Below are positions 1-64,000 of a DNA stretch of 64,000 nucleotides, in pieces; the first letter of the stretch is position 1; every line of letters starts with the position of its first letter. The translations under genes and the position numbers were made by a program. The notes under the pieces are model-generated. The model did no database searches and had not been told where the DNA came from. It was given only the letters and a program-made list of their open reading frames with translations. Source of the DNA: Phycisphaeraceae bacterium (GTDB taxonomy: Bacteria; Planctomycetota; Phycisphaerae; Phycisphaerales; UBA1924); contig JAHBWW010000001.1 in NCBI GenBank assembly GCA_019636795.1, positions 620,001-684,000 of the forward strand, written 5' to 3'.

Positions 1-430
1 CATACATCCCAGCCGCCGAGATCCCGATGCCTTGCTGCCCGCGACTCATCTTCAGGCGGTGAAACTTCGAGCCATAAAGCAACCGTCCGAAGATGTGTTC
101 GACCTGCTTGCGCACAATACCCGGGCCGTTGTCAATGACCGTCACGCGATACTTTGAACTCTTGGCCGACGCAGGGCGATCGGGTTGCAGATCTTCGATG
201 ACCACGGTGACATCAGCAAGAATCTCGGCCTCTTCACAGGCATCGAGCGCGTTGTCAACCGCTTCCTTGACCGTTGTCAGGAGCGCCTTGCGCGGATTGT
301 CGAAGCCGAGCAGGTGCCGGTTTTTCGCGAAGAACTCTGACACCGAGATCTCGCGCTGCTTGGCAGCCATCGTCTCTGCGGTGTTTTTGGTCCGACCCGC
401 GCCTGCGGCTCGCTTTTGCCCTGTCGCCAT
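1..430 (-). CDS. top6B: DNA topoisomerase VI subunit B, N-terminal part (truncated by window edge)
   Basis: The reading frame starts with ATG at 430 and runs off the left edge, giving the first ~143 residues. It contains the GHKL ATPase core of topoisomerase VI B: SVSEFFAKNRHLLGFDNPRK, then TVKEAVDNALDACEEAE (the N-box with the Mg/ATP-binding Asn), DNGPGIVRKQVEHIFGRLLY, and finally the GQQGIGISAAGMY stretch diagnostic of Top6B rather than GyrB, MutL or Hsp90. With Top6A it would form an A2B2 type IIB enzyme that passes duplexes through double-strand breaks using ATP. A strong Shine-Dalgarno (AAGGAGG) lies about 10 bases before the ATG. The enzyme is mainly archaeal and only sporadic in bacteria. 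Identity is well supported; the partner subunit and the transducer domain lie outside the window. Confidence 0.92.
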   Translation of the reverse strand, partial: MATGQKRAAGAGRTKNTAETMAAKQREISVSEFFAKNRHLLGFDNPRKALLTTVKEAVDNALDACEEAEILADVTVVIEDLQPDRPASAKSSKYRVTVIDNGPGIVRKQVEHIFGRLLYGSKFHRLKMSRGQQGIGISAAGMY

Positions 431-766
431 GACTTCTCGCCCTCCTTGGCGCAAAAAGTAAGGACACTGATCGGGTTCGGCGCCAACGTCACCTCACAAT
501 AGGACTTGCGCTCGACTCTCGCTTTCCCCGTCTCGATTCTCTAACACTTCCCATTTTGCCAATTCTGTAAAGGTACCGACAAGATACAGCCATTGTGCTC
601 TCTCGGGCTGGCATGACGCTCCCGTCTTCGATACACTTTCCCCAGCCACGCAAGGCCCACGGTCGTGGAGAGACGGCCGCTTGCAACGGTGAAGCATTGT
701 TTCCGCAGACACCAGCGCTGTGCAGGTGTATTGATCGTCCGTGCATCGAGGAATAGGAGAGACAGA
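431..766. other. Intergenic region between top6B and the PEP-CTERM-like gene
   Basis: Divergent upstream region of 336 bases. It must hold promoters for both flanking genes, but no convincing -35/-10 pair, repeat or RNA gene was recognised. Short open frames here show no protein-like composition or ribosome binding site. Confidence 0.4.
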
Positions 767-1429
767 ATGAAGATCACCGTAGTTCTTGCCGCGCTCGTCG
801 CGGCCGCTGGCAGCGCTGCCGCCAGCAACGAAGTCATCACCAGTTGGGTCAACTTCGGGCAGCCCGGCAACCAGGCGTTCAGCGCCGTCGGCACCGAGGC
901 CTCAAACGTCACTGGTGCAAACCTCACCCGTGGCAGTGGCCTCACCCCGTCCGCAGCGGCCAACTCCCTCTCGGCCTCAGGGTGGTCGTTCGCCGACGCC
1001 AACGACTACTTCGCTTTCGGCTTCACCGTCGACAGCGGGTACTCGGTCGACCTCTCCGAGCTCTGGATGGGCATTCGCTCCTCAGGCACCGGGCCCGGCT
1101 TGATGGGCCTCTACTACAGCGGTGACGGCTTCTCGACCGCACTGAGCACCTTCAACATGGCTCCCGGAGCCAACTTCGTCAACACCATCGTTAACCTCTC
1201 CGCTCTCTCCGGCCTGACCGGCACCGTCGAGTTCCGCCTCAAAATGGCGGCCGACATCGCCGCCAACGGCGGAGCAGTCGGCTCGGGCGGTACCTTCCGC
1301 GCTGGCGACCACCTTGACGGCAATGGCACCTTCACCGAAATGCGCTTCACCGGCAAGGTCGTCCCGGCTCCGGCCTCCCTCGCCCTCCTCGGGCTTGGTG
1401 GTCTGGTTGCCACCCGTCGTCGCCGCTGA
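767..1429 (+). CDS. Secreted protein with PEP-CTERM-like C-terminal sorting tail
   Basis: A 220-residue protein with a cleavable signal peptide (MKITVVLAALVAAAGSAAA, cleavage near residue 19) and a C-terminal tripartite tail: PAPASL, a short hydrophobic helix (ALLGLGGLVA) and a TRRRR cluster. This is the variant of the PEP-CTERM/exosortase sorting signal common in planctomycetes. The middle is Gly/Ser/Asn-rich beta-type sequence with no recognised catalytic motif, consistent with a surface or extracellular-matrix protein. The ATG at 767 was preferred over the longer open frame because AGGAGA sits 7-8 bases before it and the signal peptide starts there. A strong terminator follows about 45 bases after the stop, so it appears monocistronic. 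The substrate or partner is unknown. Confidence 0.8.
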   Translation: MKITVVLAALVAAAGSAAASNEVITSWVNFGQPGNQAFSAVGTEASNVTGANLTRGSGLTPSAAANSLSASGWSFADANDYFAFGFTVDSGYSVDLSELWMGIRSSGTGPGLMGLYYSGDGFSTALSTFNMAPGANFVNTIVNLSALSGLTGTVEFRLKMAADIAANGGAVGSGGTFRAGDHLDGNGTFTEMRFTGKVVPAPASLALLGLGGLVATRRRR

Positions 1430-1473
1430 TTCGCTCTTTGACAGTTCTCTGCACTCTGTCGTCTTGTCCCGAC

Positions 1474-1508
1474 GCGACGTTCTCCATCTGGGGAACGTCG
1501 CTTTTTTT
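1474..1508 (+). terminator. Rho-independent terminator after the PEP-CTERM-like gene
   Basis: A 12-bp stem (GCGACGTTCTCC at 1474-1485 pairing with GGGGAACGTCGC at 1490-1501, one G-T pair), a four-base loop, then seven T. It separates the secreted-protein gene from ndk. Confidence 0.85.
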
Positions 1509-1601
1509 CCCTCATCAGTTCCCCTTCGAGGCACACAGACCAATCGAAGCACCACGCAGGTCTATGCTTCTCCCCACCAAATCATCACACGGAGTATGCA
1601 C

Positions 1602-2072
1602 ATGGAAACCACGCTCATCATCCTCAAACCCGACGCCGTTCAACGGGGACTCATGGGACGCATCGTCGGCCGCTTCGAAGACAAAGGCCTTCAGATCGTC
1701 GGTATGAAACTCATGCAGATCTCGCGTACCCTCGCCGAGACGCACTACGAAGCACACAAAGCCCGCCCCTTTTACCCAGGCCTCGTCGCCTTCATGACTT
1801 CCAGCCCCGTCCTCGTCATGGCCGTTCGAGGAAACAACGCCATCGCGATCTGTCGCAAAATGATGGGCGCCACGTTTGGATCCAACGCCGAAGCCGGGAC
1901 CATCCGAGGCGACTTCGGCGTCTCCAACAGTTTCAACCTCATTCACGGGTCCGATAGCACAGAAGCGGCAGTACGCGAGCTCGGCCTCTTCTTCGCTCCC
2001 GGCGAAGTTCTCACATTCGATCGTCGTATCGAATCCTGGATCTACGACATGTCAGGCCCCAAGCCTGAGTGA
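1602..2072 (+). CDS. ndk: Nucleoside diphosphate kinase
   Basis: Transfers the gamma-phosphate of ATP to nucleoside diphosphates through a phosphohistidine, balancing (d)NTP pools in the cytoplasm. The product has 156 residues, slightly longer than the usual 135-150. It opens with ETTLIILKPDAVQRGLMGRI, the ATP-site signature, and carries the active-site segment SFNLIHGSDS, where the His is the phosphoacceptor. GGAG at 1591-1594 is 7 bases before the ATG at 1602, favouring this start over the ATG two codons upstream. It is monocistronic, lying between a strong terminator upstream and a bidirectional one downstream. Confidence 0.97.
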   Translation: METTLIILKPDAVQRGLMGRIVGRFEDKGLQIVGMKLMQISRTLAETHYEAHKARPFYPGLVAFMTSSPVLVMAVRGNNAIAICRKMMGATFGSNAEAGTIRGDFGVSNSFNLIHGSDSTEAAVRELGLFFAPGEVLTFDRRIESWIYDMSGPKPE

Positions 2073-2108
2073 TCGGTGGGGCTTTGGGAACAATGGATAA
2101 AACAGGAA

Positions 2109-2139
2109 ACGCCGATCTCCCGAAAAAGGGGATCGGCGT
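2109..2139. terminator. Bidirectional terminator between ndk and csrA
   Basis: ACGCCGATC(T)CCC at 2109-2121 pairs with GGGGATCGGCGT at 2128-2139 around a GAAAAA loop. The stem lies between two convergent genes, 37 bases past the ndk stop, and could serve both. There is no long T-tract, so it may be a weak intrinsic terminator. Confidence 0.65.
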
Positions 2140-2181
2140 CTTCGTTGAATCTCTGTGTATGAACCGGGGAAAAGGCGTGCG

Positions 2182-2421
2182 TTACCGTACCCCCGCCGCG
2201 ACAGCTGGCTTGATCTCACCGATCACATCGGTCCCGATCTCCAGCCCTTCGTCAAGAATCTGATTGGCAATCTCGCGGCGGTGGATCTCCACCTCGCGCG
2301 GAAACTCGAACGCGATGCGTACACGTTCGCCCTTTACGGACGCAATGCGCACGATCCCGATCGGGTTCTTCGGATCACCGATGACAACCTCTTCACCTTC
2401 ACGACGCGTGATGACGAGCAT
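2182..2421 (-). CDS. csrA: Carbon storage regulator CsrA (RsmA family, RNA-binding)
   Basis: Post-transcriptional regulator that binds GGA motifs in mRNA leaders, usually blocking ribosome access. The 79-residue product begins MLVITRREGEEVVIG, matching the first beta strand of CsrA (MLILTRR), and continues with the IRI-type strand, then FEFPREVEIHRREI, in which the conserved Arg and His-Arg region contacts RNA. The C-terminal extension is typical for non-enterobacterial homologues. The ATG at 2421 is preferred because GGGAG precedes it by 6-7 bases and family homology starts there; the open frame extends upstream without homology. Its mRNA targets cannot be read from the window. The nfu gene lies 131 bases upstream on the same strand. 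Confidence 0.93.
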   Translation of the reverse strand: MLVITRREGEEVVIGDPKNPIGIVRIASVKGERVRIAFEFPREVEIHRREIANQILDEGLEIGTDVIGEIKPAVAAGVR

Positions 2422-2552
2422 ATCTCGCTCCCAATGAACTGCCTCACCAGCCGCCAGTATACCGAAACCGGTCCAATCTCGTAGAGAAAAATCCGCACTT
2501 CCAGGCCCGATTTTCTCCCGCTTCCGGGGACCACACCCCCGCCCCTCCGCCC

Positions 2553-2810
2553 TCAGGGGACCGCCTCCACGCTCTTGATCTCGGGAACATGCTGCCTGAC
2601 GTTGCGTTCCACTCCGAGCTGCAGGGTCATTTCGCTCGACGGGCACCCTACGCACGCCCCATGAAACCGGATCTGCACCACCCCACCTGTGGTGATGCCG
2701 ACAAATTCCAGATCGCCGCCGTCGGCCTGTACCGCAGGCCTGATCAACTCGATCACTCGGTGCACGCGTTCATGCAACCGATCCGCCAGATGTTCACTCT
2801 CGTTGGGCAT
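2553..2810 (-). CDS. NifU C-terminal-like iron-sulfur scaffold/carrier (Nfu)
   Basis: An 85-residue single-domain Nfu protein. IELIRPAVQADGGDLEFV is the hallmark first helix and strand, and GACVGCPSSEMTL carries the CxxC pair that coordinates a [4Fe-4S] cluster at the dimer interface. It would store or deliver Fe-S clusters to apo-enzymes in the cytoplasm. It lies upstream of csrA on the same strand and is divergent, by 59 bases, from the lipoprotein gene. It lacks the N-terminal HesB-like domain of NfuA, as do most short Nfu proteins. Confidence 0.92.
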   Translation of the reverse strand: MPNESEHLADRLHERVHRVIELIRPAVQADGGDLEFVGITTGGVVQIRFHGACVGCPSSEMTLQLGVERNVRQHVPEIKSVEAVP

Positions 2811-2869
2811 GGTTGAGTGTGACTATATCGGGCTCCCGGTCCGCGCGGCGAACCCTACTGTACGCGATC

Positions 2870-4381
2870 ATGAAACGCCATGGTCTGGTTGTTGTGCTCC
2901 TGTTCCTTCCCGCTCTCTGGTTCCCGGGCTGCGCATCCCAACGCTACAAGCCCACGGGCGATGTCCTGCTCGATATGCGCAACCCCGACCTGCGCGTGCG
3001 CGATCGCGTCGCAGCAGCCGAGATCTTGTGGTCCGAAATGCTCGCCGGTGAACGCGAGCGAGACCTGACCCGCCGCGCGATGAAGGATCTGGCCTGGTCC
3101 ACCGCCACCCCAATCGACGTGCGCGTGTCCTGCATCGCCATGCTTCTCGATGACCCCGATTCGGCCGGGCAGGAGGACGCCCGCACCATGGCCCGCCTCA
3201 TGCTGCCCACAGAGCGCACGCGCTCGGTTGTTGCGGTCATTGCGTCGCGTGCGGGCCAGAATCAATGGCGCGACATGACCAGCGCTCTGGTCCGCAGTTA
3301 TTCGAAGCCCGTCGATGAAGTCCCCGACCTCGAACGTGCCGAACGCATCGCTCTCGAACAGTTGTACCCCGGCCATAGCATCGGCCAAACGATTTTCGAG
3401 GTCTTCCTCGAACCCGGGTATGACGACACGCCCGCCGAACTTCGCCTGAATCAGCGCACCCGCGCCGATGTCTGGAATCTTCTGAGCCGCGTGGACGACA
3501 CCGGCCAGATGCGACGATCGCTCATCGCGCATTCATCCTCGACTTCGGTTCCAGCCGATGCGAGACTCGCCGTCGATGCTCTGGAACGTGCCTTCAACGA
3601 TCTGGGCATCATTCCTCGCACCGGTGACGAACTGCGCTGGGTCGAGTCATTGAGGTCGGGCAGTGCCGAGAACCAGAAATGGTGGTCCGAATCGACATCA
3701 GCGGTGGGGCGTCTGCGCGACGATCAGCGCACCGGGCTGGAAATCCGCCATATCGAAGCGGTACGCTGGGCAGGTATTCATCGCCCCGGGTTGCTTGCTC
3801 TCTCACGGAGCGAACTTTTGGCCAAACTTTCGGCAAGCCTCGAAGGCCGGGAACACTACCGGCGCTCCGCAGAAAAAATGGTCATGAACGCGCCACGCAA
3901 GGAAAAACTCAGCGATTGGCAGTCGTATCTCGTCTGGGGCGATCTTCTTGCCATGCTTGTGGTCGATGAAGCCTTGACCAACGATGCCTTGCGCGCTCGC
4001 CTGTTCGAGTATGTCGAGATCGATCGGATCGATCGCACCACCGAGTATGGCGGCATCATCGAAGCCGGCGAGGGAGAGACGTTCCGGTCGTTGCTCTTTC
4101 GCCCGCGTGCTCGAGACCGCAAGAGCGATACGGAATTTGTCGCCAGCGAGGACATGATCCTCGCTTCCGACCGCGCCCTGTTGCATTATCACCTGCACGT
4201 GCAGCGTGTTGCGAATGCCGAGTACGCCGGGCCGAGTCAGGCCGACCTTGAGTATGCCGCCACATCAGGTCGCTCGTGCGTGGTGTTCACGAGCATCAAT
4301 GCCGACCGCCTCAACGTCGACTTCTATCAGCCCGGTGGCGCGGTGATCGACATGGGCACGATCGTGCGCCCGGGTTCATGA
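2870..4381 (+). CDS. Lipoprotein of unknown function
   Basis: A 503-residue protein with a lipoprotein signal: MKRHG, a hydrophobic run and a lipobox-like FPGC ending at Cys21. The body is Arg/Asp/Glu-rich and mostly helical, with repeated Leu/Ala spacing that might reflect HEAT-like helices, but no catalytic motif was recognised. ATG 2870 was preferred over the longer frame (from 2813) because the signal peptide starts there. The M48 metalloprotease gene begins one base after its stop, so the two are almost certainly co-transcribed and coupled, suggesting shared envelope function. Its role is otherwise unknown. Confidence 0.75.
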   Translation: MKRHGLVVVLLFLPALWFPGCASQRYKPTGDVLLDMRNPDLRVRDRVAAAEILWSEMLAGERERDLTRRAMKDLAWSTATPIDVRVSCIAMLLDDPDSAGQEDARTMARLMLPTERTRSVVAVIASRAGQNQWRDMTSALVRSYSKPVDEVPDLERAERIALEQLYPGHSIGQTIFEVFLEPGYDDTPAELRLNQRTRADVWNLLSRVDDTGQMRRSLIAHSSSTSVPADARLAVDALERAFNDLGIIPRTGDELRWVESLRSGSAENQKWWSESTSAVGRLRDDQRTGLEIRHIEAVRWAGIHRPGLLALSRSELLAKLSASLEGREHYRRSAEKMVMNAPRKEKLSDWQSYLVWGDLLAMLVVDEALTNDALRARLFEYVEIDRIDRTTEYGGIIEAGEGETFRSLLFRPRARDRKSDTEFVASEDMILASDRALLHYHLHVQRVANAEYAGPSQADLEYAATSGRSCVVFTSINADRLNVDFYQPGGAVIDMGTIVRPGS

Positions 4382-4382
4382 C

Positions 4383-5816
4383 ATGCATGGCTTTGTGCTT
4401 GCTGCGTTCGCTGCCATCATTCTTGCTCCCGAGGTCGGTGCGCCCCTTATACCAGGGTTCGAGCAAGTCGCCTTTGCATCATTCATCGCAACGACAATTG
4501 CACTGCTACTCGCATTCTGGGCTTTTGCGGCTCTTCAAATTCGCCGCCTATCTCGTTTTGGTCGCATCCGCCATCTTCATCGTCTCGAGTTCGCCACGAC
4601 CAGCGTGCGCTGGATTCTGCTCGGGCTGCACCTGGTCGGTGTGGTTCTATTCGGCATGACGACCGCCGTCCGTGATCGGGTCGGCGACATTGTGGTGCTG
4701 GACGAACTGCTCACAGCCCTTCCATTTCTTGCTGCCTTGGTAGCCACCGAATTCGTTGTGTATCCGATGGAGCGTCGGATCCGTGACGCGATGACGATTC
4801 GCAATCTGGATCTCGGTCGCCCCATCCATGCCTTCCCGCAGCGCATGCGATACACATGGCTCTGGGCGCGGCACAATGTGTTCTTCATGCTCGTCCCGCT
4901 GGTGTTGCTTGCCGCATGGATGGAGGCGACTGCTCGATTCCTCCCGCGCGATGCTGCAGGTTCGTTTGTCGGCGCCGGAATGCAAATCGTTGGCGTGATA
5001 CTGGTTTTTACGCTGATCCCACCGTTGCTCGTCAGCGTTTGGGACACAGTCCGACTCGGACCCGGGCCACTGCGCGACGACCTCGAGCGACTCGCACGAG
5101 ACAGCGGCGTGGGCCTTCGCGCCATTCTCGTGTGGCGCACCGGCGGCGCGATGCTCAACGGTGCTGCGATCGGCCTGATCCGTCCGCTGCGCTATGTTGT
5201 CCTGACCGATGGCCTGCTCGACGCGCTCGAGCCCATCGAGATCCAATCCGTCGCTGCCCATGAACTCGCGCACATGCGTTGCCGACACATGCTCTGGCTT
5301 GGGACCGGAGTCATCGGCACCGTCCTGCTCGTCGGAACGCCCCTTGGGTGGCTCACTCTGCTTGCAGCACCTGATTCTTTGATCGAGAAAGCCCTGCTCG
5401 CAGCGGGGCTGGCCGCAACACTCGTCGCGGCGGTTAGCGTGCTCGCGTTTGCCAGCCGTCGTTTCGAGCGCGAAGCCGATGCATGGGCAACCGCCAGAGT
5501 CACGGCGCTCGATCTGGCTGAGAGCACTCCGACATCCACAATCAGAATTGAGCAGCATTCCGCACTGGCCATGGCTTCGGCCCTGGCGCGCGTGGCGGAG
5601 GCGCACGGCATGCCCGTCGAACGCCCAACGCTCCGCCACGGCTCGATCGCTCGACGCCAACAGTTCCTGGCAGGCTCGATCGGACAGATCTATCGCGAGT
5701 TGCCCGCAGTTTGTGCCGCTCGCCGCGCGCGTGGTGCTGTCATGGCAATCCTCGCAGGCGGACTCGCGATTGCGGGGGTCGATGTGTTGCTGCGATTGGG
5801 AGAAATCTTTGGCTAG
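4383..5816 (+). CDS. M48-family membrane zinc metalloprotease
   Basis: A 477-residue polytopic membrane protein with several hydrophobic segments before and after the catalytic motif. The zinc motif HELAH is at residues 293-297 (in VAAHELAHMRCRHMLW) and the downstream EREAD around residue 365 provides the third zinc ligand, as in HtpX/Ste24 peptidases. It likely cleaves misfolded or specific membrane/envelope proteins. It is placed one base after the lipoprotein gene, implying an operon. The N-terminal membrane part is not obviously HtpX-like, so the exact subfamily is open. Confidence 0.85.
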   Translation: MHGFVLAAFAAIILAPEVGAPLIPGFEQVAFASFIATTIALLLAFWAFAALQIRRLSRFGRIRHLHRLEFATTSVRWILLGLHLVGVVLFGMTTAVRDRVGDIVVLDELLTALPFLAALVATEFVVYPMERRIRDAMTIRNLDLGRPIHAFPQRMRYTWLWARHNVFFMLVPLVLLAAWMEATARFLPRDAAGSFVGAGMQIVGVILVFTLIPPLLVSVWDTVRLGPGPLRDDLERLARDSGVGLRAILVWRTGGAMLNGAAIGLIRPLRYVVLTDGLLDALEPIEIQSVAAHELAHMRCRHMLWLGTGVIGTVLLVGTPLGWLTLLAAPDSLIEKALLAAGLAATLVAAVSVLAFASRRFEREADAWATARVTALDLAESTPTSTIRIEQHSALAMASALARVAEAHGMPVERPTLRHGSIARRQQFLAGSIGQIYRELPAVCAARRARGAVMAILAGGLAIAGVDVLLRLGEIFG

Positions 5817-5843
5817 CGCCTGCCTTTGGCGCCCAACGGCAGT

Positions 5844-6290
5844 TTAACCGGCTTCGCCTTTACGTTCATCGCGGGAGTGCCAGTGAACAAGTTTCACCTC
5901 GCCTCCGATGATTGCCAAGCCTGCTTCTTCGCCCGCTTCGTGCAGCAGTTCAAGAAGTTCATCGTCGCTGATCGCGCGCGAAACGACCGTACTCGTGCGC
6001 ACAATGGCAGGCCCTGCTTCCGCGGGTGGATCCATGACAATGTGCCGTTCGACTTGGGCATCATTGGCCAGGCGGCGTTCGATCGGTGCCGGAGAAGCAG
6101 TCGGGCGCAGCGCGAGCCATCCCACGCCGATCGCTGCTCCAACACACGCGGCCATCATCGAAGCCTCGCGGATCCGCCGCGTACGGCGCCTCCGGTCCGC
6201 CCGGGCGAGCATCACATCGCGGATCTCAGCGCGTCGCGCGTTGGGCATCTTGCGCTCGCTCGCATCGAGTCTTGAGTTGTCATTCGTCAT
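5844..6290 (-). CDS. Single-TM membrane protein, possible anti-sigma factor
   Basis: A 148-residue protein with a basic cytoplasmic N-terminus (about 40 residues, many Arg), one membrane segment (MMAACVGAAIGVGWLAL) and a ~80-residue outer domain. Its start overlaps the end of the ECF sigma gene by 11 bases, the arrangement typical of sigma/anti-sigma pairs, so a role in restraining that sigma factor is inferred. No zinc-binding HxxxCxxC (ZAS) motif is present, so any anti-sigma activity would be of a different type. Confidence 0.55.
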   Translation of the reverse strand: MTNDNSRLDASERKMPNARRAEIRDVMLARADRRRRTRRIREASMMAACVGAAIGVGWLALRPTASPAPIERRLANDAQVERHIVMDPPAEAGPAIVRTSTVVSRAISDDELLELLHEAGEEAGLAIIGGEVKLVHWHSRDERKGEAG

Positions 6291-6912
6291 GTCCTGTCTC
6301 CTCAGCCCTTCTTTTCAGCCGCGCGATTGCAGTGCGCAACTTCCCGTGCACAGCCCCGGTCGTTCGTCCTAGTCCCGATCCAATTTCCTTGAGTGACATA
6401 TTTCCCGCGAATCGTGCTCTTACAAGCACATGCTCCTCGCTGTCCAGTCGTGACAGCTCTTTGCGTAGCCAATCGCATCGTTCCTCAATGGCACCCGCAT
6501 CGTTCTCCACGGCTTGCGCTGTCACGCCCGCTCGCGCCTGCTCGCGCTTCCGGCGCCGTTGTTCGCTTCGTAATGCGTCCATCGCCGCGTTGAACGTCAC
6601 GCGCCACATCCAGCGTTCGAGTTGTGCGTGGGTTGACATTGCGGGCATCTTTGCTGCGACTCGCAACATGACATCCTGCACAACATCGAGGCAAAAAGCT
6701 TCATCGCGCGTCGTTGCCCGGCTAGCTGCAGCAAGGACCCATTCGAACCACGCTTCATAAAACTCTCCGACCCGCTCTCTCTCCCCGCGCGCGACGCCGA
6801 GCGAGAGAACTCTCGCTCGCGCATCTTCGGCGCTCTCACCCGGGCAATCTCGGTGTGCGGATGCCACGTTCGTCACGTGTTCATTGGCCAGACTGGTCCA
6901 GTTCGCGTACAT
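6280..6912 (-). CDS. ECF-type RNA polymerase sigma factor
   Basis: A 210-residue sigma-70 family protein. Region 2 lies around EAFCLDVVQDVMLRVAAK and the WMWRVTFNAAMDALRSEQ segment (-10 recognition and RNAP binding). Region 4 is LSRLDSEEHVLVRARFAGNM followed by SLKEIGSGLGRTTGAVHGKL, a helix-turn-helix that would read a -35 element. The Arg/Lys-rich linker is normal for ECFs. It is the middle gene of a minus-strand trio: its start overlaps the end of the STN-domain gene by 32 bases and its end overlaps the single-TM gene by 11 bases. The exact start is uncertain because upstream overlap is large; an internal start a few codons in is possible. Confidence 0.85.
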   Translation of the reverse strand: MYANWTSLANEHVTNVASAHRDCPGESAEDARARVLSLGVARGERERVGEFYEAWFEWVLAAASRATTRDEAFCLDVVQDVMLRVAAKMPAMSTHAQLERWMWRVTFNAAMDALRSEQRRRKREQARAGVTAQAVENDAGAIEERCDWLRKELSRLDSEEHVLVRARFAGNMSLKEIGSGLGRTTGAVHGKLRTAIARLKRRAEETGHDE

Positions 6913-8116
6913 GCTTGCACAACTCGGGAAACACCTTCATTGCCCCAGCGTCGCCACGGAATCGTACCGTCGCCGAACGCCCTGCAGCATCGTTACTGCG
7001 CTTAACCTCGATCACGTCGATAGTCCCGCGCCCGCCGGTAGCTGCCAGAAACTGGTTCAGTGCAGTAAACAACCCCGCGATGGTGTCAGGATGCCGGGTC
7101 TTGAACTGAATCTCCCACTCGGTCGTGACCGAAGGATTGCCCGCGCCGCCGATCGGGTGCCCTTTCTCCTGGGTCTGACTTTGAATCCGCTCGAGCTTGA
7201 CCTGCTCTGCACGCAGCATCCCCTCTGCCTCCAGACGTGCCAGCCGTGCATGCTCCAGACTCAACTCCGCGTCGAAGATTTCCTGATCAGTCGCAAAGCC
7301 CTGCTCCTGGACATCCTGCACCATCATCATGCGCCTGGTCGCAGCGTTCTCATTGATCTCAGCGCGCCGCACCTGAATCTCCGCAGCCCGAAGAGCCTGT
7401 TCCGTACTCGCCCGCTGTTTCATCAGCGTCTCTTGCGAGTGCCTGGCTCCGACCAGGTCTGTTCGAATGGCATCGAGCACCAGTCGGGTGACCACTTCGT
7501 GCTGGGGAGTCCCTCGCACAATCAAGACCCCGCTCGCCTCGTGGTGCATGATCTCTGCTTTGGGCTCGCTTCCTTCGGCTTCGAGCGCCACCCGCAAGGC
7601 ATCGAGAATCGTCGGATACGTCACAGTCCCGCTTTCGACAAGTTCACGCACCGGATACACCCGAAGCAACGCGCGTTGATCCTGCCCATTCCTCGCTGCG
7701 GCCATCTCGACCGCACGCATCTGTGCCTGGGCCGGCGTCGATGTAGGCTGAAGCCTTTCTTCGATCACAATGATCGGTTCGCCGCCCGAGTGCACCACAT
7801 GCAGTGAGAAAACCAAGTCCGAACAAATCGCCTCGAATGCGGCCTCCACCGTGACACGACGCAGCGTCACCGACGGCAACTCGACCTGCCCGGCGTTTCC
7901 ACGGAGGACCACATTCACCGCAACCGGGTCCGCAGACTTTTGAATTACACGCACGAACTCGGCGAGCGTGCCCCCGCCAAACGTCACATTCACCAAGCCG
8001 TCCCATTCGACCTCGGCGGCTTGCGCTGTCGAACCCTGCTGCGAGAGCGCCGTTCCGACCGGACTAAGAGCCAACGTCCCCAGAACACACCCGAGCACCA
8101 AACGACTCTTCCGCAT
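6881..8116 (-). CDS. Secreted/periplasmic STN-domain protein with coiled coil
   Basis: A 411-residue protein with a signal peptide (MRKSRLVLGCVLGTLALSP...). After it comes an STN (secretin/TonB short) domain: NVTFGGGTLAEFVRVIQKSA through SVTLRRVTVEAAFEAI. A ~90-residue charged coiled coil (ERI/RAEI/LEHARLARLEAEG) follows, then a C-terminal beta-rich region resembling pilus-assembly or secretin N-domains. A perfect AAGGAGG is 8 bases upstream of the ATG at 8116. It is first in an operon with an ECF sigma factor. STN domains in FecA-type receptors signal to sigma regulators, but no TonB barrel follows here, so it may instead be part of a secretin-like or type II/IV pilus system. Function unproven. 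Confidence 0.65.
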   Translation of the reverse strand: MRKSRLVLGCVLGTLALSPVGTALSQQGSTAQAAEVEWDGLVNVTFGGGTLAEFVRVIQKSADPVAVNVVLRGNAGQVELPSVTLRRVTVEAAFEAICSDLVFSLHVVHSGGEPIIVIEERLQPTSTPAQAQMRAVEMAAARNGQDQRALLRVYPVRELVESGTVTYPTILDALRVALEAEGSEPKAEIMHHEASGVLIVRGTPQHEVVTRLVLDAIRTDLVGARHSQETLMKQRASTEQALRAAEIQVRRAEINENAATRRMMMVQDVQEQGFATDQEIFDAELSLEHARLARLEAEGMLRAEQVKLERIQSQTQEKGHPIGGAGNPSVTTEWEIQFKTRHPDTIAGLFTALNQFLAATGGRGTIDVIEVKRSNDAAGRSATVRFRGDAGAMKVFPELCKHVRELDQSGQ

Positions 8117-8458
8117 GTGAAAGCCTCCTTGTTTCAGAAGAAACGCCACCGAAACACAATCGAGGCGCGCCAATCACAATCTTTTTTCATGCTCATCCTT
8201 CGGCCAACGCACAAACACCGTACTCTCGCCAATGTTTGGGGCCCGAAATGGTTCCAAAGCACGCTACATTGATCACCTGCACCGCCTTATGCGTTTGCAG
8301 AAAAGGAGATCCAGGGGACGACCACTCAATCCATGGTTCTCGCCATGCTCATCACGAATCGTTCCTTTGAAAACTGGGCTGCCGATCGACCGAAGTATTC
8401 GGATTCTTCTCTCATCATGCTTTCGCCACCGTTCCCGATCCCCATCTATATTTCATTT
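8117..8458. other. Divergent intergenic region upstream of the STN operon and GH2 gene
   Basis: A 342-base region between divergent genes. The GH2 frame stays open back to 8333, so an earlier start for that gene is possible. No confident promoter, repeat or RNA gene was recognised. Confidence 0.35.
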
Positions 8459-10693
8459 ATGCTCAAAACACTTATCACCGTTGCTCTCGCTGCGACCGTC
8501 GCCACAGCCCAGCCTCAGGCTCCGATCGCCACACGCTGGACACCGGATTTCGCGCTTCCTCTGGCCGAACATCCGCGTCCAAGTCTCGTTCGCGACCGAT
8601 GGGTGCCGCTCAATGGTCAGTGGGACTACGCCATCACTCCGGCTTCCGAATCAGCGCAGCCATCCCAATGGCAAGGCAAGATCAACGTGCCATTTCCGCT
8701 GGAGAGCACGCTCAGTGGCGTTACGCGCTCGCTCGCGCCCGACGAAGCCCTCTGGTATCGCCGCGAACTCATCGCCACATCAATCCCACAGGGTGCTCGT
8801 TTCCTGCTCCATTTTGGAGCCGTCGATCACTCGGCCACCGTCTGGATCAACTCAACGCTCATCGGCACCCACGAGGGCGGCTACACCCCGTTCACGTTTG
8901 ACATCACCGACGCGCTCTCTGGCCAAGGCGTCCATGAAATCATCGTTCGCGTCACCGATCCGACCGACACGAGCCATCAGGCACGCGGCAAGCAGGTGCT
9001 CAATCCCCACGGCATCTGGTACACCGCAGTCAGCGGCATCTGGCAGACCGTCTGGCTCGAAGCTGTTCCTGAAACCCGCATAGAGCGACTCGATATGGTC
9101 ACTCACAGCGAAGATGGAACGGTCAAGATCCATCCTGTCATCGCCGGCCTCGATGGTGATTTCGTCATCGAAGCGCGCGTCCGACGTTCGGGCCGTGGCG
9201 TGGCCTCAGGCATAACCGTCTCGACCCGCCCCATCACGCTCTACCTCGGCGTCCCAGACGAGTGGTCCCCCGATTCCCCAGCCTTGTACGAAGTCGAAGT
9301 CGCACTGCGCCATGCCCCAGCCGGCGAGATCATCGACCGCGTCCAGAGCTACTTCGCCTTCCGCACGGTCGAGGTCAAACCAGACGCCGAAGGCATCGAA
9401 CGCATTCACCTCAATGGCCAGCCACTATTCATGCTCGGACTTCTCGACCAGGGTTGGTGGCCCGACGGCCTCTACACCGCACCCACCGACGAAGCACTCA
9501 AGTTCGACGTGCAGATGACCAGGGCCCTCGGGTTCAACATGCTCCGCAAGCATGTCAAGGTCGAGCCCGCACGCTTCTATTTCTGGTGCGACCAGCTCGG
9601 CGTCCTCGTCTGGCAGGACATGCCCAGTGGCGACAAGTACATCGGTCCGAGTGACCCCGATATCGAGCGTACGCCAGAATCTGAGACAGCATTCCGCACC
9701 GAGTGGCAATCCATCATCGACCATCTCGCCCACCATCCTTCGATCGTCGCGTGGATTCCATTCAACGAAGGCTGGGGGCAGTTCAAGACCAATGAAATCA
9801 TCAACTGGACCAAGTCTCTTGACCCTACACGTCTCGTCGGCGGACCCAGCGGCTGGACCGATCGCGGCACCGGCGACTTCTTCGATGTTCACGTATACCC
9901 AGGCCCCGGCATGGCGCCGCTCTCCACCGGCCGCGCAAGTGTGCTCGGCGAGTTCGGAGGCCTCGGACTGCCCGTCGAAGGTCACCTCTGGCAGCAGAAA
10001 GACAACTGGGGATACCGCACATACTCCACGCGCGATGAACTCAAGACTCAGTACGAAGCTCTCATCCAAGCCATGCGTCCGCTCATCGGCCAAGGTCTCG
10101 CTGCAGCGGTCTATACGCAGACCACCGACGTCGAAGGCGAAGTCAATGGCCTGATGACCTACGACCGTCGCGTCATCAAGATCGAACCTGAAGACATGCG
10201 TCGCATCAACGCGCTCGCCTTCGCCCCGCCGCCGATCGTGACCACCATTCTTCCCACAAGCGAGAAGAACCCGCAGCCCTGGCGAACCGCCTCACGCGAT
10301 CCCGGACAAGGCTGGTACGCCATCGAATTCCGCGATCACTCGTGGAGCGAGGACATCGGTGGCTTCGGCACTCACATCACCCCAGGAGCGCGCATAGGCA
10401 CCGAATGGAAGTTCGCCGACATCTGGCTTCGTCGCACATTCACGCTCCCCGCAGGCGATCCAGCTCCCAACCTCTATGTGCGCATGCACCACGACGAAGA
10501 CGCCACCGTCTACCTCAATGGCAAACTCCTGCTCAAGGTCGAAGGCTACACCACCAGTTACCGAGACTTCGGGCCTGTGGATGCTTCGCTGCTTCGCTAT
10601 GGTACCAACAACGTCATCGCCGTTCACTGTCGCCAGACCCGAGGCGGGCAATTCATAGACGTTGGCCTCGTCTCAATCACTGAACCGGAGTAA
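8459..10693 (+). CDS. Glycoside hydrolase family 2 protein (beta-galactosidase/beta-glucuronidase type), secreted
   Basis: A 744-residue secreted enzyme: signal peptide MLKTLITVALAATVATAQ, an N-terminal jelly-roll sugar-binding domain (GQWDYAITPAS ... LWYRREL ... VDHSATVWINSTLIGTHEGG), an Ig-like middle and a TIM-barrel. The acid/base Glu is E437 in WIPFNEGWGQ and the putative nucleophile is E498 in VLGEFGG. A C-terminal domain (about residues 600-744) repeats the lectin-like WLRRTFTLP ... YLNGK fold. This supports hydrolysis of beta-linked hexosides in the periplasm or outside the cell; substrate is undefined. ATG 8459 was chosen for the signal peptide; ribosome-binding sites are weak at all candidates. 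It is followed by a convergent gene. Confidence 0.88.
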   Translation: MLKTLITVALAATVATAQPQAPIATRWTPDFALPLAEHPRPSLVRDRWVPLNGQWDYAITPASESAQPSQWQGKINVPFPLESTLSGVTRSLAPDEALWYRRELIATSIPQGARFLLHFGAVDHSATVWINSTLIGTHEGGYTPFTFDITDALSGQGVHEIIVRVTDPTDTSHQARGKQVLNPHGIWYTAVSGIWQTVWLEAVPETRIERLDMVTHSEDGTVKIHPVIAGLDGDFVIEARVRRSGRGVASGITVSTRPITLYLGVPDEWSPDSPALYEVEVALRHAPAGEIIDRVQSYFAFRTVEVKPDAEGIERIHLNGQPLFMLGLLDQGWWPDGLYTAPTDEALKFDVQMTRALGFNMLRKHVKVEPARFYFWCDQLGVLVWQDMPSGDKYIGPSDPDIERTPESETAFRTEWQSIIDHLAHHPSIVAWIPFNEGWGQFKTNEIINWTKSLDPTRLVGGPSGWTDRGTGDFFDVHVYPGPGMAPLSTGRASVLGEFGGLGLPVEGHLWQQKDNWGYRTYSTRDELKTQYEALIQAMRPLIGQGLAAAVYTQTTDVEGEVNGLMTYDRRVIKIEPEDMRRINALAFAPPPIVTTILPTSEKNPQPWRTASRDPGQGWYAIEFRDHSWSEDIGGFGTHITPGARIGTEWKFADIWLRRTFTLPAGDPAPNLYVRMHHDEDATVYLNGKLLLKVEGYTTSYRDFGPVDASLLRYGTNNVIAVHCRQTRGGQFIDVGLVSITEPE

Positions 10694-10728
10694 TGATCGC
10701 ACGCGATACCCCGGATCAACATCCGGCC

Positions 10729-13209
10729 TCAAGGCGCTCGCTCTGCGGCTCGTCTCGACCATTCCTGTGACTCGGCGTCCTTGCCGATATACGCAAACAA
10801 CTCCGCTGCTCGCTGCGCAAGCACAGCATTGCGGTCGCCAATTGTTGCTGCTCGTGCCATGGCTTGGCTCGCTTCGTCGAGCCGCCCAGCCGTCGCAAAG
10901 ATGATCGCCTCCATCGTCATCAGGTACGAATCATCAGGCTTCATCTCGACAGCACTCCGGACGTGATCGAGCGCTTCCTGCACAAGCTCAGGCCGCCCGC
11001 TCGCCATCGCGATCGAAAGGAATCCGCCAGCCATCTGCATCGTCTCGTATGGGCTGTGGCGTACCCGCCGCAGCGCTTCTCTCGCGTAGCCAAGTGCCCG
11101 TTCGGGCTCCTGTTGCCACAGCCCGTGAGCGCCGTTCATAAGCACACTAGCCGTCGCGGTCCGGTGCTCAAGTGCTGCTTCCAGCGATTCACGCGCAGCC
11201 CCTTCCTGCTGCATCTGAAACTCCAGCGTCGCACGCCGGAGCAAAAGAGCCGCATCGCGCACCCGCGTGTTCCGGAGTGTTTCCAGATTCTCCGCCTGCG
11301 AAACACCCAGCGCCATCCCCAGCTCCATCCGATCCAGAATCAACGACGCATCCTTGTGCTTCCCTGCATGCTCGTCCGCGCGATCAAGAGCGTCTCGCGC
11401 TTCTTCACCTTGCCCGACTATCGCATGAAACCGCGCGCGTTCAAGCCAGTAACGCGGACTTTCTTTCACGTTCGTCGGCGCCGTTTCCCACACCTCCAGC
11501 GCAGACTCAATTCCCGCAACCGAAGCCGCACGTTGTGCAATCTCCCGCCGCACAACATGAAGCGACGGGTGCCGCGTGAGCGCATCATCCAGCAGGTTCA
11601 TGACTTCATCATCCGTCGCGCCGCGCGCAAGCATCACTCCGACCACCTCGAACACAAGCCCATCAGTAGGTCTGCCCTTCTCGATCACCAGCCTCAACGT
11701 TGCCTCCGCAGTCGCACGCTCCCCCGCGACCAACTCCAGAAACGCCCGTTGCACCAGGTCATCAGGCGTCAGCGCCCAACCAAACCCCCCCGCATGCCTC
11801 GCGTCCGCCTTCGCCCACGACCGGAGCCCTCGCTGCGCTCTCGCTACATCACTCGCCGCCGGCTGAAACTCCACCTGCAAGAGTGCTCCCGATGGAACCA
11901 GAATCGATGCGTGCATCATCTCCGCATGCCACCGGTGCCCCCGCACAATCCCACTCCAAGTCCCAGCGCCCAACAGCGCCACAAGCATTGCCGTAAAAAC
12001 CCACCCCCCAGGCCGCACCTTGCCCTTGATTTTCAACTGCACCTGCTGAATCCGCACGTTTGGCTCGCGCAGCATCTTTAGCCCCATTAACACCGCAAAC
12101 GCGCCAATCCCCGCGATTCCCACCGCCATCAGCATCGGCACAAGCCCCATCATCCCGCGGAAGGCCCAGAACAACATCACAAACGAAACAATCACTACGA
12201 TCTCTTCGGCCCACGACGCATCGAGCATGCGGCCACGCCGCTCGCGCACCATCTCCCACCGCTCCGCAGCCTCCGCATCGCGAGGCTTGGCAAACTTCGC
12301 CGGACGCCCAAACCCCACATACAGCGCGTCATTCGGACACACGCTCACGCAATCCAGACACTTCATGCACCCGGGGTCGATCACCATGCCATAGTCGCGC
12401 ACTTCCTCGTGCACCCGCACGTTCGAAGAACACGCCGCGGTGCAGTGCCCGCACCCTTCGCACGCGTCCGTCACTCGAATCCGCATCGGGCTCCACTGTT
12501 CCACGGGCGCAAAGAACCCACCATACGGGCACCCATATGTGCAGAAACCCTTCGCCCCGAGAAAGTACACACTGGCAAATCCAACCACGAGCAGGAACGG
12601 AATCGCCACAGGCCACGCTGCAAACGTCGCCCAGAAATCCTCCACAATGAACTCAGTCTCGAACCCACCAAACGGCGCCACCGGCTTGAGCCACACCGGG
12701 GCCGCCACATCCATCCAGTCCAGCATCGGAAACAGGACCCACCGCTTGAAGTTCGGCCAAACAAACATGTACAGCGCAAGTCCCAGCGGCACGAAGATCA
12801 GCAACCTCGAACGGAACGGCTTGGGACGAACACCCACCTTCAGCATCAACCACCGACACGCATCCTGAAGCGCGATAATGTGGCAACCCCACCCACACAC
12901 AAAACGTCCAAACACCAACGTCGAAAGTATCGCCAGCGAAAAAAACACAAACCCGGCGTTGATCGCACCTCGTTCCAGCGTGTGCATCGATTCTGAAGGT
13001 TCAATCGGGCTCAGCGTGCTTCCTGTGACAACCCACTGCACGATGTGTCCGATCATCACGACATGCACCGCCGCCAGCACCCAGAACCGACGCCACCCCA
13101 TCGTCGATGCCTTGACAGCCTTGCGCTCGCCCGTAGGCTCTTTGCACACACGCAGCGACACCGAACCATCCGCCCGCCGCGTTGCTACCTTGCCGCCCTT
13201 TTTCTTCAT
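10729..13209 (-). CDS. NapH-type membrane polyferredoxin fused to a TPR domain
   Basis: An 826-residue protein. Residues ~35-240 hold several membrane segments with the NapH/NosR/RdxA cysteine motifs CGWGCH (about 105-110) and CTYGCPYG (about 223-230). Two [4Fe-4S] ferredoxin motifs follow at about 250-260 (CEGCGHCTAAC) and 281-291 (CMKCLDCVSVC), then two more membrane segments. The last ~300 residues are TPR repeats (AREALRRV, DHVRSAVEMKPDDSYLMTME, and similar). It likely passes electrons from the quinone pool to a periplasmic or membrane oxidoreductase; the TPR part may dock partners. ATG 13209 was chosen because the open frame further upstream overlaps the photolyase gene and has no homology. 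No terminal reductase gene is adjacent. Confidence 0.8.
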   Translation of the reverse strand: MKKKGGKVATRRADGSVSLRVCKEPTGERKAVKASTMGWRRFWVLAAVHVVMIGHIVQWVVTGSTLSPIEPSESMHTLERGAINAGFVFFSLAILSTLVFGRFVCGWGCHIIALQDACRWLMLKVGVRPKPFRSRLLIFVPLGLALYMFVWPNFKRWVLFPMLDWMDVAAPVWLKPVAPFGGFETEFIVEDFWATFAAWPVAIPFLLVVGFASVYFLGAKGFCTYGCPYGGFFAPVEQWSPMRIRVTDACEGCGHCTAACSSNVRVHEEVRDYGMVIDPGCMKCLDCVSVCPNDALYVGFGRPAKFAKPRDAEAAERWEMVRERRGRMLDASWAEEIVVIVSFVMLFWAFRGMMGLVPMLMAVGIAGIGAFAVLMGLKMLREPNVRIQQVQLKIKGKVRPGGWVFTAMLVALLGAGTWSGIVRGHRWHAEMMHASILVPSGALLQVEFQPAASDVARAQRGLRSWAKADARHAGGFGWALTPDDLVQRAFLELVAGERATAEATLRLVIEKGRPTDGLVFEVVGVMLARGATDDEVMNLLDDALTRHPSLHVVRREIAQRAASVAGIESALEVWETAPTNVKESPRYWLERARFHAIVGQGEEARDALDRADEHAGKHKDASLILDRMELGMALGVSQAENLETLRNTRVRDAALLLRRATLEFQMQQEGAARESLEAALEHRTATASVLMNGAHGLWQQEPERALGYAREALRRVRHSPYETMQMAGGFLSIAMASGRPELVQEALDHVRSAVEMKPDDSYLMTMEAIIFATAGRLDEASQAMARAATIGDRNAVLAQRAAELFAYIGKDAESQEWSRRAAERAP

Positions 13210-13314
13210 ACAGTGACGATAGCAAGCCTGCTGCCAACATCCCCGAGCCCAATCGGCATCCAACACTCTCCCGCCCGCGAACGAAGTCCTATCTTCACTG
13301 TGGGAGATTCCCCC

Positions 13315-14733
13315 ATGCGCTCGCTCATCTGGTTCCGCAGCGACCTGCGCTGCAACGACAACACCGCCCTGGACGAAGCCGCACGTCGCTCCACCCGTGG
13401 CGTCGTCGCCGCCTTCGCCGTCACCCCGCGCCAATGGCTGGATCTGCACCATTGGTCCGCTTCCAAACTCAGCCTCGTCCTTCGCAGCGTCAGCGATCTG
13501 TCGGAGCAACTCGCAACCCGCAACATCGCCCTGCGCATTATCACTCAACCCGATTTCGCCGCGCTCCCGAAGGCACTCCTCGATCTGGCCCGATCAACCG
13601 AGTGCGACGCCCTGTTCTTCAATCGCGAGTATGAATGGAACGAGCGACAGCGCGATGCTCTGGTTTCGAAAGCGTTTCTCGACGCAGGTCTCGCAGCCCA
13701 CTCCTTCACCGATCGCACGCTCTTCGAGCCGGGCCAGATCCGCACCAAGTCCGGCACACACTACACCGTCTACTCGCCGTTCAAGCGAGCCGCGCATACC
13801 TTGCTCGCCGAGGGCTTGCCAACACTCCGCAGCACACCCAAAAAACGCGCTGAAATGGTTTCAACTCCTGATCCCGTGCCAAACCCGCACGATCTGGCCG
13901 CCGCCCAACCTCACGACGCGCTCTGGCCCGAGGGCGAAGCCCACGTCCGCGCGCGGCTCGACCGATTCGCACAAGACGCTCTGTCTCACTATCACGCCAG
14001 ACGCGACCTGCTTGCCGAACCCGGCACCAGCACCTTGTCGCCGTATCTCGCCATCGGTGCAATTTCAATCCGACGTTGTGCAGCCGTTGCGCTTGACATG
14101 ATTGGACCCGACATCGACAAAGGCCCACCAGGCCCGACAACATGGCTGAGCGAACTCCTCTGGCGCGAGTTCTACACCCACGTCCTTTTTAACTTCCCTC
14201 GAGTCAGCAAAGGCCTCCCATTCCGACTCGACACACAGCACATCAACTGGGATCACAACCCCGATCACCTCGCCGCATGGAAGGCAGGCCGCACCGGCTA
14301 CCCAATCGTCGATGCTGCCATGCGCCAACTCCTCGCCACAGGATGGATGCACAACCGGGCACGCATGATCGCCGCTATGTTCCTCACCAAAGACCTCGGC
14401 CTCGATTGGCGCCTCGGCGAACAACACTTCATGCAGCACCTCGTCGATGGCGATCTGGCCAACAACAACGGTGGATGGCAGTGGTCCGCCTCCACCGGCA
14501 CCGACGCCCAGCCATACTTCCGCATCTTCAACCCAATCACTCAGAGCCAGCGCTTCGACCCCCAAGGCCACTACATCCGCCGATACGTCCACGAAATCGC
14601 GCACCTCGACGATCACGCCATCCACGATCCATCAAGCCTCGGCCTCGCCGCAGCCGCTCTCGACTACCCGCCGCCGATCGTCGACCACGCAGCCGCCCGC
14701 GCTCGCACACTCGCCCGCTTCACCGTCTCATGA
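13315..14733 (+). CDS. phr: Deoxyribodipyrimidine photolyase (class I CPD photolyase)
   Basis: A 472-residue DNA photolyase that repairs UV-induced cyclobutane dimers using blue light and FADH-. The N-terminal alpha/beta antenna domain starts SLIWFRSDLRCNDNTALDEA. The FAD-binding helical domain carries WLSELLWREFYTHV, GRTGYPIVDAAMRQLLATGW, MHNRARMIAAMFLTKDL and NGGWQWSASTGTDAQPYFR, containing the conserved Trp/Asn/Arg of the FAD and dimer pockets. GGGAG at 13302-13306 precedes the ATG by 8 bases. It is divergent from the polyferredoxin gene. The family includes cryptochromes, but the full substrate-pocket signature favours a repair enzyme. Confidence 0.95.
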   Translation: MRSLIWFRSDLRCNDNTALDEAARRSTRGVVAAFAVTPRQWLDLHHWSASKLSLVLRSVSDLSEQLATRNIALRIITQPDFAALPKALLDLARSTECDALFFNREYEWNERQRDALVSKAFLDAGLAAHSFTDRTLFEPGQIRTKSGTHYTVYSPFKRAAHTLLAEGLPTLRSTPKKRAEMVSTPDPVPNPHDLAAAQPHDALWPEGEAHVRARLDRFAQDALSHYHARRDLLAEPGTSTLSPYLAIGAISIRRCAAVALDMIGPDIDKGPPGPTTWLSELLWREFYTHVLFNFPRVSKGLPFRLDTQHINWDHNPDHLAAWKAGRTGYPIVDAAMRQLLATGWMHNRARMIAAMFLTKDLGLDWRLGEQHFMQHLVDGDLANNNGGWQWSASTGTDAQPYFRIFNPITQSQRFDPQGHYIRRYVHEIAHLDDHAIHDPSSLGLAAAALDYPPPIVDHAAARARTLARFTVS

Positions 14734-14742
14734 CTCCCGCCC

Positions 14743-16203
14743 TCACCTCGCGCACTCGCACATCAACGCCCATAACTCTTTCACATGCTCCAGCCGTGTC
14801 GCAGTGCCTCCGATCGCGACGCGCATCACGAACCTTTCCCGCCCAGACTCGTCGGGCAGCATCGTGTGCGAAACAAACGCTCTGCCCGACGAGTTGATCG
14901 CCTCCATCACGCGGCGCGTCGCATCATCGCCCTCCGCGCAGCACAGACACACCAGACTCGTCACCCGAGGCGACGCCATCTCAAAATACTCACTCGCGTG
15001 CACCTGCTGCTCCAGCCACGCCGCCGCTGCGATGTGCGCCCGCACATGCGCCCGCAGCCCCTCGCGACCATAGTGCCGCAGCACAAACATCAGTTTGAGC
15101 GCTCGAAACCGGCGCCCGAGCGGAATCTGCCAGTCGCGATAATCCACTACCGCGCCCGCTTCGGTCGCACTGTTCCTCAGATACTCCGGCAGCACCGACA
15201 GCGCTCTCACCAGCGACGCCCGATCCCGCGTCCAGAAGCAATCGCAGTCAAAGTTCGTCAGCAGCCACTTGTGCGGATTGAAACACACCGAATCCGCCCG
15301 TTCCACTCCCTCAATCATCCACCGATGCTCCTCGCACACCAGCGCCGCACCAGTAAACGCAGCATCAGCATGCAGCCACACCTCCTCGGGCACCACGCGC
15401 CTAATCTCCACGAGCGAATCGACCGACTCTGAACTCGTCATCCCGATCGTCGCGCACACCCAGCCCGGCACCAGCCCGGCCGCCACATCTGCCCGAATCG
15501 CCCGCCCGAGCGCATCAGCGTCCATCCGGTGCACATCATCGCACTCGATCAGCCTCACCCGCCTGCGATCCTCAGGCCCATCGGCAAGCCCTGCAATCAT
15601 CGCCGCCTTGACGATCGAACTGTGCGCATGCCTCGACGCATACACCGTCATCGCATGGACATCGCTTCCTCTTTCGCGCAGTCGCCCCCTCGCAGCCAGC
15701 AGCGACACCAACGTCGATTCCGATGCTGTTCCCGCGATGCACCCGCCACCCTGCCCGTTCGCGCCCGGGTTCTCAAAAGTAAACTCTCCTGGCAGCCCGA
15801 TCAGGTCGGCCATCCAGTCCGTGCATCTCATCTCCACTTCCGTAGCGGCCGGGCTTGTCGCCCAGAGCATGCCGTTGACATTCAGCCCCGCCGCCAAAAT
15901 TTCCCCGAGTATTCCCGGGAAGGACGCATTGCACGGAAAGTACCCGAAGAACCTCGGGCTTTGCCAGTGCAAGAGGTTGCTGGTCACAGTTCCATCAACA
16001 AAAGCCAGCATCTCCTTCCAAGTGTCTCCCGTACCCGCTTCCTCTGCCAATCGTTGAGGCATGGCTGCGAGCACCGTCCCCGGCGGGCCAAACGATTGCA
16101 CCGCACGCCCCTCCAGCCCGGCGTGATAGTCTGCGATCCAGTCAATCAGAAAATGGCCTAGTCGACGAAACTCATCGGGGCTCATATGTGGCGGAATGCT
16201 CAT
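14743..16203 (-). CDS. PLP-dependent decarboxylase (aromatic-L-amino-acid / DOPA decarboxylase family)
   Basis: A 486-residue group II pyridoxal-phosphate decarboxylase. The PLP Lys is K312 in FNPHKWLLTNFDCD; the Asp that contacts the pyridine nitrogen is in LHADAAFTG; RFFGYFPCNASFPGILGE and GCIAGTASESTLVSLLAAR are typical substrate and cofactor segments. It would decarboxylate aromatic amino acids (Trp, Phe, Tyr or Dopa), giving amines and CO2. ATG 16203 (MSIPPHMSPDEF) matches the family start; an ATG 14 codons upstream is less likely. It is convergent with the photolyase (9 bases apart). The exact substrate cannot be assigned from sequence. Confidence 0.9.
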   Translation of the reverse strand: MSIPPHMSPDEFRRLGHFLIDWIADYHAGLEGRAVQSFGPPGTVLAAMPQRLAEEAGTGDTWKEMLAFVDGTVTSNLLHWQSPRFFGYFPCNASFPGILGEILAAGLNVNGMLWATSPAATEVEMRCTDWMADLIGLPGEFTFENPGANGQGGGCIAGTASESTLVSLLAARGRLRERGSDVHAMTVYASRHAHSSIVKAAMIAGLADGPEDRRRVRLIECDDVHRMDADALGRAIRADVAAGLVPGWVCATIGMTSSESVDSLVEIRRVVPEEVWLHADAAFTGAALVCEEHRWMIEGVERADSVCFNPHKWLLTNFDCDCFWTRDRASLVRALSVLPEYLRNSATEAGAVVDYRDWQIPLGRRFRALKLMFVLRHYGREGLRAHVRAHIAAAAWLEQQVHASEYFEMASPRVTSLVCLCCAEGDDATRRVMEAINSSGRAFVSHTMLPDESGRERFVMRVAIGGTATRLEHVKELWALMCECAR

Positions 16204-16303
16204 TCCCCAAGCGTAGCCGACACCGCTCACCCCACAATGAGCCACCAGGGCGAGGCTTCCGTTCGCACAATCAAGCAGATCGCAAAATTGTCATTGTGGA
16301 CTC

Positions 16304-16333
16304 TTGCTTTTGGTGCGCGGTTTCGGGTATAAG
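16304..16333 (+). promoter_or_regulatory. Candidate sigma-70-like promoter for the FG-GAP protein gene
   Basis: TTGCTT at 16304-16309 and TATAAG at 16328-16333 are separated by 18 bases, in a 290-base intergenic region. The implied leader is about 150 nucleotides and begins with a short inverted repeat (GGCGAG/CTCGCC). Plausible by eye only. Confidence 0.4.
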
Positions 16334-16493
16334 AACTGAGGCGAGTTCTCGCCATCTGGAAAGGACACCCACCCTCATTCGAGACCGTGGGCAAAAAGTT
16401 CGTTGTGTCATGATGACAGGTTCGTTGTTCTACAAGTTGTAGACAGCGGTCGGTTGTGTACTTCGCCGACGAACATTGAATAGGGAGGGTCGC

Positions 16494-18287
16494 ATGTCGA
16501 CTTGTTCAACGCGCTCAGGCGCTGGGGTTGTCTATTGCCTTGTTGCAGTAATCCTCGCCCTCTGTAGCGCCTTTACACAACCCGCAGCCGCACAAACCCT
16601 CGCCTTTACCAACGAGACGGTTCGCGCCGGACTCACCTTCACCCATACGCAGGGCCCACGCTACGGGTTCCTCGGTGCAGGCGGTGTCGCAGCCGATTTC
16701 AACAACGATGGCTACATCGACCTATTCGTCCTCGGCGGCGGCGGCGACCCCGACGCACTCTTCATCAACAACGGCATCAATCAGCAAGGCCATGTCACCT
16801 TCACCGACCAGGCCCAGCAGTGGGGCGTCAACTTCCGCCACCATTCCTTCGGCGTCTCCGCTGTCGACTTCAACAACGACGGATTCGTCGATCTTTACAT
16901 CACGTCCTACGGCCCCGTCCCCGGAAACCCAATCGCAGGACGACACAAACTCCTTCGTAACAACGGCCCAGACGCCGAGGGAAACTGGTCCTTTACCGAT
17001 ATCGCCCTCGCTGCCGGCGTCCATCTCCTGCGCCCAGGTCTCGTCGATGGCACCGGTTCGGCATGGGGAGACTACGACCTCGATGGCGACCTCGACCTCT
17101 TCGTCGCCTCCTACCAACGCGGCCAACCCGGCAACCGACTCTTCCGCAACGATGGCCTCAACGCCCAAGGCGTCTGGATCTTCACCGATGTCACCAACGT
17201 CGCAGGCCTCCACCACACACAAATCGCCGGCTTCATCCCGGGCTTCGTCGATATGAATGGCGATGGATACCCCGAACTCCTCCTCGTCGCCGACTCCGGC
17301 ACCAGCAAGTACTACATCAACAATCGAAACGGAACCTTCACCGTTGCCACTCACCTCTGCAACGGCATCGAAAGTGCCAACGGCATGGGTTCGGCAATCG
17401 GCGACATCAACGCCGACGGACGCCTCGACTGGTACGTCTCCGGCAGTTGGTATGACTTCCTTCAAGGCCCCGGCAACGTCCTCATGGTCGCATCCCCGCA
17501 TGGCGACTTCGTCAACATCGCACCCGGCACGCCCGTCCAGAATGGCGGCTGGGGCTGGGGCGTCCTGATCGTCGACCTTGATCACGACACCAGGCCCGAC
17601 CTCGTCGAAACCAACGGCTGGCTTGGCGAGTACCTTGGCGAGCAGTCATACCTCCTTCGAAACCTCGGCGGACTTCAGTTCCAGGAGGTCGCACTTCAAG
17701 TTGGATTCGAGCACCACGGTCAAGGCCGCGGCCTCATCCGCTTCGACGCCGACAACGACGGCGATCAGGACCTCGTCATCTTCAGTTGCGGCGAGCCTCT
17801 CGCGTTTTTCGAGAATCACCTCATCACCCCCGGAGGCCCAACTCCCACTAACGCAAACTGGATCAACATCAAGTTCGACACCCGACAGCGCGCCACTGTT
17901 CCGCCGCACGGCATCGGCACCGTCCTTCAAATCACCGCAGGCGGACTCACTCAGACCGTCCATATCACCAGCAGTTTCTCACACGCCTCCCAAAGCGAAA
18001 TCGGCGCTCACGTCGGTCTCGGGACCGCAACCACTATCGACATCCTCCGCATCCGCTATCCCGATGGCTCCATCCGCACCTACACCAACATCCCCGCAAA
18101 TCAGCACCTCCTCATCCACACCCCCGCCCACCGCGCCGACTTCGATGGCTCGGGCACTCTCGACGTCGCCGATGTCCAGGCGATCGTCATCGCATGGCAG
18201 GCGCGCGACCTCGCTGCCGACCACAACGGCGACTGGATTCTCGACTTCTTCGATATCCTTCACTTCCTCCGCGATTTTTCCAACTGA
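16494..18287 (+). CDS. Secreted FG-GAP/VCBS-repeat protein with UnbV-like domain and C-terminal dockerin-type repeat
   Basis: A 597-residue exported protein. After the signal peptide come several FG-GAP/VCBS blades with calcium-binding DxNxDGxxD loops (ADFNNDGYIDLFV, DYDLDGDLDLFVAS, DMNGDGYPELLL, DINADGRLDWYV, DADNDGDQDLVI), a beta-propeller common in surface proteins. Residues ~460-545 match the ASPIC/UnbV domain (IRYPDGSIRTYTNIPANQHL). The tail has dockerin-type EF-hand repeats (ADFDGSGTLDVADVQAIV, DHNGDWILDFFDILHFL). ATG 16494 has GGGAGG about 5 bases upstream. It probably acts in adhesion or extracellular polymer binding; no catalytic site is seen. Confidence 0.85.
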   Translation: MSTCSTRSGAGVVYCLVAVILALCSAFTQPAAAQTLAFTNETVRAGLTFTHTQGPRYGFLGAGGVAADFNNDGYIDLFVLGGGGDPDALFINNGINQQGHVTFTDQAQQWGVNFRHHSFGVSAVDFNNDGFVDLYITSYGPVPGNPIAGRHKLLRNNGPDAEGNWSFTDIALAAGVHLLRPGLVDGTGSAWGDYDLDGDLDLFVASYQRGQPGNRLFRNDGLNAQGVWIFTDVTNVAGLHHTQIAGFIPGFVDMNGDGYPELLLVADSGTSKYYINNRNGTFTVATHLCNGIESANGMGSAIGDINADGRLDWYVSGSWYDFLQGPGNVLMVASPHGDFVNIAPGTPVQNGGWGWGVLIVDLDHDTRPDLVETNGWLGEYLGEQSYLLRNLGGLQFQEVALQVGFEHHGQGRGLIRFDADNDGDQDLVIFSCGEPLAFFENHLITPGGPTPTNANWINIKFDTRQRATVPPHGIGTVLQITAGGLTQTVHITSSFSHASQSEIGAHVGLGTATTIDILRIRYPDGSIRTYTNIPANQHLLIHTPAHRADFDGSGTLDVADVQAIVIAWQARDLAADHNGDWILDFFDILHFLRDFSN

Positions 18288-18385
18288 TCCGATCGAATAC
18301 ACTCCCTTGGTCTGCGCGTGCGACCTCTCGACCATCCCCTTCCCCTCCCGGTCGAGCGGTCGTCGCGCCTTTGTCGAGGTTCCTT

Positions 18386-19741
18386 ATGTCCACGCATGTC
18401 GACACCTTCCTTGCACAGCTCGAACAACGAAACCCAAATCAACCCGAGTTCCTTCAAGCCGTTCACGAAGTGCTCGAATCCGTCATGCCCCTTGTCCTCG
18501 ACACGCCGCGTTATCGCGACGCGGCCATCCTCGAACGACTCACCGAGCCCGATCGCACCATCCGCTTCCGCGTCACATGGGAAGACGATCAGCATCGACT
18601 CCGTGTCAACCGGGGATGGCGTGTGCAGTTCACCAATGCCCTCGGTCCATACAAAGGAGGCCTCCGCTTCCATCCCACAGTCAACGAAAGCATTCTCAAG
18701 TTCCTCGGCTTTGAACAGATCTTCAAGAACAGCCTCACCGGTCTCATGATGGGCGGCGGCAAGGGCGGCTCCGACTTCGATCCAAAGGGCAAGTCCGACG
18801 CAGAGGTCCGCCGCTTCTGCGAAGCTTTCATGCTCGAACTCTTCCGCCACGTCGGCGAAGACACCGATGTCCCCGCTGGCGATATCGGCGTCGGAGCACG
18901 CGAAGTCGGATTCATGTTCGGCCAATACCGCCGACTTCGCAACGCACACACCGGCGTCTTCACCGGCAAGGGCACCCCGTGGGGCGGCAGCCATATCCGC
19001 ACCGAAGCCACCGGCTACGGCTGCGTCGAGTTCTGCCGACTCATGATCGAAAGCGCAGGACACTCCATCGAAGGAAAACGCTGCGTCGTCTCCGGCTCAG
19101 GCAACGTCGCGCAGTTCGCCGCACAGCGACTCATCGCCCTCGGCGCCAAAGTCCTCGCGATGTCCGACTCCGGCGGCGTCATCTTCGACGAACAAGGCAT
19201 CACGCACGAACGCCTCGAATGGATCAAGGATCTCAAGAACAATCGCCGAGGCCGTATCGCCGAGTATGCCAACCACTTCAAAGGCGTCACCTACCGCGAA
19301 CACGCCGAGCCATGGGACATCCCCTGCGATCTCGCCTTCCCATGCGCCACACAGAACGAAATCTCGAAATCCGAAGCCGAAACGCTCGTCAAAAACAAGA
19401 CCCTCGCCGTCGTCGAGGGCGCCAACATGCCAACTCACCCCGACGCCATCAAGGTTCTTCACGCCGGCGGTGTCCTCTTCGCGCCCGGCAAGGCCTCAAA
19501 CGCAGGCGGTGTCGGATGCTCGGGCCTCGAAATGGCGCAAAACGCTGGACGCCTCCAATGGCCCTCCGCAACCGTCGAATCACACCTCTACAAAATCATG
19601 GCCTCAATCCACGACACCTGCCTCCAGCACGCCGCATCCGCGCCCCAGCTCCCCAAAGCCCGCCCGAACTATCTCCACGGGGCCAATGTCGGAGGCTTCA
19701 TCCGCGTCGCAGACGCCATGCTCGATCAAGGTGTCTGGTAG
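18386..19741 (+). CDS. gdhA: NADP-specific glutamate dehydrogenase
   Basis: Catalyses reversible reductive amination of 2-oxoglutarate with ammonium to glutamate, linking nitrogen assimilation to the TCA cycle. The 451-residue length fits the hexameric class. Motifs include GPYKGGLRFHPTVNESILKF with the substrate-binding Lys, LMMGGGKGGSDFDPKGKSDA with the catalytic Lys, and DVPAGDIGVGAREVGFMFGQ. The nucleotide-binding domain begins around KRCVVSGSGNVAQFAAQRL. GAGGT lies 6 bases before the ATG at 18386. Its last 16 bases overlap the tail of the convergent DUF3313 gene. Cofactor preference is inferred from the subfamily. Confidence 0.95.
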   Translation: MSTHVDTFLAQLEQRNPNQPEFLQAVHEVLESVMPLVLDTPRYRDAAILERLTEPDRTIRFRVTWEDDQHRLRVNRGWRVQFTNALGPYKGGLRFHPTVNESILKFLGFEQIFKNSLTGLMMGGGKGGSDFDPKGKSDAEVRRFCEAFMLELFRHVGEDTDVPAGDIGVGAREVGFMFGQYRRLRNAHTGVFTGKGTPWGGSHIRTEATGYGCVEFCRLMIESAGHSIEGKRCVVSGSGNVAQFAAQRLIALGAKVLAMSDSGGVIFDEQGITHERLEWIKDLKNNRRGRIAEYANHFKGVTYREHAEPWDIPCDLAFPCATQNEISKSEAETLVKNKTLAVVEGANMPTHPDAIKVLHAGGVLFAPGKASNAGGVGCSGLEMAQNAGRLQWPSATVESHLYKIMASIHDTCLQHAASAPQLPKARPNYLHGANVGGFIRVADAMLDQGVW

Positions 19742-20373
19742 CCCGCCTGCGCCTCCAGCGTCGCCCGCGCCTCATTCCGCGCCTTGTCAACCGCCAGCCG
19801 CATCAGCGCCGCCCACATCTCGGCCGCGTCCTCCGCGTCGTCGTAGGGATCGAACGCGTCCAACTCCATCTGGTTGCCCTTTCTCGATTCCACCAGGGCC
19901 CACACGCGCACGCCCGTCAGGCTGTCCACGATCTCGGCTTCGATCGCGGCTCCGCCAAGCCCCGCGCCGGTGATCTTCATCCCCGGATGAAGATTCATGA
20001 TCATCGTCGAACGCGTGATCTGCGTCAGCGCCATGCGCACACGCGCCACCCCCTGGCCCGCGCCCGTAACAATCGTGTAGTCTTCGCCCAGTTCCTTGAC
20101 CACTTGATCGCGCAGATACGCCGCAAGACGCTCGCCCTCTCCCTCCGGCAGGCCCCTCGTGTTCTCAAGCCGCAGCTCGACCTCATCGACCATGAACCGC
20201 TCATACCGCCCCAGGCCTTCAGCGCCCGTGGCCATCCCCAGGCTCAGGTTGTTGCGTTTCGTCAGCCCCTCATACGACGAGAGAAACCCGGTCCGATCCG
20301 GCAGTGTCTTCCCGCAGCCGCAGCACGCGATCATCAACACCATCAGCACGGCCGCAAGAATCGAGTGTCGCAT
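19726..20373 (-). CDS. DUF3313-family outer-membrane lipoprotein
   Basis: A 215-residue lipoprotein: MRHSILAAVLMVLMIACCGC provides the signal and candidate lipidated Cys (C17 or C20). The mature part matches the DUF3313 pattern, beginning GFLSSYEGL and including an RYERFMVDEVELRL strand and a region on degradation-resistant beta structure ending in EAEIVDSLTGVRVWALVESR. Its role is unknown. AGAGGA precedes the ATG at 20373 by about 7 bases. It is the last gene of a minus operon behind the Lol-like ABC transporter genes (31 bases downstream of the ATPase), which suggests it could be a substrate or accessory of lipoprotein export. The tail overlaps gdhA by 16 bases. Confidence 0.7.
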   Translation of the reverse strand: MRHSILAAVLMVLMIACCGCGKTLPDRTGFLSSYEGLTKRNNLSLGMATGAEGLGRYERFMVDEVELRLENTRGLPEGEGERLAAYLRDQVVKELGEDYTIVTGAGQGVARVRMALTQITRSTMIMNLHPGMKITGAGLGGAAIEAEIVDSLTGVRVWALVESRKGNQMELDAFDPYDDAEDAAEMWAALMRLAVDKARNEARATLEAQAGYQTP

Positions 20374-20404
20374 CTTCACTTCCTCTCGCTCAAGCTGAGC
20401 CTCT

Positions 20405-21136
20405 TCACACCCGTGACACCGCCGCGCCGCTCTTTGCTCGTTCCACCACCACGCCGTCGAGCAGATGCACCACCCGGTCGGCACGCTCGGCGATCGTCGG
20501 ATCATGCGTCACCATCACCATCGTGAGCCCGCTCGACGTGCGCAGTTCGGTCAGCACATCCAGAATCCCCTGCCCCGTCGCGCGATCCAGATTGCCCGTC
20601 GGCTCGTCGGCCAGCAGCACCTGCGGCTCGTTGATCAGTGCCCGCGCAATCGCAACCCGCTGCCGCTCACCGCCCGAAAGCTCCCGCGGCCGATGCTTGA
20701 GCCGGTGTTCGAGCCCGAAAGAGTCGAGCAACGCTTTGGCCCGTTCAAGCACCACGCCGCGCTCACGCAGATAGCCGATCTTGCCCAGCCGCACCATCGC
20801 CCCGATCGCCACATTCTCGATCACCGACAGCTCCGGCAGCAGGTGATAGAACTGAAACACGAACCCCACCTGGCTACTCCGGTACCGATCCAGTTCCCGC
20901 GCGCTCATCTCCTGCAGCGCTTTCCCGTCATATTCGATCGTGCTGCCCGTGTCGGCATCGGGCCTGTCCAGGCCTCCCAGCAGGTGCAGCAGCGTGCTCT
21001 TGCCCGAGCCCGAACTGCCCAGCACCGCCACCGACTCGCCGCGCGAGACATTCAGGCTCACCCCATGAAGCACCGGCACCCGCACATGCCCGAGGCGATA
21101 CGTCTTGTGCACATTCCTTGCCGCCAGCAGCGTCAT
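20405..21136 (-). CDS. lolD: ABC transporter ATP-binding protein (LolD/MacB-type)
   Basis: A 243-residue ATPase with Walker A GSSGSGKST (about residues 40-48), Q-loop around FVFQFYHLLPELSV, signature LSGGERQRVAIARAL, Walker B LLADEPTGNLD and the switch His in MVTHDP. The sequence class (HLLGGLDRPD, FYHLLPELSVIENV) is that of LolD, MacB and FtsE. With the adjacent LolC/E-like permease, 12 bases upstream, it likely extracts lipoproteins from the inner membrane for outer-membrane delivery. A macrolide-type exporter cannot be excluded. The gene symbol rests on family resemblance only. Confidence 0.85.
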   Translation of the reverse strand: MTLLAARNVHKTYRLGHVRVPVLHGVSLNVSRGESVAVLGSSGSGKSTLLHLLGGLDRPDADTGSTIEYDGKALQEMSARELDRYRSSQVGFVFQFYHLLPELSVIENVAIGAMVRLGKIGYLRERGVVLERAKALLDSFGLEHRLKHRPRELSGGERQRVAIARALINEPQVLLADEPTGNLDRATGQGILDVLTELRTSSGLTMVMVTHDPTIAERADRVVHLLDGVVVERAKSGAAVSRV

Positions 21137-21148
21137 CCGCTTCGCCCC

Positions 21149-22699
21149 TTATTCGAACCGCAACGCCTTGACCGGGTCCATCGTCGCCGCGCGCATCGCC
21201 GGGATCGCCGCGCCCAGCACGCACGTGCCCAGCCCCGCGATGAACACCACCCCCGCGTGCCACCAGTCCACCTTGTTGGGCACCTCGATGAAGTAGTACA
21301 CCCGCGGGTCCCACACCACGATCCCGAACGCCCCGCCCAGCCAGTCATGAATCGGATTGATGTTGTGCACGATCACCGCCGCCAGCGCCACGCCCGCCGC
21401 CGCCCCCACCGAGCCGATCACCAGCCCGTACCGCAGCCACAGCCACGCAATCCCCAGCATCGAGCCGCCCAGTGCCCGCAGGATCCCGATGTCCTTGGTC
21501 TTCTCGCTCACCATCGACCAGAAGATCGACAGCACCAGAAACACGTTCGTGAAGCACACGATCCCGAACACGAACAGCACCAGCGCCGTCTCCTTCTCCA
21601 CCGCCGCAATCAGCGTCGAGTTCTTCTGCTGCCACGTCCGGATGAGAATCACATCGCCATTGGGCACCTCGTCGCGGTGCGCCAGCGCAAAGGCCCGGTA
21701 CACCCCTTCAGCCACCTGCGCCAGCCGGTCCGACTCCACCCCCGCCGCCCCGCGCACCAGCACGCTCGTCACCCGCGCCGGATCCGTCCCCACAACCCTG
21801 GCCTTGGCCGGCACAACCTCTCCGGTCTCCGGGTCCACCTCTGTGTCAAACGGTCCCGCCGGCTCCACGCGATCGGCCCGCGCCATGTTCAGCATCGACT
21901 GCAGCGCGCTCAACTCCACCAGCACGATCTGGCTGTCGGCGTCGAAAATCCCGCTCTGAAACTCGTTGGCCACCGGAAACCGTCGCGTCACCGCCTTGGC
22001 AAACCGCCCGTTCGAATCCAGGCTCAGCAGCGTCATCGTCAGCCACCCGTTGCGCGGCATGAAGATGTTCTCGCTGGCGATCCCGCCGTCGGCCAGCGGC
22101 CGCGTCGTCGCCATCGGGATGTACCCGCCCCAGGACTGCCGCTGATTCAGCCCCGTCAGTTCGATCCCCGGCACCACCGCCGGTTCGTCGAGCCCCAGTT
22201 CGGGCCTGACCAGGTTCAACCCGTTGCGCTGCACCTGCCGCAGAAAATCCGCGTCGGTCTTCTCGGGCAGTCTCGGGTCGAGCCGCTCACGGTCCTTGGG
22301 CGTCGGCCTGTCGATCGGCTTCCAGTACAGCGTCCCCGCAAACCCCGTCACCCGGTCGAAACTCGGCCCATCGATCCCGCGGATCGACACCGCCTGCAGC
22401 TGATCGTCGGGCAGTTTGACCATGCCGAACGTCTCGATCAGCGGAGCCGCCGCCGCGACCGCCTCGTGCGCCTCAAGCCGCGCGATTAGATCCTCATAGT
22501 GCGCAAAGCCCACGTTGGGCCACGAGATCGCCACATCGCCGATCAGCGTCCGTCCCGATTCCTTGAGCGTCTCGAGAAACCCGCCCATCACCGACCACGT
22601 CACCAGGATCGTCGTCGTCGAGAGCATCACCGCCACCAGCGACAGCAGCGGCATGATCTTGCTCGTCAGGTAGCGTCGCGTCAGCAGGGATTGATACAC
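21149..22699 (-). CDS. lolC: FtsX-like ABC transporter permease (LolC/LolE-type)
   Basis: A 516-residue permease: an N-terminal membrane helix after YQSLLTRRYLTSKIMPLLSL, a long periplasmic domain of about 270 residues, then three helices near the C-terminus in the FtsX/MacB pattern (FVFGIVCFTNVFLVLSIFWS; EKTKDIGILRALGGSMLGIA; and the last helix before MRAATMDPVKALRFE). EKTKDIGILRALG and the terminal DPVKALRFE motif are hallmarks of LolC/E. It is immediately upstream of the ATPase (12-base gap) and 9 bases downstream of a ureohydrolase. Single permease rather than a LolC+LolE pair: a homodimer is likely. Confidence 0.85.
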   Translation of the reverse strand: MYQSLLTRRYLTSKIMPLLSLVAVMLSTTTILVTWSVMGGFLETLKESGRTLIGDVAISWPNVGFAHYEDLIARLEAHEAVAAAAPLIETFGMVKLPDDQLQAVSIRGIDGPSFDRVTGFAGTLYWKPIDRPTPKDRERLDPRLPEKTDADFLRQVQRNGLNLVRPELGLDEPAVVPGIELTGLNQRQSWGGYIPMATTRPLADGGIASENIFMPRNGWLTMTLLSLDSNGRFAKAVTRRFPVANEFQSGIFDADSQIVLVELSALQSMLNMARADRVEPAGPFDTEVDPETGEVVPAKARVVGTDPARVTSVLVRGAAGVESDRLAQVAEGVYRAFALAHRDEVPNGDVILIRTWQQKNSTLIAAVEKETALVLFVFGIVCFTNVFLVLSIFWSMVSEKTKDIGILRALGGSMLGIAWLWLRYGLVIGSVGAAAGVALAAVIVHNINPIHDWLGGAFGIVVWDPRVYYFIEVPNKVDWWHAGVVFIAGLGTCVLGAAIPAMRAATMDPVKALRFE

Positions 22700-22708
22700 G
22701 CCCCGATC

Positions 22709-23740
22709 CTAGCGGCCCCCGCCGCCCCCAGCCCGCCCCGCCCGCCCCGCCCGCCGCACAGCGTCAAGGGCCAGGATCTCAAAGATCACATGCCCCGCCA
22801 GCAGCGCCGTGTTCTGCGCGATATCCCGATCAGGCAGCACCTCGACCACATCGGCCCCGACGATGTTGAGCCCCGCCAGCGATCGCAGAATCGAGAGCAC
22901 CTGGCTCGAACTGAAGCCTCCGATGCTCGGCGTCCCCGTGCCCGGCGCGAACGCCGGATCGACCACGTCGATGTCGAACGTCACATACGTCGGGCGATCA
23001 GCCGCCGCGCGCACGAACGCAGCCAGCGCCGCCGCCCCGCGTGCGTCCCACTCGCCGCGCGTGATGATCGTCACGCCGTGCTCGCGGGCATACTCGAGAT
23101 CGCTCGCGCTGTTGAGCGGCCCCTTGATCCCGATCGAGATCATCGCCTTGGGGTCGATCAGCCCGCTCTCGATCGCGCGGATGAACGGCGAGGCGTGGCT
23201 CCACCGCTCGCCCCACACGCTCTCGACGGTGTCGAGGTGGCTGTCGAAGTGGACCAGCGCCAGCCCGCCCCCGGCGCCCCCGCCGAACTTTCTCCACGTC
23301 GCCTCGATGTTCGCGTAGGCCACCGAGTGATCGCCGCCGACCGCCAGCAGCCGCGTGCTCGCATCGCCCAGCGCCGCCGCCCACGCTACGACCCCTTCGA
23401 GCGTCTCGACAGGATGAAACGGCCGCACCGGCGCATCGCCCGCATCGGCCAGGCTCAGCACGCCGGGCACATCGACCCCGTGCTCGATCGAATACCGCTT
23501 GACATACGCCGACGCATCGCGAATCGCCCGCGGCCCGAAGCGTGCCCCGGGCCGGTAGGTCACGCCGCTGTCATAGGGCACGCCGTAGAGGGCCCAGTCG
23601 ATGGGGGCGCCGGGCTCGGCCGCGAGCACATCCTCGAGCCGCGGATAGCGGCAGAACGTACACACCCCGGCAAAGCGCGGGCTGGTGCGGGTGTCGATCA
23701 TGCGTGTCGCGCTGGTCGTCTTCTGGGGCTCTGAACTCAT
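22709..23740 (-). CDS. Ureohydrolase (arginase/agmatinase family)
   Basis: A 343-residue Mn2+-dependent ureohydrolase. Metal ligands are all present: H138 in GGDHSV, D166/H168/D170 in HFDSHLD, and D256/D258 in TFDIDVVDPAFAPGTG. YGVPYDSGVTYRPGARFGPR matches agmatinase/guanidinobutyrase rather than arginase. It hydrolyses a guanidino compound to urea and an amine; substrate (agmatine, guanidinobutyrate or similar) unresolved. It lies at the head of the Lol-like operon, 9 bases before the permease, with which there is no obvious functional link. The C-terminus is a low-complexity Gly/Ala/Arg tail, and the first ~20 residues may be too long. Confidence 0.88.
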   Translation of the reverse strand: MSSEPQKTTSATRMIDTRTSPRFAGVCTFCRYPRLEDVLAAEPGAPIDWALYGVPYDSGVTYRPGARFGPRAIRDASAYVKRYSIEHGVDVPGVLSLADAGDAPVRPFHPVETLEGVVAWAAALGDASTRLLAVGGDHSVAYANIEATWRKFGGGAGGGLALVHFDSHLDTVESVWGERWSHASPFIRAIESGLIDPKAMISIGIKGPLNSASDLEYAREHGVTIITRGEWDARGAAALAAFVRAAADRPTYVTFDIDVVDPAFAPGTGTPSIGGFSSSQVLSILRSLAGLNIVGADVVEVLPDRDIAQNTALLAGHVIFEILALDAVRRAGRAGRAGGGGGR

Positions 23741-24164
23741 CAGCGCATCCTACCCGATCGCCGCCCCCCGCGCCGCCCCCCGGTTGGCCCCTCGGATCGC
23801 CCCCCCAAGCCGCCGTCCCTGTGCCGCACATCACCACGGGTGCCATCGCTCGCGGCCCTCCTTCTTCTCCTCTTCCTTATTCTCCCTCCCCGCGCAGCGA
23901 TGCGGGCGGCTGGGTGCCATGGCCATGGCTTTGCATGGCCATGATGAAGCCATGTTGATGCCATGATGAACCAACGCTCTAGTCGCGACGGGATCGCGGC
24001 CGGATCAAGGCCGGGCGTCCGAAACTCGGCATTGCGCAGTGTCACGGAATGTGCGGTGGGCGGTCAGGGCTTTTGATCGTGGCCAAGCAAAGCCATGACC
24101 GCGGCACCCGGCCTACAGATTGATTTGAACCGACCGAAAGACCGAGAGACCGGGAGTTCATGCC
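23741..24164. other. Non-coding region upstream of orphan secreted protein
   Basis: A 424-base intergenic region. Its 5' part is a C/G-rich low-complexity stretch upstream of the ureohydrolase gene. It contains a notable self-complementary cluster at 23918-23943 and several nearby ATG-containing direct repeats (GATGCCATGATGAA). It does not encode any protein-like frame. Confidence 0.4.
23918..23943. repeat. Double palindromic decamer CATGGCCATG
   Basis: The self-palindromic decamer CATGGCCATG occurs at 23918-23927 and again at 23934-23943, separated by GCTTTG. The pair can form a 10-bp hairpin with a six-base loop. There is no T-tract, so a terminator is unlikely; an operator for a dimeric regulator or a simple fortuitous repeat are possible. 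Confidence 0.45.
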
Positions 24165-24917
24165 ATGTCGACTTTCACGCCTTGTGCTTCTGGCTTCTTT
24201 GCACTTTTCGCGGTTGCAGTGGTGGGGTCCGGACAACCCGGCAGACCTTCTGTCGATCAACTCCAGTATGTCTTCTGGATGCTGCCCGAAAGAATGACGC
24301 AGGAGGAGCGGTCCAGATTTGACTTGCCGACTCCGACAGCGGAGGACATCTCTCAAAGGCTCGTCGTCGATGCGCAGGCGCTTCTCATTCGCGCATCTCT
24401 ACTCGCGATGGCTAGCGACATTGCCGATGACATGGATGTCGCATTCATTGTCGCCCGCGCGGCGACCGAAGTTCAGCGTATCGCTGTGTCGCGCCCGGCC
24501 GAGCAGTACGTGCAAAGCCACGCGTTCGCCAGAGCGGATGCGACACTTGAGTGGCTGCCCGAGTCGGGCACTGGCGAGTCGTACGACATGACCCGGCTGG
24601 CGCTCTATATGCTCGCGCTGATCGCCATAGCCGAGGACATGGAAGAACGCATCATCAATCCGAACAACCTGATGATGGAGTTCAACCGCGGTTTTCCTCC
24701 ACGGCAAGACGATTCCGCATTCAATTACAAACCGCCGAAGAACACATTTGATGCTCGAGATCGTACGGGAAACTCTGTTCGGATGCTGCTCAGTAAATCT
24801 GGTGTGTCAACTCGAGATATTGAACTGATGGAAGCGGCCTTCGCTGATCAGTCACTGGGCGGAGTAAAATATATCATCGAACTTCGCAATCGGTTGACGA
24901 AAGACGATGCACCCTGA
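24165..24917 (+). CDS. Hypothetical exported protein
   Basis: A 250-residue protein beginning MSTFTPCASGFFALFAVAVV, a probable signal peptide or signal anchor. The mature part is helix-rich and acidic (Asp/Glu/Met/Ala) with segments such as DIADDMDVAFIVARAATEVQ and ALYMLALIAIAEDMEERIIN, and a C-terminal DIELMEAAFADQSLGGVKYI. No known domain was recognised. GGGAG at 24152-24156 lies 8 bases before the ATG. Base composition and codon use are less skewed and less GC-rich than its neighbours, so horizontal or lineage-specific origin is possible. It stands alone between unrelated operons. Confidence 0.65.
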   Translation: MSTFTPCASGFFALFAVAVVGSGQPGRPSVDQLQYVFWMLPERMTQEERSRFDLPTPTAEDISQRLVVDAQALLIRASLLAMASDIADDMDVAFIVARAATEVQRIAVSRPAEQYVQSHAFARADATLEWLPESGTGESYDMTRLALYMLALIAIAEDMEERIINPNNLMMEFNRGFPPRQDDSAFNYKPPKNTFDARDRTGNSVRMLLSKSGVSTRDIELMEAAFADQSLGGVKYIIELRNRLTKDDAP

Positions 24918-25011
24918 CCAATATCCGGACCGGCATTACTGCGTACCGATCGGGCCGTCAACGGCACCATCGTCCTGCGCTGGACCAGCACCCGCGCGGG
25001 CGGAACCTCGT

Positions 25012-25866
25012 TCACCCATCCAGCCGCACCACCACCTCGCCCTCGCCCGCGACGAACCTGTCGCCCTCAGCCACCCACTCGGTCCGCACCACCGCGCCTG
25101 CATCCATCGCCCCGCCTGCCCCGCTGCCGATCTCGAGCACCGCGAACGCATTGGGCTGGTTCCGCCGCCGCGTCGTCGTGGCGCTTGCGACCTGCAGCAG
25201 CATCACCGTGTGCGCCCCCGCTCCCGCCCCTGCCCCGGCCTGCTCAACATACTCGTCGAGCTCGATCTCCCGGCTCACCATCGCCTGCTGATGCAGGTGC
25301 CCGCTGAGCACCGCGTGCACCCGCCGCCGCGCCAGCACCGCCATCATCGCCTCGCCATTGCCGATCACCCGAAACCCTGGCAGATCCTCAGGCACATAGA
25401 ACGGATGATGCACCACCAGCGCGCGAAACCGCGCCGCGCTCGCCGCCGCAAAGAACGCATCGGCTTCGGCAATCTGCGCCCGGCTCAGCCGCCCATGCGA
25501 CCAGTTCCACGATAAGTCCCAAGGCCGCGCCGAGTTGAGCGACAGGATCGCCACCTTGTCGGTCGTTAGCGCGCTCATCGTGATCGGCTCGATGTGCCGC
25601 CGATACCGCCGCAGCGGAGCCGTGAACCGCTCAACCAGATCAAACACCGGCAGATCGTGATTGCCCGGGGTCGAGAGCACCGGCGCCCCCAGCGCCGCGA
25701 TGAACGCCGCCGCCCGCCGAAACTCGCGCGCTCTGGCCGCCATGGTCAGATCGCCGCTGATGACGACCAGATCCGGCTCGATGCCGCGCACCGCCGCGAT
25801 CACCGCTTCGATCAGATCCTCGTCGGCCGCGCCGAAGTGAATGTCCGACACGTGCGCGATGCGCAT
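25012..25866 (-). CDS. Calcineurin-like metallophosphoesterase
   Basis: A 284-residue member of the binuclear metallophosphoesterase family (CpdA/YfcE-like). All five signature blocks are present: D8/H10 in HVSDIH, GD at 38-39 (VVISGDL), GNHD at 68-71, VVHHPF, and SGHLHQQ. It hydrolyses a phosphodiester or phosphomonoester; cyclic nucleotide, nucleotide-sugar and lipid substrates are all possible. It abuts the diacylglycerol-kinase-like gene exactly (next base after its stop), implying co-translation and perhaps linked lipid-phosphate chemistry. The last ~60 residues form a beta-rich appendage. Confidence 0.9.
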   Translation of the reverse strand: MRIAHVSDIHFGAADEDLIEAVIAAVRGIEPDLVVISGDLTMAARAREFRRAAAFIAALGAPVLSTPGNHDLPVFDLVERFTAPLRRYRRHIEPITMSALTTDKVAILSLNSARPWDLSWNWSHGRLSRAQIAEADAFFAAASAARFRALVVHHPFYVPEDLPGFRVIGNGEAMMAVLARRRVHAVLSGHLHQQAMVSREIELDEYVEQAGAGAGAGAHTVMLLQVASATTTRRRNQPNAFAVLEIGSGAGGAMDAGAVVRTEWVAEGDRFVAGEGEVVVRLDG

Positions 25867-26829
25867 CTACGCCCCCTCGCCAACCGCGCGCGGCACCAGC
25901 ACCACCAGCGCCCGCGGCCTGATCGCAAACCGCAGCGGCACCGCCAGCGACCGAACCTCGCCGTCGATCGACACCGCCAGCGACCGGCGCGCCGCACGCA
26001 CCTCAAGCCGGCCCGCGCACGCTGCATCCATGCCCCCGTCGCGCGCGATGGTTCCCGTCGCCAGCGTCGTGAGCAGTTCGAGCGGTGCCAGCGCCCCCGC
26101 GTGCCGCGAGGCATACACGCCCAGCACCCCGCCCTCGAGCGTTGCCCGCCGATGCTCGCCAAAGCCGCCCACCGCCATCGGGTTGCACGTCACCGCCAGG
26201 CACCGCGTCCGCACCCGCGCCGACCCGCGATCCGATGCGATCTTCAGCCGCAACGCCGGCGAATCAAACGCCGCCCGCACGAAGCGCACCAGACTCGCCA
26301 GCCGCCCGCCCGCCGTCGGCTCAGTCCGCAAACCCTCGCGATGCTCAGCCATCGTCGGCACCACCCCGATCAGCGCCGAATGCAGATACACATGCCCGCC
26401 AACCTCGGCCGTATCGATCCGCCGCACGCACAGGCGATCGAGGCTCTCGATGAGCGCGTCAGGCTCGGGCAGATCCAGATCGCGCGCGACCAGGTTCATC
26501 GTCCCCATCGCCAGCACCAGCAGCGCCGCCCCGCTCGCCTCCGCCGCCGCGCCCGCAGCACTCACCGTCCCGTCGCCTCCAATCGCAACGATCACATCAA
26601 GCGCAGGCTCGCGCTGCATCGCCGCGATCTGCTCGCCCATCGCCCCCGCATCGCCCGAAACCTCGGCCCCGCGCCGCTCAAGCGCCTCGCGCAGAGCCTC
26701 CGCCACCTCGCCGCACCGCGCACCTTTGCCCGAACCGCAGTTGATCACCAGCAGCACACGCTTGCCCGCCCACGCAAACGCTTCCGCCATTCCCTCATCA
26801 GGCAGCGACATGGATTCGAACGGCTCCAT
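25867..26829 (-). CDS. Diacylglycerol/lipid kinase (DAGK catalytic domain, YegS/DgkB type)
   Basis: A 320-residue lipid kinase. KRVLLVINCGSGKG is the entry strand and phosphate loop, GGDGTVSAAG (84-93) the catalytic glycine loop, and AMGTMNLVARDLDLP replaces the more usual PLGTxND motif, indicating a divergent subgroup. The C-terminal half is the beta-sandwich (SVSIDGEVRSL). It phosphorylates a diacylglycerol, sphingoid or undecaprenol-type lipid with ATP at the membrane; substrate unknown. It is 9 bases downstream of the zinc-ribbon gene and abuts the phosphoesterase. Confidence 0.85.
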   Translation of the reverse strand: MEPFESMSLPDEGMAEAFAWAGKRVLLVINCGSGKGARCGEVAEALREALERRGAEVSGDAGAMGEQIAAMQREPALDVIVAIGGDGTVSAAGAAAEASGAALLVLAMGTMNLVARDLDLPEPDALIESLDRLCVRRIDTAEVGGHVYLHSALIGVVPTMAEHREGLRTEPTAGGRLASLVRFVRAAFDSPALRLKIASDRGSARVRTRCLAVTCNPMAVGGFGEHRRATLEGGVLGVYASRHAGALAPLELLTTLATGTIARDGGMDAACAGRLEVRAARRSLAVSIDGEVRSLAVPLRFAIRPRALVVLVPRAVGEGA

Positions 26830-26838
26830 GTTTGAACA

Positions 26839-27468
26839 CTATCCGCCCGCCGCGCCCGCCGTCGCCTTGGGGCGTCCGCACTCAGGACACACCTCAAGCG
26901 GCCCCATCGCGTACCCGCACCACACGCAGTCCCCACGACCCAGCCGCACGCGCCGTCGCCGCACCGTGAGCATCATCGGCAACACAAACACCAGCGCCCA
27001 CAACGGCACGCCGAACATCAGCGGATTGAGGATCAAACCCAAAGGCACGAACCCAATCCGCAAGTGTTGACCATCCCCCTCAATACTCAGGACTCCATCG
27101 GCCCAACTGGCCTCCACTTCTTCGATCACCGGCAATGGCCAGCCGGAACGCTTGACAATCATCATCAGCATGCTCCAGTTGTCCACCACGAAGCGCACAT
27201 CATAATGGCGATAGCCGAACGTCCCGACTATGTAGGCATAGTTGGGCTCGGGCCACGGCTCAGCGTGCGGCGAGCGCACCGGCCACCCGCGTGCGCGCGC
27301 CGCATCATCGACCAGATGCGCGATCATCGGCGGTCGCGGCACACGCAGGACGCGAAACTGCCACAGCGCATACGTGTTGTTAATCGAGGCCAGCACCAGA
27401 ATCGTCACCACCAGCGCCAGCACCAGCCGTCGGACCTCACCAGTCCGCACCAGCACCGACGCGCTCAT
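26839..27468 (-). CDS. Two-TM membrane protein with C-terminal zinc ribbon (paralogue of next gene upstream)
   Basis: A 209-residue protein: N-terminal TM (RRLVLALVVTILVLASINNT), an extracytoplasmic domain with RGWPVRSPHAEPWPEP and RSGWPLPVIEE, and a second TM near residue 170. The C-terminus is a zinc ribbon, two CxxC pairs (DCVWCGYAM ... EVCPECGRP). The same backbone, without the zinc ribbon, recurs in the adjacent upstream gene, so the two are tandem duplicates. The ATG overlaps the upstream stop by four bases (ATGA), indicating translational coupling. Function unknown. Confidence 0.75.
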   Translation of the reverse strand: MSASVLVRTGEVRRLVLALVVTILVLASINNTYALWQFRVLRVPRPPMIAHLVDDAARARGWPVRSPHAEPWPEPNYAYIVGTFGYRHYDVRFVVDNWSMLMMIVKRSGWPLPVIEEVEASWADGVLSIEGDGQHLRIGFVPLGLILNPLMFGVPLWALVFVLPMMLTVRRRRVRLGRGDCVWCGYAMGPLEVCPECGRPKATAGAAGG

Positions 27469-28016
27469 GTTGCACGCTCCGAATCCCGGCTAGCATGCTC
27501 GGCTCGCTCGCGCAGCCGCCCCACCAGCGGAATCGCGAAAAACACAAGCCAGATCGACACGCCCACGATCAACGGATTGCCAATCAGCCCGCGAAGCAGC
27601 AACCGCGGACGCGGGAGCTTCTCGGCACCTTGCCACTGCGCGTTCGAGTCATCCCATCGCATGGTCTTCCATTCAACTACCGGCAGCGGCCAGCCCGCGT
27701 GCTTGACAGTCATGGAGATAGATTCTTCGTCCTCCGTCTGCGAGCGAACATCGAGTTCGGCATAACCGAGGTGTCCATGGCGGATCCACACCGTCGGTGC
27801 CGGCCACCGCTGCGCATGCGGCGTGCTCGATGGCCAGCCACGTTTGCTCGATTGGTCGCGGTCAAGGTACGTCTGGTTCGGAGGACGCTCACCCTCAGCC
27901 GGCAGCCGCGTCACCGCAAACGGCACATTCACGACCGACGCCAGCAGTACCAGCAGCACCAGCACCGTCACCACACGCCGCTGCTCTGCTGGCCTGATCA
28001 ATTTCAGGAACTTCAT
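27465..28016 (-). CDS. Two-TM membrane protein of unknown function (tandem paralogue)
   Basis: A 183-residue protein: TM1 in VVTVLVLLVLLASVVNV, an outer domain with RGWPSSTPHAQRWPAP, HLGYAELDV and KHAGWPLPVVEWK, then TM2 (GVSIWLVFFAIPLVGRL). It shares the GWP-x-PHA-x-WP-x-P motif, the GWPLPV-E motif and the LxxNPLxxGV segment before TM2 with its downstream neighbour, which adds a zinc ribbon. Start ATG 28016 was chosen by alignment to the paralogue; the longer frame to 28103 would overlap the upstream gene. No function can be assigned. Confidence 0.7.
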   Translation of the reverse strand: MKFLKLIRPAEQRRVVTVLVLLVLLASVVNVPFAVTRLPAEGERPPNQTYLDRDQSSKRGWPSSTPHAQRWPAPTVWIRHGHLGYAELDVRSQTEDEESISMTVKHAGWPLPVVEWKTMRWDDSNAQWQGAEKLPRPRLLLRGLIGNPLIVGVSIWLVFFAIPLVGRLRERAEHASRDSERAT

Positions 28017-28065
28017 AACTGAGTACCGTACCACAGACGATGGCCTGACACAACTCTGCCAAACT

Positions 28066-28866
28066 TCACCCACCATCACGTGCGTCGATCTCCGTTGCGA
28101 CACCTTCCTCCGCCGCTGCAGCCTGCACCTCGCGCCCCACCCACGCCCCGATGCCCCACAAAACCGCTAACGCCCCCTGCCCGATCAACAGCATCCACAC
28201 CACCCGCAAAGGCCAAGGCCCAAGCCGGTCAATCAACGTCGGATGCTCCGGCTTCAGATTCCCCACATACCAGTAGTTCGCATCCAGCAACAGATTCAGC
28301 GGAATCATCACGCCGATGATGACCACATTCACAATCGTCACCAAAACATAATCCCGCCACGTCGGCCGATATCGCAACACCAGCAGGTCATACGCCGCCG
28401 AACCCACGATCTGCGTGTGCCCGATCCAGAACAGCCAGAACCGAACATCCGTCACGCCCTCGCTCAGCACCGGCGTCACAAACGCCTGCGTCGAAAGACC
28501 AAGCCCCCAGAAGAACAACAGCGTCCGCAAAAACCGCTTCTGCGTCAGCAGCGCCAGCGGTGCAACCCACGCCGCAAGATCGCACAAATGCAGCGGCAGG
28601 CTCTCCGCCACATCAAACTGCGCCGGCAGCAGATACCACACCACCGCCCACGCCTGCCACACCACCGTCCACCCGATCCACACGCCGCGCAGCGCCCGCT
28701 CGCGCCATGTCCCAAGCCATCGCCGCCCCAGTACGATCGACACCACCATCGCCCCGATCAACGCTCCCGCCGTCAGCGCGTGCAGCAGCCCAAACGACGA
28801 AAACTCAGTCGCCCACGCTGGCAAGAGTGGGGGACCAGTATCAGCACTCATCGCATGCATCGCCAT
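28066..28866 (-). CDS. TIGR02206-family integral membrane protein (YwaF-like), copy 1
   Basis: A 266-residue protein with about seven hydrophobic segments. Conserved features are LPLHLCDLAAWVAPLALLT in the middle, FWGLGLSTQAFVTPV and the helix after WRDYVLVTIVNVV, then NLLLDANYWYVGNLKPE. These match the TIGR02206/YwaF family of membrane proteins of unknown function. It is a paralogue of the next gene, which it abuts with no gap: its ATG ends one base before the upstream stop codon begins. Several in-frame ATG codons near the start leave the precise N-terminus open. Confidence 0.85.
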   Translation of the reverse strand: MAMHAMSADTGPPLLPAWATEFSSFGLLHALTAGALIGAMVVSIVLGRRWLGTWRERALRGVWIGWTVVWQAWAVVWYLLPAQFDVAESLPLHLCDLAAWVAPLALLTQKRFLRTLLFFWGLGLSTQAFVTPVLSEGVTDVRFWLFWIGHTQIVGSAAYDLLVLRYRPTWRDYVLVTIVNVVIIGVMIPLNLLLDANYWYVGNLKPEHPTLIDRLGPWPLRVVWMLLIGQGALAVLWGIGAWVGREVQAAAAEEGVATEIDARDGG

Positions 28867-29622
28867 CTACGCCACCTGCGCCGTCCGTCGCTCCTTGATC
28901 GTGCCCACCATGCGCGCGATCAGGTACAGCAACAACATCCACACCATCCCCATCGCCACCATCTTCACCGCACGCAGCGGGAACGCGCCCATCCGCCCCG
29001 CCAGTGTCGTGCGGTCATACGCACTCGCGCCCAGATACCCATAGTCGACATTCAGCATCAGGTTCACCGGCACCACCACCGCCACATACACCACGCTCGC
29101 AATCACCGCAAAACGCAAATCTCTAGGCCAAGGCCCATATCCATGCACAATGATCTGATACAGCGCAATCCCGACGATCTGCACATGCGCTGCCCAGAAC
29201 AGCCAGAAACTCACCGACACCGGACCCGTCCTCACCACCGGCGTGATGAACCCCATGCTCGAAAGCCCAAGCCCCCAGAAAAACGTCAGCGACAGCGCCC
29301 ACCGTGCCCGCGTGATCATCGCAATCGCGCACGCCCACGCCACCACCCTGCACAACTGCAACGGCAGCGCCTCCTGCATGTCAAAATTCCCAGGCAGATT
29401 TCGCCACACCAACGCAAACAACTGCACCCCGATCGTGCTCCACCCGATCGCGTGCTCCAGCACTCGCTGCCCCGGCCTATCCGCAAGCCTCCTGCCGGCA
29501 ACGATCGCCACCGCAATCACTACCGCACAGATCACCATCAGCACCCGATACGCATTCGTGCGCGGCCGTATCTCATCGATCCACGCCATCTGCGCCAGCA
29601 ATGGTATCGTTTCGCTCAGCAT
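28867..29622 (-). CDS. TIGR02206-family integral membrane protein (YwaF-like), copy 2
   Basis: A 251-residue polytopic membrane protein sharing the family core with its neighbour: LPLQLCRVVAWACAIAMIT, FFWGLGLSSMGFITPVV, WLFWAAHVQIVGIALY and a NVDYGYLG motif. It begins 3 bases after the rlmN stop and its own stop abuts copy 1, so it is the second gene of the rlmN operon. The two copies have diverged strongly outside the motifs, so this is an old tandem duplication. Biochemical role unknown. Confidence 0.83.
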   Translation of the reverse strand: MLSETIPLLAQMAWIDEIRPRTNAYRVLMVICAVVIAVAIVAGRRLADRPGQRVLEHAIGWSTIGVQLFALVWRNLPGNFDMQEALPLQLCRVVAWACAIAMITRARWALSLTFFWGLGLSSMGFITPVVRTGPVSVSFWLFWAAHVQIVGIALYQIIVHGYGPWPRDLRFAVIASVVYVAVVVPVNLMLNVDYGYLGASAYDRTTLAGRMGAFPLRAVKMVAMGMVWMLLLYLIARMVGTIKERRTAQVA

Positions 29623-29625
29623 GGC

Positions 29626-30783
29626 TCACGCAACATGTTCATGACGCAACTGCCCGCACGCCGCCGCAATGTCCCGGCCCCGGCTCCTCCGGATATGCGT
29701 GTTCACACGTTTCGCCCTCAAAATCTCCTGAAACGCCAGCACATCCTCCGTGCTCGGTCGCCGATACCCCAGCCCCTTGACCTGGTTGTACCGAATTAAA
29801 TTCACATTCGCCCGCAAACTTCGCGCAAGCGCCGCCAGCTCTGCCGCATGCTCCGGCCGATCGTTCACCCCCCCAAGCAGAATGTACTCCAGCGTGATCT
29901 CCCGCCCCGTCTTCTCAAACCACGCCTGACACGCCGTCAGCAACTGCTCGATCGTCGTGAACTCCGCCCACGGAATCAACTCACGCCTCAACTCGTCGTT
30001 CGGCGCATGCAACGACAGCGCCAGCGTCACCGGCAGCTCGAGCTCCGCCGCCAACTTCTCGATCGCCTTGTGCATTCCCACCGTCGAGATCGTGATGCGC
30101 CGCGCACCGATCCCCATGCCCCACTCCGCCGCCAGCGTCCGCACCGCCGCTACCACCGGCCGAAAATTCGCCAGCGGCTCGCCCATTCCCATGAACACCA
30201 CATTGCTGATCCGCTCCACACCCTCCAGCCGATTCAGCCTCCACACCTGCTCCACAATCCGCCCCGCCGACAAATTCCCGTCCAGCCCCCCAAGCCCGCT
30301 CGCACAGAATCGGCACCCCACCGGGCACCCCACCTGGCTCGATATGCACGCCGTATTCCGCTTCGGCGACGGATCGCTCTCCGTCGGCAACGCCGGAATC
30401 ATCACGCACTCCGTCTGCCGCGCAGTCGCCGAATATGGCATCGCCCCGCCCACGATCGGCAAGCGCAGTTCCGGCTTGATCTCCGCATCACCCGCCGGAA
30501 TCGCCCCACGCACATCATCGGGCCACTCGATCAGCAACTTCTGCGTTCCATCCGTCGCCATCTGGTGCGCAACACTCACCCCCGACAAAAACACCATCTC
30601 CTGCGCCAGAATCTCCCGTTCCCGCGCCGCCAGATTGCTCATCAATCGCGGATCCACCACCCCCTTGCGATACACCCAGTCCAGAATCTGCGCCGCACGG
30701 AATCGGGGCATCCCCCTCTCCTCACACCACGCCGACAAGGTCTCAGGCGTGAACTCGAACACATGTCCCTCTGGGTGTTTCAC
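29626..30783 (-). CDS. rlmN: 23S rRNA (adenine(2503)-C(2))-methyltransferase (radical SAM)
   Basis: Dual-specificity RlmN methylates C2 of A2503 in 23S rRNA and A37 of some tRNAs using SAM radical chemistry and a [4Fe-4S] cluster. Cluster ligands are C153, C157 and C160 in VGCPVGCRFCAS; a further Cys near the C-terminus (AAACGQLRH) is the methyl-carrying residue. Other segments are FMGMGEPLANF, LALSLHAPNDELRRELIPW and YILLGGVNDRPEHA. The GTG at 30783 gives 385 residues and starts just before the family-typical FEFTPETLSAWCEERG; the open frame goes up to 30903 but would overlap the divergent GH65 gene. Start confidence is only moderate. It heads a seven-gene operon. Confidence 0.93.
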   Translation of the reverse strand: MKHPEGHVFEFTPETLSAWCEERGMPRFRAAQILDWVYRKGVVDPRLMSNLAAREREILAQEMVFLSGVSVAHQMATDGTQKLLIEWPDDVRGAIPAGDAEIKPELRLPIVGGAMPYSATARQTECVMIPALPTESDPSPKRNTACISSQVGCPVGCRFCASGLGGLDGNLSAGRIVEQVWRLNRLEGVERISNVVFMGMGEPLANFRPVVAAVRTLAAEWGMGIGARRITISTVGMHKAIEKLAAELELPVTLALSLHAPNDELRRELIPWAEFTTIEQLLTACQAWFEKTGREITLEYILLGGVNDRPEHAAELAALARSLRANVNLIRYNQVKGLGYRRPSTEDVLAFQEILRAKRVNTHIRRSRGRDIAAACGQLRHEHVA

Positions 30784-30844
30784 ACACAAGCCTACGCGAC
30801 CACACCGCCATATGAAGATCCGCCCCAGCCCTCCTACCGTGCCG

Positions 30845-33076
30845 ATGATGCACGACCAATCCTGGCTCATCGAACAACCCAACTTCAACCCCGAAACCTT
30901 CAAAGCCTACGAAGGGCTCTTCACCCTCGGCTCCCCAGCACTCCACCTCCGAGGCTCCCTCGAACAACTCATCCACAACCACCCTCAGGACACCCTCTAC
31001 GAACGACGCGCCGCAAACGTCACCAGCGAAAAGTTCCGCCACAACGTCACCAAACTCGGCACCTACGTTCCCACCGTCTACGCCGATCACCCAACCCTCA
31101 ACGCCCAACTCGTCAACCTCCCCAGCCCCCTCGGCCTTGATATCTGCTGCAACAACAACACCCTCCACCCCGGCTCGCCCGCCATTTCCCGCGACACCCG
31201 CACGCTCGACCTTCGCCACGCTCTCCTCACACGCCATACCCATTGGCACATCGGCCAAACCCAACTCCGCCTCACGTTCGAACGCTTCGTCAGCCGCACA
31301 CGCCCCGGCCTCATCGCCCAACGCCTCTCCATCGAATCCGATCACCCCATCGACCTCCAACTCGCCGCCACCATCGACGCCCGCGTCACCACCAACGGCT
31401 ACGACCACTTCTCCGCCCTCGACTGGACCACCACCACCAACCCCTCAAACGCCACCACGCTCGCCCTCAACCTCACCCTCGACTCCGGCCAATCCGTTCA
31501 CTACACCTCCGTGCTCCGCACGCAAGCGCAACCGACGCGCGCCAGCGCAGCAGACCGCCTCGGTTCAATCACCGCCAACATCCACGTCGCGCCCGATCAA
31601 CCCGCTGTCATCGAAAAACTCACCATCATCCACGCCAGCAGCACCCCCCATCCCGCGCCCGCCCGCGACACGCTCGATACATCATTCGATGACCTGTTCG
31701 CCGAGCACGCTGCAGCCTGGGCCGAAGCATGGAACACCTGCGATGTCCACATCGAAGGCGATCCCCACGCCCAACAGGCTGCACGCGCCGCCATCTTTCA
31801 TCTCCTCCGCACCCACCCTCACACCGACGCCGCCGCCATCGACGCCAAGGGCTACGCCGGCGAAGCCTACTGGGGACGCTTCTTCTGGGATACCGAGATG
31901 TACCTCCTTCCATTCTTCCTCTACACCCAGCCACAGCACGCACGCGACCTCGTCATGTTCCGCGTCCGCACGCTCCCCGGCGCGCGCCACAACGCAACCC
32001 GCAAAGGTCAACCCGGCGCCCGCTTCGCTTGGGAATCCGACTGCAAAGGCATCGAGTGCTGCCCCAACTGGCAGTACGCCGATCACGAGATCCACGTCAC
32101 CGCCGATGTTGTCTTCGGCTTCCAGCATTACGCCCTCGCTGCTGCCGACGACGACTTCCTCAACACACACGCCCGAGACACGATCCTCGATATCGCGAGA
32201 TACTTTCTCGATCGTGTCGACTTCCGCGCCGGAGACAACCGCCCCCATCTCCTGGGCGTCATGGGCCCCGACGAATACACCCCCATCTCTTCAAACAACG
32301 CCTTCACCAATCGCCTCGTCAGCCGCGCCCTCACTCAGGCCGCAGCCGCCGCAGCCCAGCACACGCCGCCCGACCTCGATGCTCAACACCTCCATTCAAT
32401 CGCAACCCAACTCCCAATCCCCTCCGATGGCGATCTGATCCTCCAGTGCGACGAGTGGCCCCTCCTGGCCCAGCCACACTTCGACACCTCCTGGCCCGAC
32501 CGTTCCCGCACCTTCGCCTCCCAGGTCCCACAGGAAAAACTCTACCGCACACGCTGCCTCAAGCAGGCCGACGTGCTCATGCTCATGGCCCTCCTTCCCC
32601 ACGAGTTCACCGACGCCCAGGTCCTCGCCGCATGGAACGAGTACCTCCCCTGCACCACTCACGACTCTTCTCTCTCCGCAGGCGCACACATGCTCGTCGC
32701 CTCAAGGCTCGGCCTGGCCGACCACGCATGGAACTTCTGGAACATGGGCAGTCGGCTCGATCTCGACGTTGAACACGGCGGAGCCGCCGAAGGCATTCAC
32801 ATCGCCGGCGCCGGCGCCATCTGGCAGATGATCGTCCTCGGTTTCGCAGGCCTCAAAACCGCAATCGAAACCACATCCCTCACCTTCACCCCTCGCCTCC
32901 CCAAACATTGGACACGCCTGCGCTTCCCGCTTGCATGGCGCAACACTCGCGTCATGGTCAATCTCGATCACGCCGCACTCAGCGTCCAGCACCTCGCAGG
33001 CCCCGCACTCAGCGTCACCGTTCACGCCAAGCAGCACACCCTCACCCCCGGCCAGACCCACACCTGGCGCTCCTGA
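30845..33076 (+). CDS. GH65-family glycoside phosphorylase (maltose/trehalose/kojibiose type)
   Basis: A 743-residue GH65 enzyme, near the normal family size. The N-terminal beta-sandwich (to about residue 260) precedes the (alpha/alpha)6 barrel, with GYAGEAYWGRFFWDTEMYLL and the catalytic acid E477 in VMGPDEYTPISSNNAFTN. It is expected to cleave an alpha-glucosyl disaccharide with phosphate to give beta-glucose-1-phosphate. That fits the neighbouring beta-phosphoglucomutase gene, 10 bases downstream. ATG 30845 was chosen; an in-frame ATG at 30812 gives a slightly longer form, and neither has a clear ribosome-binding site. The disaccharide specificity cannot be read. Confidence 0.85.
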   Translation: MMHDQSWLIEQPNFNPETFKAYEGLFTLGSPALHLRGSLEQLIHNHPQDTLYERRAANVTSEKFRHNVTKLGTYVPTVYADHPTLNAQLVNLPSPLGLDICCNNNTLHPGSPAISRDTRTLDLRHALLTRHTHWHIGQTQLRLTFERFVSRTRPGLIAQRLSIESDHPIDLQLAATIDARVTTNGYDHFSALDWTTTTNPSNATTLALNLTLDSGQSVHYTSVLRTQAQPTRASAADRLGSITANIHVAPDQPAVIEKLTIIHASSTPHPAPARDTLDTSFDDLFAEHAAAWAEAWNTCDVHIEGDPHAQQAARAAIFHLLRTHPHTDAAAIDAKGYAGEAYWGRFFWDTEMYLLPFFLYTQPQHARDLVMFRVRTLPGARHNATRKGQPGARFAWESDCKGIECCPNWQYADHEIHVTADVVFGFQHYALAAADDDFLNTHARDTILDIARYFLDRVDFRAGDNRPHLLGVMGPDEYTPISSNNAFTNRLVSRALTQAAAAAAQHTPPDLDAQHLHSIATQLPIPSDGDLILQCDEWPLLAQPHFDTSWPDRSRTFASQVPQEKLYRTRCLKQADVLMLMALLPHEFTDAQVLAAWNEYLPCTTHDSSLSAGAHMLVASRLGLADHAWNFWNMGSRLDLDVEHGGAAEGIHIAGAGAIWQMIVLGFAGLKTAIETTSLTFTPRLPKHWTRLRFPLAWRNTRVMVNLDHAALSVQHLAGPALSVTVHAKQHTLTPGQTHTWRS

Positions 33077-33086
33077 AAGACTCTCC

Positions 33087-33767
33087 ATGCTCCACCGCGC
33101 CTCGGCAGTCATCTTCGATCTCGATGGCGTCCTCGTCACCACCGACGAACTCCACTACGCCGCATGGAAATCAATCGCCGACGAACTCGGCATCCCCTTC
33201 TCACGCCACACCAACCACCAACTCCGAGGCGTCAGTCGCATGGCTTCCCTCGAAGTCGTCCTCAGCGCCGCATCACGCTCCTTCACCCAATCCGAAAAAG
33301 AACAACTCGCCCACCGCAAAAACACCCGCTTCGTCGAATCCCTCCAGACTCTCGACGCGCAAGCCATCCTCCCCGGCGTCCTCGCCCTGCTCGACCAACT
33401 CTGCGCCATGAATGTCCCATGCGCCGTCGCGTCCTCAAGCCGCAACGCTCGACTCATCCTCGATCGCGTCGGACTCCGCTCGCGCATGCACACCGTCGTC
33501 GATGGCAACGACATCACACGCTCCAAACCCGATCCCCAGGTCTTCCTCCTCGCCGCACACCAACTCGCCCTCGCTCCCGCCCAGTGCGTTGTCGTCGAGG
33601 ATGCCGAGTCCGGTGTCGACGCCGCCAACGCCGCAAACATGCCCGTCCTCGGCGTCGGAGATCCTCAACGCCTCGCCCACGCCTCCCTTGTCGTTCCCTC
33701 CCTCGCCCACATCCAAGCCTCCCAACTCCTCGCTCTCTCTCGCCCTCCGATCAATCGCCACGAGTGA
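33087..33767 (+). CDS. pgmB: Beta-phosphoglucomutase-like HAD phosphatase/mutase
   Basis: A 226-residue HAD-superfamily protein: nucleophile D11 and acid/base D13 in IFDLDGVL, cap residues HYAAWKSIADELGIPF, and LRGVSRMASLEVV, the RGxSRxxSL motif characteristic of beta-phosphoglucomutase. Downstream motifs are ASSSRNARLILDRVG and the metal-binding EDAESGVDAA. It converts beta-glucose-1-phosphate to glucose-6-phosphate. Ten bases separate it from the GH65 phosphorylase gene, the classical partner, which is strong context evidence for phosphorolytic disaccharide use. Confidence 0.9.
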   Translation: MLHRASAVIFDLDGVLVTTDELHYAAWKSIADELGIPFSRHTNHQLRGVSRMASLEVVLSAASRSFTQSEKEQLAHRKNTRFVESLQTLDAQAILPGVLALLDQLCAMNVPCAVASSSRNARLILDRVGLRSRMHTVVDGNDITRSKPDPQVFLLAAHQLALAPAQCVVVEDAESGVDAANAANMPVLGVGDPQRLAHASLVVPSLAHIQASQLLALSRPPINRHE

Positions 33768-33814
33768 TCCTTCCCCTACACTCGCCTCGCCAATCCCCGA
33801 TACACTGCCTCTTC

Positions 33815-34933
33815 ATGCACGCGATCGTTCTCGCGCTCATCCTGCCTGCCTTCATCATCGCACTGGCCGCCGCCGCGCTCGCACGCCGTGTCAGCACCCG
33901 CCTCGGCGCCCTCGACTCCGCACCACGCCCAGGACAGATCAAGGCCCCACCACGCCGCATCCCAAACACCGGCGGCATCGGTATCTTCCTGGGCCTCGCC
34001 ATCCCCCTCGCCGCCGCAATCCTCGCCCTCTCCCTTGCCCCCGACTTCATCACCTCAATCGCCCCCTCCACACGCGTTCACCTCGAAGGCATGATCGAAC
34101 GCCTCCCCGTCGCCATCGCCGTCCTCGCAGGCCTCACCATCCTTCATATCCTCGGCCTCATCGACGATCGAAAACCCCTCGGCCCAATCCTCAAACTCGC
34201 CGTCATGCTCGCTGTCGCAGCCGCTGTCATCATCTTCACACAGACACGCCTGCTCACCATGTTCGACTCCCACGTCGGAGGCTCCTGGCTCTCCATCGCA
34301 CTCACCGTCCTCTGGTTCGTCGTCATCATCAACGCAATCAACTTCATCGACAACATGGACGGCCTGGCCGCCGGCGTCGCTGCAATCGCCGCCGCATGCC
34401 TCCTCGCATCCGCTCTCATCGCCGGACAGTGGTTCGTCGCAGCACTTCTCGCACTCACCCTCGGCAGCGCACTCGGCTTTCTCTGCCTCAACTTCCCACC
34501 CGCACGCATCTTCATGGGCGACGGCGGCTCACTCGTCCTCGGCTTCCTCCTTGCATTCCTCTCCGTCCGCGCCACCTACATCCCCCAAGGCCTCATCTCC
34601 CCACAGCCACACGCCTTCCTCACCCCCCTCGTCATCCTCGCCGTACCTCTCTATGACTTCATCTCCGTCGTCTTCATCCGCCTTCGCCAAGGCAGGAACC
34701 CCTTCATCGGCGACCTCCAGCACTTCTCCCACCGCCTCGTCCAGCGAGGCCTCTCACCGCGATCAGCAGTCCTCGTCATCTATGGCTGCACCGTCGTCAC
34801 CGCACTCGGCGGCGTCGCCCTTCCCACCCTCGCGCCCTGGCAAGCCACACTCATCGGCTCACAAACCCTCCTCGTCCTCCTCGTCCTCGCCCTCCTCGAA
34901 GGCTCCGCCTCTCGTTCATCCCCCTCCCCATGA
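33815..34933 (+). CDS. Undecaprenyl-phosphate glycosyl-1-phosphate transferase (WecA/MraY family)
   Basis: A 372-residue polytopic membrane transferase. NFIDNMDGLAAGVAA supplies the conserved Asp pair for Mg2+ and substrate, FMGDGGSLVLGFLLA is another MraY/WecA signature, and GDLQHFSHRLVQRGL is the family's cytoplasmic His-rich loop (HxxH). It loads a UDP-sugar phosphate on undecaprenyl phosphate to start surface-polysaccharide or O-antigen synthesis; the substrate (GlcNAc or another sugar) is unresolved. The stop overlaps the start of the O-antigen ligase-like gene by four bases, so the two belong to one pathway. It is more WecA-like than MraY-like by length and motifs. Confidence 0.87.
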   Translation: MHAIVLALILPAFIIALAAAALARRVSTRLGALDSAPRPGQIKAPPRRIPNTGGIGIFLGLAIPLAAAILALSLAPDFITSIAPSTRVHLEGMIERLPVAIAVLAGLTILHILGLIDDRKPLGPILKLAVMLAVAAAVIIFTQTRLLTMFDSHVGGSWLSIALTVLWFVVIINAINFIDNMDGLAAGVAAIAAACLLASALIAGQWFVAALLALTLGSALGFLCLNFPPARIFMGDGGSLVLGFLLAFLSVRATYIPQGLISPQPHAFLTPLVILAVPLYDFISVVFIRLRQGRNPFIGDLQHFSHRLVQRGLSPRSAVLVIYGCTVVTALGGVALPTLAPWQATLIGSQTLLVLLVLALLEGSASRSSPSP

Positions 34934-37236
34934 TCACCTCCACACTCAACGCACCCGCCTCACGCCTGCACGCCGCAGCAACCACCCTCGGCATCGCACT
35001 CGTCATCGCCCCGACACTCATCCGCGCGATCGCCCCCTTCGACCCCATGCCATACTGGAGCACCGATCCCTTCATCCTCTGGTTGCCACACACCGCCATC
35101 GGTCCCGCAGCCATCATGGTGCTCAACTTCCTCACCATCCTCGGCGCAGCCCTCATCCTCGCCACCGCCCGCACAGGCCGACCACTCGCCGCAACCACCC
35201 TCCTCGTCCTCGGCAGCATCCCCATCTTCATCCATGGCCTGCGCCACGACACCAACTTCGAACTCGGCATGCCGTGGATCGCCGCCGCCGCCGCCGCAAT
35301 CGCCATCGCCCATCTCCCACGCGCATCCACCGCACGCACCATCATCTTCGCAGCCCTTGCATCCCTCCTCGTCATGTTCACCGCGCGAGGCGTCGTTCAG
35401 GTCTTCATCGAACACCCACACACAATCGCCGACTACGAACTCCAGCGCGAAACCTTCCTCGAATCACGAGGCTGGTCCCCCGACTCCATGATGGCACGCA
35501 ACTACGAGCGACGCCTCTACCAGCCCGAAGCCACCGGCTGGTTCGGCCTCGCAAACGTCTACGCCTCCTTCGCCGCCGCATATCTCGCCGCATTCGCCAT
35601 CCTCGCATGGCGAGCCTTCGCCCTCCGCGACGACCGACGCATGCCTTTGGTCATGCTCGCCGCCGCCGCATGCGCCCTCGCCTCGCTCTATCTCGCAGGC
35701 TCCAAAGGCGCACTCGGCGCACTTCTCCTCGCACTCCCCGCCTTCCTCATCTTCCTCCGCCTCGGCCCCCGCGCACGCATCCTCATCGCACTCGTCCCTA
35801 TCGCCGCACTCGCCGCAATCATCGCTCGAGGCCTCATCGGCGAACGCATCGCCGAACTCTCACTCCTCTTCCGATGGTTCTACCTCCAGGGTGCCACCGC
35901 AATCTTCCTCGATCATCCCCTCATAGGCGTCGGGCCCGCAGGCTTCAAAGACGCATACATGCTCGCAAAACCGCCCCTCAGCCCCGAAGAAGTCCAATCC
36001 CCGCACTCCATCTTCTTCGAATACCTCGCAACCCTCGGCCTCTTCGCCCTCGCATGGATCGCACTCCTCGCCGCAGCCTGCCGCTCCATCGCTCACTCCG
36101 CACTCACTCCCGCACACTCTCCCGCATCACTCAAAGACTCCCATCAATCAACAGACCAGACCCGCCTCATCACCCTCTCCGCCTTCGCCTTCCTCGGCCT
36201 CTCCATCGCAACCTCAGCCCTCATCGAATCCCAACTCATCACCATCCCCATGGCCATCGCCCGCATCACCGCCCTCCTCCTCGCTCTCACCATCACCGCC
36301 GCAATCGCCCGCATCGCCGCACGCGACCCGCGCGCCCTCCCCATCGCCTCCGCAGCAGCCGCACTCGTCCTCCTCGCCCACGCTCAGATCGAAGTCACCG
36401 CAACCTGGGCATCCTCAGCCCCTCTCGCCGCCATCTTCCTCGGCCTCGCATGCTCTCCCGCCGCCCCAACACCACGACACTCGCGCCTCCGCTCCGCAAC
36501 CATCGCATCACTCTTCATCCCCGCCTGCGCCTTCAGCCTCGCCTCCAGCATCACCTTCTCCTCACCGTGGCAAGCAACCCTCCACCGCGCCGCCCAGCCA
36601 ATCGGCCGCCTCGCCCACCTCGAATCCGCCATCCAATCTCCCCCGCCCGAAGGCCCCGCCGCCATCGACCACATCGCCGCATGGGCCGGCACCCCACGCG
36701 CCAAAACCAGCCTCGAACTCGCCCACCAGCTCGACATCATCCGACGCGATAATCTCCGCACCGCCGCATCCCTCTTCACCAACGCCGCCGGCCGCCCCGA
36801 CCACATCCCAACGCGACAAACCGCCGCCCGCCTCAACCTCCAATACGCCCTCCTCGCCGGTTCCCCATCGCACGCCGCCGAAGCCATCCGCCACGCTCAA
36901 GAAGCCGTCAACCTCAACCCGCATTCCCCCGCAGCCCTGGCAACCCTCTCCAGCATCCACGAAGCCCTCGCCAATCGCTCCGATCTCACCCCCGATTCCG
37001 GGCTTGCACCCGCCATCGCAGCAATGGAACGCGCCGCAACCCTCGACCCCCACGGCCTCACCTACCCCCTCCGCCTCGTCAGCCTCCACCAGCGAGCCGG
37101 CAACCCCGATCAAGCCGCCCATTACGCCCGCATCGCCCTACAAAACCACGAGAAACTCCGCCTCGACCCCCTCCGCCAACTCACGCCAACCGAGTACGCC
37201 CACCTCTCCGCCATCGTCCGCGCAAACACCCCGTGA
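34930..37236 (+). CDS. O-antigen ligase/polymerase-like membrane protein with C-terminal TPR region
   Basis: A 768-residue protein with about 12 hydrophobic segments in its first ~500 residues. The extracytoplasmic loop with FLDHPLIGVGPAGFKDAYML followed by HSIFFEYLATLGLFALAWI is the O-antigen ligase/Wzy pattern (H-x-x-x-x-E-Y near the loop end). The last ~200 residues contain TPR-like repeats (AEAIRHAQEAVNLNPHSPAA; MERAATLDPHG). It would polymerise or ligate lipid-linked glycans made by the WecA-like enzyme directly upstream, with which it overlaps by ATGA. Polymerase versus ligase is undecided. Confidence 0.82.
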   Translation: MITSTLNAPASRLHAAATTLGIALVIAPTLIRAIAPFDPMPYWSTDPFILWLPHTAIGPAAIMVLNFLTILGAALILATARTGRPLAATTLLVLGSIPIFIHGLRHDTNFELGMPWIAAAAAAIAIAHLPRASTARTIIFAALASLLVMFTARGVVQVFIEHPHTIADYELQRETFLESRGWSPDSMMARNYERRLYQPEATGWFGLANVYASFAAAYLAAFAILAWRAFALRDDRRMPLVMLAAAACALASLYLAGSKGALGALLLALPAFLIFLRLGPRARILIALVPIAALAAIIARGLIGERIAELSLLFRWFYLQGATAIFLDHPLIGVGPAGFKDAYMLAKPPLSPEEVQSPHSIFFEYLATLGLFALAWIALLAAACRSIAHSALTPAHSPASLKDSHQSTDQTRLITLSAFAFLGLSIATSALIESQLITIPMAIARITALLLALTITAAIARIAARDPRALPIASAAAALVLLAHAQIEVTATWASSAPLAAIFLGLACSPAAPTPRHSRLRSATIASLFIPACAFSLASSITFSSPWQATLHRAAQPIGRLAHLESAIQSPPPEGPAAIDHIAAWAGTPRAKTSLELAHQLDIIRRDNLRTAASLFTNAAGRPDHIPTRQTAARLNLQYALLAGSPSHAAEAIRHAQEAVNLNPHSPAALATLSSIHEALANRSDLTPDSGLAPAIAAMERAATLDPHGLTYPLRLVSLHQRAGNPDQAAHYARIALQNHEKLRLDPLRQLTPTEYAHLSAIVRANTP

Positions 37237-37662
37237 ATTCTCGGACGATCCGCTCGCATTTGCCCTCGCTCTCCCAGCCCGACACTTGATCCGCGCCGCA
37301 TCACGCCTACCATTTCCTGCAGAGGCTGTCGATGCGTCACGACGCAGAGCACCCCCAAAACTGGTGGCGTCGGGCCGACCAGCCTCTTCGATCACGGCCG
37401 GAGTGTGCACCATGGACGAGGAAGAAGAAATCCGTTTGCAGTAACTTCCCCCGACGCCATCACCAGGCGCTCGGCCAGCACATCACCCCGCACGCCGATA
37501 TTCAGAAGTTTCTCCGCCCGCATGCCGATTTGCTTATGCGGGTTCGTTCTTCCCCACGCACGCCATTGTTCAGAATACCACTCGGAGGATCAGTGCGGCC
37601 CAGTTCGCCCGCGCATTCCGCCGACTCCACCACCCCGATTCACACACAAGGAAGTATCACCT
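37237..37662 (+). other. 426-base leader region of fusA
   Basis: No gene recognised. A weak promoter candidate is TTGATC at 37286-37291 with TACCAT at 37308-37313 (16-base spacing), which would give a ~350-nucleotide untranslated leader. An AAGGAAG ribosome-binding site precedes fusA. Purine-rich and palindromic short segments occur near 37390-37440, but no known riboswitch fold was identified. Confidence 0.35.
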
Positions 37663-39780
37663 ATGTCCTCCGACCTCTCAAACATCCGCAACATCGGCAT
37701 CTGCGCTCACATCGACGCAGGCAAAACAACCGTCACCGAACGCATCCTCTTCTACACCGGCAAAAACTACAAACTCGGTGAAGTTCACGAGGGTACCGCC
37801 ACCATGGACTTCCTCCAGGAAGAACAGGAGCGCGGCATCACCATCCAGTCCGCCGCAACCACCTGCCCATGGACACGCAGCGGCAGAGAATACAAAATCA
37901 ACCTCATCGACACCCCCGGACACGTCGACTTCACCATCGAAGTCGAACGCTCCCTCCGCGTCCTCGACGGCGCCGTCGCCGTCTTCGACGGCAAGGAAGG
38001 CGTCGAAGCCCAGTCCGAAACCGTCTGGCGCCAGGCCGACCGTTACAAAGTCCCCCGCCTCTGCTTCATCAACAAAATGGACAAACTCGGAGCCGACTTC
38101 GAGTTCTCCTTCTTCTCCATCATCAAACGCCTCGGTGCCAACCCCATCGCCGTCCAGTACCCCATCGGACACGGCAACGAACTTCAGGGCATCATCGACC
38201 TCCTCGCCATGAAGGCCTACTTCTTCTCCAAAGAAGACAACGGCGCAACCGTCACCGAAGGCGAAATCCCCGCCGAATACGCCGACAAAGCCGCCGAGTG
38301 GCGACACACCCTCATCGAAAAAGCCGTCGAACTCGACGACAACCTCCTCGAACGTTACCTCGAAGACGAAAACTCCATCACCGTCGACGAACTCCGCGCC
38401 GCTCTCCGCAAGGGAACCATCGCTCGCGAGTGCAACCCCGTCTTCTGTGGTGCCGCTCTCCGAAACATCGGCGTCCAGCGCCTCCTCGATGGCGTCATCG
38501 ACTACCTCCCAAACCCTCAGGAAGTCCCGCCCGTTCAAGGGCTCGACCCCAAGGATCCCGAGAAGAAACTCAGCCGCCCTCACGACGAGTCCGCACCATT
38601 CAGCGCGCTCGTCTTCAAGGTCGTCGCCGATACCCATGGCGATCTCACCTACGCACGCATCTACTCCGGCAAACTCGCAAAAGGCACCCGCGTCCTCAAC
38701 CCCGTCAACGGACGCCGCGAAATCGCCAGCCGAATCTTCGAAATGCACGCCAAGGATCGCTTGGCCCTCGATGAAGTCAGCGCCGGAAACATCGTCGCCC
38801 TCGTCGGCATCAAAGACTCAATCACCGGCGACACCCTCTGCGATTCCGACACCCCGATCGTCCTCGAACGCATGACCTTCCCCGAGCCCGTCATCAGCAT
38901 GTCCATCGAGCCCAAGACCGCCGACGACAAAAAGAAACTCTCCGACGCGCTCGTCACCATCCGCCGCGAAGATCCTTCATTCCGCTCCGAGTTCAACGAC
39001 GAAACCGGACAGACCATCATCTCCGGCATGGGCGAACTCCACCTCGAAATCATCAAGAACAAGATCGTCCGCGACATGAAGGTCAACGTCGAAGTCGGCA
39101 AGCCCCGCGTCTCATACCGCGAAGCCATCTCCGGCACCGCAAACAACGTCCGTGGCCTCTTCAAGAAGCAGTCCGGCGGCCGCGGTCAGTTCGGCGACGT
39201 CACCATCAACCTCATGCCCTACACCGAAGAGCAGGCCAAGGCCGACGGCGTCAACTTCAAGAACAACATCGCCTTCGTCAACAAAGTCGTCGGCGGCTCA
39301 ATCCCCAAGGAATTCATCCCCTCAGTCGAGGCCGGTGTTCGCCAGACCGCCATCGGCGGCGTCACCGCCGGTTACCCCCTCATCAACATCAAGGTCGAAC
39401 TCGTCGATGGCTCATACCACGACGTCGACTCCAGCCAGATCGCCTTCGAACAGGCCGGACGCCTCGCCCTTCGCGATGCCGTCTCCAAGGCCCGCAGCAT
39501 CCTCCTCGAACCCATCATGAAGGTCGTCATCACAACGCCCGAAGACTACCTCGGCAACGTCACCGGCGACCTCTCCAGCCGCCGCGGCATGATCCTCGAC
39601 TCCGAAGACCGCGGACCCGTCAAGATCGTCACCGCCGAAGTCCCCCTCTCCGAAATGTTCGGCTACACCACCACCCTCCGAGGCCTCAGCCAGGGTCGCG
39701 CCTCAAGCGTCATGGAATTCATGAAGTACGCCCCCATGCCCACCAACCTTCAGAAGGAAGTCATCGAAGCCGGCGCCTGA
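37663..39780 (+). CDS. fusA: Translation elongation factor G
   Basis: A 705-residue GTPase that drives ribosomal translocation and, with RRF, recycling. G motifs: AHIDAGKTT (15-23), the RGITIQSAAT switch I, DTPGHVDFTIEVERSLRVLD, and NKMDK. The C-terminal domain IV and V sequence (SGGRGQFGDVTINL; PSVEAGVRQTAIGGV) is intact, giving the full canonical length. It has AAGGAAG 8-9 bases before the ATG at 37663. Unusually it is not next to tuf, rpsL or rpsG. A strong terminator follows. A second, shorter EF-G homologue lies at 44.5 kb on the other strand. Confidence 0.97.
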   Translation: MSSDLSNIRNIGICAHIDAGKTTVTERILFYTGKNYKLGEVHEGTATMDFLQEEQERGITIQSAATTCPWTRSGREYKINLIDTPGHVDFTIEVERSLRVLDGAVAVFDGKEGVEAQSETVWRQADRYKVPRLCFINKMDKLGADFEFSFFSIIKRLGANPIAVQYPIGHGNELQGIIDLLAMKAYFFSKEDNGATVTEGEIPAEYADKAAEWRHTLIEKAVELDDNLLERYLEDENSITVDELRAALRKGTIARECNPVFCGAALRNIGVQRLLDGVIDYLPNPQEVPPVQGLDPKDPEKKLSRPHDESAPFSALVFKVVADTHGDLTYARIYSGKLAKGTRVLNPVNGRREIASRIFEMHAKDRLALDEVSAGNIVALVGIKDSITGDTLCDSDTPIVLERMTFPEPVISMSIEPKTADDKKKLSDALVTIRREDPSFRSEFNDETGQTIISGMGELHLEIIKNKIVRDMKVNVEVGKPRVSYREAISGTANNVRGLFKKQSGGRGQFGDVTINLMPYTEEQAKADGVNFKNNIAFVNKVVGGSIPKEFIPSVEAGVRQTAIGGVTAGYPLINIKVELVDGSYHDVDSSQIAFEQAGRLALRDAVSKARSILLEPIMKVVITTPEDYLGNVTGDLSSRRGMILDSEDRGPVKIVTAEVPLSEMFGYTTTLRGLSQGRASSVMEFMKYAPMPTNLQKEVIEAGA

Positions 39781-39815
39781 CCCGCGCCCCACAAAACCTT
39801 CGTTCTCACACGTTC

Positions 39816-39853
39816 ACCCGCCGGCACATCGAGCGCCGGCGGGTTGTTTTTTT
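39816..39853 (+). terminator. Rho-independent terminator after fusA
   Basis: A perfect 10-bp stem (ACCCGCCGGC at 39816-39825 with GCCGGCGGGT at 39835-39844), nine-base loop, then TGTTTTTTT. It ends the fusA transcript. Confidence 0.88.
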
Positions 39854-39893
39854 GGGGTTGTTTTTTGGGTTCCGCACTTCGATCAGCCACGCT

Positions 39894-40289
39894 TCACGTC
39901 AGCATCAGCAGCCCGCGCGCCCCAAGCCCCACCGCCAGACCCCACACCAGATTCACCAGCGTCCCGCCCAGAAAAAACCCAGGATTCTGCTTGATCGCCT
40001 CCGTCCGCACCAGCGACTTGGCCGCAAAAATCAACGCAAGCCCCGCATAGTTCCCCGTCAGCACAAACGTCAGCGTAATGATGTTCTCGCACTTCCCGAT
40101 CACCACGCTCGGATCAAACCTCGGCCACCCACCCGCAGGCATCTCACGCCCATCCATCGGTGGCCACGAACTCTTCACACCCGGCGGCAACACAAAATAG
40201 CGCACCATATATCCGCTCAGCCCAATCGCCAGCGCATACGCCGCTGCAAGGATCAAAGCACGCAACACAAATGTCCAGAAATCAATCAT
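39894..40289 (-). CDS. Small SatE/DUF3307-like membrane protein
   Basis: A 131-residue protein with three or four hydrophobic segments. The segment ENIITLTFVLTGNYAGLALI followed by FAAKSLVRTEAI and FFLGGTLVN resembles the C-terminal part of DUF3307/SatE membrane proteins (two helices around an AAKSIxR motif). It follows SatD with a four-base overlap, the partnership seen in satDE loci. It is much shorter than typical DUF3307 (about 230 residues), so it may represent only the second half of that fold. Function is unknown; acid tolerance and protein secretion roles are only known from streptococci. Confidence 0.6.
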   Translation of the reverse strand: MIDFWTFVLRALILAAAYALAIGLSGYMVRYFVLPPGVKSSWPPMDGREMPAGGWPRFDPSVVIGKCENIITLTFVLTGNYAGLALIFAAKSLVRTEAIKQNPGFFLGGTLVNLVWGLAVGLGARGLLMLT

Positions 40290-40936
40290 CCGCCTTCGCT
40301 CCCAGCGCTTCCCATCTCGCTCAGCCCGCAGTGTACCGCATTCTCGATCCGTTGCATCAAATCAAAACCCGCTCGGCTCAGCGATCGCGAAATCGTCTGC
40401 GCCGAAACTCCCAGCGCCTCCGCCGCCCCCAGTTGCGTCTCATGCACCCGCGCCGCGATCACAAACTCCCGCTGCCGCGCGCTCCATTCGTGCATCAGTC
40501 GCCCATGCGCCGCCGCCGCCGCTTCGGTCAGCATCACCAGCGACTCTGGCGCCTCAGGCACCATCACCGCAAACGGCATCTTCTCCCGCTTCGCCCGCGC
40601 CAGCGCATCCGCCGCACGATGAAACGCCGACCCATCCAGCGCCCCCGCATCGCCCGAGTCCAGCCCGATGTCAATCGCACCGCACCCCAGCGCCCACCGA
40701 AACCGGTGGGGCCACACCCGTTCATTCAGCGCGACCGCAATCTCAAACGCCCGATCAGGCCTGACCAACGCCGCCGAGAGTTCGTCAATCCCCTTCGTGC
40801 TCGTCAGCGCCGCCGTCCATTCCGACGCAAACCCCACACGCAGCTCTTCCAAGGCCTGCCCCAGCCGCTCCGCAAGCGCAGCACGGTTCTTGACCAGGCG
40901 CGAATCAATCAGGTCAGCAATCAGCGCGTAGTGCAT
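40286..40936 (-). CDS. satD: SatD-family regulatory protein with C-terminal HTH
   Basis: A 216-residue protein. The N-terminal part (YALIADLIDSR ... AALAERLGQAL, FTLTSTKGIDELSAAL-like region, and FRWALGCGAIDIGLDSGDAG) fits SatD, which has a nucleotide-cyclase-like fold. The C-terminus is a helix-turn-helix with GAAEALGVSAQTISRSLSRA. It is upstream of and overlaps by four bases the SatE-like gene. A repeated AT-rich operator just upstream is a likely target. Family name given by resemblance; the exact physiological role in this phylum is not known. Confidence 0.75.
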   Translation of the reverse strand: MHYALIADLIDSRLVKNRAALAERLGQALEELRVGFASEWTAALTSTKGIDELSAALVRPDRAFEIAVALNERVWPHRFRWALGCGAIDIGLDSGDAGALDGSAFHRAADALARAKREKMPFAVMVPEAPESLVMLTEAAAAAHGRLMHEWSARQREFVIAARVHETQLGAAEALGVSAQTISRSLSRAGFDLMQRIENAVHCGLSEMGSAGSEGG

Positions 40937-40954
40937 GATTCAAGTATATCGTCC

Positions 40955-41024
40955 AAAATAGGCTGATACACCATAATCAATCAAAAATGGCTAATATCAA
41001 CAAATAAGCCATAAAAGGCTGATT
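40955..41024. promoter_or_regulatory. Three direct repeats with exact 28-base period upstream of satD (candidate operator)
   Basis: The motif AAAATAGGCTGATA at 40955-40968, AAAAATGGCTAATA at 40983-40996 and ATAAAAGGCTGATT at 41011-41024 share the core GGCTRAT. Their GGCT cores start at 40961, 40989 and 41017, exactly 28 bases apart. An inverted copy of the core (ATAAGCCAT) lies at 41004-41012 beside the third copy. The DNA is markedly AT-rich for this genome. It sits directly upstream of satD and downstream of deoC, so it most likely binds the SatD HTH or another dimeric regulator. Confidence 0.6.
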
Positions 41025-41990
41025 TTACGCGTCCGAGAACTCATCATCCGCCGGATACGAACCCCGCCGCAGTTTCACATACGACCGCAGCAGATCATTC
41101 AGCAGCGTCGAAGCCCCGAACCGGAACAACGCCGGACTCAGCCACGGGCAGGCGCGGGGGGCCGTCAGAGGCCCAACCGTCTCACTCACCATGCACAGGT
41201 AGTGCCACGCCTGCTTGGCAGTCCTGATGCCTCCAGCCGGCTTCAGCCCAATCAGCCGCCCCGATCGCAGATACTCATCGCGGATCGCCTCGAGCATCAC
41301 CAGGCACACCGGCATCGTCGCCGCAGGCTGCACCTTGCCCGTACTCGTCTTGATGAAATCCCCATCCCGAATGCACGCAATCGCAATGTCGCTCGCACGC
41401 CGCACGTTGTCGAGCGTCTCCAACTCTCCCGTCTCCAGAATCACCTTCAGATGCACACCGCCCCTATGCCCATTGCGGCCGCTCTCCGCTTCGCACAACG
41501 CCGCCACCTCGCCAATCTCTTCCGCAACCTCGTCGTACCGCCCCGACAGAAACGCCCCGCGATTGATCACCATATCAATCTCATCAGCTCCAGCAACAAT
41601 CGCCTGCTTCGTGTCGCGAAGCCGCACCTCAAGCGGATACTGCCCGCTCGGAAATCCAGTCGCCACGCTCGCCACCTTCACGCTCGTTCCTTCAAGCAAC
41701 TCACGCGCAACCGGCACCAGATTCGGATACACACACACCGCCGCAACACTCGGCACACGCTCACCGAGCTCCGCCTCATCACGCTCAAACGGCCGCACCG
41801 CCTTGCGACACAGCGAACGCACCTTCTCGGGCGAGTCCTTCCCCTCCAGCGTTGTCAGATCCGTCATCGAGATCGCCAGCCGCAGCGCCATCGCCTTCGA
41901 CTCGGCCTTGATCGATCGCGTCGCAAACGACGCCGCACGCTGCGACGCAGCAACAGGATCAACCGTCGGGCTGGGAGGAACACTCGGCAT
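41025..41990 (-). CDS. deoC: Deoxyribose-phosphate aldolase
   Basis: A 321-residue class I aldolase that reversibly splits 2-deoxyribose-5-phosphate into glyceraldehyde-3-phosphate and acetaldehyde in deoxynucleoside catabolism. The Schiff-base lysine is K214 in DFIKTSTGK; ADEIDMVINRGAFLSG, LKVILETGEL and LIGLKPAGGIRTAKQAWHYL complete the family signature. It is longer than E. coli DeoC (259), matching the large bacterial/eukaryotic DERA subgroup. ATG 41990 lies inside the end of the upstream hydrolase gene (32-base overlap), so co-translation is likely. It ends next to the satD operator. Confidence 0.93.
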   Translation of the reverse strand: MPSVPPSPTVDPVAASQRAASFATRSIKAESKAMALRLAISMTDLTTLEGKDSPEKVRSLCRKAVRPFERDEAELGERVPSVAAVCVYPNLVPVARELLEGTSVKVASVATGFPSGQYPLEVRLRDTKQAIVAGADEIDMVINRGAFLSGRYDEVAEEIGEVAALCEAESGRNGHRGGVHLKVILETGELETLDNVRRASDIAIACIRDGDFIKTSTGKVQPAATMPVCLVMLEAIRDEYLRSGRLIGLKPAGGIRTAKQAWHYLCMVSETVGPLTAPRACPWLSPALFRFGASTLLNDLLRSYVKLRRGSYPADDEFSDA

Positions 41991-42888
41991 CGGTCGAATC
42001 GTATGACCGCAGAGGCCCAAACCGCGCCACCGCCGCAACGCACCGCTCCACCGACTCCGCCCTCACCCACAGGCCATTGTGCGTCCCCTGCGCAATCGAC
42101 ACAAAACAACCCAACCGCGCCGCCTCCGCAATCGCCCGCCCATCAGCCTCCGGACAGATCCGATCATCCTCTCCATGCAGCACAAGCAACGGACACTCAA
42201 CCCGCGCCGCAATCAACGCCCGATCAAACCGCTCCACAACCTTCGGCGAAAACCCAAGCCCGAGCATCGCCGCACGCAGCGCCAACCCCGACGGCAGATC
42301 CGACGCCCGCATCACATTGCGGGCCGGAGTCATCGGCAGCCGATACGGAGCCTCAGCAATCACCCCAACCACCGAACGCCGCTCAACCGCCGCAGCAATC
42401 GATACCCCCGCCCCCAACGACCACCCATACAGCACCACACCCTCCGCACCCACGCGATCAATCAACGCAACCAGATCCGCCACCTCGCGCCGGCCCAGGC
42501 GCGACCGCCCCGGTGCCTCCCCATGCCCAGGCATATCCCACGCAATCAGCCGCGACGCAAACCGGCTCATGTGGCCGATCCGCGCCAGCGCCCCTATCCG
42601 CGAGTCACCCCACCCATGCGTCAGAATCACCACAGGCCCGCGTGCCTCAAGCCCCGCGATATCCCACACCGGCAGCTCTAGCCCCCCCGACCCAAGCCGC
42701 CACTCGCTCCACCCCAGTGGCGGCGAAAGTTCACCCGGCTCCCCCGCAATGTTGCGCACCACCGCCGACACATACGTCCGCCTCGGAGGATGCGATAACT
42801 TCCACCCAATGACCCACACCAGAAGCAGAAAATAGCCCAACCCCCCGACAGCGAGCAGCACAAACAATCCTGGAAGGTGGTGAAGCAT
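41959..42888 (-). CDS. Membrane-anchored alpha/beta hydrolase
   Basis: A 309-residue protein with an N-terminal TM (LFVLLAVGGLGYFLLLVWVI), then an alpha/beta-hydrolase domain. The nucleophile Ser is in YGWSLGAG, the oxyanion/early motif is VVILTHGWGDS, and the acid/His are in LVLHGEDDRICP and IAQGTHNGLW. It resembles BAAT/YfhR-type serine esterases. Substrate unknown. Its 3' end overlaps the start of deoC by 32 bases. Confidence 0.82.
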   Translation of the reverse strand: MLHHLPGLFVLLAVGGLGYFLLLVWVIGWKLSHPPRRTYVSAVVRNIAGEPGELSPPLGWSEWRLGSGGLELPVWDIAGLEARGPVVILTHGWGDSRIGALARIGHMSRFASRLIAWDMPGHGEAPGRSRLGRREVADLVALIDRVGAEGVVLYGWSLGAGVSIAAAVERRSVVGVIAEAPYRLPMTPARNVMRASDLPSGLALRAAMLGLGFSPKVVERFDRALIAARVECPLLVLHGEDDRICPEADGRAIAEAARLGCFVSIAQGTHNGLWVRAESVERCVAAVARFGPLRSYDSTDAECSSQPDG

Positions 42889-43026
42889 GGGTGGGGGGGT
42901 GTTGAATCAACGCAATCTATAGCACCCGCCGCCCGCTCTGCGCCCACATCCCCGCTTTCTGGTTTGCCCGCAACGATCTGGCCGAATACCGTGGTTCCGG
43001 CATTTCGCCGTTCTGGAGGTTCTCCA

Positions 43027-43656
43027 ATGTCCGACCGCTACCAGACCGTCCTGCTCTTTGGAGCCCCCGGCGCAGGCAAGGGCACACAGGGCAAGATCCT
43101 CGGCCAGATCCCCGGCTTCTTCCACCTCTCCTGTGGCGAAATCTTCCGCAACATGGATATCACCAGCGAACTCGGACGCATCTTCCGCGAATTCTCCTCA
43201 CGCGGCGAACTCGTCCCCGACGATGTCACCGTCCGCATGTGGGCCCAGAACATCAAAGCCCAGACCATCCTCAGCCTCTACAAACCACACATCGACCTCC
43301 TGATCCTCGACGGCATCCCACGCAGCGTCCGCCAGGCCGAACTCATGAAGCAGCACATCAACGTGCTCCAGATCATCCATCTTGTCTGCCGCGACAAGGA
43401 AAAAATGGTCGAACGCCTTCAGCGTCGCGCACTCAAGGAAAACCGTCACGACGACGCAAAAGAAGACGTCATCCGACGCCGCTGGGAGGTCTACGAACGC
43501 GAGACGCGCCCCGTCCTCGATTGCTACCCCGCCAGCATCATCCGCGAAGTCGATGCGATGGGTTCCCCCGCAGCCGTCCTCCAGCACGTCCTCGGCGAAG
43601 TCGTCCCCGTCCAGGAAACACACTTCTCCAACCCCGTCGATGGCTCGCCCACCTGA
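43027..43656 (+). CDS. adk: Adenylate kinase (divergent)
   Basis: A 209-residue P-loop kinase: [15 protein letters not shown] (P-loop at 12-20), [11 protein letters not shown], and [16 protein letters not shown], the NMP-binding and LID-base signature of adenylate kinase. The PR in LDGIPRS replaces the usual GFPR. It interconverts ATP + AMP and 2 ADP. The LID region is short, giving a size like the short-form enzymes. GGAGG lies about 10 bases before the ATG at 43027. It is divergent from the hydrolase gene and 25 bases upstream of the prepilin gene. A UMP/CMP kinase function is less likely. Confidence 0.85.
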
Positions 43657-43681
43657 ACGCACGCGCTCCTACCCTTCGCTC

Positions 43682-44494
43682 ATGCGCCGCGCCTTCACGC
43701 TCATCGAGCTCCTTGTCGTCATCGCCATCATCGCTCTGCTTATCGCGATTCTCCTCCCCGCACTCTCAAAAGCCCGCGTGGCCGCCCTCTCCGTCACCTG
43801 CGGCTCGCGCCTCCAGCAAATCGGCATCGGCCTCGGGCTCTACCTCTCCGACTTCCCCGATCGACTCCCCCAAATCCGAGGCCCCATTCCCGGCGGCGGC
43901 GAAGGAATCATCGGAGCACTCTTCGCAGGCACCAAAGGACAACTCCCCTTCTATGGCATCAACGAAATCGGCGCCTCCCGACGCCCGCTCAACTCATACG
44001 TCATCGACTTCTCGGTCCCCGACGACTCTGCCGACAACACCGTCGAGCTCGCAGCATTCGAATCGCCCGCAGACCGCGGCGCAGGCGACACCGGCGTCCC
44101 CATTCCCGGCCTCAACTCCACCGAATCCATGTACCGCCTCATCGGCTGCTCATACACACTCAACGACCACGCCCCCGACGCCAACCCATTCGGCGAAGAC
44201 ATTCGCACACTCGTCCCGCCACAGGGCGGACGCATGCCCAACGTCTTCGACCACACACGCACCGTCGTCATCGGCTCCCACCCCATCTACAACTTCGACT
44301 CCGGTGCCGATCGACAGATGAACTGGTACGGCAGGCGCGACGGGCAGGACGCAATCGCCAACATGCTCTTCCTCGATCTCCACGTCAACGTCGGCGTGCG
44401 CATGCCAAACCCCGGCGGCAAAACACCGCCGCACTCCACCGACAACTACTCTTTCCTTCCAAGCCCCGACTGGGTCGCACGCTATCCGTGGTAA
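43682..44494 (+). CDS. Prepilin-type N-terminal cleavage/methylation protein (planctomycete pseudopilin)
   Basis: A 270-residue pseudopilin with the type IV pilin signal [17 protein letters not shown], where prepilin peptidase cuts before the Phe and methylates it. The conserved E5 is the Glu in TLIELL, and the helix runs through [14 protein letters not shown]. The globular part includes [14 protein letters not shown] and ends [15 protein letters not shown], typical of the large planctomycete DUF1559-like family. ATG 43682 follows adk. Possible roles: type II secretion-like machinery or an extracellular fibre. Confidence 0.9.
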
Positions 44495-44510
44495 AAATCG
44501 GCTGGCAAAC

Positions 44511-46580
44511 TCAGTCCTCGTCCTTGTGCCCCGCGAACGCAGCAATCACTTCCTGCTGAATGTGCGCCGGCGTGTTCTCGTCGTGCGAGTAGTCCATCGT
44601 GTACGAACCCGAGCCGCCTGTGATGCTCTTGAGTTCATTCGAATAGTTCTGCAACTCACCCAGCGGCGCCTGTGCCACCACGCAGCACATGCCCCCCGCC
44701 AGCACCCGCGTATCCTGCACACGCCCACGCTTCGTCGACAGGTCGCCCGCGATATCGCCCATGTATTGGCTCGGACACGTCACCTCCAGCGTCACGATCG
44801 GTTCAAGCAGCACCGGCTTGGCCTTGTGCACCGCATCGATGAACGCCTTGCGACCCGCAGTAATGAACGCGATTTCCTTCGAGTCCACCGCGTGATACTT
44901 CCCGTCATACACCTCCACACGCACACCCGTGAACGGATACCCCGCCACCGCACCGTCTGAAAGCGTCGAACGAATCCCCTTCTCAATCGCAGGCATGTAC
45001 TGCTTCGGGATCGAGCCGCCCACCGTCGCATTCACAAACTCAAACCCCGACTCATGATCGTGCGGCAGCGGCTCCACACGCAAATACACCTCCCCAAACT
45101 GCCCCGCTCCGCCAGTCTGCTTCTTATGCCGATGATGCCCGTCGGCCTTGGCAGTGATCGTCTCCTTGTACGCAATCTTCGGCGGGCTTGTCACCAGTTC
45201 AATCCCGAAGTGCTCCTTCATCCGCTCAATCACAATGCGCAGATGCAACTCGCCCAGCCCACGCAGCACCGTCTGCTTCGTCGCCGCGATCCGTTCCATC
45301 CTCAGGCTCGGATCCTCCGCAAGCAACTTCGCCATCGCTCCCGAAAACTTCGATTCATCCGCGTGATTCTTCAGTTCGATCGCAAGCCCGAACATCGGCT
45401 TGGGCAGCGGCAGCGGCCGAAGATGCAGACTGTCAAGCTCATGCCCCGTGTGCAGCACCGCATCGTAAAACACCTCTTCAATCTTGCTCACAGCCCCGAT
45501 ATCCCCAGGACCAATCGCCTCCACTTCATGCGATTCCTTCCCCTGCCGCTTGAGCAGATGCCCGATCCGCACCGCCTTCTTGTTATGCCCGATCAGCACC
45601 TCAGTCTTGGCCCGGATCGAACCCTGATGCACCCGAAACACACCCAACTTGCCCACAAACGGGTCCGTCGTGATCTTGAAAATGTTGGCAATCAGCGGCC
45701 TGTCGATCATCGGCTCGGCATGGAACTCGTACTCCTCGCCCTCATCCGAATCACGCTTCATGAAAGGCCTCGGATTTCCCTCCAGCGGATTCGGCAGCAG
45801 CGATGCAAAAATGTGCAACAGCGAATCAACACCAGCCCCCGTCTTGGCCGACACAAAACAGATCGGAATCAGGTGCGCCTCGCGCAGTGCCGCCTCGAAC
45901 GCGTCATGCAACTTCGACTTGTCGAGGTTCGCGTCGTCCCCCTCCTCCAGATACTGATTCAGCAACTCGTCCTGCATCTCCACAATCTGCTCGACAATCT
46001 GCTGGTGCGCATCCTCCGCACTCGAAAACAGCGTCGGACCTTTCACCACAGGATCAAACACGCCCACCACATCCGTCCGATCCGGCGTCGGCAGATTGAT
46101 CGGCAGGCACACCGCGCCGAACTCCTCACGCAGCGCCTCCACCAGCGACTCGATATCCGCGTTTCCATCGTCGATCTTGTTGATGATGATCATCCGCGGC
46201 AGATTCCGCTCCGCCGCAACGCTCATCATCCGCCGGGTCACCGTGTCAATCCCGCGCGCCGCATCAATCACCACGCACACCGTCTCCACCGCAGGAAACA
46301 CACTGATCGCATGCGCCAGAAAATCAGGCATCCCCGGCGCATCAATCATGTTCACCATGTGCCCTTCATGATCAAAATGCAGCATCGAAGGCCGCAACGA
46401 ATGCTTGTGGTGCTTCTCCTCTTCCGTAAAGTCACTGACCGTGTTCCCATCCTCCACAGTCCCCATCCGCTGAATCACGCCCTTCGTGAACAGCAGCCGC
46501 TCGGCCAGTGTCGTCTTGCCGCTGCTCGCCTGACCCACAAGGCACAGATTGCGGATGTCTTCGGGTTTGTGTACAGCCAT
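44511..46580 (-). CDS. fusA2: EF-G-like GTPase (FusA2 type)
   Basis: A 689-residue EF-G homologue with all five domains (LLHIFASLLPNP; GGAGQFGEVYLRVEPL; IEKGIRSTLSDGAVAGYPFT). The P-loop VGQASSGKTT (15-24) has GQASSGKTT in place of the AHxDAGKTT of EF-G, DAPGMPDFL replaces DTPGHVDF, and NKIDD is intact. These changes, and the loss of the switch II His (H replaced by M), mark the FusA2-type paralogues found in several phyla, whose physiological role is not well established. The canonical EF-G is present at 37.7 kb. It faces the prepilin gene convergently with 16 bases between stops. Confidence 0.88.
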   Translation of the reverse strand: MAVHKPEDIRNLCLVGQASSGKTTLAERLLFTKGVIQRMGTVEDGNTVSDFTEEEKHHKHSLRPSMLHFDHEGHMVNMIDAPGMPDFLAHAISVFPAVETVCVVIDAARGIDTVTRRMMSVAAERNLPRMIIINKIDDGNADIESLVEALREEFGAVCLPINLPTPDRTDVVGVFDPVVKGPTLFSSAEDAHQQIVEQIVEMQDELLNQYLEEGDDANLDKSKLHDAFEAALREAHLIPICFVSAKTGAGVDSLLHIFASLLPNPLEGNPRPFMKRDSDEGEEYEFHAEPMIDRPLIANIFKITTDPFVGKLGVFRVHQGSIRAKTEVLIGHNKKAVRIGHLLKRQGKESHEVEAIGPGDIGAVSKIEEVFYDAVLHTGHELDSLHLRPLPLPKPMFGLAIELKNHADESKFSGAMAKLLAEDPSLRMERIAATKQTVLRGLGELHLRIVIERMKEHFGIELVTSPPKIAYKETITAKADGHHRHKKQTGGAGQFGEVYLRVEPLPHDHESGFEFVNATVGGSIPKQYMPAIEKGIRSTLSDGAVAGYPFTGVRVEVYDGKYHAVDSKEIAFITAGRKAFIDAVHKAKPVLLEPIVTLEVTCPSQYMGDIAGDLSTKRGRVQDTRVLAGGMCCVVAQAPLGELQNYSNELKSITGGSGSYTMDYSHDENTPAHIQQEVIAAFAGHKDED

Positions 46581-46636
46581 AGTGTGAAGCCTCCCAGCAA
46601 AAGATGCTCGACCCGAAACTCCGGGCCGGTTCAGAC

Positions 46637-46665
46637 ATGATGCCCGATTGTAAACGATTGGTCAA
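46637..46665 (-). promoter_or_regulatory. Candidate promoter for fusA2
   Basis: Reading the minus strand, TTGACC (complement of 46660-46665) and CATCAT (complement of 46637-46642) are spaced by 17 bases, about 55 bases upstream of the fusA2 start. The -35 is good, the -10 only moderate. Confidence 0.4.
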
Positions 46666-46802
46666 GACCCAGCCGATGGGGAACGGACACAGGCCCCTTA
46701 TCTCCTCTCAACACCCCGCAACCCTCTGTCTGTTTGGTATCTGCCCGTCGAAACCGGTTATTACCCTTGTCGCAGTCCCCCCGACTCCATATCCTCCCGC
46801 CC

Positions 46803-47681
46803 ATGAGCGAGGCTTCCTCGATGACAAACGCAACCCACTCGCCCTCCGCCACCAGCGACATCATCACGCCCGCCGGCCGAACCCTCTCGGCTCAGCTTGC
46901 TCAAACCATCGCCCCCCAGCGACCCTACGACGACGATCCCTTCGATAAACTCGCTCAACAGTACAACTTCCTCCTCACCTCCGACCGCCGCCGCGTCTTC
47001 TCACGCCTCGTCATCAAGGAATGCGAACGCGTCCGCCGCGAATCCGCAGGCCCCGTCCGCGTGCTCGACATCGGCTGCGGCCGAGGCATCGGACGACAGA
47101 CCGTCTACACCGAAGCCATGCGCGCATACATCGACGAGTTCTGGGGCATCGAGCCCGACGATCAGGTCACCCCGCGCGAAGGTCTCTTCGATCACTTCCA
47201 GCACGCACTCATGGAAACCGCAACGCTTCCCGAATCCTACTTCGACGTCATCTACAGCTTCATGGTCATGGAGCACGTCGCTGAGCCCGAAAAATTCCTC
47301 GCCGCCTCCGCACGCTGCCTCAAGCCCGGAGGCGTCCACATCTTCATGACCCCCAACGCCGGACACTACTTCACCATCAGCGCTTCGCTCATGCACAAGC
47401 TCAAAATCGACGAACTCGTCCTCCGCCTCCTCAAGCGAGGCGAAGAAGAGTCGTACCACTACCCCGTTCAATACAAGTGCAACTCGCCCCGGCAGATCAC
47501 CGCCGCCGCAACCCGCGCCGGCTACAGCACATGCCAGTACGCCTTCCTCGAATCCGAAGGCCCAACAGGCTACATGAAGGGCCCCCTCGTCCTCGCCTAC
47601 CACGCCCTGCGATTCAAACGCAAGATCATCAAGTCACAAAAGTGCCTGCTCACACTCACCGCCCGGCTCACCCGCGCCTGA
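46803..47681 (+). CDS. Class I SAM-dependent methyltransferase
   Basis: A 292-residue protein with a Rossmann methyltransferase core: motif I RVLDIGCGRGIG (about 87-98), acidic motif EFWGIEPDD, FDVIYSFMVMEHVAEPEKFL (motif IV-V region), and LKPGGVHIFMTPNAGHYF. This is the pattern of Methyltransf_11-type enzymes. The C-terminal ~80 residues are basic (RFKRKIIKSQK). Substrate unknown; polysaccharide or small-molecule methylation are both plausible. The gene stands between two divergent/convergent neighbours and has no clear operon. Confidence 0.82.
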   Translation: MSEASSMTNATHSPSATSDIITPAGRTLSAQLAQTIAPQRPYDDDPFDKLAQQYNFLLTSDRRRVFSRLVIKECERVRRESAGPVRVLDIGCGRGIGRQTVYTEAMRAYIDEFWGIEPDDQVTPREGLFDHFQHALMETATLPESYFDVIYSFMVMEHVAEPEKFLAASARCLKPGGVHIFMTPNAGHYFTISASLMHKLKIDELVLRLLKRGEEESYHYPVQYKCNSPRQITAAATRAGYSTCQYAFLESEGPTGYMKGPLVLAYHALRFKRKIIKSQKCLLTLTARLTRA

Positions 47682-47696
47682 CTCTCCGCCCGCGCC

Positions 47697-49040
47697 TCAA
47701 GGCCGCCGCTGCTGCTTGCGCACACCCTCAGGCATCGCATCCACAAACTGCGCCATCGGCGCATCACGCTGAAACGTCAGAAACTGCCCCGCAATCGCAG
47801 GCATCGCCGGCATCACGTTCCACGACCACAACGAAGGCCCGAACTTCCTCGACCTGCGATCAAGCACGCTCACAAACGATCCATACGAAAACCCCGGAAC
47901 CCAATGCGCCGTGAAGTGATACGAAATCGGTATCACCTCATCAAGCTCATCATGCGTCCCAAAATACTTCAGCGGCCGCTCAAACTGCTGCGTCCACGCC
48001 GAACTCGCCTGCAACTTCACAATGTCCACCGGAATCCACGCCAGCCGACGCTTCTCATCTGCCTCCGATTCGTCATACAACGCAAACTCCACCCACGCCC
48101 GCAACGAATCCGCATCGCCCGGCCTCGGCCTGTTCAAAGGCCTGCGATAGTCATACCCGATCACCACACGCGCCGGAATCCCCGCAGCCCGATACGTCGC
48201 AACCAGCAGCGTCACCAGATCAAACTTCGACCCACGCCCTTCACGCAGCGCACGCTCAGGACCCTCCACATGAAACGCGCCAAACGCCGTCGTCGCAGCC
48301 CCAAGCCCACCTAGCGGCCCCGCCGGACCATCCACTCCACGCCCGCTCACCCTATACGACTGCGCAACCTTCATCGCCAGCCACTTGGCTGTCAACGCCG
48401 GCGCCAACGCCTGCGGGTTCCCCTCCGTCCATTCCTGCACCTTCTCGCGCACCTGCGTCAGGTCATAAGGCCCATCAGGACCATAATCGATAAACATCTC
48501 CGGCTCAAACGTCGACTTGCACACCGCTGGCCAGTCCGTCGGCCACCCGATTGTCCGCGCCTTCGCCTCGTCATACTCCGTACGCCAACTCCGCCCATAC
48601 GTCGTCATCTGCAACGTCATCTGGCGCACCTTCGCAATCTCGCCGAAGTTCATCTCCACCAGAAACGTCCCACCAGGCAGAGGCACCCCCTCCGATCGAT
48701 TCACAAAAACCCGCGGCTCATCATCCACCAACTGATCGTTGATGAACAACTTCACATCCAGATGATCCAGAAACACCTGCGCATGACTCGACGACGGCGC
48801 AAGCGGAAAAAAAACATTCCCGCTCATCGCGTCAAACGACTTTGTCGCGGTATACACACGATCCGAACTCGGGCTTGTATCGTCAAAGTTCCCCACGCCA
48901 AGTCGCGTAGCGAACTTCCATTCCTTCGGCCTCGTCAGCGTCAAAACGCTGTGAACGTCCCACCACACTTCCTGCGCACTGGCCATCATCGTCATCGACG
49001 CCACAACGCCCATCACACCAAGCACCCTTGTACGCCTCAT
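47697..49040 (-). CDS. Secreted transglutaminase-fold protein lacking the catalytic Cys and His
   Basis: A 447-residue exported protein (signal MRRTRVLGVMGVVASMTMMA). Its central part has the transglutaminase-like core: KFDLVTLLVATYRAAGIPAR VVIGYD, and a segment ending LAWIPVDIV. In an active enzyme the Cys precedes this helix in GxCxxF and a His starts HAWVE. Here the first position reads GSKFD (no Cys) and the second SLRAWVEF (Arg instead of His); the later Asp is present. The only Cys in the protein is elsewhere (PAVCKST). It is therefore probably a binding or structural domain, not a protease or crosslinker. Divergent from fumC. Confidence 0.72.
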   Translation of the reverse strand: MRRTRVLGVMGVVASMTMMASAQEVWWDVHSVLTLTRPKEWKFATRLGVGNFDDTSPSSDRVYTATKSFDAMSGNVFFPLAPSSSHAQVFLDHLDVKLFINDQLVDDEPRVFVNRSEGVPLPGGTFLVEMNFGEIAKVRQMTLQMTTYGRSWRTEYDEAKARTIGWPTDWPAVCKSTFEPEMFIDYGPDGPYDLTQVREKVQEWTEGNPQALAPALTAKWLAMKVAQSYRVSGRGVDGPAGPLGGLGAATTAFGAFHVEGPERALREGRGSKFDLVTLLVATYRAAGIPARVVIGYDYRRPLNRPRPGDADSLRAWVEFALYDESEADEKRRLAWIPVDIVKLQASSAWTQQFERPLKYFGTHDELDEVIPISYHFTAHWVPGFSYGSFVSVLDRRSRKFGPSLWSWNVMPAMPAIAGQFLTFQRDAPMAQFVDAMPEGVRKQQRRP

Positions 49041-49218
49041 TCGATGGTCTCCATCGGGCCAGCCGCCACGGTCAGCGCCTTCAAACCGAGCGAGCAGTGC
49101 TCAACTCTTCGCTTGGTCCATGGCTCGGGTTCCCGCTGTGCCAAAAGCATATCGCCTCGACAACCCTCGAACCAACACCCGCACCTCCTACAGTTAAGCC
49201 GTACAAAAGGAGCGTTTC

Positions 49219-50673
49219 GTGACAATCTCCGCAAAAACCCGCATCGAAAAAGACTCAATGGGCGAAATGCCCGTCCCCGCCGACGTCCTCTACGGCGCAT
49301 CCACACAACGCGCAGTCCTCAACTTCCCAATCTCAGGCCGCCCCGTTCCGCCACAACTCATTCAGGCATACGCGATCCTCAAGTCCGCATGCGCACACGC
49401 CAACGAAAAACTCGGCAAACTCGATCCTGATCGCACAAATGCCATCGCCCAGGCATGCAATCAGATCCACAACGCCCTCCCCGATCATGGCGGCCTCGCA
49501 ATGCACTTCCCCATCGACATCTTCCAGACCGGTTCCGGCACAAGCACCAACATGAACCTCAACGAGGTCATCGCAAACCTCGTCTGCATCGCACGCAACA
49601 AACCAATCGGCTCCTCCAAAGACGCCGCATACCTCACCGCAGGCGGCGTCCACCCAAACGATCACGTCAACATGGGTCAGTCCTCCAACGACACCTTCCC
49701 GACCGCAATGAACCTCGCCGCCGGCATCGCAATCAAGAATCAACTCCTCCCCGCCATCACCCGCATGAAAAACGATCTCGAACGCAAAGCCGCCGCGTGG
49801 GATCACATCGTCAAGATCGGCCGCACACACCTACAGGACGCAACCCCAATCCGCCTCGGGCAGGAATTCTCAGGCTACGCCGCACAAATGGCACACGCCG
49901 AAGAACGACTCCACCGCGTCCTCCACGTCATCGGCGAACTCGCAATCGGAGGCACCGCCGTCGGCACCGGCATCAACACCCACCCACGCTTCGCAGGCCT
50001 CGTCGCCGCAGAACTCACCCGCGTCACCGGCGTTCACTTCCGCGAAGCAACCAACCACTTCGAAGCACAACACACCCGCGACGCCATCGTCGGCGCAAGC
50101 GCAAACCTCCGCACCATCGCCGTCAGCATCACCAAAATCGCAAACGACATCCGCTGGCTCGGGTCCGGGCCACGCTGCGGCATCGGAGAACTCAAAATCC
50201 CCGCCGTCCAGCCCGGCTCGTCCATCATGCCCGGCAAGGTCAACCCCGTCATCTGCGAAGCCGCCATCATGGCTTGTTGCCAGGTCATCGGCAACGACAC
50301 CGCAATCATGGTCGGAGGCCTCGGAGGCGTCGGATCACTCCTCGACCTCAACGTCGCAATGCCAATGATGATCGCAAACCTCCTCGACTCCATCTCCCTC
50401 CTCGCAAACACCGCAAACGTCTTCACCTCAAACCTGCTCGAAGGCCTCGAACCCGACCAGGCACGCTGCGCTTCCCTCATCGAAGGCAGCCTCGCCATGT
50501 GCACCAGCCTCGTTCCCGTCATCGGCTACGACAAATCCGCCGCACTCGCCTATCAGGCATACCGCGAAGGCAAGACCGTTCGTCAACTCGCCCTCGAACA
50601 GAAACTTCTCCCCGAAGCCGAACTCGCACGCCTCCTCGATCCAATGACCATGACGCGCCCATCCGAAGATTGA
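49219..50673 (+). CDS. fumC: Class II fumarate hydratase
   Basis: A 484-residue member of the fumarase/aspartase superfamily. GSGTSTNMNLNEVIANL, GRTHLQDATPIRLGQEFSGY and the signature GSSIMPGKVNPV (catalytic Ser in SS) are all present. KVNPV rather than the KVNPT common in fumarases, and TSLVPVIGYDKSAALAY near the end, make the class II fumarase call likely but do not rigorously exclude aspartate ammonia-lyase. It hydrates fumarate to malate in the TCA cycle, with icd nearby. The start is GTG 49219 with a good AAAAGGAG 7 bases upstream. Confidence 0.88.
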   Translation: MTISAKTRIEKDSMGEMPVPADVLYGASTQRAVLNFPISGRPVPPQLIQAYAILKSACAHANEKLGKLDPDRTNAIAQACNQIHNALPDHGGLAMHFPIDIFQTGSGTSTNMNLNEVIANLVCIARNKPIGSSKDAAYLTAGGVHPNDHVNMGQSSNDTFPTAMNLAAGIAIKNQLLPAITRMKNDLERKAAAWDHIVKIGRTHLQDATPIRLGQEFSGYAAQMAHAEERLHRVLHVIGELAIGGTAVGTGINTHPRFAGLVAAELTRVTGVHFREATNHFEAQHTRDAIVGASANLRTIAVSITKIANDIRWLGSGPRCGIGELKIPAVQPGSSIMPGKVNPVICEAAIMACCQVIGNDTAIMVGGLGGVGSLLDLNVAMPMMIANLLDSISLLANTANVFTSNLLEGLEPDQARCASLIEGSLAMCTSLVPVIGYDKSAALAYQAYREGKTVRQLALEQKLLPEAELARLLDPMTMTRPSED

Positions 50674-50690
50674 TCCGCGCCCACTCTGCC

Positions 50691-51518
50691 TCACACCTTC
50701 ACCGTGCCTCCATACCCCAGCGACTCCAGCGACTCTTCCCCGCACATCTTCATCAACTCCGCTTCCACCGCCTCAGGTATCTCCCATCGGCGCACCGACC
50801 CTTCATGAGGCCGTCCGAACCTCCGCGTGTTCTCATCTCCATACCCCTCGTGGTGCTCGCGCCCGCCATACGCCACCATCCCCGGCTCAAACTCCAGCCC
50901 AAGGTGCGCACACACTCGCCGCAATTCGTCCTCCGCGCTCGTGCATAACTCTTCATATCGCACCACGCAGCAGCCCTGCTCACGCACGAATCCCCCCAGC
51001 CGCCGCACATCGCCCGCCACACCACCGATCTGCGATTCAAGCATCGCGCCCTCTGCGTGCCTCCATGTATGCCGCGACCACAGAATCCCGCGAGGGTCGC
51101 GCGCCAGCACCACAAACTTCGCCTCCGGAAACAAAACCCGCAGCGCCCCAGCCATCGGCAGGTATGGCGGAGTCTTGTCCACAAACACCAACGCCCCATC
51201 AGGCATGTTCGCCGCATAAAACCGCCCCGCAAACGCACGGCAGCACGCAACAAACTGCTCCCGCGACAAATGGCTCTTGATCGCCGCCGCCGCCTGCCCA
51301 GGCTTGTACACCGGGCTCTCCCCAGTCCCCTCCCACATGTTCAGCAGAGGCAGCAGAAACCACGTCTCCGCCGGGCTGTACACCCGCGAATGCGAATCAA
51401 GCATCTTCCGCAGCAGCGTCGTCCCGCTCCGAAACGCACCGAGCACAAACGCAAGCCCACGCCCAGTCTCAAAATCCGCAGCCGTCGGAGCTCTCGATTT
51501 CATCTCACACGTGTTCAT
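50691..51518 (-). CDS. Sulfotransferase family protein
   Basis: A 275-residue PAPS-dependent sulfotransferase. The 5'-phosphosulfate loop is FVLGAFRSGTTLLRKML (about 24-40) and the 3'-phosphate contact is FVVLARDPRGILWSRH. YSPAETWFLLPLL and VDKTPPYLP match bacterial sulfotransferase families. It transfers sulfate to a hydroxyl or amino group of a carbohydrate, lipid or protein; substrate unknown. ATG 51518 (MNTCEMKSR) was preferred over the longer frame, which lacks homology; 51503 is an alternative. Convergent with fumC (17 bases between the stops). Confidence 0.82.
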   Translation of the reverse strand: MNTCEMKSRAPTAADFETGRGLAFVLGAFRSGTTLLRKMLDSHSRVYSPAETWFLLPLLNMWEGTGESPVYKPGQAAAAIKSHLSREQFVACCRAFAGRFYAANMPDGALVFVDKTPPYLPMAGALRVLFPEAKFVVLARDPRGILWSRHTWRHAEGAMLESQIGGVAGDVRRLGGFVREQGCCVVRYEELCTSAEDELRRVCAHLGLEFEPGMVAYGGREHHEGYGDENTRRFGRPHEGSVRRWEIPEAVEAELMKMCGEESLESLGYGGTVKV

Positions 51519-51601
51519 CTCACAACTATCGACCCCCTCCGCGCAATCCGGTTCAACACACGCCCCACGCAAACACTCATCGCGCAATTCCTGCGCACTC
51601 C

Positions 51602-51632
51602 AATAAAAAGAGCGGCGCCCATGCGCCGCTCT
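51602..51632 (-). terminator. Rho-independent terminator of the S8 protease gene (minus strand)
   Basis: Perfect 10-bp stem: AGAGCGGCGC at 51609-51618 with GCGCCGCTCT at 51623-51632 around CCAT. Read on the minus strand, it is followed by TTTTTATT (complement of 51602-51608). It lies 27 bases past the stop of the 51.7-54.0 kb gene. Confidence 0.88.
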
Positions 51633-51658
51633 GAGTTCATTCCATCTTCTCGAAAACC

Positions 51659-53992
51659 TTACGACCCGGGAGGTCCGATCGGCGTGCCAACATCGCCCCC
51701 GCCAGGCATCGGACGGCCGTTCTGCCCGCCCGGCCCAGGCCCCGGATCGCAATACCCAGGAGACCAGTTGGTCAGGAAAATCTGCAAGTCCGCGTACGTG
51801 ATCAGACCGTCATTGTTCAAATCCGCCCACGGATCGCCCGCGTACCACAAATCAAGGAAAATCATCAGGTCTTCAACCGTCACGATCCCGTCACCATTCA
51901 TATCGCCCGGACAACGTTGATTCAGCGGCGGACACAGGAAGAACTCTCCATCGCTCACACGCTTCCCGTACATCCGCACGCGATAACTCACCCACGTCTT
52001 CTCCGCCGCCCCAGGAATCCCGTCCCATCCAAACGGCGCCAGGTCCACCGTGTACTCGCCGTCATTGTCATCAAACGGCTCGGCCGGAATCCAGTCCGTG
52101 ATCGTGATCGTCCAGTTGCCGCTCGTCAATTCGCCCCAGTGCTTGTACGTCGTAAACGTCCACTCCGTGTACGAACCCACAGGGTCCGGCCTCGGCACCG
52201 CCAGCGTCGAAAGCGTGTCGTACGGGCTTTGCAGCGTGATCATCAGGTCGCCAGTCCAGGCCCCCTCGATCGTCAGCGTCACCTCAATCTCCTCAAGCAC
52301 CGCGTCCGGACGCACGCAGAAACTCTGCACCGAACTCTGTGGCCCATTGAGTGCATGATTGATGTAGAACTCTCCGCTCTCCGGCGGAAACTCCACAAAC
52401 TCCGCATCAGGCGGTGAATCGCCCACAATCACGATCCCAGTATCAAACATCTCCGGCTTCTTCACGCTCACCCAACTCATCGCCGCATTCACCGCAGCCT
52501 CGGCATTGATCAGCCCAAACCCATACGCATCACTGTGACGCTTGAAGCCGCCATTCACCTGCCAGTACGTGTTCCCAAACGGATGCGGGGATGCCGGAGT
52601 GAAAAAATACACTCCATCGTTCGCGAAATTCACCGGCAGGCTCGTGTCCGCAAGAATGTGCTTCACATCCCGAAGCGTCAATCCCGAGTTCGCTTCAAGC
52701 ATCAGTGCAATCACGCCCGATGCCACCGGCGCCGCCGCGCTCGTCCCGCCGAACATATCCGTATACAGGCCCGGATTCAGGAAACTCGGCGCATTGGTCG
52801 TCGTCATCCCCCGGCCCGCATCGCCAGCCGAATACGCCGAAACAAACACGCTCGAACCCGCATTGCTGTACGACGCCAGATTGTTATCCTCGCCCACCGC
52901 ACCTACCACAATCGGCCAGCGCGACGCCGTCATCTGTGTGTAGTCCGACCGCGCGCCAAAGAAGCTCAGATACTGCCCTTCATTGCCCGACGACCACACG
53001 ATGATCGATCCCTTCCCGCCACGCCCAAACTTCCCCGCGCGTTCGATCGCGTCCATCACATAGTCCGGGCTCGTAAAGTGCATGATCAGCGGAGCAGGAA
53101 AATTCGAAAAACCCCACGAATTATTCTTGATCGCAATCGTCGGCGATTGCCAGTTGAACGCCTGCATCGTCTGAAGCGTGCTCCCATTGCGAATCGCTGC
53201 CAATGTCGCGCCGTGCGCAACTCCCGCGCCGCCTTCGCCGTTGTTCGCAACCGCCGCGATCAGCCCCGCAACAGCAGTCCCGTGCGATTGATCCACCGGG
53301 AACAGCGTCATCCCCATCGACCGCGCCGCGTTGAAGTTCCCCGCAAGGTCCGGGTGATCGATCAGGAAGTTGTCCTCTCCCGCCTCGATCACGCCCACCG
53401 TCACGCCGCGACCCGTAATCCCCATCCCATACACCGACGCAACACCAAGGTCATGGCCAACATTCACATCGTTGAACAGGTGCCACTGGTCACCAAGCAG
53501 CGGATCGTTGAACGGAATGTTCATGTTCACCGCCGGCGCCCTGTGCTCCACCGTCACCGAGTCGAACTGCCCCTGCAGATGCGTCGCAATCTCCACCGCC
53601 TGCCGCACAGTCCCAGTGTCAATCAGGAACCACCCCGGCAACTCCAGCGCACTCACGACCGCCGTCGCACCCGTCGCAACGCTGCCCGGCCTCGACGCCA
53701 ATGCCTTGCGCACCTCGTCCGCACTCCCGGCCCGCACCACCACCTGGTTGTACAGCACAAACCCCGGAATCTCAATCCCCGGAGCAGCATCAAAAACCTT
53801 CGTCGCAACACTCGAAGCACCATCAGCCCGCGAAACCAGATATGAATCACGCACCTTGTTCAGCGGCACATCAAGCCTCACAGCCTCCGCCGGAGCAACG
53901 CCACCCCCGACGCGCCCAGCCTGCTGCCCATGCGCAACCCCGCACAACCCAATCGCCGCGCCGGCAATCGCCATCAGCACCGTCGTCTTCAT
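51659..53992 (-). CDS. Secreted S8 subtilisin/kexin-like protein with P domain and C-terminal dockerin
   Basis: A 777-residue exported protein. The peptidase S8 domain has His H237 in QSHGTAVAG, oxyanion Asn N337 in SSGNEGQ and Ser S418 in FGGTSAAAPVASG. The catalytic Asp region reads GVTVGVIEAGEDN, with Glu203 where kexins and subtilisins have Asp (VxxDxG). It is followed by a P/homoB domain (EEIEVTLTIEGAWTGDLMIT ... NWTITITDW) and type I dockerin repeats (GDMNGDGIVTVEDLMIFLDL, DLNNDGLITYADLQIFLTNW). ATG 53992 (MKTTVLMAIAGAA) has GGAG 8 bases upstream. It may be a protease of altered activity or a surface-assembly protein. Confidence 0.87.
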   Translation of the reverse strand: MKTTVLMAIAGAAIGLCGVAHGQQAGRVGGGVAPAEAVRLDVPLNKVRDSYLVSRADGASSVATKVFDAAPGIEIPGFVLYNQVVVRAGSADEVRKALASRPGSVATGATAVVSALELPGWFLIDTGTVRQAVEIATHLQGQFDSVTVEHRAPAVNMNIPFNDPLLGDQWHLFNDVNVGHDLGVASVYGMGITGRGVTVGVIEAGEDNFLIDHPDLAGNFNAARSMGMTLFPVDQSHGTAVAGLIAAVANNGEGGAGVAHGATLAAIRNGSTLQTMQAFNWQSPTIAIKNNSWGFSNFPAPLIMHFTSPDYVMDAIERAGKFGRGGKGSIIVWSSGNEGQYLSFFGARSDYTQMTASRWPIVVGAVGEDNNLASYSNAGSSVFVSAYSAGDAGRGMTTTNAPSFLNPGLYTDMFGGTSAAAPVASGVIALMLEANSGLTLRDVKHILADTSLPVNFANDGVYFFTPASPHPFGNTYWQVNGGFKRHSDAYGFGLINAEAAVNAAMSWVSVKKPEMFDTGIVIVGDSPPDAEFVEFPPESGEFYINHALNGPQSSVQSFCVRPDAVLEEIEVTLTIEGAWTGDLMITLQSPYDTLSTLAVPRPDPVGSYTEWTFTTYKHWGELTSGNWTITITDWIPAEPFDDNDGEYTVDLAPFGWDGIPGAAEKTWVSYRVRMYGKRVSDGEFFLCPPLNQRCPGDMNGDGIVTVEDLMIFLDLWYAGDPWADLNNDGLITYADLQIFLTNWSPGYCDPGPGPGGQNGRPMPGGGDVGTPIGPPGS

Positions 53993-54360
53993 GCGATTCA
54001 CTCCATTGATTCCGTTCATGTTCTGCCCCATCTTCTGACAGCGTCCGCCGAACACGCCGCATCACCGCGGCACTCTTCATCCAATCGGCCAGAAGCCCGC
54101 TTCACCCAAACCCCGCAAAGGGTCCACACGCGCCCGGCACAGTCCACAGTCTACGACATTCTGACCCGCCAAGCGAACAGGCTCTGGACGATTCGTGGAT
54201 CACTCCCCCAAGGTTCCGATCTCCCCAACTTTCACTCCTCAGCATCCAACCCCAATCAAAACCCGCAAACACCCCCCGCCCCACACCACAACCCTGCAAT
54301 TCACCCCGCCCGCCCGCTATCATCCTCTCCACAAACAACCTGCCAAGGAGAGCACGAGAC
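53993..54360. other. Intergenic region upstream of icd and the S8 protease gene
   Basis: A 368-base divergent region, very C-rich on the plus strand. It holds AAGGAGA just before icd; a weak CTGCAA / TATCAT promoter candidate for icd (about 54294-54323) is uncertain. No RNA gene or repeat was recognised. Confidence 0.35.
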
Positions 54361-55803
54361 ATGACCACCGCAGCCGCCTCCCCAATCACCAACTCCGACA
54401 CCGGCCTCCACGTCCCCAACCACCCCATCATCCCCTTCATCGAGGGCGACGGCACCGGGCCCGACATCTGGAACGCATCCGTCAAAGTCTTCGACGCAGC
54501 CGTCGCAAAAGCCTACCACGGCGAACGAAAAATCACCTGGCACGAAACCCTCGCCGGCGAAAAAGCATTCAACAAAACCGGCCAATGGCTCCCCGAGCAA
54601 ACCCTCGAAGACTTCCGCACCTTCCTCGTCGGCATCAAAGGCCCACTCACCACACCCACCGGCGGCGGCATCCGCTCCCTCAACGTCGCACTCCGACAGA
54701 TCCTCGACCTCTACACCTGCCTCCGCCCCGTCCGCTACTTCACCGGCGTCCCATCCCCCGTCAAACACCCCGAACTCACCGACATGGTCATCTTCCGCGA
54801 AAACACCGAAGACATCTACGCCGGCGTCGAGTTCGAACAAGGCACCGACGACTGCGAAGAATTCCGCAAACTCTTCAAAAAGCACTTCGAATCCCGCTAC
54901 GAAAAATTCCGCTTCCCCAAGACCTCCGGCTTCGGCATCAAACCCATCAGCCAGAAGGGCACCGAGCGCCTCGTCAAAGCCGCCATCGACTACGCCATCG
55001 CCAATGGCCGCACCTCCGTCACCCTCGTCCACAAGGGCAACATCATGAAGTACACCGAAGGTGCCTTCATGAAGTGGGGCTATCAGGTCGCCAAAGACCA
55101 CTACGGCGCCACCGAACTCGACGGCGGCCCATGGCATGTCATCGATCTGAATAACGATCAACTCCGAGGGGGCGGCTTCCAGCGGGGGGGCGACTTCCAA
55201 CGGGGGGGCGGCTTCCAGCCGCCCACTTCCGATCAACTCCAGGGAGGAGGCTTCCAGCCACCCACTTCCGATCAACTCCGGGGAGGAGGCTTCCAGCCGC
55301 CCGCTTCCCGCTCCATCACCCACATCCCCACCCTCAACGGCAAGGCCAAAGCCGACCCATCCAAAATCATCATCAAAGACGTCATCGCCGACGCCTTCCT
55401 CCAGCAGATCCTCACCCGCCCCGCCGAATACGACGTCGTCGCCACCATGAACCTCAACGGCGACTACATCTCCGACGCCCTCGCAGCATGCGTCGGAGGC
55501 ATCGGCATCGCCCCCGGCGCCAACATCAACTACGACACCGGCCACGCCATCTTCGAAGCCACCCACGGCACCGCCCCCAAATACGCCGGCAAAGACCAGG
55601 TCAACCCCGGCTCCGTCATCCTCTCAGGCGAAATGATGCTCCGCTTCCTCGGCTGGACCCAGGCCGCAGACCTCATCATCAAAGGCATCGAAGGCGCCAT
55701 CACCGCCAAAACCGTAACCTACGACTTCGAACGCCTCATGCCCGGCGCCACCCTCCGCAAGTGCTCCGAATTCGGGGATGACATCATTAAGCACATGGGG
55801 TAA
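54361..55803 (+). CDS. icd: NADP-dependent isocitrate dehydrogenase with 51-residue in-frame repeat insertion
   Basis: TCA-cycle enzyme converting isocitrate to 2-oxoglutarate. The E. coli-type core is complete: [31 protein letters not shown] (phosphate-binding Ser), [63 protein letters not shown] and [11 protein letters not shown]. The product is 480 residues, versus about 415-430 normally. The excess is codons 266-316, consisting of three 13-residue repeats of the type [13 protein letters not shown] plus a variant, between [11 protein letters not shown] and the [12 protein letters not shown] strand. The insertion is in a position that is a short loop (about NPNTGKE in E. coli). The frame is maintained. 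The stop is followed within 18 bases by the AlbA_2 gene. Confidence 0.93.
55156..55308 (+). repeat. In-frame tandem 39-base repeat array inside icd
   Basis: 153 bases (51 codons). Two full 39-base units start at 55231 and 55270; an imperfect, rearranged unit occupies 55156-55230. Each unit contains a hairpin GGCGGCT-TCC-AGCCGCC or its variant (7-bp stem, three-base loop), reminiscent of a REP-like palindromic element. The translation repeats DQL-[RQ]-GGGFQPP-[TA]-S. Its length divisible by three keeps icd open. Confidence 0.85.
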
Positions 55804-55821
55804 GAAGGACAGCTATTTTCG

Positions 55822-57504
55822 ATGGTCGACGACTTCTCCCAACTGATGCAACTACTCAATGGTGGCCAACTCGTCGAGCACCGCTATCCTAACGTGGAAC
55901 TCAAGCAAAATTGGTCACAGGATGTGGGGAAGGACCTGAGCGGCCAGGCGAATGCGCGGATGTCGGACTCCGCCTTTATCGTCATCGGTGTTAACGACAC
56001 AGGCGAGGTCGTGGGTCCGTCCGATAATTGGGCAAAGGAAACCGAGCATCGGATGGCCAGTCATATCGGCCAGTATCTCGATCCTCCGCAGGCATGCACT
56101 TCTATACAAGCCGTTTCTTGTAAAGGGCGATGGGTTGTAGTTGCTTCCGTTTCTTGCCCTGGCGTAGTAACCAAATGGAATGATTCAGCATATAGAGTGA
56201 TTGGCACGACTACAAAGAGGCTCACATCGGAAGATGTAATGCACATTTCGCTAGAGATGCCCGGTCTACATGACTACTCCGCCCAGCCGTGGTCAGGTGA
56301 TATCAACGATGGAGTTGCGTCATTATTTTTAAAGAAGTTTATTTCACACAACGATGATATGGACCATCTTGCAAGCCTAACTCCGAGTCAAGCGCTCCAA
56401 AGTCTGAGAATTGCTGATACCAATGTTTCCCGAATCCTCTTCGGTCCAACTAAGTTTCGGGTGGTCAAGTATAACCAGGACGGCGACCCCATAGAAAATC
56501 GAAGCCGCGAACCACTTGGACTACTTCTCCTTCCGGACTTCCGCCATGAGATTCAGCTATATACTCAAGAAATACTCGGAGTAGCCGATAAGATTTACAA
56601 CGACGAAGCATTGCACGAATCTTTTGCGAATGCGGTTGCACATGCCCATTACTTTGACAGTGGTGGCGACATTCTCGTTGAAGTCTACAAGGATAGGGTT
56701 ATAATTAGCAATTTATGTGCGGCTGGCGCGGCCGCCTTGGCCAATCGCTGGCTTTCCTCAGAACACTACACCTATAACAGGTCGCTGGTGGAATTTCTTA
56801 GACTTTGCGAATTTGTAGAAGAGCTTGGCAGAGGCAAGAGGGTCATTTATCGCGAGTCGATAAAATATGGTCACTTGCCGCCAAACGTGAAAATTGGCCG
56901 AGCAGGCAAGAATAATCGTTGGTCCCTTTCCATTTTTGGCGGCTTTGCCGATGAAAAACTTGTAAAGCTTCTCACTCGTCTTAGGGATTATTATAAAGAT
57001 GAGCAAAGAGCGATCGTCGGCCTTTCCCTTGTACTTTGGAGAGACAAGCCAGTTGGCGAATTGAGAGAGTTCTTTGGTCCGGAGTACAATGACCTGCTTC
57101 TCGAGCTGCTTAGCGATATGAGAGGCGCGACTTGGTACAGAGCAGAAGACGATCGCGTCTATTTATCTCGGTGGGCACAGCTGATTCTAGATGAGGGTGT
57201 TGATTCGAAAAGGCTGTCCTCTGCGGAGGAAGAGCAGTTATTTGAGTTTGCCGCGTCTATGGCGCGGACGTTCAATAAAGGTTTTATAACTAATTGCGAT
57301 CTGCGCACCTGGGCATCGATTGGCGACGCTCCCTCAGCCAAAACTCAGGCGAGCTTATTGTTAAAGAAATGGGTGCAAAATGGCTCGTTACAGCGGACGA
57401 ACCGTTCAACCTATTTATTTGTTGGGCAGCCTCGCGACGACGATGTAAAGCGCCGTTTGAGTGAAATTCTGTCAGCGCCTCGGGCGACGCCGTCCCCCGA
57501 ATGA
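55822..57504 (+). CDS. AlbA_2 (Schlafen-type) ATP-binding/putative DNA-binding protein
   Basis: A 560-residue protein of the COG2865 type. The AlbA_2 domain is at the N-terminus: YPNVELKQNWSQDVGKD followed by IVIGVNDTGEVVGPSDN. The middle shows the HATPase_c_4-like segment EALHESFANAVAHAHYFDSG and VEVYKDRVIISNLCA. The C-terminal half (WRDKPVGELREFF; KTQASLLLKKWVQNG) is winged-helix-like. Such proteins are often annotated as transcriptional regulators or RecG-like, and AlbA_2 domains occur in defence loci. The gene is much more AT-rich than its neighbours, with less skewed codon use, so recent acquisition is likely. It begins 18 bases after icd and ends beside a repeat-rich region. Confidence 0.8.
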   Translation: MVDDFSQLMQLLNGGQLVEHRYPNVELKQNWSQDVGKDLSGQANARMSDSAFIVIGVNDTGEVVGPSDNWAKETEHRMASHIGQYLDPPQACTSIQAVSCKGRWVVVASVSCPGVVTKWNDSAYRVIGTTTKRLTSEDVMHISLEMPGLHDYSAQPWSGDINDGVASLFLKKFISHNDDMDHLASLTPSQALQSLRIADTNVSRILFGPTKFRVVKYNQDGDPIENRSREPLGLLLLPDFRHEIQLYTQEILGVADKIYNDEALHESFANAVAHAHYFDSGGDILVEVYKDRVIISNLCAAGAAALANRWLSSEHYTYNRSLVEFLRLCEFVEELGRGKRVIYRESIKYGHLPPNVKIGRAGKNNRWSLSIFGGFADEKLVKLLTRLRDYYKDEQRAIVGLSLVLWRDKPVGELREFFGPEYNDLLLELLSDMRGATWYRAEDDRVYLSRWAQLILDEGVDSKRLSSAEEEQLFEFAASMARTFNKGFITNCDLRTWASIGDAPSAKTQASLLLKKWVQNGSLQRTNRSTYLFVGQPRDDDVKRRLSEILSAPRATPSPE

Positions 57505-57529
57505 GGCGGGGTACCGTAGCTATAGGCGG

Positions 57530-57628
57530 GGCAGCACCTACCGTGATTCGGGGCGGCGTGGCACCGATCGCAATCCGTGCTTCACCTCCCCGTGCCACCG
57601 ATCACGGCTCTGCGTGATCGGTGCTGCC
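57530..57628. repeat. 99-base inverted-repeat-ended element containing a hairpin
   Basis: GGCAGCACC at 57530-57538 is inverted as GGTGCTGCC at 57620-57628. Inside, CACCGATCACG (57596-57606) pairs with CGTGATCGGTG (57613-57623) around GCTCTG, and GTGGCACCGATC resembles GTGCCACCGATC. The inner hairpin, followed by CTGCCTTTCTT, could terminate the AlbA_2 transcript. Confidence 0.6.
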
Positions 57629-57687
57629 TTTCTTCCACCCGTCCCATCACCCCACCCTTGTTTGCAATCATCCCTCCGATACCTCAA

Positions 57688-57713
57688 AGCCCAGGGATCC
57701 AAATCCCTGGGCT
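57688..57713. repeat. CCCAGGGAT/ATCCCTGGG palindromic hairpin, copy 1
   Basis: 11-bp stem AGCCCAGGGAT (57688-57698) with ATCCCTGGGCT (57703-57713), loop CCAA. Three other copies lie at 57885-57906, 57929-57952 and 61924-61945 (last in inverse context). Confidence 0.8.
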
Positions 57714-57750
57714 CTCACACATCCATCTCACACATCCACGACCTCACCAA

Positions 57751-57803
57751 CCCAAAAATCTCCCCCCATCCCCCACCCGCGCGCGCAAGATCCCGACCCA
57801 ACC
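57751..57803 (+). repeat. ~53-base dispersed element (family C), forward copy
   Basis: Begins CCCAAAAATCTCCCCCCATC and runs through CCCCCACCCGCGCG to GACCCAACC. The near-identical reverse complement is at 61952-62002 on the other side of the strand-skew switch. Confidence 0.75.
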
Positions 57804-57850
57804 TCCAAAACCCCTTGCAATCCGTCGCCCAAGGCCCATCATGAACATCC

Positions 57851-58612
57851 ATGATGCTCAACACCAACTTGCCCAACCCCAACGCCCAGGGATCCCAATC
57901 CCTGGGTTCTCCAACCACCCTCCCCAACGCCCAGGGATCCCAATCCCTGGGCGCTCCGCCCACACTCTCCGCATCCGACCGCACCCTCATCAATCTTATC
58001 TTCGATCCCGCACTCACCCTCCCCGAGATCGCGCACCAGGCCAACATGAAAGTTTCCGATCTCGCCGAATGGATCGAGCAACCTGATATTCAGCAGCATC
58101 TCGACCGCATCGAGCGTCTCGCCCACCGCCGCGCCGCCCTCCGAGCCGCCGAACTCCAACTCGTCGCCCTCTCAGCCCTCGAAACCACCATGCTCCGCTC
58201 GTTCGCCCGCACCCCGCGCGACCTCGAAACCATCCGCCGCGCCGCCTCCACCGTCCTCCGCGCCGCCCACCCCAAAAGAGGCCCAAGCGCAAGCGCGGGC
58301 GTTCCCGCCCAAAGCGCCCCCCAACTCCCGCTCCCACAAACTCACCCCACAACCGCAGGCACCCCAAGCCCAAGCCCACTCCCCTGCCCGCCTAGAATGC
58401 CCCTTGCGACCGCACCGGCGCGATCGCCTTGCCCAGGTTCAGCCAAAAACAGCCCTTTCCAGGCCCCGGAATCCCCCCATGCGCCTCATCGAAACCGAAA
58501 TTCACCCCGCCCTCGGCGAGTGGGAACTGCCCGACTTCACCAAGCCCCTCCCCAGCCGCGAGGGCGACCGCATCATCCAGTACCGCGAGGCCCTCCGCGA
58601 AGCCATGAGTGA
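57851..58612 (+). CDS. Hypothetical protein with HTH-like region, N-terminal palindromic repeat insertions
   Basis: A 253-codon open frame of uncertain extent. Residues ~40-130 look protein-like and helical (LINLIFDPALTLPEIAHQAN; MKVSDLAEWIEQPDIQQHLD; RRAALRAAELQLVALSALET) with a possible helix-turn-helix. Two copies of the CCCAGGGAT palindrome are read in frame near the N-terminus as NAQGSQSLG (residues 11-19 and 26-34), and no ATG or GTG occurs between them and residue 66. The C-terminal ~80 residues are low-complexity and overlap pdhB by 134 bases, so the true end is probably before 58479, perhaps through a frameshift. No function assigned. Confidence 0.4.
   Translation: MMLNTNLPNPNAQGSQSLGSPTTLPNAQGSQSLGAPPTLSASDRTLINLIFDPALTLPEIAHQANMKVSDLAEWIEQPDIQQHLDRIERLAHRRAALRAAELQLVALSALETTMLRSFARTPRDLETIRRAASTVLRAAHPKRGPSASAGVPAQSAPQLPLPQTHPTTAGTPSPSPLPCPPRMPLATAPARSPCPGSAKNSPFQAPESPHAPHRNRNSPRPRRVGTARLHQAPPQPRGRPHHPVPRGPPRSHE
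57885..57906 (+). repeat. CCCAGGGAT palindromic hairpin, copy 2 (inside the ORF)
   Basis: CCCAGGGAT at 57885-57893 pairs with ATCCCTGGG at 57898-57906, loop CCCA. Preceded by CCCCAACG, as is copy 3. Confidence 0.8.
57929..57952 (+). repeat. CCCAGGGAT palindromic hairpin, copy 3 (inside the ORF)
   Basis: GCCCAGGGAT at 57929-57938 pairs with ATCCCTGGGC at 57943-57952, loop CCCA. Lies 44-45 bases from copy 2 and shares its CCCCAACG prefix. Confidence 0.8.
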
Positions 58613-59543
58613 GGAAATGCGACGCGACCCCCGCGTCTTCCTCCTCGGCGAAGAAGTCGCCGAATACTCCGGCGCCTACAAAGTCAGCCAGGGCATGCTC
58701 GAAGAGTTCGGCCCAAAACGCATCATCGACAGCCCCATCAGCGAAAACGGCTTCGCCGGTGCCATGATCGGTGCCGCGATGTATGGCCTGCGCCCGATCG
58801 TCGAGTTCATGTCGTGGTCGTTCAGCCTCGTCGCCGCCGACCCCATCCTCAACAACGCCCCCAAGATGCTCTACATGTCCGGCGGGCAGTGGGGCTGCCC
58901 CATCGTCTTCCGCGGCAACGACGGCGCCGGAGGCCAGCTCGGTTCCACCCACTCCTGGTGCGTCGAAGGCCTCTACGCCAACGTCCCAGGCCTCAAGATG
59001 GCCATCCCCTCCAACCCCTACGACGCCAAGGGCCTGCTCAAAACCGCCATCCGCGACCCCGACCCCGTCTTCTTCCTCGAATCCGAACGCATGCTCGGCG
59101 ACAAGGCCCACGTCCCCGAAGAGGAATATTACATTCCCTTCGGCCAAGCCCGCCTCGCCCGCGAAGGCGACGCGGTCACCCTCGCCAGTTGGGGCCGTCC
59201 GGTCCACTTCTGCATGGACGCCGCCGAGAAACTCGCCGCCGAAGGCATCGAGTGCGACGTCCTCGATATGCGCACCATCCGCCCGCTCGACATCGACTCG
59301 ATCATCGAAAGTCTCAAAAAGACCAACCGCATCGTCGTCGTCGATCAGTCCTGGCCCTTCGGCGGCGTGGCGAGCGAAGTCTGCACCCAGGTCGTCGAAC
59401 GAGCATTCGACCATCTCGACCATCAGCCCGTCCGCGTCAACACAGTCGATGTCCCGACGCCATACGCCAAGAACCTCGAAGCAGCGTACCTGCCCAACGC
59501 CGAGCGGATTGCCGCAGCCGTCCGGAGTGTTGTGCGCGCCTGA
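58479..59543 (+). CDS. pdhB: Pyruvate dehydrogenase E1 component, beta subunit
   Basis: A 354-residue transketolase-like protein: REALREAMSEEMRRDPRVFL, LGEEVAEYSGAYKVSQGML, IDSPISENGFAGAMIGAAMY and WSHASPF-type loop equivalents (GQLGSTHSWCVEGLYANVPG), then TLASWGRPVHFCMDAAEKLA and the C-terminal IVVVDQSWPFGGVASEV. It forms the E1 heterotetramer with an alpha subunit that binds thiamine diphosphate. ATG 58479 (MRLIETEIHP) is the family-typical start. pdhC follows 39 bases on, but the E1-alpha and E3 genes are not in the window. A branched-chain keto-acid specificity is possible. Confidence 0.93.
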   Translation: MRLIETEIHPALGEWELPDFTKPLPSREGDRIIQYREALREAMSEEMRRDPRVFLLGEEVAEYSGAYKVSQGMLEEFGPKRIIDSPISENGFAGAMIGAAMYGLRPIVEFMSWSFSLVAADPILNNAPKMLYMSGGQWGCPIVFRGNDGAGGQLGSTHSWCVEGLYANVPGLKMAIPSNPYDAKGLLKTAIRDPDPVFFLESERMLGDKAHVPEEEYYIPFGQARLAREGDAVTLASWGRPVHFCMDAAEKLAAEGIECDVLDMRTIRPLDIDSIIESLKKTNRIVVVDQSWPFGGVASEVCTQVVERAFDHLDHQPVRVNTVDVPTPYAKNLEAAYLPNAERIAAAVRSVVRA

Positions 59544-59700
59544 TCGATTTTGATCACTGCCTATTAGTCGGAGAACCAGCCCATGTCGATCGAAATTACC
59601 ATGCCCCGCCTGTCAGACACCATGGAGCGCGGGACGATCATCAAGTGGCACGTCAAGGAAGGCGATGCTGTCACATCGGGCTCGGTGATTGCTGACATCG
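59480..59700. other. Abrupt strand-composition switch (C-rich to G-rich plus strand)
   Basis: To the left, plus-strand genes use C-ending codons and minus-strand genes G-ending codons; to the right the reverse is seen. As examples, 36301-36360 has 33 C and 14 G, and 60481-60540 has 34 G and 11 C. In minus-strand genes the same holds: 21181-21240 (left) has 29 C and 19 G, 63541-63600 (right) has 30 G and 11 C on the plus strand. The change is centred between pdhB and pdhC. No DnaA-box cluster or dif-like site was seen in the 39-base gap. Confidence 0.75.
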
Positions 59701-60926
59701 AGACCGACAAGGCGACGATGGAGCTCGAGTCGTTTGATGACGGCACGGTTGCGCGGCTGGCGGTGGCTGAAGGAGAGGCTGCGGCTGTGGGTTCGGTGAT
59801 TGCGGTGCTGGCCGAGAAGGGCGAGGATGTGGCCAAGGCTGCAGGCAGCGCGAAGAAGGAGAGCATGTCGGCGCAAGGCGGCGGCGCGAAGGAGTCAAGC
59901 TCTTCGAGCACAGCGACGAAATTGGCGCCCAATGACAAGCCGACAGCGAAGGAATCGCCGAAGGAAAATAAGAAGGAAGCGGCATCGGCTGGGGCGTCGA
60001 GCAATGGGAATCACAGCGACGGCGGGCGGGTGTTTGCCAGTCCGCTGGCGCGGAAGATCGCGGCGGATGAGGGCGTGGATCTGTCGAGGCTCAAGGGTAG
60101 CGGGCCGAGCGGGCGGATTGTGCGCAAGGATGTGGAGTCGGCGATCGGTTCGAGCGCGAGCGGGCGCGGCGCGGGGCTGACGATGCCGGCTGCGGGGGCG
60201 AGCCTTGAAAGCAAGACCGTGGCGCTCTCGAACATGCGGGCGACGATTGCCAAGCGATTGGTCGAGAGCAAGACGACGATTCCGCATTATCAGGTGACCG
60301 TGTCGGCGCGGCTTGATGCGCTGTTGTCGCTGCGCGAGCAACTCAATGAACAGTTGGAATCGCAGGGCGTGAAGCTGAGCGTCAATGATTTTCTGGTGCG
60401 GGCGTGTGCGCTGGCGATGCATGAGCATCCGTATGTGAACAGTTCGTGGGTCGAGAAGGGGCCTGCGATCGCGCTGCACGGGCGGGTGAATGTCGGGGTG
60501 GCGATTGCGCTGCCTGAGGAGCGCGGGGGCGGGCTGGTGGTGGCGACGCTGCGCGATGCGGACCGGATGGGGCTTCGGCAGATTTCGGCTGAGACGAAGA
60601 GGCTGGCCAAGAAGGCGCGCGAGAAGGGGCTGACGATCGAGGAGATGAGCGATTCGACGTTCACGATCTCGAACCTGGGGATGTTCGGCGTGGATCACTT
60701 CACGGCGATTATCAACCCGCCCAATGCGGCGATTCTGGCGGTGGGGCAGGCGATCGAGAGGCCTTTCGTGCAGTATGACGAGGATGGCGAGGCGGAACTG
60801 GTGGTGGGGCACGAGATGTCGATGACGATGTCGAGTGATCATCGGATCGTCGATGGCGCGATGGCTGCGGGATACCTGGGGACGGTGAAGGGGTATCTTG
60901 AGAACCCGGCTGCGCTTTTGGTGTGA
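59583..60926 (+). CDS. pdhC: Pyruvate dehydrogenase E2 component, dihydrolipoamide acetyltransferase
   Basis: A 447-residue E2 protein. Domain order: lipoyl domain with the lipoylated K43 in ETDKATME; an Ala/Lys/Ser-rich linker (about 85-140); peripheral-subunit-binding domain at [20 protein letters not shown] / [16 protein letters not shown]; then the catalytic CoA-acyltransferase core ending [13 protein letters not shown], with catalytic H420 and D424. One lipoyl domain. It transfers the acetyl group from lipoamide to CoA. It follows pdhB by 39 bases and is the first gene with the right-hand (G-rich) codon pattern: GCG, CTG and GTG dominate. Downstream is a palindromic element at 60951. Confidence 0.93.
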
Positions 60927-60950
60927 TGTTACAACCTGTGTGAACGTGAC

Positions 60951-61013
60951 CCGGATCTTTGGGCGGGGGAGCGATGGGTAGGTTTGGGGGTTGGGGTGCG
61001 CCCAAAGATCCGG
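60951..61013. repeat. Palindromic element family A, copy 1 (15-bp inverted ends)
   Basis: CCGGATCTTTGGGCG at 60951-60965 is perfectly inverted as CGCCCAAAGATCCGG at 60999-61013, enclosing a G-rich 33-base centre. It begins 25 bases past pdhC and might act as a transcription barrier. Copies 2 and 3 are near 62.9-63.1 kb. Confidence 0.85.
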
Positions 61014-61089
61014 CGTCTAGAGCATGGTTGGGAATTTGATGTTGATGACGTTGTTGAAGGACAATCGGAGATCGGCTGCGGAGCTGCGG

Positions 61090-61137
61090 TCGGTGGCACG
61101 GGGTGGGGATCGACGGTTTTGGTTGGTGCCACCTGCC
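61090..61137. repeat. Short GGTGGCAC-type element (family D/E, copy D1)
   Basis: GGTGGCAC (61092-61099) and GTGCCACC (61126-61133) form an inverted repeat; the interior GATCGACGGTTTTGG is shared with the 115-base E elements. It looks like a shortened member of that family. It lies just downstream of the DUF7668-like gene. Confidence 0.65.
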
Positions 61138-61190
61138 CTTCATAGAGGTGGCACGTAGAGGGGGGCTCGGGACTTCGGAGCCACCCACCT

Positions 61191-61544
61191 TTACATGGTA
61201 TGCAGATCATCAATCTCGGTTTTCACAGTGCCGTCTTTCATCTCATAAAGACGCAGCGTTAGAGTTAGATCGGACCTCCCTTGCTCCTGCGTCCAGAGGT
61301 CAAAATCGATGACCCATTCAGGCGGGTCTGAGTTTTGTACATGCACAAAAGGGTGGAGTTCAAAGGCACATGGTGGTGCATCCACGATTGTGCGCCCGTA
61401 CTCGTTAACGACACGCTCGATGTCGGTTGCGCTCAGCCGCTGCCCTCCTGTGAATTCTTCAACGGCAGCATAGTTGCGTGCCGAAACGAGGCTGACGATG
61501 CGGCGAACCGCACGACGCAGGCTATCGAGCGAGTCTATCGGCAT
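61191..61544 (-). CDS. DUF7668-like protein (candidate immunity protein)
   Basis: A 117-residue cytoplasmic protein: RRIVSLVSARNYAAVEEFTG, GQRLSATDIERVVNEYGRTI, EWVIDFDLWTQEQGRSDLTL and a C-terminal VKTEIDDLHTM. This sequence pattern matches the DUF7668 family as remembered, which is often placed after toxin-like ORFs; no structure-based function is known to me. Its ATG at 61544 overlaps by ten bases the end of an upstream toxin-tip-like frame (61535), an arrangement typical of toxin-immunity pairs. Immunity function is inference. Confidence 0.65.
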   Translation of the reverse strand: MPIDSLDSLRRAVRRIVSLVSARNYAAVEEFTGGQRLSATDIERVVNEYGRTIVDAPPCAFELHPFVHVQNSDPPEWVIDFDLWTQEQGRSDLTLTLRLYEMKDGTVKTEIDDLHTM

Positions 61545-61807
61545 GGAGGTCGGTTCCCTCGCATTCTTGTCGGGGTGGTCGAATTGACACCAAGTCCATA
61601 GAAGTACTGGTCAGCCTCGCCAATTGCCCTTCGGGCAATATGAGGAGGAACGCCGGCACGAAGCAGCGACCGGTATGCAATCCTTCGTTCCGCACTGTAA
61701 GTGCCGCCTCCGGCAAGTCTCTGAACTTGGGTCGCATTGTAGTGAGGCGTTTCTCGGGCGGTGGACGGCCCATGAAGTTGGATGCCCGGAGCATCTTTGG
61801 TTTGGTC
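61535..61807 (-). pseudogene. Possible polymorphic-toxin C-terminal tip fragment
   Basis: The frame from the E1 repeat to the TAG at 61535 encodes about 90 residues, ending with a protein-like stretch: ARETPHYNATQVQRLAGGGT, YSAERRIAYRSLLRAGVPPH, RRAIGEADQYFYGLGVNSTT and PTRMRGNRPPCR. The late EADxYF...G...TPTR pattern is reminiscent of toxin-tip C-termini, but no catalytic motif can be named. No start codon or ribosome-binding site is evident after the repeat, so it may be a displaced (orphan) tip or non-functional remnant. It overlaps the DUF7668-like gene by ten bases. Confidence 0.35.
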
Positions 61808-61922
61808 GGCAGGTGGCACCGGCCGTCGACTTGGATTGACATCTTCGTGTTTCCGACCGCGGCTTTGTATTCCGATCGGGGACATGGTTGAGGATCGACG
61901 GTTTTGGTCGGTGGCACCCGCC
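61808..61922. repeat. 115-base inverted-end element, copy E1
   Basis: Aligns without gaps to E2 (62793-62907), with about a dozen differences over 115 bases. Starts GGCAGGTGGCACCGG and ends GGTCGGTGGCACCCGCC. The ends are 14-base inverted repeats with two mismatches in this copy. It directly precedes (on the minus strand) the toxin-tip/DUF7668 pair. Confidence 0.85.
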
Positions 61923-61923
61923 C

Positions 61924-61945
61924 CCCAGGGATTGGGATCCCTGGG
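61924..61945 (-). repeat. CCCAGGGAT palindromic hairpin, copy 4 (inverted context)
   Basis: CCCAGGGAT at 61924-61932 pairs with ATCCCTGGG at 61937-61945, loop TGGG (the complement of the CCCA loop), followed by TTTGGGGTTGGG, the complement of the CCCCAAC prefix. Thus reversed relative to copies 2 and 3. Confidence 0.8.
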
Positions 61946-61951
61946 CTTTGG

Positions 61952-62002
61952 GGTTGGGTCGAGAACTTGCGCGCGGGTGGGGGATGGGGGGAGATTTTTG
62001 GG
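61952..62002 (-). repeat. ~51-base family C element, inverted copy
   Basis: Reverse complement of 57751-57803 apart from small indels and substitutions (e.g. GCGCGCGCAAGATCCC versus GCGCGCAAGTTCTC when read in the same orientation). Confidence 0.75.
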
Positions 62003-62046
62003 AGTTCGGGTTGAAGTCGGAGAAGGCACACCGACCGCTCAGAGCC

Positions 62047-62094
62047 GCGGTCGGTGGCACGGGTGATCGACGGTTTTGGTCGGTGGCCCCCGCC
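62047..62094. repeat. Short GGTGGCAC-type element (copy D3)
   Basis: Contains GCGGTCGGTGGCACGGG then GATCGACGGTTTTGGTCGG, the same modules as E1/E2 and D1, but lacks the central E sequence. It ends 17 bases from the stop codon of the 154-residue gene. Confidence 0.6.
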
Positions 62095-62110
62095 GTGTGT
62101 TACCAACAAG

Positions 62111-62575
62111 TTATTCAAATCGTACATGCACGGATGGAATATCTCCATCTTCAAGCACCATTGCCAGAAACGATCTAGTCCACATGCCATTGGCATAAGG
62201 CATCTCCACAAACTCTGTATCATATCCATCTACTATATATAAATCAACCCGTGAACCAAGTCCGAGAAAAACGATTTTGCGACAAAATCTTGATATTTTA
62301 CCGACAGACTCTGCCATATTTGATCCATAAGGATCGATAAGATCATGAGTTTGATCCTGTTCAGGAGAAGATGTTACTAGAAACAATTGGTCGATCGAAC
62401 TGTTTGCAAGTCCTGCGTCTTGCAAAATTGTATATAGATGTTGACTGTTTGGGGTTTCGCGGCCTAAGGCAACGAATACTCCACATTTGATGGCGATCTG
62501 CTCTATTTCAGATCTCTCGCAAGCGCCAAGAAATCTTTCTTTTGAAAAAATAGTCCCAAATACAAAATAGCTCAT
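62111..62575 (-). CDS. Hypothetical 154-residue protein of AT-rich cassette
   Basis: Starts MSYFVFGTIFSKERFLGACE (ATG 62575, GGGG about 5-8 bases upstream). The sequence is well mixed and folded-looking: EIEQIAIKCGVFVALGRETP, NSSIDQLFLVTSSPEQDQTH, RFCRKIVFLGLGSRVDLYIV and MVLEDGDIPSVHVRFE. No family recognised. The gene is strikingly AT-rich for this genome, implying foreign origin. It follows a 58-residue gene by 13 bases on the same strand, so the two form a cassette; an immunity or antitoxin role is only a guess. Confidence 0.6.
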   Translation of the reverse strand: MSYFVFGTIFSKERFLGACERSEIEQIAIKCGVFVALGRETPNSQHLYTILQDAGLANSSIDQLFLVTSSPEQDQTHDLIDPYGSNMAESVGKISRFCRKIVFLGLGSRVDLYIVDGYDTEFVEMPYANGMWTRSFLAMVLEDGDIPSVHVRFE

Positions 62576-62588
62576 TGAGCCCCCATAG

Positions 62589-62765
62589 TTAACTGTTCGG
62601 TTTATTGCCATATCTGGAAGGCAATGGTTTTACTTCGCGCGATGTAATTGGGCGTCCCTGAACGTCAAATTGCTGTGAGTGCTGATGTGGCCTCATGTTT
62701 CCATGTAAGTGAGAAAAATCTTGTCTCGAAAATGAGCGGCTATTGTTATTGTATGTGCGAGACAT
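62589..62765 (-). CDS. Small 58-residue protein of AT-rich cassette
   Basis: Begins MSRTYNNNSRSFSRQDFSHL at ATG 62765 with AGGAAG about 5 bases upstream, and ends REVKPLPSRYGNKPNS. It is rich in Ser, Asn, Arg, His and Gln, with no recognised domain. It starts 28 bases after the E2 element (minus-strand direction) and is followed 13 bases later by the 154-residue gene. It is separated here from the artificially long open frame upstream, which runs through non-coding repeats. Confidence 0.5.
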   Translation of the reverse strand: MSRTYNNNSRSFSRQDFSHLHGNMRPHQHSQQFDVQGRPITSREVKPLPSRYGNKPNS

Positions 62766-62792
62766 GACGCTTCCTGTTTTTTGGATCAACTT

Positions 62793-62907
62793 GGCAGGTG
62801 GCACCGGCCGTCGACTTGGATTGACTTCTTTGTGCCACCGACCGCGGTTTTGTGTTCCGATCGGGGACATGGTTGAGGATCGATGGTTTTGGTCGGTGCC
62901 ACCCGCC
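62793..62907. repeat. 115-base inverted-end element, copy E2
   Basis: Ends are GGCAGGTGGCACCG and CGGTGCCACCCGCC, inverse complements with 13 of 14 positions matching. Contains GGACATGGTTGAGGATCGA as in E1. It directly precedes the 58-residue gene on the minus strand. Spaced 985 bases from E1 in the same orientation. Confidence 0.85.
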
Positions 62908-62956
62908 GGGGGAGCGATGGGTGGGTTTGGGGGTTGGGGTGCGCCCAAAGATCCGG
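62907..62956. repeat. Palindromic element family A, copy 2 (left arm lost)
   Basis: Shares GGGGGAGCGATGGGTGGGTT and GGGGGTTGGGGTG with copy 1, ending in the right arm CGCCCAAAGATCCGG (62942-62956). The left arm is replaced by the end of E2, suggesting that E2 inserted into or recombined with it. Confidence 0.75.
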
Positions 62957-62989
62957 CGTCCGGTTGCATGGGAGATTGGGCGTTTGTAC

Positions 62990-63054
62990 CCGGACCTTTG
63001 GGCGGGGGGAGCGATGGGTGAGTTTGGGTGGTTGGGGTGCGCCCAAAGATCCGG
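62990..63054. repeat. Palindromic element family A, copy 3
   Basis: CCGGACCTTTGGGCG at 62990-63004 inverted as CGCCCAAAGATCCGG at 63040-63054 (one mismatch), enclosing a centre related to copy 1. Copies 2 and 3 lie in tandem 83 bases apart. Confidence 0.82.
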
Positions 63055-63091
63055 CGTCCTTGGTGTTCGCGGCGACTTGGGCGGTCGGATG

Positions 63092-63976
63092 TCAGGGGGT
63101 TGGTTCTTCGGGGGTTGGGGCGGAGGGGTTTTGGGGGTTGAGTTTGCGGAGGCCTATCCAGTCCATGGTGAAGCCGAACTCGATCATGGGGCCGATCCAT
63201 TCGGGGTGGTTGAAGGGTCCGGGTTCGAGGCGGCGTTCGTTGATGATTGGGTCTGGGGCGACGGCGAGGGTGAGTTCCCAGAGTTCGGATGGGTTGCCGG
63301 GGGTGAAGCGGGTGGCCAGGCGCGATGGGATGGTGGTGATGAAGGATGGGCCGATGGGGATGAGCGAGTCGGACTGGACGACCTGGATGCGGGCGGAGAG
63401 GGTGCGGTCGGTGGGTTTGGGGGCGACGTCGCTGACGATGATGCGCCAGCGGGTCTGGCCTCGCATGGAGCGTTTGACGGAGGTGATCCACTGGTCGAGT
63501 TTTCGGCGGTATTCGAGGGTTGCGGCTTGGCTGGAGAGGTCGAGAGCGGGGAAGGTTTCGCGGTGGCTGCGTTCGAGTGCGAGGCGCATGGATTCGGGGG
63601 AACTGAGGGGCTGAATGGGAGTTTGGGCCTGCGGGGGCTGGGGGGTTGATTGGTCGGGAGATTGGGCGGGGGTTTGGGCTGGTGGGGGTGATTCTTCGAC
63701 GGGTCTGGCGGTGCGGCGGGCTTCGTTGAGTTGCTCGGTGAGGGAGGTGACGAGTGCCTGGCTGATGGCGAGGGCGTCGCGGAGGTGATTGGTTTCGTCC
63801 TGGAGGCGTCGGGAGTTGGCGAGGATTTCCTCGCGTTCCTCGGTGAGGAGGTCGATCTGGGCTCGGAGTGCTTCGATCTCGCGGCGGAGTTCGGCGGGGC
63901 TGGCATCTTGTGCGTGGGCGAGAGATGCCAAGAGGGTGAGCGTTGCAGCGAGCCACAGACAGCGGTGAAGAGTCAT
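63092..63976 (-). CDS. Secreted coiled-coil protein of unknown function
   Basis: A 294-residue exported protein. Signal peptide MTLHRCLWLAATLTLLASLAHA, then a coiled coil (AELRREIEALRAQIDLLTEE ... LRDALAISQALVTSLTEQLN) over about residues 25-85, a Pro/Gln-rich linker, and a C-terminal domain of ~175 residues with MRLALERSHRETFPALDLSS, YRRKLDQWITSVKRSM and WRIIVSDVAPKPTDRTLSAR. No catalytic motif recognised. AGGAG is about 9 bases upstream of the ATG at 63976. Its C-ending codons on the minus strand fit the right-hand strand composition. Confidence 0.72.
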   Translation of the reverse strand: MTLHRCLWLAATLTLLASLAHAQDASPAELRREIEALRAQIDLLTEEREEILANSRRLQDETNHLRDALAISQALVTSLTEQLNEARRTARPVEESPPPAQTPAQSPDQSTPQPPQAQTPIQPLSSPESMRLALERSHRETFPALDLSSQAATLEYRRKLDQWITSVKRSMRGQTRWRIIVSDVAPKPTDRTLSARIQVVQSDSLIPIGPSFITTIPSRLATRFTPGNPSELWELTLAVAPDPIINERRLEPGPFNHPEWIGPMIEFGFTMDWIGLRKLNPQNPSAPTPEEPTP

Positions 63977-64000
63977 GGCGGATTCTCCTGTTTGTCCCCT

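Follow-up and report, generated by a model that had tools for sequence, protein, structure and literature searches.

We know of no biochemical function for SatD or for the DUF3307-type proteins, two families that occur in both bacteria and archaea. The family name is shared with the SatD (secretion and acid tolerance) of Streptococcus (PMC11323703, PMC10326533, PMC12005413), and no operator is described in the accessible portions of these three papers. Within the same portions, PMC11323703 reports that satD, although accessory in S. pyogenes, comes out as essential in transposon studies, and PMC12005413 lists the S. suis product as a 'DNA-binding protein'. We likewise found no description of a SatD operator or of a SatD cyclase fold in the available text of the openly licensed PMC literature (including PMC10326533, PMC11323703, PMC12005413, PMC10210942 and PMC5786311), and earlier work in subscription journals is possible. 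A second point of comparison is DeoR of Bacillus subtilis, a member of the SorC family, with its operator at dra-nupC-pdp. According to the accessible portion of PMC11229326, the left half-operator of DeoR, ATTGAA-CAAAAT-TTCAAT, consists of 6-bp arms around a 6-nt spacer, part of the operator lies over the promoter, and the DeoR tetramer is a dimer of dimers.

In the window (the whole 64,000-nucleotide stretch of DNA that was analysed), a deoC-like gene precedes satD on the minus strand, and the AT-rich gap of 88 bases between the two genes holds a repeat array (Table 1). The initial annotation had placed three cores at 40961, 40989 and 41017, along with one inverted core, just upstream of a gene encoding a helix-turn-helix (HTH) protein; a motif search of the window returned all four at exactly these positions, between the deoC-like stop codon, which ends at 41025, and the satD start at 40936. 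A repeat search gave three direct GGCTRAT copies with start-to-start spacings of 28 and 28, plus one inverted pair, so that the exact 28-base period claimed at the outset holds, as does the contrast of AT-rich DNA with a high-GC background: GC content is 38-39% in 100-bp windows across the array against about 55-72% nearby. A left arm lies 13 bases leftward of each core. The unit of the array is thus a 20-bp palindrome, ATNAGCC-6-GGCTNAT, and three such dyads follow one another at a pitch of exactly 28 bp over 40948-41023, the inverted core being the left arm of the dyad 3, which lies one base from the deoC-like stop codon. The exact dyad occurs a single time in the 3.49-Mb source genome, as dyad 3 at satD. 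A possible fourth, weaker dyad in the same register is nearly identical in the related loci L003-L006 (sampled satD loci carry L numbers), a conservation for which coding constraint on the protein may also account. By eye, long ORFs resembling elongation factor G flank the satD region on either side (37405-39780 and 44511-46580), and a type IV prepilin-like stretch appears in the translation of 43382-44494, behind an adenylate-kinase-like ORF.

Table 1. Features of the satD region, in window coordinates
Feature	Position	Strand	Description
Partner gene	39894-40289	-	131-aa membrane-type protein; 4-nt overlap with satD stop; motif GKCENIITLTFVLTGNYAGLALIFAAKSLVR
satD	40286-40936	-	216 aa; PF16264 45.5 bits, curated cut-off 29
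Possible weaker dyad 4	40920-40939		Covers satD start codon; same 28-bp register; minus strand ATCATGC-actacg-CGCTGAT
-10-like hexamer TATACT	40943-40948	-	5/6 consensus match; ends 6 nt before satD ATG
Dyad 1, promoter-proximal	40948-40967		ATCGTCC-aaaata-GGCTGAT; two mismatches to ATNAGCC-6-GGCTNAT; -31 to -12 relative to satD ATG
Core GGCTGAT	40961-40967	+	Right arm of dyad 1
Dyad 2	40976-40995		ATCAATC-aaaaat-GGCTAAT; two mismatches to consensus; 28 bp from dyad 1
Core GGCTAAT	40989-40995	+	Right arm of dyad 2
Dyad 3	41004-41023		ATAAGCC-ataaaa-GGCTGAT; exact consensus match; 28 bp from dyad 2
Inverted core GGCTTAT	41004-41010	-	Left arm of dyad 3
Core GGCTGAT	41017-41023	+	Right arm of dyad 3
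deoC/LacD-like aldolase ORF	41025-42038	-	PF01791 44.7 bits; start codon uncertain

The core by itself is unremarkable in number, GGCTNAT occurring 25 times in 64 kb against 26.2 expected, and four of these 25 copies are clustered inside 63 bp. When the window was scored for three dyads with 7-bp arms, a 6-nt spacer and a pitch of 28 (maximum 42), the satD triple took top place with 36; the maximum was at most 31 in 20 shuffles of the whole window and 30 in 2000 local 100-bp shuffles. If up to two mismatches are allowed, as dyads 1 and 2 need, the genome holds 136 places per strand against 64 in a reversed control. A single exact dyad is present in 32 of the 163 genomes of the family, 28 of which have no satD match, and many of these single dyads have, by eye, GC-rich spacers. 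For both reasons the single exact dyad was rejected as a genome-wide marker of satD.

Across the genomes sampled, satD is patchily distributed. Of 163 genomes from the family, 6 carry it, and the corresponding counts in samples of the order, class and phylum are 6 of 301, 3 of 298 and 16 of 294; it was also found in 27 of 216 genomes from the phylum of a Methanoperedens genome, 25 of 145 from the class of a haloarchaeon, and 3 of 198 and 3 of 175 from two other bacterial groups, these samples overlapping in part. A profile search of genome contigs gave 13 loci (L038-L050) that repeat satD genes; they were used for protein alignment and structure, and their upstream sequences were counted only via other copies. 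At one of them, L039 (RHKP01000015.1), a deoC-like gene precedes satD. Fifty-five satD loci were read, leaving out L101 (whose match begins at profile position 47) and L078 and L083, which have in-frame stops; L082 and L084 (72-73 aa) were excluded from the non-redundant set. In L078 and L083 (genome G589) the satD-like stretch contains several such stops and is possibly a decayed copy.

The dyad geometry was first noticed in L001, L002 and L007. Among the nearest relatives of the window, L003 and L004 have one perfect dyad each, L006 has one that is near-perfect, and L005 has none upstream of satD; judged from these sequences, therefore, what is conserved is the geometry and position of the dyads rather than the exact triple or its letters. 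Counting half-sites free of any geometry proved too weak a test (p<=0.05 at 6 of 41 loci) and was replaced by a dyad-pair test, while a first grid of spacers and pitches that did not demand consistent half-sites was blurred, with Z 7.73 for spacer 8 and pitch 29 and Z 7.49 for spacer 6 and pitch 29. The open grid subsequently adopted, covering spacers of 3-12 and pitches of 20-44 at 41 non-redundant satD upstream regions, peaks at spacer 6 and pitch 29 (Z 15.1); pitch 28 reaches Z 9.65, and the grid mean is 1.98 (sd 2.49). For spacers of 5-7 and pitches of 27-30, 20 of the 41 loci reached p<=0.05. Among the 29 loci collected later, 12 did so (10 at p<=0.01), a result that is not blind because the sequences had been inspected before the range was chosen. 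The best pair in the window has spacer 6, pitch 28 and a pair score of 25 (p 0.015); near relatives gave p 0.52 (L003), 0.49 (L005) and 0.83 (L006).

Spacer 6 and pitch 28-29 were then fixed before 13 further non-redundant loci were inspected. Twelve of the 13 reached p<=0.05 and 11 reached p<=0.01, the passing loci being mutually related since they come mainly from one haloarchaeal class: eleven of the 13 belong to that class and two to the class of a Pseudomonadales genome, of which L123 passed and L122 failed. Absence of the repeats upstream of orthologous satD genes, which the initial annotation had named as the observation that would speak against it, is not what the full non-redundant set reveals. 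An array is present at p<=0.05 in 31 of 54 loci (27 of 54 at p<=0.01), against 0 of 53 control stretches taken 560-700 bp upstream and 1 of 51 taken 700-840 bp downstream at the same loci; in the remaining 23 of 54 no significant dyad pair was found. Three Methanothrix loci (L046-L048), of which only the genome of L048 was carried on, as L053, have no dyad. The window itself has at least two consistent dyads with a 6-nt spacer and a pitch of 28-29 upstream of satD. Its pair score nonetheless falls below the threshold of 27 that defines 37 loci with a strong automatic array, because dyads 1 and 2 are imperfect.

The product of satD belongs to the SatD family by its Pfam score (Table 1). A structure predicted from 14 sequences (mean pLDDT 93.5, pTM 0.89) suggests a class-III-cyclase-like N-terminal domain, approximately residues 1-142, followed by a C-terminal HTH whose recognition helix would span about residues 178-189. 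Residues 1-142 of the model superpose on 2qv6_C (Z 9.7, rmsd 2.6, 114 aligned), 3et6_B (Z 9.4, rmsd 2.6, 124 aligned) and Ma1120 5d0g_B (Z 8.9, rmsd 2.7, 121 aligned), matches that we treat as tied, lying within 1 Z of each other, and that share 12-19% identity. Foldseek returned mycobacterial cyclases at E about 1e-3 and probability 1.00 (1ybu_A, E 1.4e-3); its match to 3onq (E 3.6e-4) was set aside for poor superposition (rmsd 16.9). The palm-domain fold of class III cyclases is thus recognizable in the predicted model, and a shared fold does not show function. Two aspartates, D8 and D51, are invariant across all 78 aligned SatDs, a set that contains redundant copies. In the model, strand 1 ends with D8, and D51 lies at the turn between strands 2 and 3, positions that we take to be those of the metal aspartates in class III cyclases. 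For the HTH, the best PDB sequence match is the DNA-binding domain of DeoR (7bhy, E 0.0017), nearly equalled by a mariner transposase (E 0.0033) and a sigma factor (E 0.004). No Pfam match to a SorC/DeoR sugar-phosphate-type effector domain was found in the SatD of the window up to E 1, and its arrangement, with the HTH at the C-terminus and a predicted N-terminal domain resembling a cyclase, differs from that of SorC/DeoR regulators, in which the effector domain follows an N-terminal DNA-binding domain. For SatD and its partner, neither NCBIfam nor PADLOC yielded a usable match, and the weak OXA, sigma and Csx19 hits were taken as chance.

The gene that overlaps the end of satD is annotated as DUF3307, with the same four-base overlap as in the window, in two plasmid records. 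Its counterpart in the window has no Pfam match at cut-off, PF11750 included, and no NCBIfam match, and its motif (Table 1) resembles the C-terminal motif of DUF3307-type partners; it seems that a short form of the partner family lacks a model. Downstream sequence of 400 bp or more is available for 77 loci, some of them redundant copies, and in 63 of these a conserved partner segment (GK-x-EN or LER ... AAKSIxR) follows satD. L115 is the only one of the 14 loci without the motif that is also among the 37 strong-array loci. The 80-locus set behind the counts of 77 and 78 includes redundant copies (L125 and L103 occupy one and the same position in a record, and L124 apparently duplicates L109). 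A subgroup of archaeal SatDs (L066, L068-L072) has a different helix, GERSIYKTL or GERSVYKTL; no partner motif was found in the five members tested (L066, L068, L070-L072) and no significant array in the three non-redundant ones (L068, L069, L071). This subgroup may be a functionally distinct branch.

We infer, with a probability of roughly 0.78, that the array is a set of three, perhaps four, tandem SatD-binding palindromes on which SatD dimers repress satD and its membrane partner under the influence of a nucleotide, a form of negative autoregulation. Each dyad of 18-20 bp, with its two half-sites and 6-nt spacer, would be read by one SatD dimer through its two C-terminal HTH domains, and neighbouring dimers, 28 bp apart, would probably assist one another. 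Dyad 1 shares one base with the TATACT hexamer, its end falling on the hexamer's first base; since the dyad stands directly upstream of this -10-like box and touches it, SatD bound there would block RNA polymerase, and both satD and the overlapping DUF3307-like membrane gene would be held down. The N-terminal cyclase-like domain, with its two invariant aspartates, would probably bind a nucleotide with metal and thereby tune DNA binding.

All promoter elements considered here, in the window and in its relatives, are consensus matches. Given that TATACT ends six bases before the ATG and that no Shine-Dalgarno-like motif was found before satD, a leaderless satD transcript is probable. For the window promoter no good -35 element emerged, the best candidate matching at 3/6 with a spacing of 15. 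In L003 and L004 the perfect dyad, also at -31, sits between TTGACG or TGGACA and TATACT, 18 bp apart, and the near-perfect dyad of L006 is likewise at -31. The window shares with L003, L004, L006 and L056 a proximal dyad that touches or overlaps the -10-like hexamer. In the haloarchaeal loci L108 and L109 the proximal dyad surrounds the sequence ATATAT, which lies between -30 and -25 relative to the ATG, the distance of a TATA box for a leaderless gene, so that SatD on this dyad could exclude TBP. A site that touches or overlaps the -10 or TATA region is in a position typical of repressors, and these loci argue against the alternative in which SatD, bound to the array, serves as an activator of satD or forms an architectural or wrapping complex instead of repressing the gene. 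That alternative draws on the distal dyads, placed upstream of the promoter in a region from which activators can work, on the strict pitch of 28-29 bp, and on L002 and several other loci in which the array is upstream of the -10-like site or far from the chosen ATG. The proximal dyad of L002 ends 8 bp before the -10-like hexamer, and the distance of arrays to the rule-chosen ATG ranges from about -126 (L102) to -10 (L051). Because of L002 and of arrays that reach as far as L102, overlap of dyad and promoter is not, so far as consensus matches can indicate, a general feature of satD arrays. On balance we regard activation or an architectural role as unlikely.

Repression by SatD itself has also to be weighed against binding of the dyads by another regulator, for instance a regulator of nucleoside metabolism at work between deoC and satD. 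The gene order lends this idea some appeal: in L003-L006, as in the window, satD comes immediately after a deoC-like gene. So does the HTH, which resembles the DeoR domain among several others, the DeoR left half-operator being a 6-6-6 dyad too in the accessible part of PMC11229326. Arrays are nonetheless present at L002, L007 and the plasmid loci L124-L126, where no deoC-like gene was seen upstream, and the letters of the half-sites follow the recognition helix of SatD. The helix QQAVSK is paired with ACAACC in a planctomycete (L002), Methanoperedens (L054) and a haloarchaeon (L108), QQAVSD with ACAAGC (L115), QQAVSE with ACAAGT (L007), AQTIS or PQTIS with TCAGCC (window, L056), and KSTVSES or PSVVTET with TTCGGC (L057, L051).

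Over 21 loci, with six half-sites assigned by hand and L087 removed, distances between helices and between half-sites are correlated (Mantel r 0.50, p 0.0002). Distances between N-domains are also correlated with those between half-sites (r 0.30, p 0.004), and the partial correlation for the helix, given N-domain distance, is 0.43 (p 0.0004). When 205 segments, each 11 residues long, were scanned over 17 loci with automatic half-sites, three odd-register loci being left out, the top segments start at residues 174-176 (r 0.55-0.56) and the helix at 178-188 gives r 0.48 (p 0.0002). With the three odd-register loci included uncorrected (19 loci), the partial r for the helix falls to 0.25 (p 0.05), and the segments starting at 174 and at 68 tie at r 0.34. 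In these alignments, then, half-site letters change together with the SatD recognition helix to an extent that goes beyond the relatedness of the N-domains, and we consider a different regulator to be quite improbable. The original proposal of a satD operator stands in so far as the sites are operator-like, arrays occur at many satD genes and their letters track the recognition helix; it does not extend to the exact triple, in place of which the closest relatives have one dyad or none.

The initial annotation had called the array iteron-like, and AT-rich, regularly spaced repeats could indeed belong to a replicon or an integrated plasmid. This label has to be given up: the units are palindromes, their direct cores being right arms, a scan of four neighbouring proteins (SatD, the DeoC-like protein, a hydrolase and the membrane-type protein without a match) recognised no replication initiator, the window lies inside a contig of 760,786 bases, and arrays accompany satD in other phyla, all of which makes an origin as iterons highly implausible. 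Equally hard to credit are chance repeats in an AT-rich gap, for which the lack of GGCTNAT enrichment across the window might be cited, since none of the 2000 local and 20 whole-window shuffles reaches the triple score and the geometry recurs at new loci.

Beyond autorepression by SatD, a wider and more tentative proposal, against which we would still set the odds, is that SatD is a one-component second-messenger regulator, in which a cyclase-fold domain binds or even makes a nucleotide signal and the HTH forms phase-locked oligomers on arrays that control a DUF3307-type membrane effector; this layout would have been kept across bacteria and archaea, with helix and operator letters co-evolving under a simple code. 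If true, the combination of a DNA-binding protein carrying a cyclase-like sensor with strictly pitched arrays would make for an unusual one-component regulator. The defined operator, the layout common to bacteria and archaea and the readable pattern of helix and half-site offer direct tests of the pairing of SatD with its dyads, of the ligand that releases it and of the role of the partner.

Compared with known systems, the array shares with plasmid iterons its regularly spaced, AT-rich repeats and differs from them in being built of dyads, with no initiator recognised nearby. The predicted palm-type fold of SatD residues 1-142 is that of class III cyclases, GGDEF domains and GTP cyclohydrolase III; the cyclase-like domain of SatD differs in being fused to an HTH, at 12-19% identity and with no known activity. 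The likeness to DeoR lies in the HTH and in the operator, for when compared by eye with the published DeoR OL18 (accessible portion of PMC11229326) the satD dyads show the same 18-bp dyad of 6-bp arms and a 6-nt spacer. DeoR, as described in the same portion of that paper, has a sugar-phosphate effector-binding domain and a 39-bp operator with two halves, whereas SatD has a predicted cyclase-like N-terminal domain, a C-terminal HTH and dyads placed mostly at a pitch of 28-29 bp.
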